Shown: positions 1 through 20,590 of the stretch, piece by piece
Layout: each line of letters starts with the position of its first letter
Position numbering within the stretch: position 1 is the stretch's first letter
IMG/VR virus record: IMGVR_UViG_3300046519_000254
Location: 1-20,590 of that record
Reading direction: 5' to 3' (one strand)
Origin: a virus
DNA length: 20,590 nt
Program-made: the position numbers and the translations under genes
Notes under the pieces: generated by a model
What the model saw: only the letters and a program-made list of their open reading frames with translations
What the model was told of the DNA's origin: nothing
The model's database searches: none

Positions 1-758
1 ATTTATTTGGTGCCGGCAAGATCTTTGCTACACCGATTCAAGACGTTTATGGACAGCCGATTAGTAATCCCACACCTGTAGAAGTAGGGGTATTACAGTC
101 GGTCGGAGTCGATATCAGTTTCGATTTAAAAGAACTCTTTGGCCGTGGACAGTTTGCCGTAGATGCTGCACGTGGTAAGGGTTCAATTAAAGGTAAAGCA
201 TCGTTCGGACGCATTAATGGAACGTTGTTGAATTCTATTTTCTTTGGCGGTGTTGTTGCTGAAGGTGGAATAGAGACAGTATCTCAAACCATTAATGGTG
301 AAACCATTCAAACAGGCGGCTTGGTTACACCTGTAGTTCCTAATGCCGGCACTTTTGTTAAGGATTTAGGTGTTACAGATGGGAAGGCTATTCCACTTAA
401 GCGAGTAGCTTCAGCACCAACGACAGGGCAATACAGCGTGGATAACGCAACAGGTGCATATACATTTGCTACCGCCGATGTAGGGAAGATAGTTTTTATT
501 AGCTTCCGATATTCCGCAACGGTCGCAGGCGGTAAGTCAATTACCGTATCAAACTTAGATATGGGCTATACCCCTGAATTTTCCTTAGATCTTCAGCGTG
601 ATTACAAGGGTAAGTTTATGCACATGAACTTTTACCGTTGTACCAGTAATAAGCTTGGATTTAGTTCAAAACAGGATGATTACGACATTCCTGAGTTTGA
701 ATTCCAGCCTATGGCTGATGACCTTAACCGTGTTTTCAAAATCGATTTATCGGAGTAA
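1..758 (+). CDS. Phage major tail tube protein (5' end cut by window edge)
   Basis: The frame is open from base 3 to the stop at 756-758, giving 251 visible residues; the true start is left of the window, and an internal TTG at 225 should not be taken as the start. Product is inferred from position directly before the tail-assembly chaperone pair and from a soluble, beta-rich, glycine/threonine-rich sequence without membrane segments or cysteine clusters. The C-terminal part (motifs such as YTPEFSLDLQRDY and YDIPEFEFQPMADD) has the alternating pattern of tail tube beta strands. Tail tube proteins polymerise as rings around the tape measure to form the DNA channel. An alternative is another minor structural tail protein, but the location favours the tube. 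Confidence 0.7.
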   Translation, partial: LFGAGKIFATPIQDVYGQPISNPTPVEVGVLQSVGVDISFDLKELFGRGQFAVDAARGKGSIKGKASFGRINGTLLNSIFFGGVVAEGGIETVSQTINGETIQTGGLVTPVVPNAGTFVKDLGVTDGKAIPLKRVASAPTTGQYSVDNATGAYTFATADVGKIVFISFRYSATVAGGKSITVSNLDMGYTPEFSLDLQRDYKGKFMHMNFYRCTSNKLGFSSKQDDYDIPEFEFQPMADDLNRVFKIDLSE

Positions 759-764
759 TACCAA

Positions 765-1088
765 ATGCAATTTAAACAAGTTGATAATCCACGTGGAAAT
801 AGTAAAGAAATTGCTGGTCAAAATTGGATTTTTGCTCCGGCACCATTAGGTACTCTTGAGCGATTTGAGGAACATTTAAAATCAAATGATGTTCCTGTCT
901 CAGTGATTATTGACATGGCTCATATTTGCCTTAAGCGCAATTACCCAGATATTACCCGTGATTATGTCGCTGACGAACTTGTAGATATGGCGAACATGGA
1001 AGAAGTTTTATCATTAGTAACTAAAACATCAGGTTTAGAGCACTCGGGCAAAGCTGATCATTCGAAAGGTGAAGACTCGGGGGAATAA
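765..1088 (+). CDS. Tail assembly chaperone, gpG-like
   Basis: A 107-residue acidic protein that starts 6 bases after the tail tube stop, with GGAG at 751-754 as ribosome binding site. It sits exactly where siphophages encode the G component of the G/GT tail-assembly chaperones, which coat the tape measure before tube polymerisation and are not part of the virion. Its middle is helical (FEEHLKSNDVPVSVIID, then LVDMANMEEVLSLV) and its C-terminal tail is polar and charged, as in other G proteins. The last codons run through five G bases just before the TAA, which points to a programmed frameshift into the next frame. The assignment rests on position and gene architecture rather than a recognised domain. 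Confidence 0.65.
   Translation: MQFKQVDNPRGNSKEIAGQNWIFAPAPLGTLERFEEHLKSNDVPVSVIIDMAHICLKRNYPDITRDYVADELVDMANMEEVLSLVTKTSGLEHSGKADHSKGEDSGE
1079..1088 (+). other. Probable -1 programmed ribosomal frameshift site (G to GT)
   Basis: Bases 1079-1083 are GGGGG, followed by AATAA, with the zero-frame TAA at 1086-1088. The -1 frame is closed by TGA at 1070-1072 and then open to 1351, so the two frames overlap only between 1073 and 1088, a region that contains the G run. Slipping at GGG would give a fusion of about 195 residues. The second tRNA would re-pair imperfectly (GAA to GGA), so the site is not a perfect X-XXY-YYZ heptamer. Confidence 0.55.
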
Positions 1089-1114
1089 AATGGGAGGAGC
1101 TATATACGCATTTA

Positions 1115-1351
1115 GTGCTAACTATGGGAAAAGATTACGAGTATGTGCGTAATGAAATGGATTTACCTAGGTTAAGGGCTTTAAATGCGTATCAGCAAAA
1201 TTACCCTCCCACAAATATTGGGGTACAACGCCTTTGCCGTATCTTGGAAGCATTCATGGGAATTGAAGAGACAGACCCAGCAATCACCATGTCAGATGAT
1301 GACGAAGACGATATGCTGGAAGTTTTGGAAAGTTTCCCACAGGGTAGTTAA
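1115..1351 (+). CDS. Tail assembly chaperone T domain, probably made as a GT frameshift fusion
   Basis: An acidic reading frame in the -1 frame relative to the preceding chaperone. If started independently the best candidate is GTG at 1115 or ATG at 1124, but the GGGAGGAG sequence at 1091-1098 is poorly spaced for either. Upstream of 1115 the frame continues without stop to 1073 and reads IKWEELYTHLVLTMGKDYEYV, an amphipathic, protein-like extension that an independent start would discard. This supports expression as the C-terminal T part of a GT fusion, which in lambda contacts the tail tube protein. The C-terminus is strongly acidic (MSDDDEDDMLEVLE). Confidence 0.6.
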   Translation: MLTMGKDYEYVRNEMDLPRLRALNAYQQNYPPTNIGVQRLCRILEAFMGIEETDPAITMSDDDEDDMLEVLESFPQGS

Positions 1352-1373
1352 GGCTGCCCTAATAAATATTAAT

Positions 1374-1402
1374 GTGACATTAAGTAACCAGTTTGTTAAA
1401 TT
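1374..1402 (+). promoter_or_regulatory. Candidate promoter for the two inserted cargo genes
   Basis: GTGACA at 1374-1379 (five of six matches to TTGACA) and TAAATT at 1397-1402 (four of six to TATAAT) are separated by 17 bases, 30 bases before the lipoprotein start. A 7-bp inverted repeat, ACCAGTT at 1387-1393 and AACTGGT at 1419-1425, overlaps the promoter and could be an operator. Not experimentally supported. Confidence 0.35.
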
Positions 1403-1431
1403 ATATGAACTTAATAATAACTGGTGTCTTA

Positions 1432-1896
1432 ATGAAAAAACTTTTAATAGTTAGTTTACTGGGTTTTGGATTATTTGGTTGTGCTACAACTTATAAAGCA
1501 CCTGTTACTTTAAATCAAAGTGCTAGTGAAAAAGTAGATGCTTCTAAGGACCAAATATTTAAAGCTGCTCAGCGTGCATTAGCAATTAATGGCGAGCAAA
1601 TTATGAGTGCTAATACAGATGCTGGTGTTATTTCAACGGCTTCACGTGATTTTAGATTAACTCCAGAATTGGCTGATTGCGGTACTACAATGGGAATTGA
1701 TTATTTAAAGGATAATCGTACCAGCACTAAAATTGCATATAACATTTTAATTTCTGATAACTCTTTGGATGTGCGTACAACATTACAAGGTGATTATAAA
1801 GTTGGTGATGTAACTCAAAATATTACGCTTACTTGTGTATCGCGTGGCATTTTAGAACAACAGATGATTCAAAAAATCAAAGCTGAAATTAAGTAA
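1432..1896 (+). CDS. Small secreted lipoprotein, probable lysogeny cargo (moron)
   Basis: ATG at 1432 begins a textbook lipoprotein signal: MKK, a hydrophobic stretch, then the lipobox L14-F15-G16-C17. The mature part of about 138 residues is soluble and contains two further cysteines (in ADCGTT and LTCVSR) that could form a disulfide in the periplasm. A longer version starting 39 bases upstream would bury the signal peptide and is rejected. The family is not recognised. It lies between the tail chaperones and the tape measure, where structural genes are expected, and is followed by a second non-structural gene and terminators, the hallmark of a moron expressed from the prophage. Possible roles include envelope modification or superinfection exclusion, but that is speculation. 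Confidence 0.75.
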   Translation: MKKLLIVSLLGFGLFGCATTYKAPVTLNQSASEKVDASKDQIFKAAQRALAINGEQIMSANTDAGVISTASRDFRLTPELADCGTTMGIDYLKDNRTSTKIAYNILISDNSLDVRTTLQGDYKVGDVTQNITLTCVSRGILEQQMIQKIKAEIK

Positions 1897-1933
1897 TCTT
1901 TAGAAAATTTAAACAGTAAAATAAAGGTCTTGT

Positions 1934-2368
1934 ATGGGTAGTTATATAGAGTCAAATTTAGCCAAGGATGAAAAAATCATTGTTAAGGCACATGTATCTT
2001 GGTGGTCACAAATTTGGTTATTAATATTCGGTGTGCTTTTGTTATTTGCAGGTGGTATTGGGCTTATATTAATAATCATTGCTATTATCAATGTTATGAC
2101 TACTGAGCTTGCAATAACAAATCGAAGAATTATTGCTAAAAGTGGTCTAATCCGCAGAAATACCATTGAATTAAAAGTAAATCGTGTAGAAAGCTTAGGA
2201 GTTGATCAAAGTATTACTGGACGTATCTTTAATTTTGGTTCTGTGGTTGTAAAAGGTACAGGAGGATCACATGCTCCTATTCCTTATATCGCAAGACCAT
2301 TGGAGTTTCGTCAACAGGTAAATCACTATCTGGATGAGCTTGACGATAATGGAAAAATAGCTCTTTAA
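1934..2368 (+). CDS. Membrane protein with bacterial PH domain (bPH2/DUF304, YdbS-like)
   Basis: A 144-residue protein. Residues about 25-55 are strongly hydrophobic and form one long or two short membrane helices (WLLIFGVLLLFAGG...LILIIIAIINVM). They are followed by a typical bPH2 core: TELAITNRRIIAKSGLIRR, an IELKVNRVESLGVDQS stretch and a GTGG turn. This arrangement is the usual membrane-anchored bacterial PH-domain protein of unknown biochemical role. It follows the lipoprotein gene by 37 bases and precedes two terminators, so the pair probably forms a small independent cargo unit inside the tail operon. Nothing indicates a structural tail role. Confidence 0.8.
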   Translation: MGSYIESNLAKDEKIIVKAHVSWWSQIWLLIFGVLLLFAGGIGLILIIIAIINVMTTELAITNRRIIAKSGLIRRNTIELKVNRVESLGVDQSITGRIFNFGSVVVKGTGGSHAPIPYIARPLEFRQQVNHYLDELDDNGKIAL

Positions 2369-2374
2369 ATTGAG

Positions 2375-2399
2375 AAAGCACCTAGCGGTGCTTTTTTTA
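2375..2399 (+). terminator. Intrinsic terminator after the cargo genes
   Basis: Perfect stem AAAGCACC (2375-2382) and GGTGCTTT (2387-2394), loop TAGC, followed by a T run. It lies just after the PH-domain gene stop. Confidence 0.85.
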
Positions 2400-2412
2400 T
2401 ATCAAGTTCTTG

Positions 2413-2440
2413 ACCGCCTTCACATTCAGGTGGTTTTTTT
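2413..2440 (+). terminator. Second, weaker intrinsic terminator before the tape measure gene
   Basis: Stem ACCGCC (2413-2418) with GGTGGT (2429-2434), one mismatch, ten-base loop, followed by seven T. It stands 14 bases after the previous terminator and 19 bases before the tape measure start, making a tandem terminator. Confidence 0.55.
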
Positions 2441-2459
2441 ATGCCTGAGGAAAACTGAA

Positions 2460-5243
2460 ATGGCGAATAATCGCGTAGAAGTTCATGTTGGTGCAAAGAC
2501 CTCTGAGCTTAAAAAAGGTATGGAGGATGCAGAAAAAATTGTTTCTGCTTCTGCGAAGCAAATTGAAAATTCTACCAAAGGGGTTAAATTTAAATTTGAC
2601 CTTTCAAGTGTTAAGCAACAGTTCGATGATGTTTCTAAGTCTATCTCAGAAGGATTTAGTAACCAAATTAGTGAAGCATTCGGCGGTTCAAAAATAGGTT
2701 CAGCATTTGATGGTATTACTTCCAAGTTAGGAGCTCTACGTGGCGGTGCACTGGTTGCGGCTGGGGCAGTTGCGGGTTTAGCTGTGGGAGGGGCAGCAGT
2801 AGCGGCTGCAGGTATGGCGACGCTAGCAATTGAAGTTGCCAATAATAATGTTGAACTCGCAAGATTTTCAGCTCTGGCGAATACTTCGATTCAAACATTT
2901 CAGGGATTATCTGGCGCAGCACAAACTTTAGGATTTTCCCAAGAAAAAGTCTCAGACATGATGAAAGACTTCAATGAAAAACTTGGAGAATTTGCATCTG
3001 TAGGTTCTGGTGGTGCAATGGACTTTTTTGAGCAAATTGCCGTTAAAACAGAAGGTGGTGCGGCAGGTGCGAAAAAGCTTGCTGAAGAAATGTCCAAGAT
3101 GGATGGCGTGGAGGCATTACAAACGTATGTTGATAAGCTGGAAGAAGCCGGAGTCAACCAGCAGCAAATGTCATTTTATTTAGAAAGTATGGGATCTGAT
3201 CTTACAGCTATGATTCCTATTTTGCAGGATGGCGGTAAGCTTTGGAAAGAATACCAGTCAGCGATGGAAGAAGCAGGGATTATTACTGGTGATCAGGCAA
3301 TTCAAAAGTCCATTGAATTGAAGGCACAAACCGAAGTACTTCAAATGCAGTACGTTGGTTTAAAAAATCAATTGGCTCAAGCTGTAATGCCCGCTTTAAG
3401 CGGTGTTATTAGCCATTTTATGAATGGCACCACAAAAGGTGGAGCTTTTACTGGTGTTATTCAGACATTAGGCTCAGTTGCTAAAGGTGTTGCAGTTGTT
3501 ATTGTAGGGCTTGGAGCTGGATTACAAAATCTTGTGCGTTTAATGTCTGGTGTGATGAGTAACCTAAGGACTATTGGAAGTACTGCCGTAAACTTTGTAA
3601 ATGCGGATGGGATCCTGGCTAAAGGTAAGGCTCTGGCTGGTGGCGTTAAGGCAATCTGGACTGAAACCAAAGATACTGTGGTTGATATTGCTGGTACCAC
3701 CAAAGCCGCAATTAATTCAGCATCTAATATCTTTAGTGGAACACCCTCATTTGATCGTTTATCTCAAGCAAAAATAGATATCCAAAATGCTCAACTTGGT
3801 AGTAGAGGTGGTAGTAAAGGGGTTACTTCTGGTATCGGACAAAATAAGGCACTCAATCCTGATGATGGTAAATCAGATAAGGCAAAGCAGGGCAAATCCG
3901 ATGCTGTGCGTCAAGCTGAGCAGGCAGCTAAAGCACTTGCTGATATTCGGTATAAATATGCATCTGAAGAAAAGAAAGTCGCTTTAGATCTGCAAAAGGC
4001 ATTAGATGAGATTGAAAAATCTAAAATGACTGCCGATGAAAAAGCCGCTGCAAAAGTCAAAGCCGAAAAGGATGCTTCAGACAAGATCATTACTATCCGT
4101 TTAAAAGAGTTTGAGGAATACAAAAAAGCTCGTGAAGAACAGATCGACAATTATCAACAGCAAGCACAGCGCCTTTATGAAATTGAGGCTGCGCGGATCC
4201 AAGCTGAATATGATGCTAAGAAAATTTCTAATGTTCGTAAGGTTCAATTAGAGAAGCAGCTCGAAGATCAATTACGTGAAATTAAGCGGCAAGGTCTGTT
4301 AGAGCGTTTGGCGCTTGAGAATGAGCAAACAGGCATTACAGGCAAGCAAGGTAATCAAAACCAAATCACAAACAATATTTCTGATTTAGAAACAGATCAG
4401 AAAGTTGCTGACACTAAGTCTATGGGCTTAATCAGTGATGCGGAAATGAAAGACTTTGAGGCTAAATTCGGCGGCTTCACTTCTCGACTTTCTAACCTTT
4501 GGGATCAAGGCATTCAATCTTTAATGAATGGCACACTGACATGGAGTAACGCAACTAAAGCGGTACTTGCTGACATGGGGGCATTTGCATTGCAATCAGC
4601 TACTAAAGAGCTGCAAGGCTGGCTCAGAATCCAAGCGATTAAGTTAGCTCGTAAACTTGGTTTTGTTGGTGCAGAAACAGCGGCTGAAGCAACTGGCCAA
4701 GCGGCTCAAACGGGTGCAACGATCGCAGGTGAAGCAACACGTACCGGTGTTACTGCTGCGGGTGGTATAGCTCGATTGGGCTTAAAAGCTGCTGAAGCAA
4801 TCAAGGGCATCATGATGTCTGCATGGGAAGCAATGGCCGGAGCATTTAAAGCCATGGTTGCCATTCCATACATTGGCCCAATTCTCGCCGTTGGCGCGGG
4901 TGCGGCCGCATTCGGTTTAGTGGCAGGCTTAGCGGGTAAGATCAAATCTGCTCGAGGCGGTTACGATATTCCATCCGGTGTGAACCCCGTAACTCAACTT
5001 CATGAAGACGAAATGGTTTTACCTTCACAGCATGCAAATACCATTCGTGAAATGGGCAAAGCCATGCGTAGTGGTGCAAGTTTTGGGGCGGCCGCAGCAG
5101 CTGACGGTGGCGGTGCTGGTCCGACTATTCATATCAGTGCCGTTGATGCAAAAAGTATTGAACGATTATTAAAGAATAATGGTCGTGCGGTCGCTAGTGG
5201 TTTGCAAAGCTATGTTCGTGGCTTTGGTAAGAATGGTAAATAA
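2460..5243 (+). CDS. Tail tape measure protein
   Basis: The ATG at 2460 (MANNRVEVHVGAKTSEL) has TGAGGA at 2446-2451 in front and gives 927 residues. An ORF extension back to 2370 would run through both terminators, so it is rejected. Order of features: N-terminal helical segment; glycine/alanine-rich hydrophobic stretch near residues 94-125; long helical part; lysine/glutamate-rich coiled coil at about 480-613; second hydrophobic alanine/glycine segment around 790-830; and the C-terminal motif GGYDIPSGVNPVTQLHEDEM common in tape measure proteins. The protein sets tail length, fills the tube and is ejected with DNA to help cross the envelope. It is the longest gene in the window. Confidence 0.93.
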   Translation: MANNRVEVHVGAKTSELKKGMEDAEKIVSASAKQIENSTKGVKFKFDLSSVKQQFDDVSKSISEGFSNQISEAFGGSKIGSAFDGITSKLGALRGGALVAAGAVAGLAVGGAAVAAAGMATLAIEVANNNVELARFSALANTSIQTFQGLSGAAQTLGFSQEKVSDMMKDFNEKLGEFASVGSGGAMDFFEQIAVKTEGGAAGAKKLAEEMSKMDGVEALQTYVDKLEEAGVNQQQMSFYLESMGSDLTAMIPILQDGGKLWKEYQSAMEEAGIITGDQAIQKSIELKAQTEVLQMQYVGLKNQLAQAVMPALSGVISHFMNGTTKGGAFTGVIQTLGSVAKGVAVVIVGLGAGLQNLVRLMSGVMSNLRTIGSTAVNFVNADGILAKGKALAGGVKAIWTETKDTVVDIAGTTKAAINSASNIFSGTPSFDRLSQAKIDIQNAQLGSRGGSKGVTSGIGQNKALNPDDGKSDKAKQGKSDAVRQAEQAAKALADIRYKYASEEKKVALDLQKALDEIEKSKMTADEKAAAKVKAEKDASDKIITIRLKEFEEYKKAREEQIDNYQQQAQRLYEIEAARIQAEYDAKKISNVRKVQLEKQLEDQLREIKRQGLLERLALENEQTGITGKQGNQNQITNNISDLETDQKVADTKSMGLISDAEMKDFEAKFGGFTSRLSNLWDQGIQSLMNGTLTWSNATKAVLADMGAFALQSATKELQGWLRIQAIKLARKLGFVGAETAAEATGQAAQTGATIAGEATRTGVTAAGGIARLGLKAAEAIKGIMMSAWEAMAGAFKAMVAIPYIGPILAVGAGAAAFGLVAGLAGKIKSARGGYDIPSGVNPVTQLHEDEMVLPSQHANTIREMGKAMRSGASFGAAAAADGGGAGPTIHISAVDAKSIERLLKNNGRAVASGLQSYVRGFGKNGK

Positions 5244-5253
5244 GGGGGTGTAA

Positions 5254-5907
5254 GTGTCTAACGTATTATTTCCAGAATTACCTGGTCTTGAGTGGGATCT
5301 TTCAAAAACCCCGATGTTTAATACCAAGATCATGACTTCAATTAGCGGCCGTGAACTCAGGGCTAGTTTTCAAGCTATGCCAAAATATGAAATTTCGCTC
5401 TCTTACGCTTTCTTACGGGAAAGTAAGGGGCGAAATGAACTTAAGCAATTGGAAGGCTTTTTCTTGGCTAGGAGGGGGGCTTTTGATTCATTCTTATTTA
5501 AGATGCCTCAAGATAATGAGTTTACTTGTAAGTATTTAAGTGATGGTTCTACAACCACTGTCCAGCTTTACAAGCAATTTTATGATACTCAAATGCCGCT
5601 TGGTAATACGCAAGCAGTATCTTCAGCCTTAGTAAATTTAAATATGTGGAATCAGACCACTACTAAGAATATGTGGAGTGCAACTACATCAAAAAATATG
5701 TGGAGTTCTACAACTGCACAAATCTCTTCGGATGGTAAGCATATTCTTTCGCAACCAATTGAAGCGGGTATTGAATATCAAGTGAATGGTGTTTTTTATT
5801 ACCGTTGCCGATTCAAAGGCGATGATCAGGAATATGTGAATTTTATGAACAACCTATGGAAAGCACAAAAAGTTGAGTTCATTGGTTCATTGGGAAATAA
5901 GATATGA
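5254..5907 (+). CDS. DUF2460 family tail protein (distal-tail region)
   Basis: A 217-residue protein starting at GTG 5254, ten bases after the tape measure stop, with AAGGGGGTG as ribosome binding site. The N-terminus (FPELPGLEWDLSKTPMFNT, then SGRELRASFQ and a LEGFFLARRGAFDSFLF segment) is typical of the DUF2460/TIGR02217 family, which follows the tape measure gene in many siphophages and gene transfer agents and belongs to the distal tail/baseplate. Residues 130-156 contain three consecutive copies of a 9-residue unit NMW(N/S)xTT(T/S/A)(K/Q), an unusual insertion. The stop overlaps the next start (ATGA), implying translational coupling. Confidence 0.85.
   Translation: MSNVLFPELPGLEWDLSKTPMFNTKIMTSISGRELRASFQAMPKYEISLSYAFLRESKGRNELKQLEGFFLARRGAFDSFLFKMPQDNEFTCKYLSDGSTTTVQLYKQFYDTQMPLGNTQAVSSALVNLNMWNQTTTKNMWSATTSKNMWSSTTAQISSDGKHILSQPIEAGIEYQVNGVFYYRCRFKGDDQEYVNFMNNLWKAQKVEFIGSLGNKI
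5641..5721 (+). repeat. Three 27-bp in-frame tandem repeats in the DUF2460 gene
   Basis: Units start at 5641, 5668 and 5695. Each begins AATATGTGGA and encodes a nine-residue unit: NMWNQTTTK, NMWSATTSK and NMWSSTTAQ. The first ten bases are identical in all three and the rest diverges, so it is an old duplication or one under selection. Confidence 0.85.
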
Positions 5908-6752
5908 GACAAGCCTCGCCAAAACTAATTGCTTTGCTGGATGCTGAACAGTTCATTATGGCTGATTTGTATACCATTACAACGATTCAAGGCATTGAGT
6001 ACCGCTATACCAGCTATGACGTCAATTTGACCGTTAGTGGTAAGGAGTTTCGTTCTGATGGACCAAATATAAGCCGTGATGGTGTCAGCCTTTCGCTAGG
6101 TATCGAAGTCGATAATCTATCCATCACAATTGAAACATCTGAGAATTCCAAATTCGGGGATATACCTGTTGTTCAGGCTTTTCATAATGGCGTTTTAGAT
6201 GGATCCCGATTTAAATTAGAACGTATATTCATGGATGAGAATACCCCGACTGATACTAGTGCGGGCACAATTGTATTGTTTGAAGGGCGGATTATTGAGC
6301 CTCAGTTTGATCGATATGTAATTAATGCAAGTGTAGTTTCAGATGTGGACAATCTCAAACTTCAAATGCCTAGAAATCTTTATCAGCCTAGCTGTTTGAA
6401 TACACTGTTTGATGGTGCTTGCGGTTTATCAAGAGATAATTTTTCTGTAACTATCTCAGTGCAAGCAGGTAGTACTGCTAATCGTATTTTGTGCAATTTA
6501 AGCCAGCCTCAAGGGTGGTTTACACAAGGTGTTGTGGAGTTCGTCAATACAGGAATCAAACGAACAGTAAGGTTACATGAGTCAGGCGCGCTGTTATTAA
6601 CATTACCGCTCCTTGAAGTGCCCACTGTAGGGCAAACAATTAAAGTTTATTCTGGGTGCGATAAACGTCTAGAAACTTGTGAGAACCGTTTTAATAACCG
6701 TGTCAGATTCCGCGGTTCACCATTCGTACCAATTCCTGAAACGTCCGTCTAA
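5904..6752 (+). CDS. DUF2163/BR0599 tail tip protein, lambda gpL-like with iron-sulfur cysteine pattern
   Basis: A 282-residue protein. The N-terminal part (about 1-160) is DUF2163-like and the C-terminal part matches the BR0599 domain ending in YSGCDKRLETCENRFNN and FRGSPFVPIP. Four cysteines stand as two pairs: C164-x8-C173 and C252-x6-C259. Proteins related to lambda gpL are known to bind an iron-sulfur cluster through four conserved cysteines at the tail tip, and this arrangement fits; a fifth cysteine, C197, lies outside the pairs. The protein should join the distal tail/hub complex beside the DUF2460 protein. The start overlaps the preceding stop. A terminator follows, separating it from the tail fibre gene. 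Confidence 0.87.
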   Translation: MRQASPKLIALLDAEQFIMADLYTITTIQGIEYRYTSYDVNLTVSGKEFRSDGPNISRDGVSLSLGIEVDNLSITIETSENSKFGDIPVVQAFHNGVLDGSRFKLERIFMDENTPTDTSAGTIVLFEGRIIEPQFDRYVINASVVSDVDNLKLQMPRNLYQPSCLNTLFDGACGLSRDNFSVTISVQAGSTANRILCNLSQPQGWFTQGVVEFVNTGIKRTVRLHESGALLLTLPLLEVPTVGQTIKVYSGCDKRLETCENRFNNRVRFRGSPFVPIPETSV

Positions 6753-6770
6753 TACATTTATATTTAATCG

Positions 6771-6800
6771 AAGCCCTGCCTAAAAACAGGGCTTTTTTTT
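6771..6800 (+). terminator. Intrinsic terminator upstream of the tail fibre gene
   Basis: Stem AAGCCCTG (6771-6778) and CAGGGCTT (6787-6794), 8-base loop, then a run of T to 6800. It lies between the gpL-like gene and the fibre gene. Confidence 0.9.
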
Positions 6801-6811
6801 GGGAAAAAATT

Positions 6812-9130
6812 ATGGCTATTCCTAACAAAGATTCCTTTATTGGCCCTGCAGTTACTGAAGCTCTATTTAAAACCAATCTTGGGTTATTAATTGATTTCTT
6901 AAAATCGATTGAAGCTCAAAGCCCTTCTTTTTCTTCAACCTCATTGTTAAGGGCCTCTCGACCAGTTGAGAATACTAGCTATGCTAAAGCTTTGGATACT
7001 GGGAAAGTTTGGCGCTGGGATAAACCTGTAGGTTCAGCAGACGGTGATTATTGGACAGTTACCACTATAAGTGATTTAGATCGAGCTATTGCTTATGCAG
7101 ATCAGAAGGCTATCGAGGTGGATGAGAATTTTGAAGCTATTTTAGTTAATGAAATGCTTCCTTATATTGATAATGCAGACGATATAGTTGAGGCAAATGT
7201 TAAAAATTATGCTGATTCAAACGCTAACTTTAAATCAAAAGCATTAACTGCATCCGATAACCTAGATACCTTTAATATTGAAGGAACTTATACAGCATTA
7301 AATAGTGCTATTGCTGATTTGTCCCGTAACTATCCAGTTAAGGAAGCTGGGAGTTTAAAAGTTTTTAAGCATGGAATTAATAACACCCTTCAACATGAAT
7401 ACTTAACATTAACTGGGAAGTTATTCTCAAGATCTTTCATTACCAGTTGGTCAGATTGGATACAGCAAGCAAGTCTTCCAGAGTTAAATTCCGCTAAGTC
7501 TGACATCTTGAATGTTTCGTTAGTGAATCGTGGATTTGTTTTTGGTTCTGCTATTACAACTTTGACAGATAGTGGAACCTACTCTGTATCAGATATGACC
7601 GATTTCCCGTCAGATTTTCCTGCAACATATGGAGTTTTAAAGCGTTTTAAGTTTAGTTCTTATGCCTATTGGGAGCTAAGCACTACATCACGACCCGATA
7701 TCGTCTGGCAAAAAGTGGGTGTGGCCGCGTGGCGTAAAATCAGTATTGAAGATGCTTTAGCACCGTTTGCAAGTAAAGATACTCTTACACTGAATCGTGA
7801 CAAGCTTTACCCTATGCTTGCTTTGACCCGTGCAACTGTAGCCGCTAATACGAATGCAGCAGCATTAGAGAAGCATATTCTTGACGTTAAGGTGAATGGA
7901 GCAAATCCAGACTGTTTTTACAGAATTTCATATTTTGGGAATAATTCAACTCTTGCTGTTGAGGCAAATAAATTTGGCTGGATTTTGCAAGAAATTTCGA
8001 AAGTAGGATTTGCAGAGACTGGTGGAACTATCAAAGCATTGACAGCATCAGCAACAACAAAATACGAAATCGTTCCAAACACTGGCATTGTTCAATTCAC
8101 TTTGCAATCTACTGTAGACGCGAGTATTTCATTTGATTTTACAGTTGATACAACTGGTTTTGATACTACTGTTCTTTATTCTCATTCTGTCTCAACCGCT
8201 CAGGCGTGGGGGCATATTATCGACCCTATTAAATATGCTTTGAAGCAAGGTGTTGATGTGGCCGTGATTGATGAGAAGATTGCGACCAACAATAAGCAAA
8301 TAGAAGCTGTGCCAGTTTCACCAACACTTACCGCAACCTCTGCGGGATTAGTCTCAATAGACTTATCTGGAAATGCTAACTATTCAGGGCTTTTATTCTC
8401 AAAGTCTATTAGCACTTCAATTGCTCCAGCTTCAGTTACGAAAGTTATGTCTGTCATTGTGGCTTTAGAGTCTGGCATGACTCTAAATACTTTATTGACT
8501 GTAGCAGCTGGAGATATTGCAACAGGCAGCGGAAATAATTTACTTGAAGGGGATCAAATCACTTTGCTTGATGCTCTTTTTAATATGATGCTTCCTTCAA
8601 GTAATACTTCGGCAAATCTGGTCGCTCGAAGTGTTGGGGCATTTTTAGGCGGTGACACAGCAACATTCATTTCAAGAATGAACAGTAAAGCTGCTGATCT
8701 AGGTATGACCGGCACAACCTTTAAAAATCCATCTGGTTTAGCCGCAAGCGGTCATGCTTCAACGGTAAGTGATTTACTTAAGCTTGGCGTATATGCCAGC
8801 AAGAACGCATCAATGCTTTCGATTTGGGGGCAGTTTAATCACACGATTAGCATTCAAGGTAGTAACCCAAGAAGCATTGTTATCGACAGTTCTGTAGATC
8901 CGGTTGTGAGTGGTGAGCCTTGGGCGATAGGAGGTAAGACTGGAACATTAGCACCGTCAATCTATAACATGCTTTTATTTGTCCGGCTTAGAAATGGTTT
9001 TACTGGTGTTGCTGTCACTGTAGGCTCATCATCCGATACAGATAGATATAGCGATGTAAAATCTATGGTTGAGTATGCAAGAAATGCTTTTGCCTATCCC
9101 GCACCCCCGCAAATTGTTTTGAAGAATTAA
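6812..9130 (+). CDS. Tail fibre/spike with pyocin-knob-like repeats and C-terminal D-Ala-D-Ala-peptidase-like domain
   Basis: A 772-residue protein. Residues about 1-130 look like a tail-attachment part. Two knob-like modules follow, near 140-220 (LDTFNIEGTYTALNSAIADL ... SWSDWIQ) and 245-305 (GTYSVSDMTDFPSDFPATYG ... WRKIS). A beta-rich region leads to a C-terminal domain (about 505-765) with all three motifs of serine DD-peptidases: S541-V-T-K544, S596-S-N598 and K709-T-G711. The S-to-KTG distance (168 residues) is close to that in family S11 enzymes such as PBP5. No signal peptide is present, as expected for a virion protein made in the cytoplasm. It may act on peptidoglycan or on an acylated surface polymer. 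Terminators on both sides suggest an exchangeable cassette. Confidence 0.85.
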   Translation: MAIPNKDSFIGPAVTEALFKTNLGLLIDFLKSIEAQSPSFSSTSLLRASRPVENTSYAKALDTGKVWRWDKPVGSADGDYWTVTTISDLDRAIAYADQKAIEVDENFEAILVNEMLPYIDNADDIVEANVKNYADSNANFKSKALTASDNLDTFNIEGTYTALNSAIADLSRNYPVKEAGSLKVFKHGINNTLQHEYLTLTGKLFSRSFITSWSDWIQQASLPELNSAKSDILNVSLVNRGFVFGSAITTLTDSGTYSVSDMTDFPSDFPATYGVLKRFKFSSYAYWELSTTSRPDIVWQKVGVAAWRKISIEDALAPFASKDTLTLNRDKLYPMLALTRATVAANTNAAALEKHILDVKVNGANPDCFYRISYFGNNSTLAVEANKFGWILQEISKVGFAETGGTIKALTASATTKYEIVPNTGIVQFTLQSTVDASISFDFTVDTTGFDTTVLYSHSVSTAQAWGHIIDPIKYALKQGVDVAVIDEKIATNNKQIEAVPVSPTLTATSAGLVSIDLSGNANYSGLLFSKSISTSIAPASVTKVMSVIVALESGMTLNTLLTVAAGDIATGSGNNLLEGDQITLLDALFNMMLPSSNTSANLVARSVGAFLGGDTATFISRMNSKAADLGMTGTTFKNPSGLAASGHASTVSDLLKLGVYASKNASMLSIWGQFNHTISIQGSNPRSIVIDSSVDPVVSGEPWAIGGKTGTLAPSIYNMLLFVRLRNGFTGVAVTVGSSSDTDRYSDVKSMVEYARNAFAYPAPPQIVLKN

Positions 9131-9158
9131 AAGCCCCGATTAATAAGGGGCTTTTTTT
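9131..9158 (+). terminator. Intrinsic terminator after the tail fibre gene
   Basis: Stem AAGCCCC (9131-9137) with GGGGCTT (9147-9153), nine-base loop, followed by a T run to 9158. It begins directly at the fibre stop codon. Confidence 0.9.
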
Positions 9159-9169
9159 ATGGAGTAAAT

Positions 9170-9595
9170 ATGAGTACTGGACAACAAGCCGTAGATGAGG
9201 CGTTAACTTGGCTTGGTACACCGTATCATCACCAAGGGCGTGTAAAAGGTGTGGGGGTAGATTGCGGTACTTTGATTTGTGAGGTCTACGAGAAAGTAGG
9301 ACTCATGGACTATTTAGATCCACGGCCATATCCACCTGATTGGCACCTGCACCAGATGGAGCAACGTTATTTAGAGCTCATTTTAGGGGTGTGTGATCCA
9401 GTAGAAGGACCACCTCAAGCGGGTGATATTGTTTTATATAATTTCGGCAAATGCATTAGTCATGGTGCAATTGTCATCGAATGGCCGCAGGTTATTCACA
9501 GTTATCTCCATCAGGGAGTAATTATCCAAGATGGTACCAAAGGAAGTTTAGCCCGCCGTATAGCGGGCTTTTATCGTATGAAGAGGCTGAAATAA
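9170..9595 (+). CDS. NlpC/P60 family tail peptidase (gpK-like)
   Basis: A 141-residue protein with the NlpC/P60 cysteine-peptidase signature: the nucleophile in VDCGTLI (C32), a histidine in ISHGAIV (H98) and a further polar residue H110 in QVIHSY. The N-terminus ALTWLGTPYHHQGRVKGVGVD is typical of the phage TIGR02219-like branch. In lambda-like phages the gpK protein acts at the tail tip and can cut peptide cross-links in the cell wall during DNA entry or assembly. GGAG at 9161-9164 serves as ribosome binding site. Its stop overlaps the next start by one base (TAATG), so it is coupled to the hub gene. Confidence 0.9.
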   Translation: MSTGQQAVDEALTWLGTPYHHQGRVKGVGVDCGTLICEVYEKVGLMDYLDPRPYPPDWHLHQMEQRYLELILGVCDPVEGPPQAGDIVLYNFGKCISHGAIVIEWPQVIHSYLHQGVIIQDGTKGSLARRIAGFYRMKRLK

Positions 9596-12084
9596 TGGGT
9601 GGATTATTTGGTGGTACCACGATCAGTACAACGGATACCCGTATTAATTCTATGCGTATTCAACAGTCTGCTTATGGTTTATGTCAGCCATTGCTGTACG
9701 GTAAAACCCGCGTAGCTGCGAATATGTTTTGGTATGGTGATTTCTTGGCAACTCCACATACAACCGTTACTAAATCAGGGGGGAAAGGTGGCGGCAGTAA
9801 AACTAGCAATACCACATTTAGTTATAGTGCTTCGCTCATGCTCGGTTTATGTGAGAACCAGATTAAAAAGATCGGGCTAATCTGGGTGGATAAAGAGCAA
9901 TATGTACCTAAGCAAGAAGGATCTATTACTTTAGATCCAATCGACCAGTTAAAGTTTGAATTATATGATGGGAATAATAACCCACCGTGGGGTTGGCTAG
10001 TTTCAAAGCATCCGGATCAGGCAATTAACTACCCATATTTGGGATATGTTGCGTGTGCTAATTATGAGATGGGAAATAGTGCCAGTCTTTCAAATCATAA
10101 CTTTGAGGTGATTAGCACGATTACATTATCAGAAACTATTGACGATGCTAATCCAGCAGATGTGATTGAAGACTTTATTACGCATCCTCGCTATGGGGCT
10201 GCCCCTGATTTAAATATGGCAGATTTATCAGAATTTCGTACTTATTGTCGAGCGGCCAATCTATTGATTAGCCCAGCCTTTACTGAGCAACGTGCGGCAT
10301 ACGAGACGATTAACGAAATTGTCGAATCTGTAAACTGTGCGGTGGTACCAAGCCCTGACGGGTTAAAAATTAAATCCTTTGGTGATTCTGCACTAACAGG
10401 TAACGGCGTTACTTTTACGCCGAATCTTACGCCAGTTTATCACCTGACAGATGATGACTTTATTGACGATGAGGAACCGGTACAAGTACGCCGTAGCCGT
10501 GATACTGATGCTTATAATCATGTGCAGATTGAATACATCAATCGATATAACCAGTACAACACTGAAACAGTAGAAGCCAAGGATCAGGCAAATATTGAAA
10601 TGTACGGACTACGTACAGAAGATCCGGTAGAAAATCATTTCTTTTGTGAACCTAAAATAGCTCGTCATGCAGCGCAGCTTCGCTTACAGCGATTGCTTTA
10701 TGTACGTAATGAATATGAATTTCGCCTAGGCTGGAAGTATTGCCGGTTAGAGCCAATGGATATTGTAACTTTAACGGATCCTGTTTTAGGTTTAAATCAT
10801 TTCCTCGTGCGTATCACGCGTATTGAGGAAGATGAAGAAGGTATGTTGACAGTCACAGCCGAAGAATTAGCCGTAGGCTCAAGATCAGCAATTGAATATG
10901 ATTTACAGGCTTCTAATGGATATCAAGGCGGTAATGAAGAAGCTGGAAATGTAAATGCACCGGCAATATTTGAACCTCCGCTAGATCTCTCCAATGGTCA
11001 AAATCAAGTATGGATTGCTGTATCCGGTGGAATCAATTGGGGTGGCTGTAATGTATGGGTAAGCCTTGATGATACGACTTATGAAATGATTGGTACGGTA
11101 TACGGATCTGCGCGATATGGTCAGCTTGTCACAGATATTGATAGTGATGATACGGCGATGCAGGTAGAACTGAATACTTCAAGTCAGATCTTCAGCGGTA
11201 CATTAGAAGATGCTCAAGCCGATCAAACGCTTTGTAAAGTTGGTGATGAGTATTTTAATTATCAAGTGGCCACATTAAACGGAACAGGGTTATATACCTT
11301 AAGTGATGTATTGCGGGGGCGCTTTGCTGATGCTCAAAATCATAGTGCAGGTGAACCCTTTGTACGTTTAGATAAGGCAATATTCAATTATGGTTTTAAC
11401 CAAAATCTTATAGGTAAACAGATCTTTTTAAAGTTTACCAGTTTCAACGGATTGGAACGCAAAGAGCAAACTTTAGATGAGGTTACCGCCTATAGCTATA
11501 CTTTAACCGGTGGTCGTACTACCAGTGTAAAAGGCTTATCTTTGCAGTCACCGTTTATTGGTACATCTTTCAAGGTGCAGTGGCAGGTAACAACCGGTGC
11601 TACAGGTTACCGTGTTCAAGTATGGTCCGATGCGGTGAAAATACGTGAGGTAGATACTACTAATACAGATTTTAGTTATTCAGTTGAAGAAGCTATGCAA
11701 GATGGTATTGGTCGCTCGTACACAATTCGGGTGGCCAGTAAAAACGGTGAACAGATCAGTTCATTTGCTGAACTAAGTATTACTAATCCGGTGCCGCCGT
11801 TACTTATCAATATTTATACATCAGCAACGAGTGATTCTATAACTGTAAGCTGGTTACCTAGCGAAGTGCCGGACTTGAAAGATTATGCCGTTTGGCTCAG
11901 CAGTACCCCGAACTTTGACCCTACCACTACAAATCCAACTTGGACTGGTACAGAACTTACGAAAACGATTAAAGAGCTTCAAGCAACAACGCCTTATTAC
12001 ATCCGTGTTGCTGCACGTGATGTATGGAAAAATACCGACTGGAATTATTCTAATCAGATTACTCAAAGTACTTCTGAAGCATAA
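9595..12084 (+). CDS. gpJ-like central tail hub/fibre protein with C-terminal FN3 domains
   Basis: ATG at 9595 gives 829 residues; the open frame begins 114 bases earlier inside the peptidase gene, but the TAATG junction and MGGLFGGTT start are the natural choice. The N-terminus is the glycine-rich opening typical of phage tip attachment proteins. The middle (about 200-450, with DVIEDFITHPRYGA and later LGWKYCRLEPMDIVTLTDP) matches the phage-tail_3 hub family. Two fibronectin type III-like domains follow at about 646-730 and 733-825. This protein forms the central baseplate hub and tip fibre and is a likely receptor-contact determinant together with the preceding fibre. The segment SGGKGGGSKTSNTT is a flexible loop in the hub. 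Confidence 0.9.
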   Translation: MGGLFGGTTISTTDTRINSMRIQQSAYGLCQPLLYGKTRVAANMFWYGDFLATPHTTVTKSGGKGGGSKTSNTTFSYSASLMLGLCENQIKKIGLIWVDKEQYVPKQEGSITLDPIDQLKFELYDGNNNPPWGWLVSKHPDQAINYPYLGYVACANYEMGNSASLSNHNFEVISTITLSETIDDANPADVIEDFITHPRYGAAPDLNMADLSEFRTYCRAANLLISPAFTEQRAAYETINEIVESVNCAVVPSPDGLKIKSFGDSALTGNGVTFTPNLTPVYHLTDDDFIDDEEPVQVRRSRDTDAYNHVQIEYINRYNQYNTETVEAKDQANIEMYGLRTEDPVENHFFCEPKIARHAAQLRLQRLLYVRNEYEFRLGWKYCRLEPMDIVTLTDPVLGLNHFLVRITRIEEDEEGMLTVTAEELAVGSRSAIEYDLQASNGYQGGNEEAGNVNAPAIFEPPLDLSNGQNQVWIAVSGGINWGGCNVWVSLDDTTYEMIGTVYGSARYGQLVTDIDSDDTAMQVELNTSSQIFSGTLEDAQADQTLCKVGDEYFNYQVATLNGTGLYTLSDVLRGRFADAQNHSAGEPFVRLDKAIFNYGFNQNLIGKQIFLKFTSFNGLERKEQTLDEVTAYSYTLTGGRTTSVKGLSLQSPFIGTSFKVQWQVTTGATGYRVQVWSDAVKIREVDTTNTDFSYSVEEAMQDGIGRSYTIRVASKNGEQISSFAELSITNPVPPLLINIYTSATSDSITVSWLPSEVPDLKDYAVWLSSTPNFDPTTTNPTWTGTELTKTIKELQATTPYYIRVAARDVWKNTDWNYSNQITQSTSEA

Positions 12085-12100
12085 TTTAAATCATGTTCTT

Positions 12101-12125
12101 AGCACCCGATCGGGTGCTTTTTTTT
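12101..12125 (+). terminator. Intrinsic terminator at the end of the tail genes
   Basis: An 18-base perfect palindrome AGCACCCGATCGGGTGCT (12101-12118) followed by a T run to 12125. It separates the tail module from the lysis cassette. Confidence 0.9.
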
Positions 12126-12148
12126 GACCCAAATTTAAGGAGCCTATT

Positions 12149-12532
12149 ATGGCTGAACCTATTAGCACTGCTGGCGCAAGTGCCTTTTTTAAAATTTACG
12201 GTATGGCGATAGTTGTCATTTTAAGTACCGCTCTCATTGCTCTTGTAGTGATGATGATACGTATGCCCAAGAATCCACAAGAGTGGGCAGTAGGGTTAAT
12301 TTGTACAGTGGTTTCAAGCATCACAGGTGGATCATTTTTTATTATGAAGTTTGGTCTACATGAGTGGGTAAATAATATTTGGGGTGTTTTAGCATTGGGC
12401 GGTTTTTTCTTTGCTTGTGGTTTACCTGGTTGGTTCATTGTTCGTATTACTGCCAATTTTATTAACCAGCGTGAAAGTAAAAATATTGTCGAAGTCGTTA
12501 AAGAACTTAAAAAAGAAATGAAGGGTGAGTAA
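12149..12532 (+). CDS. Holin-like membrane protein
   Basis: A 127-residue protein with three predicted membrane helices: about 15-38 (YGMAIVVILSTALIALVVMM), 48-66 (GLICTVVSSITGGSFFIM) and 76-98 (IWGVLALGGFFFACGLPGWF). It ends in a charged tail (VKELKKEMKGE), the usual holin topology. It lies directly before the endolysin with AAGGAG at 12138-12143 as a strong ribosome binding site. Holins form inner-membrane holes at a set time and release the muramidase, which here has no signal peptide. The function is inferred from topology and context; the exact holin family is not recognised. Confidence 0.8.
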   Translation: MAEPISTAGASAFFKIYGMAIVVILSTALIALVVMMIRMPKNPQEWAVGLICTVVSSITGGSFFIMKFGLHEWVNNIWGVLALGGFFFACGLPGWFIVRITANFINQRESKNIVEVVKELKKEMKGE

Positions 12533-12534
12533 AG

Positions 12535-13080
12535 ATGAACATTGAACAATATCTAGATGAGTTGATAAAGCGAGAAGTCGGGTATGTTAATAATCCTGCG
12601 GATCGAGGCGGGGCAACCAAATACGGTATTACTGAAGCCGTTGCACGTACAAATGGTTTTAAGGGCAATATGAAAGATTTGCCACTTGAGACTGCGAAGG
12701 CAATTTATAAAAAGCAGTACTGGACAGCTCCGCGATTTGATCAAGTGAATGTAATTAGCTCGTTAGTTGCTGAAGAGCTTTTAGACACTGGCGTTAATTG
12801 TGGAACCGGTTTTGCAAAACCACTTTTACAACGTGCATTGAACTTACTAAATAATCAGGGCAAAGGAGGGTTTCCAGACTTAGAAGTAGATGGTGTTTAT
12901 GGATCTACAACATTGGGAGCTCTAAAAACATATTTGGCCAAACGTGGTAAAGAAGGCGAGAAAGTGTTGGTGCGAGTTCTTAATATCATGCAAGGCCAGC
13001 GTTACATTGAAATCTGCGAACGTAATCCAAGCCAAGAGCAGTTTTTCTATGGCTGGATTGCTAACCGAATTTCACTATGA
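12535..13080 (+). CDS. Endolysin, GH108 N-acetylmuramidase with PG_3 domain
   Basis: A 181-residue protein starting two bases after the holin stop. The N-terminal GH108 core shows the family signature at residues 12-31: REVGYVNNPADRGGATKYGI, with the predicted catalytic glutamate E14. The usual EGGY is EVGY here, a small variation in the motif but not in the glutamate. The C-terminal part (about 95-178, with LLNNQG, DLEVDGVYGSTTLGALKTYL and ERNPSQEQFFYGWIANR) is the PG_3 peptidoglycan-binding domain. The enzyme cuts the MurNAc-GlcNAc backbone at lysis. No signal peptide is visible, consistent with holin-dependent release. Acinetobacter phage lysins of this size and architecture are well known. 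Confidence 0.93.
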   Translation: MNIEQYLDELIKREVGYVNNPADRGGATKYGITEAVARTNGFKGNMKDLPLETAKAIYKKQYWTAPRFDQVNVISSLVAEELLDTGVNCGTGFAKPLLQRALNLLNNQGKGGFPDLEVDGVYGSTTLGALKTYLAKRGKEGEKVLVRVLNIMQGQRYIEICERNPSQEQFFYGWIANRISL

Positions 13081-13178
13081 AATTTTTAATTTTATTGTGC
13101 ATTCTCTTATCAGGATGCGCGGCTCATACGATCAATAGTAATGTGAATATTGGTATTTGTGTGAAAGCCCTTAATTGA
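13077..13178 (+). CDS. Tiny lipoprotein, possible Rz1-like outer-membrane spanin
   Basis: A 33-residue ORF whose ATG overlaps the endolysin stop (ATGA). It starts MKFLILLCILLSGCAAHT, with a clear lipobox L11-S12-G13-C14, so the mature peptide would be only about 20 residues. Position at the end of the holin-endolysin cassette and translational coupling suggest a lysis role such as an outer-membrane spanin. The mature part has no proline-rich stretch, which is common in Rz1 proteins, and no Rz-type inner-membrane partner is visible in the window, so the role is uncertain. Its stop codon lies inside the terminator loop that follows. Confidence 0.6.
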   Translation: MKFLILLCILLSGCAAHTINSNVNIGICVKALN

Positions 13179-13187
13179 GGGCTTTTT
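13164..13187 (+). terminator. Intrinsic terminator of the lysis cassette
   Basis: Stem AAAGCCCT (13164-13171) with AGGGCTTT (13178-13185), six-base loop, T run to 13187. Convergent genes meet here. On the other strand only a short T stretch follows the stem, so termination there would be weaker. Confidence 0.88.
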
Positions 13188-13193
13188 CTAATT

Positions 13194-13838
13194 TTACTTG
13201 ACTATAATATAGTCACTTAAAGTCTTATTTATTTCGAGTTGAATCTCAGTTAATGCTTTAGTAAAACTATCATTATTATTAATAAATTGTTGATCAACAA
13301 TTTGTTGTTTGGTAGTTTGTTGATTACGTAAAGTGGAGTTTAAATATTTTAATTGTTTTTCAACACATGCTGCATATTCATATATTAGTTTATTAATTTT
13401 TTCATTTTTTGCTAAAGTGGCAAAGTATTTTAGGGCTATTGTTCTTTCACCGCGTATTTCCACAAATTTTTCAAAATTGCTAAAAATTTCTATTGCTACA
13501 AAACCATTTAAATTATTATTAATATTTCTCTTGATATGGCTTATATATTCTGCACTAATTAATATATCTGCATTTATATGCTTATAAATTTCTATCGCTT
13601 CTGGCGCCAGAATAGTTTTGTTATGTTGCTCTTTCCAATCATTAAATAAATATGCAGCTATCGACGCAGCTGCTAAAGTTGCAATAGCCCCGAAGATACC
13701 ACCTGTGGTCGAAAGACTGTCTTGTACTGCTTTAGCATCGCCCCAATAAAAATATAAAATTCCTAAAATAGAAAAAAACAGAAAAAGTAACACTAATCCT
13801 ATAATTAAAATACTTATGGTAAAGACGCTTTTATTCAT
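13194..13838 (-). CDS. Two-helix membrane protein of unknown function
   Basis: A 214-residue protein with two N-terminal membrane helices at about 7-33 (ISILIIGLVLLFLFFSILGI) and 46-65 (GGIFGAIATLAAASIAAYLF), then a predicted helical, asparagine- and lysine-rich cytoplasmic region of about 150 residues. Its start shares one base with the stop of the upstream 73-residue gene (TAATG), so the two are translationally coupled. The family is not recognised; short two-helix anchors followed by a cytoplasmic helical domain are frequent in accessory prophage genes. It is very AT-rich compared with the tail genes, suggesting separate acquisition. An exclusion or host-fitness role is possible but only inferred from location and topology. 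Confidence 0.75.
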   Translation of the reverse strand: MNKSVFTISILIIGLVLLFLFFSILGILYFYWGDAKAVQDSLSTTGGIFGAIATLAAASIAAYLFNDWKEQHNKTILAPEAIEIYKHINADILISAEYISHIKRNINNNLNGFVAIEIFSNFEKFVEIRGERTIALKYFATLAKNEKINKLIYEYAACVEKQLKYLNSTLRNQQTTKQQIVDQQFINNNDSFTKALTEIQLEINKTLSDYIIVK

Positions 13839-14059
13839 TAATCATCAACCGTTCCTAAAATTGGAATCATTTGTGGCCCCGTCATACGGGCTTTTCCAAT
13901 GATCTCTACCAACTCATCATAAGTTAAATTAAAAGAATCTTCACTATCAAAAACATAGACCATATTTTTGCCTACAAATTCAGGTGGTGTGGGTGGCACA
14001 AATCGCTTAGGTATAAGCGTTTGCGTTAATTGGTCGTCAGTCAGTCGTGTAAAGTTCAT
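13838..14059 (-). CDS. 73-residue protein of unknown function, coupled to the membrane protein gene
   Basis: A small protein (MNFTRLTDDQLTQTLIPKRF start) with an acidic middle and proline-rich stretch (FVPPTPPEFVG). It has no membrane segment and no recognised domain. The start is supported by AGAGGA about nine bases before the ATG. It reads in the same direction as umuDC, 82 bases after the umuC stop, and two palindromes that look like operators fill that gap, so it may have its own regulated promoter. The stop overlaps the start of the two-helix membrane protein. The pair may work together, but the function is not visible from the sequence. Confidence 0.7.
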   Translation of the reverse strand: MNFTRLTDDQLTQTLIPKRFVPPTPPEFVGKNMVYVFDSEDSFNLTYDELVEIIGKARMTGPQMIPILGTVDD

Positions 14060-14084
14060 GATAAGTTCCTCTTGGATCGTTTAA

Positions 14085-14104
14085 TTGAGCAAACATTTGC
14101 TCAA
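14085..14104. promoter_or_regulatory. Palindromic operator candidate 1 (9-bp arms)
   Basis: TTGAGCAAACATTTGCTCAA is an inverted repeat of TTGAGCAAA and TTTGCTCAA with a two-base centre. It lies 25 bases before the 73-residue gene start. With no T run and no room for a normal hairpin loop, it is not a terminator. Confidence 0.65.
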
Positions 14105-14125
14105 AAGTGTTAAAAATAATTGAAT

Positions 14126-14145
14126 ATGAGCAAATATTTTCTCAT
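14126..14145. promoter_or_regulatory. Palindromic operator candidate 2, near-copy of candidate 1
   Basis: ATGAGCAAATATTTTCTCAT matches candidate 1 at 16 of 20 positions, including GAGCAAA and the following ATTT. Its centre is 41 bp from the first, about four helical turns, so a protein could occupy both on one DNA face. It overlaps the umuC stop codon at 14142-14144. Confidence 0.6.
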
Positions 14146-15440
14146 TTCGTTATTAGTAATAGTTCATCCCATTTAAAGGGGTTTCTACTCAATTTATCTC
14201 TACTCATTGACCAATTTCGATTTGGTATAAAGCAAGGACCCACACCAATTTTCTTCTTTCCAAATTTTGTATGTACGTTATCAAGCGCCTTCATCAATTG
14301 TTCTTTCTTTTCTATAATTTCAAAGTCGGTTAAGAGGTCATAGGTATGGCCAGATTTTGGTTCTAAGCCTGTCAGCACAACACCACATTTCTTATATTTA
14401 ATCCCTTCTTTATAGATATCGTTCAACATCCTTGTTGCAGCTCTAACAAAATCAACTGCGCAATCAGTCGGTTCTGAAAAAGAGCCTGTAATAGATTTAT
14501 TGTAAAACGGCACATTGGGGTCGAAAGGATTTGACTGTATAAAAGCAATCATACATCCGCATAAAAGTTCTTCATCCCTCAATCGCTTACAGGCATCTTG
14601 AGCATACATAGAGATAGCTTCTTTTAGATCCGTTAGTTCAGTTACGCGACCACCGAAGGATCGACTTGCAACTATTTGCTTTTTTGATGGGGGAGTGTGC
14701 TCGATCTCAATGCATGAGATGCCCTGTAATTCGTAGATGGTGCGAGCCATGACAATCGAAAATTGTCTTTGCATTTCTCGAGGTTCAGCACAAGCTAGAT
14801 CAAGCACCGTGTTAATTCCAATGCTTTGCAACTTTTTTGAGTGCTTACGACCAACGCCCCAAACTTCTGAAACATCAATTAATGAGAAATAATATTCTTT
14901 GTTGCACGGATCCATTGATACCAGATCGCAAACACTGTTAAAGCCGGGATTCTTTTTAGCAATGTGATTTGCAATCTTTGATTCTGTTTTACTTCTGCCG
15001 ATTCCGACACAGACAGGAAGGCCAAGCCATTTCCATATTTGCTGTCGCATTTGTTGCCCGACCTTTTCAAGATCGAAATTCTTTTCATAAGCAGAAAAGT
15101 CAACAAAACACTCATCGATAGAGTAGGGTTCAACTTCCTCTGCAGTTACGTACGAGCTCAGAATCTTATGAAAACGTCTCGACATTTCTGCATACATTGC
15201 ATAGTTGCTTGAAAGTACGATTACGTTATGTTTTTGCACTATGTCTTTAATTTGAAAAAGTGGTACACCCATTTTTATGTTTAGGTTTTTCGACTCATTG
15301 CTACGCGCCACGGCACACCCATCATTATTGCTGAGAACAATCACAGGCTTGTTGTTCAAACTTGGGTCAAAGACTCTCTCACATGAAACGTACATGTTAT
15401 TGACGTCAATCAAGAAAAAGACTTTATTCTCATGCTTCAT
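14142..15440 (-). CDS. umuC: UmuC, Y-family DNA polymerase V catalytic subunit
   Basis: A full-length 432-residue protein. Catalytic acidic residues are in place: D12 in [14 protein letters not shown] and D109-E110 in [11 protein letters not shown]. The palm/fingers/thumb region is followed by a helix-hairpin-helix stretch ([17 protein letters not shown]), the little-finger domain, and a C-terminal tail [20 protein letters not shown] typical of UmuC/DUF4113. It carries out error-prone translesion synthesis with processed UmuD. Its start overlaps the umuD stop (ATGA), as in other umuDC operons. The position corresponding to the beta-clamp peptide reads YDLLTDF, without the usual leading glutamine, so clamp binding may be weak or use another segment. 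Confidence 0.95.
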
Positions 15441-15931
15441 GATTTTCTTATCATTTTAATGATGCAGGTGACAACGCCCCAAATAATTAACTCTTGGCCC
15501 TCCATCAGATAAATATTTTTATAATCTGGATTTTCTGCTTTAAGCCATCGGCCTTTTTCATCGATCATTAGGCGCTTCACTGTGAAATCATTATCGATCA
15601 GTGCAACTACAATGTCTCCATGCTTTGCATCAAGGCTACGATCGACAATTAGTTCGTCATCAATATCTATACCAGCGTTGAGCATTGATAACGATGCAAC
15701 TTTGACAATAAACGTTGCCGTTTCATTTTTTATTAAATGCTCGTTCATATCGAGCGCTTTGTCTATGTAATCTTGTGCCGGGGAGGGAAAGCCTGCATTG
15801 ATCTTTTCCAATGCGTAAGGGATTAACATTTGAGTGGAAGGAATTATGAGCTTAATTGAGATAACATCAGCTAAAACAACACCTTGTAAGTATGGCTTTA
15901 TCTTAATAATGGACGGTACAATTTCGCTCAT
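15437..15931 (-). CDS. umuD: UmuD, self-cleaving polymerase V subunit
   Basis: A 164-residue LexA-like (S24) protein. The cleavage site is A46-G47 in [12 protein letters not shown]. The catalytic pair is S82 (ASLSMLNAG) and K119 (DNDFTVKRL). After RecA-stimulated cleavage, UmuD' would join UmuC. The N-terminal arm before the cleavage site is 46 residues, about 22 longer than in E. coli UmuD but shorter than expected for the repressor-type UmuDAb of Acinetobacter (about 200 residues in total), so it is more likely a polymerase subunit than a repressor. AGGGGA precedes the ATG at proper spacing. An SOS-type palindrome lies 14 bases upstream. Confidence 0.93.
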
Positions 15932-15944
15932 AGCATTCCCCTAA

Positions 15945-15967
15945 CTTGATTTTGTTACATAATCAAG
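15945..15967 (-). promoter_or_regulatory. UmuDAb-type SOS operator upstream of umuDC
   Basis: Perfect 7-bp arms CTTGATT (15945-15951) and AATCAAG (15961-15967) around a nine-base centre. On the - strand the centre begins ATGTAAC. This matches, from memory, the palindrome bound by UmuDAb in Acinetobacter (TTGA, ATGTAAC, TCAA). It lies 13 bases before the umuD ATG, so binding would block the promoter or early elongation. Confidence 0.75.
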
Positions 15968-16045
15968 ATGATATGCTAGAGCAAAGATGAAATTCAAATT
16001 TAAAAAGCTGTGGATAAACAAGTAGAAGTCAAAAGTTGACGTGCT

Positions 16046-16690
16046 TTACTCTGCGTTTGGTCGGAATTTCTTCAACTCAGATCGAGGTTGAGCGGTGAAC
16101 TCATCCAAAGGCATATCTAAGAAAAATTCTTTAGCTTCTTCATGTTTACAGTGCAGCCAGTCATCCCTTAGTTCTGGTGGGATAACAACAATAGAGCGCT
16201 TTTCATCAGTAGGAGCATGAAATTGCTTCATGAAAGGGTGGTGGTCAGAATTAATTGTGAGCATGCTCATAGATCTGATTTCTTCGCCGTTCACAACTGC
16301 ATATTCATAAATGCCGGCAATTGTAAAAGGCATTTCATCTTTTCGATAAATTCCCCACCATTCTGGCTTATTGTTTATGTACTTCGGTTCAAAAATTACA
16401 TCGGCAGGAATTAAGCAGAATTGATTTTTCTTCCAAGCATTACGGAAGCTAGGTTTTTCGTGAACTGTTTCAGTTCTTGCATTGTAAGTGTTATGAACTT
16501 TTTTTAGTTCTTTCACCCAAGGAGCAACTAATCCGAAACGTGCTAATCGCCATTCTAATTGTTCTTTTTTAGAGAATAAAAGGGGAGCTTCATAGTTAGG
16601 GTAAATATTTGATTTATATTCAAATGTTGGCTCAAACAGATCCAGTAAGTGAATTCTATTTTTTGCGATTGGTTCATAATTAGAACACAT
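16046..16690 (-). CDS. SRAP family protein (YedK/HMCES-type abasic-site shield)
   Basis: A 214-residue protein starting MCSNYEP, with the invariant Cys2 exposed after removal of Met1. Family residues are recognisable: N70 in YNARTET, E101 in ADVIFEPKY (usually followed by W, here P-K-Y) and H158 in KQFHAPTDEKRSIVV. SRAP proteins form a covalent link to abasic sites in single-stranded DNA and shield them from breakage. The gene is 114 bases upstream of umuD in the same direction, forming a DNA-damage tolerance cassette. GAGG precedes the start at suitable spacing. No SOS-type palindrome is seen in front of it, so it may be expressed separately from umuDC. Confidence 0.93.
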   Translation of the reverse strand: MCSNYEPIAKNRIHLLDLFEPTFEYKSNIYPNYEAPLLFSKKEQLEWRLARFGLVAPWVKELKKVHNTYNARTETVHEKPSFRNAWKKNQFCLIPADVIFEPKYINNKPEWWGIYRKDEMPFTIAGIYEYAVVNGEEIRSMSMLTINSDHHPFMKQFHAPTDEKRSIVVIPPELRDDWLHCKHEEAKEFFLDMPLDEFTAQPRSELKKFRPNAE

Positions 16691-16744
16691 AAAGCACCTC
16701 TATTTGGGGTTTGTATAATTAGATCATGAAAGAATCGTTGTAGT

Positions 16745-16960
16745 ATTTGCTATTGCAAATTATGCGTAAAAGCATAAAATAACACTTTACATATGCAGTC
16801 ATTTGAATGCATAGAAGTAGATGTATGAAAGTGCATCTAGTATTAATACTAGTTCAATTTGCTGCTATCAAATTGAATATAAACGTACCGACGATTTGAG
16901 CGGATTATCTAAGAAACCTTCTTGTTTTTTACAATGGTTTTCTTAGAGCTCCTAATGGAG
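16745..16960. other. Hairpin-rich intergenic region between divergent genes
   Basis: Consecutive inverted repeats: ATTTGC/GCAAAT (16745-16760), TTATGC/GCATAA (16760-16777), TATGCA/TGCATA (16792-16813), a perfect 16-base palindrome CTAGTATTAATACTAG (16837-16852), TTCAATTTG/CAAATTGAA with a seven-base loop (16853-16877), a 12-bp arm with one unpaired base, TCTAAGAAACC with GGTTTTCTTAGA (16908-16947), and CTCC/GGAG (16949-16960) which includes the ribosome binding site of the next gene. It should hold promoters for the leftward SRAP gene and the rightward small genes. It could hold operators, a structured leader RNA or a replication/recombination site. Confidence 0.6.
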
Positions 16961-16967
16961 TAACATT

Positions 16968-17141
16968 ATGAATAAAATGAGTAATCGAAACGTAAATCCT
17001 GCAATTGTTGAACTTGTGCAGATGGGCAATGGCTTTGGTGGCACAAAAATCACTGGCAATTCTCCTGAAGAAACAAGAAACAACCTTCGCAGAGCTTTTA
17101 AAGCGGCCAAGGAACGCACGAAACGGGATGCCACAACCTGA
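16968..17141 (+). CDS. Small basic protein of 57 residues, unknown function
   Basis: ATG at 16968 follows GGAG at 16957-16960 with seven bases between. The protein is MNKMSNRNVNPAIVELVQMG..., with a glycine-rich turn (NGFGGTKITG) and a lysine/arginine-rich helical C-terminus (LRRAFKAAKERTKRD). The basic helix could bind nucleic acid, but no known domain is recognised. Its end overlaps the next gene by 14 bases, a sign of coupled translation. It has the opposite orientation to all neighbours except the following gene, so the two form a small independent operon starting from the hairpin-rich region. Confidence 0.6.
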   Translation: MNKMSNRNVNPAIVELVQMGNGFGGTKITGNSPEETRNNLRRAFKAAKERTKRDATT

Positions 17142-17643
17142 TCAACAACTCGAAAGAAAGTACATCACCCACGTAGAATTGCACGACCTATTCTTCGTAA
17201 TCAGCCAATCAATCGGCTTCTCTGAGGAAGACATTGAGGATTACGAAGATGAGATTTTCGCCATGATTGAAATTTGGCGTGTGCAGGGTTTTATTGATAT
17301 ATACATAAGAGACGAAGATAAACGTTTCGGCAGAGCCAAAAACATGGCTTCTGTTCGTAATTCTGCTCCTTACTACTTAAACCTATTTCATGCTCGTGTT
17401 GTTAAAGGCGACAACGACCCTCTTCTAGTAATTACTTTTGAAAGTACCGACCAATTACATCCAGACGGTCACGAAATGCATGTTGCCAGCATTCGATTCT
17501 TGGCAATTCATGATGACTTATTTGGAGAAGAGGGATCAAAAGCTAAATTTAATGATGCCGCAATGAGACAAATTAGAAAGACAATTGATGCCTATCGATT
17601 GCAAGGCAATCGATACAATGAAGAAAAGAAAAGCTCGCAATAA
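17128..17643 (+). CDS. 171-residue acidic protein of unknown function
   Basis: ATG at 17128 (MPQPDQQLERKYITHVELHD) is preferred over a start at 17005, because the earlier frame overlaps the well-supported 57-residue gene completely. The protein is mixed alpha/beta, rich in acidic residues near the N-terminus (SEEDIEDYEDEIFAMIEIW), and has no membrane segment or recognised motif. A C-terminal helix (AAMRQIRKTIDAYRL) ends in a polar tail. It overlaps the upstream small gene by 14 bases and ends in a bidirectional terminator. Orientation against the surrounding - strand genes suggests its own transcription unit. Function cannot be assigned. Confidence 0.75.
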   Translation: MPQPDQQLERKYITHVELHDLFFVISQSIGFSEEDIEDYEDEIFAMIEIWRVQGFIDIYIRDEDKRFGRAKNMASVRNSAPYYLNLFHARVVKGDNDPLLVITFESTDQLHPDGHEMHVASIRFLAIHDDLFGEEGSKAKFNDAAMRQIRKTIDAYRLQGNRYNEEKKSSQ

Positions 17644-17656
17644 GCGAGCTTTTTTA
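17629..17656. terminator. Bidirectional intrinsic terminator between convergent genes
   Basis: Stem AAGCTCGC (17631-17638) with GCGAGCTT (17644-17651), five-base loop, a T run to 17656 on the + strand and an A-rich stretch before the stem that gives a T-rich tail on the - strand. It serves the 171-residue gene and the leftward SH3b gene. Confidence 0.88.
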
Positions 17657-18481
17657 TTCTAATCGACGTATGTATGCTTCAGAGACATATCCTTCAACGT
17701 CAATATTATTTAGATTTACTTTTACTTTAACCCACCCATTATGAGATTCATCATAAATAATTAACACACTATTTTTAGGAATGGGAAGTAAGACTTCACT
17801 TGAAAAACTAGGTTCACTTCTCAAATTTATTCTTGAAATGGTTACACCTTTACAATCAATCTGATTTATAAAGAAAACAGCTGCTTCATGAATATCTTTA
17901 AAAGTATCAGAGTTTTTAGCGAAGAAGAAAACTATTAGAAATAAAGCATATAAGAGACCATTAGTTAACTGTTTATAGTCGAAATTAGAACCATCTTGAT
18001 ATGACGTTGGTTGAGCTTCAACTTCTTGTCTAATCATTTCACCAAAAACATTAAGTTCAGCTTCTTGAAGTTCTGCATCATCTTCGAAATTATCTAAATC
18101 TTCATCGATAAATGTTTCAATGAAATTTTTAATAAATTCTTGGTTTTCAAATAACTTAAAGATAAAACTATTCTGTTTTTGAAGCTCATATAAATCGTTA
18201 TGAAGTTTATACTTATTAATAAATGAATTATTAATAAGGTTGTTCCATTTATTTAATTCTAAAATTGCACTTGAATTATGTTGATTAAATAATTTTAAAT
18301 ATAAATTGTTGTTTTTGTTGAATTTTTCCATTAATTTGGTAGTGGGGGTATTATAGTTTTTGAATTTTTTCATAAATTGTGCAGCAGGGGTATTATTTTG
18401 AATAGTACTAAAAAAATCAATTCTCTTGCTAAATTGATTTTGAAGCCTAAACATTCTTTCAAGCTCATCATTTAGATCCAT
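17654..18481 (-). CDS. Membrane-anchored SH3b-domain protein, unknown function
   Basis: A 275-residue, asparagine-rich and AT-rich gene product. Residues 1-125 are helical and contain two related segments (NNTPAAQFMKKFKN at 29-42 and NYNTPTTKLMEKFNK at 42-56). An acidic linker follows (FIDEDLDNFEDDAELQEAE), then one membrane helix at about 175-188 (GLLYALFLIVFFFA), and a C-terminal bacterial SH3 domain at about 211-275 with INLRSEPSFSSEVLLPIPKN and a GYVSEAYIRRL end. SH3b domains often bind peptidoglycan or act as protein-interaction modules; side of the membrane is not certain. The location next to the integrase is typical of accessory cargo such as anti-phage genes, but no defence family is recognised. 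Confidence 0.78.
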   Translation of the reverse strand: MDLNDELERMFRLQNQFSKRIDFFSTIQNNTPAAQFMKKFKNYNTPTTKLMEKFNKNNNLYLKLFNQHNSSAILELNKWNNLINNSFINKYKLHNDLYELQKQNSFIFKLFENQEFIKNFIETFIDEDLDNFEDDAELQEAELNVFGEMIRQEVEAQPTSYQDGSNFDYKQLTNGLLYALFLIVFFFAKNSDTFKDIHEAAVFFINQIDCKGVTISRINLRSEPSFSSEVLLPIPKNSVLIIYDESHNGWVKVKVNLNNIDVEGYVSEAYIRRLE

Positions 18482-18576
18482 ATCTAATATTCCTTTATAT
18501 TTAAAATTTTGTTAAAAGCAAAATGGTAAAAAATTCATCATTTAGTCTGCCTAAATATCAACATGATCAGTCAAGC

Positions 18577-18585
18577 ATTATATCA
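18577..18585 (-). promoter_or_regulatory. Extended -10 promoter for the SH3b gene
   Basis: On the - strand this reads TGATATAAT, a perfect extended -10 (TGnTATAAT). No good -35 is found 17 bases upstream. Transcription would begin near 18570, giving a 5' leader of about 90 bases before the SH3b gene start at 18481. Confidence 0.5.
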
Positions 18586-18596
18586 GTTGTCTTCAT

Positions 18597-18722
18597 TTAG
18601 CTTCGGGTCACGCTCATTACTATATAACTATTTTGTAAGCCTAAAGACCATCCGATCTCCTTATAAAATGGTTCTCCATACTTAATTGTGTGCTCAATAT
18701 AAAAGTAAACCCAATCATTCAT
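18597..18722 (-). CDS. Possible 41-residue peptide gene
   Basis: In the 303-base gap between the SH3b gene and the integrase, an ORF on the - strand starts MNDWVYFYIEHTIKYGEPFY and ends SYIVMSVTRS. It is rich in aromatic residues and looks more protein-like than a chance AT-rich frame. The ribosome binding site is weak (TTGAGAATT some nine bases upstream). No family is recognised. It could equally be a remnant of a longer gene. The rest of the gap (18723-18784) holds nothing else that I can identify. Confidence 0.3.
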   Translation of the reverse strand: MNDWVYFYIEHTIKYGEPFYKEIGWSLGLQNSYIVMSVTRS

Positions 18723-18784
18723 TTGCTAATTCTCAATTTTTAGTAAGTAATTTAATATATTTAGAATGACTTTAATCAGCCCAT

Positions 18785-20137
18785 CTATTCGCAATATCTG
18801 CTCATAATAATATTGTTATGCTCAATCCATTTATCTTTCATATTCCTTATAGATTTTTGTTCAAAGTAAATTCTGTTTTTGATCAAAGCTTTTGAAATAT
18901 CAGATAACACAACATTTTCAATCATATTCATAGCTTTACGAAGATCATCAAAAGTCACTTGAACATACCCATCGGTCACATCATTATCATCATCACCAAC
19001 CATGTGATTAATGAGTTTTTTAATTGTGTAACTACCAATCGCTAAACTATTTGCGATTGTTCCGAAGGTTCTCCGCAAGTCATGAAATGTAAATTGAATA
19101 CCAGTTGCTTCAGTAATCGTATGGCGGGCTTCACGCTTATCAACGATATGTGAATCAACAGTATCGCCAGCGAAAACGTATTTATTATTGCCAGCAAGTT
19201 TTTTTCGTTCTGCCAATATATACCAAAGCATTTCTCCCATTGGTAGGAGAAGGTCTTCATGATTTTTGGGATCCTGAATTTTTATAGTTCCATATTTTAA
19301 GTCAACATTTGTCCATTCCAATGTTTCACCTTCTTCTCTGCGGAACCCGGTCAGGATCAATAGAAGTAAGAAGTCTTGGTTTGTGTATGCACGATGATTT
19401 AAATTTTGGTTACCTATCCACCAAGTCGAACATACAGCTAGTGACCAGTCATGTATCTGATCTGCTCGAATATATCCCTTACGGCGTTTTATCTTGTTCC
19501 ATTTCTTCTCTTTATAAATAACTCCAACAGGGCTTTTTTCTGTGATAATTTTTTCATCATTATCGTTATATAGAATTGAGGCATTGAAGTTGTAGACCGC
19601 TGATAAAAACTTCATTGCAAGATTTGCCTGCGCTAAACTTCGCTCAGATAAATCCATATGCTTGTTTAAAGTCATTTTCTGAGAAATTTCAGTAATTTTT
19701 ATGTTTTTCCAATCTTTAAAATAATCATTGGCACATCGGTCATAAGCATCAATCGTATTAGCACTTAGCTTTTTTTTACTTTTGTAGACTTCATAAGCTT
19801 GTTCAAGTGTTGGGATTAATTCGTTTGCTTCTTTTTCGGATTTAAAATCATTCTTTAATTGTCTTTTTTGAGCAACTGGATCAATACCTTGGTGCATCAT
19901 TAACAATATTTTTTTAGCATCTGTACGTGCCTGCTCAAGAGTATAAACACCATGTTTACCAATGGACTTCCTTTTGTTTCGGCCATCGGGCATTCTCGTT
20001 TCAACAAAATAGGTTTTCGACTTTGTTGCAATTAAACCAAAACCAATAGTAACTGAGTCACGATAAAATTTACTTCCCGTTTCTTCGAGGGGGATGCTAT
20101 CGATAAATGTTTTTGTAAGCTTATATCTTTGGCTCAT
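18785..20137 (-). CDS. int: P4-type tyrosine integrase
   Basis: A 450-residue site-specific recombinase. The N-terminal part (about 1-95) is the DUF4102-type arm-binding domain (FYRDSVTIGFGLIATKSKTY, SIGKHGVYTLEQARTDAKKI). A core-binding SAM-like domain follows (about 108-215). The catalytic domain holds R266 (ILTGFRREEGETLEW), H352 and R355 (FTFHDLRRTF), H378 (INHMVG) and nucleophile Y391 (DGYVQ). The tail after Y391 is about 59 residues long. It inserts and, with an excisionase, removes the element. The start lies about 150 bases from the 3' end of ssrS and reads away from it, the usual P4-type arrangement. The ribosome binding site is poor, so expression may be low. Confidence 0.95.
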   Translation of the reverse strand: MSQRYKLTKTFIDSIPLEETGSKFYRDSVTIGFGLIATKSKTYFVETRMPDGRNKRKSIGKHGVYTLEQARTDAKKILLMMHQGIDPVAQKRQLKNDFKSEKEANELIPTLEQAYEVYKSKKKLSANTIDAYDRCANDYFKDWKNIKITEISQKMTLNKHMDLSERSLAQANLAMKFLSAVYNFNASILYNDNDEKIITEKSPVGVIYKEKKWNKIKRRKGYIRADQIHDWSLAVCSTWWIGNQNLNHRAYTNQDFLLLLILTGFRREEGETLEWTNVDLKYGTIKIQDPKNHEDLLLPMGEMLWYILAERKKLAGNNKYVFAGDTVDSHIVDKREARHTITEATGIQFTFHDLRRTFGTIANSLAIGSYTIKKLINHMVGDDDNDVTDGYVQVTFDDLRKAMNMIENVVLSDISKALIKNRIYFEQKSIRNMKDKWIEHNNIIMSRYCE

Positions 20138-20188
20138 GGTGATTTAAAAGTGCGAAACGATACGCAGCAATATAGCACAATATTTTTG

Positions 20189-20281
20189 AAGCCTACTATA
20201 AGCCTATTTTTGATTGATTTGGTTGAAAATAATAGGTTTTTAAATTAATAATTCTTATCTTAAGTTATTGTTTTTATAACT
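20189..20281. other. Candidate attachment region with arm-type repeats and core-like site
   Basis: Direct repeats AAGCCTA at 20189-20195 and 20200-20206, spaced 11 bp (one helical turn), and a related inverted copy ATAGGTTT at 20232-20239 could be integrase arm sites. AGTTAT (20263-20268) and ATAACT (20276-20281) flank a seven-base spacer, the geometry of a tyrosine-recombinase crossover site. All lie between the integrase start and the ssrS 3' end. The exact core cannot be fixed without the other prophage end. Confidence 0.4.
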
Positions 20282-20286
20282 AAATA

Positions 20287-20469
20287 AATGCTCCGAAGAT
20301 GCCGCTGCATGTGTCGTTACCCTGAACCCGATGAGTTCAAGGTGGACGCGACGTATACTTGCTGGGTTTCCTACACGAAGGTAGGCATACACTCTAAATA
20401 TACAGAACACATCCATAAGTTTAAGTATCGGCAGGGGAATAGACCCGCTGGCGAACATCCCAGAGACAA
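20287..20469 (-). ncRNA. ssrS: 6S RNA
   Basis: Read on the - strand, the 5' part TCTCTGGGATGTTCGCCAGC matches the E. coli 6S RNA start (TCTCTGAGATGTTCGCAAGC), and the 3' part has CACCTTGAAC, GGGTTCAGGGTAACGACACA and CAGCGGCATCTTCGGAG, matching the E. coli 3' arm. The ends pair into the closing stem (CTCTGGGATG with CATCTTCGGAG, one bulge), so the RNA appears intact even though a prophage begins at its 3' side. 6S RNA binds sigma70 RNA polymerase through a promoter-like bubble and lowers transcription in stationary phase. Length about 183 nt is normal. The ends are estimated. Confidence 0.93.
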
Positions 20470-20473
20470 CTTA

Positions 20474-20501
20474 AGTATAACCGATCTGACCCTGTTGGCA
20501 A
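20474..20501 (-). promoter_or_regulatory. Sigma70 promoter of ssrS
   Basis: On the - strand: TTGCCA (20496-20501), 16-base spacer, TATACT (20474-20479). The predicted transcription start is at about 20467, in good agreement with the alignment to the E. coli 6S RNA 5' end. The remaining 20502-20590 is host flank, in which I see no gene. Confidence 0.75.
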
Positions 20502-20590
20502 TCACCTAAACCTCTGGAACTGTAAACTTAGTTTGCGTTTGATGAAGCTTTGTACACTCACAAGCATAAATTAATTTTCAATTGCGCTAG

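Follow-up and report, generated by a model that had tools for sequence, protein, structure and literature searches.

The window, by which we mean the whole stretch of 20,590 nucleotides of an IMG/VR viral record analysed here, is most similar to Acinetobacter phages, which account for 43 of the 44 matching records in a megablast search. Its tail cassette lies on the plus strand. A DUF2460 distal tail/baseplate protein resembling RcGTA g12 is encoded at 5254–5907 (+; PF09343, E 4e-30). It is followed at 5904–6752 (+) by a baseplate hub of the phiJL001 Gp84-N/BR0599 (DUF2163) type, similar to RcGTA g13 or lambda gpL (PF09931, E 2e-32; PF09356, E 7e-22). The gene under study, at 6812–9130 (+), codes for a tail fibre of 772 amino acids, as judged from its reading frame, its N-terminal similarity and the synteny of the tail cassette. 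Downstream are an NlpC/P60 tail peptidase similar to RcGTA g14 (9170–9595, +; PF00877, E 3e-7; PHROG tail category) and a Phage-tail_3/Rcc01698-like tail tip protein similar to g15 (9481–12084, +; PF13550, E 4e-32; PF23666, E 4e-9), and then phrog_1024 and a GH108 endolysin. The order TMP, DUF2460, hub, fibre, NlpC/P60, Phage-tail_3, phrog_1024 and GH108 is conserved in five relatives (L002–L006). We take it to be the order of RcGTA genes 12, 13, 14 and 15, with the fibre inserted between the g13-like and the g14-like gene. A preliminary description of this DNA had placed the fibre gene between gpL-like and NlpC/P60 genes, and the PF09931/PF09356 hub before it and the PF00877 gene after it agree with this placement.

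Three further observations concern the surroundings of the fibre gene. The Phage-tail_3 ORF at 9481–12084 overlaps the NlpC/P60 gene by 115 bases, and from its homologues the true start is probably later, nearer 9590. At 1393–2368, in the interval from the tail chaperone region to the tape measure gene, the window carries two apparent extra genes. One is lipoprotein-like, with a signal-like start and a Cys, the other is a bPH_2 membrane-like protein, and both are possible superinfection-exclusion or conversion genes. On the minus strand, 14142–16690 holds genes for a UmuC-like polymerase, a UmuD-like S24 peptidase and SRAP, which suggests SOS-linked functions in the prophage.

The fibre is built from an N-terminal attachment module, stalk and knob-like modules and a C-terminal tip. 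Residues 1–99 (6812–7108, +) form the N-terminal module with a presumed role in tail attachment. They are 65% identical to the fibre N-terminus of the Acinetobacter phages 5W and vB_AbaSI_5, whose fibres carry another enzyme at their end. The stalk and middle modules comprise about residues 137–506 (7220–8329, +) and gave no match in a Pfam search. Residues 303–541 (window 7720–8432) are 28% identical to Pseudomonas phage Zuri gp89 (E 8e-7). In Zuri gp89 itself (L023, 4933–8502), a module resembling this stalk is repeated several times. The fibre N-terminus reads MAIPNKDSFIGPAVTEALFK, in which we see no basic plus hydrophobic signal; this was judged by reading and without a predictor. With 506 fibre residues upstream of the C-terminal domain, the export signal that marks a cellular low-molecular-mass PBP is missing.

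The tip comprises residues 507–772 (8330–9127, +) and belongs to the peptidase S11 family of DD-peptidases with a penicillin-binding fold, enzymes of a type that serves bacteria in trimming the cell wall and is inhibited by penicillin. Pfam profile PF00768 covers residues 526–667 with 68.6 bits (E 7.2e-19) at a gathering score of 27.6. In a phmmer search of the PDB, B. subtilis DacB (3mfd) is matched over residues 21–242 of the 266-residue domain (E 1.1e-20) and the Streptomyces K15 DD-transpeptidase along the whole domain (E 5.7e-17). A profile of the fibre-tip clade described below finds 36 PDB chains, nearly all of them annotated as S11 DD-peptidases. Among phage families, phrog_5304, annotated 'peptidase', matches the tip with E 4e-20. 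The nearest NCBIfam model is PRK11669, D-alanyl-D-alanine endopeptidase, with E 3.6e-15 and under the equivalog cut-off; the tip falls well short of the equivalog cut-offs that NCBIfam sets for specific cellular enzymes.

S11 enzymes are acylated at a Ser for which a Lys serves as base, and their SxN and KTG motifs shape the pocket. Translation of 6812–9130 places all three motifs in the tip in canonical order and spacing. Motif 1, S541-V-T-K544 (8432–8443, +), would provide nucleophile and general base. Motif 2 is S596-S-N598 (8597–8605, +), part of an 'LPSSN' sequence common to most of the fibre-tip clade. Motif 3 is K709-T-G711 (8936–8944, +), reading KTGT from residue 709; every member of the clade has KTG or KSG here. 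S541 is separated from K709 by 168 residues. The preliminary description had given these motifs and this spacing, and its limits for the domain, 8330–9115, are off by no more than a few codons; domain and ORF reach 9127 plus the stop codon.

An AlphaFold2 model of the domain, built from an alignment with 25 diverse rows, has a mean pLDDT of 89.7 and a pTM of 0.89. A model built from seven near-identical sequences only reached a pLDDT of 39.8 and was discarded. The accepted model superimposes end to end on the Streptomyces K15 DD-transpeptidase (Z 34.6, rmsd 1.9, 245 residues) and on 3mfd (Z 34.3). It also aligns to DacB, PBP5 and PBP6 structures of B. subtilis, E. coli and P. aeruginosa, with a best Foldseek E of 9e-18. 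The three motifs are kept in all six close relatives, which are 87–94% identical. The dN/dS of the domain is 0.06–0.11 against L002–L007, which indicates strong purifying selection, and that of the stalk is 0.09 (against L004). Because the motifs are invariant in the relatives and dN/dS is this low, we conclude that the domain is maintained. Sequence matches and the confident model together rule out a chance occurrence of the motifs and establish the last ~266 residues of the fibre as a complete peptidase S11 domain with all catalytic motifs, for which activity is inferred. The claim of a complete serine DD-peptidase-type domain at a virion fibre tip is thereby supported. Neither of two outcomes that would have spoken against it, a fold without the serine beta-lactamase-like core or a loss of motifs in close relatives, occurred.

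The slot between the DUF2163-type hub and the NlpC/P60 gene is occupied by different proteins in related phages. In phage 5W, which shares the N-terminal module with the window, the fibre ends in a SASA acetylesterase domain. In a contig filed as Acinetobacter phage MD-2021a, the slot holds a protein with a CotH domain. The enzyme-like tip domains of both differ from the S11 domain of the window. The CotH-kinase-like protein in the fibre slot of a related Acinetobacter prophage contig (L073, 6427–8250) is followed by a DUF285 repeat protein. Three of the close relatives (L003, L005 and L006) have longer stalks, with extra module copies and additional modules ahead of the same S11 tip. The Acinetobacter-type prophage L007 (57–6801) has the same stalk and tip, with an S11 domain 87% identical, and a different N-terminus. 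Its fibre gene lies behind Baseplate_J and E217-type hub genes of a contractile-type tail instead of GTA-type genes. As L007 keeps stalk and tip on this other tail type with another N-terminus, we conclude that the tip has been exchanged between tails. The gene meets what is required of an enzyme-tipped fibre, namely a place in a tail or baseplate cassette on the same strand and a conserved N-terminal module joined to an exchangeable C-terminal enzyme.

These comparisons bear on whether the S11 gene could be a captured host wall enzyme, carried as cargo or for lysogenic conversion and unrelated to the virion. S11 enzymes are widespread in cells, and several S11 records filed as phage are in fact bacterial contigs (L039, L025 and L026). 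The domain of the window is fused in frame to a fibre whose N-terminal module is common to sister fibres, has no signal-like N-terminus, is part of the tail operon and groups apart from the cellular sequences in the tree. We consider such a capture highly improbable. By comparison of sequences, the S11 domain is a swappable fibre-tip module and not a host wall enzyme. The fibre identity and the virion role favoured in the preliminary description are thus supported, the virion role by inference. They rest on the position among GTA/lambda-like baseplate genes, the N-terminus shared with fibres that carry other enzymes, the in-frame fusion and the lack of a signal.

Among 50,697 phage records we find only five convincing cases of S11 proteins of the tail, namely Erythrobacter phages R6L and ZS04, Microcystis phage Mwe-JY26 and Staphylococcus phages UHP46 and ZCSS1. 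The remaining annotated matches and one unannotated match that we inspected lie in bacterial neighbourhoods; most faecal contigs were not examined individually. 'Bacteriophage sp.' matches from faecal samples were not counted as phage, and the one neighbourhood examined (L039) is a bacterial division cluster. The dacA matches filed under 'Escherichia phage' and 'Acinetobacter phage MD-2021a' were rejected for their bacterial gene neighbourhoods. MT835555 (L039), CAKLQF020000018 (L026) and ON470620 (L025) are filed as phages; the dac genes in them are ordinary and lie among bacterial chromosomal genes. For Erythrobacter R6L gp77, no virion evidence was found in the R6L paper. Targeted scans of IMG/VR added L035, L036, L043, L044, L046/L067, L047/L056, L048, L058, L070 and L071. 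Two scans of genome contigs for exact short peptides gave no match, a result that carries no weight as evidence of absence. Several of these S11 genes adjoin Dit/Tal, tape-measure or sheath genes. The gene of L046 lies between Sipho_tail and Prophage_tail genes, and that of L048 lies in a sheathed-tail cassette next to a Gp53-like fibre gene.

In part of this set the S11 domain is circularly permuted. The UHP46 tip aligns to the window domain in two collinear pieces whose order is swapped: residues 21–103 of the window domain match UHP46 348–430 (42%), and the KTG half aligns with the part of UHP46 that ends near residue 302 (29%). The permuted order thus has the KTG half first and the SxxK/SxN half last. 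L043, L046, L047, L058, L070 and L071 show the same swap, with the cut again placed after the SxN helix and ahead of the F-x-x-x-M-N helix that comes next. Pfam reveals the swap independently: the first part of the domain matches the S11 profile from about position 119 onward, and the last part matches the N-terminal portion of the Beta-lactamase2 profile. The permuted domain stands at a fibre C-terminus or directly after a fibre gene, as in UHP46/ZCSS1 (L042, 3596–4915), in L043 (9514–10488) and in the other five contigs. In L058 (1888–3693, −), a CBM_4_9-like segment, below Pfam's curated cut-off, lies between the two halves. Misassembly was considered as the cause of the permutation and rejected, given seven divergent sequences from independent records with the same order. 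The window domain has the canonical order and is related to the permuted clade.

For the tree, the canonical order of the permuted sequences was restored before alignment. The permuted sequences form one group (support 100/98). The window, L048, L020, L021, L063 and the permuted sequences also form one group (100/98), opposite six cellular S11 sequences (89/81). The tree has 26 rows and a midpoint root, and the direction of change and a phage-only lineage remain provisional. L063, which adjoins a flagellin gene, and the plasmid matches L020 and L021 are not clearly phage genes and served as tree rows only. From sequence data alone, an S11 clade in the fibres of Acinetobacter siphophages, a sheathed-tail phage and Gram-positive phages appears to be new. 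The same applies to a permuted sub-clade of apparently single origin, represented by Staphylococcus phages and by six or more contigs from metagenomes or prophages. No published description of the S11 fibre-tip clade or of its permuted branch was found in the open-licence literature, so that priority of others cannot be excluded. We put forward, at somewhat less than even odds, a broader proposal: Gram-negative and Gram-positive phages share a dedicated S11 fibre-tip lineage in which one permutation re-routed the join between stalk and enzyme. This lineage would be distinct from the cellular PBPs and the S12 enzymes of mycobacteriophages and would act on D-Ala ligands of the envelope in adsorption.

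Whether permuted or canonical, the members of the clade retain SxxK, SxN and K[TS]G, while two of the laminin-G-fused relatives deviate. These are tail S11 proteins in L036 (5863–8253), with KNG as third motif, and in Mwe-JY26 (L041, 3893–5467), with SGS as second motif. Judged from their changed motifs, some of these distant tail homologues may only bind. This tolerance would fit a tip that is a lectin-like receptor-binding module, with the penicillin-binding fold kept for recognition of stem peptide or D-Ala without turnover, and fibre tips in general usually bind receptors. Against such a purely binding role, no member of the Acinetobacter group departs from any of the three motifs, nearly every clade member, permuted tips included, has the full set, and purifying selection on the S11 domain is strong. 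We regard it as unlikely for the window.

In our preferred reading, to which we assign a probability of about 0.7, the phage is a temperate Acinetobacter siphophage and the gene encodes a structural fibre of its tail. The C-terminal tip of this fibre would be a serine hydrolase of the S11 penicillin-binding type, to all appearance functional, that acts in adsorption. Activity, substrate and presence in the virion are inferred. The fibre would project from the baseplate and display the S11 domains at its far end, as inferred from their C-terminal position and from the logic of the slot. During adsorption, Ser541, activated by Lys544, would attack a bond of the acyl-D-Ala type on the surface envelope of the cell, in a pocket lined by Ser596/Asn598 and Lys709-Thr-Gly. 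An acyl-enzyme would form and then be hydrolysed. The most likely target would be a stem peptide or cross-link of peptidoglycan, as for DacB and PBP7, and the main alternative a D-alanyl or other acyl group on capsule or LOS. By trimming or releasing surface ligands, the enzyme could allow the phage to settle and its tail, with its own NlpC/P60 peptidase, to pass through.

The choice of target is where the evidence divides. Peptidoglycan is favoured by every match. Against it, Gram-negative peptidoglycan lies beneath the outer membrane, where the reach of a fibre tip is not obvious, and the cassette encodes an NlpC/P60 peptidase in any case. The S11 fold could instead be redirected to ester- or amide-linked acyl groups, for example D-alanyl or acetyl, on a receptor polysaccharide, in the manner of SGNH esterase tips. 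Such a capsule or LOS target is favoured by the swap with the acetylesterase tip of 5W and by accessibility in a Gram-negative host, where a domain at the outer fibre end would meet capsule first. The fibre-tip clade is also separate from the cellular DD-peptidases, with a second motif that is mostly SSN and not SGN. A survey of receptor-binding enzymes in A. baumannii prophages found only SGNH-type esterases (PMC12115436). However, the sequence and structure matches are all to D-Ala-D-Ala peptidases and none to esterases, and there is no substrate evidence. The slot also takes a CotH domain and therefore does not single out esterases. We hold this redirection to be possible but doubtful. For the permuted tips of Gram-positive phages, stem peptides or D-alanyl-teichoic acid can plausibly be inferred as the target, since the wall of their hosts lies open to the phage.

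If the fibre tip is of the penicillin-binding type, beta-lactams or boronates could become probes of phage adsorption. Such a tip also points to D-Ala, stem peptide or an acyl group as the surface ligand, a kind of ligand not commonly attributed to fibre enzymes. With the permuted clade of single origin, a version of the penicillin-binding fold that was permuted in nature becomes available for study, and the clade shows how phages can change the way an enzyme is attached to its stalk.

Most enzymes known from fibre tips are glycosidases, lyases or SGNH esterases. The preliminary description had called a penicillin-binding fold unusual in this place. For the broad fold this needs qualifying, as a tail enzyme with a PBP fold is already known from mycobacteriophages; what is apparently undescribed is the S11 fibre-tip clade with its permuted branch. 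For Omega and Corndog, mass spectrometry detected tail proteins with a PBP-superfamily domain in the virion (PMC3706429, PMC4351075). Tweety gp19 had been noted as early as 2007 (PMC2884959). These mycobacteriophage proteins carry, like the window fibre, a domain of the serine beta-lactamase/PBP superfamily in a tail protein, but theirs is S12/PF00144 and that of the window S11/PF00768. Tweety gp19 and Firecracker gp60 match PF00144 (S12/class C) with E 1e-40 and 2e-38. The window fibre has no PF00144 match in Pfam, and BLASTP finds no significant similarity between Tweety gp19 and the window domain (E 1.3).

The cellular S11 DD-peptidases, such as B. subtilis DacB/PBP5*, the Streptomyces K15 DD-transpeptidase and E. 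coli PBP5, PBP6 and PBP7, share with the window domain the fold, the motifs and their spacing, the Pfam family and the structure over its full length. They are secreted or membrane-anchored, whereas the window domain is the C-terminal tip of a phage fibre without a signal. Their second motif is usually SGN, in contrast to SSN in the window tip, which belongs to a separate clade. Erythrobacter vB_EliS_R6L gp77, ZS04 gp37 and the 'D-alanyl-D-alanine carboxypeptidase' of Microcystis Mwe-JY26 resemble the window in having S11 in the tail region and no signal-like N-terminus. They differ in the laminin-G-like domain that follows S11, in a second motif of SGN (or SGS) and in their clade. The 'serine hydrolase' fibre of the Staphylococcus phages UHP46 and ZCSS1 (Sciuriunavirus) has an S11 tip that falls in the same LPSSN clade as the window domain. 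Its N-terminus is common to many Twort-like tail fibres, and its tip is circularly permuted, whereas that of the window is canonical.
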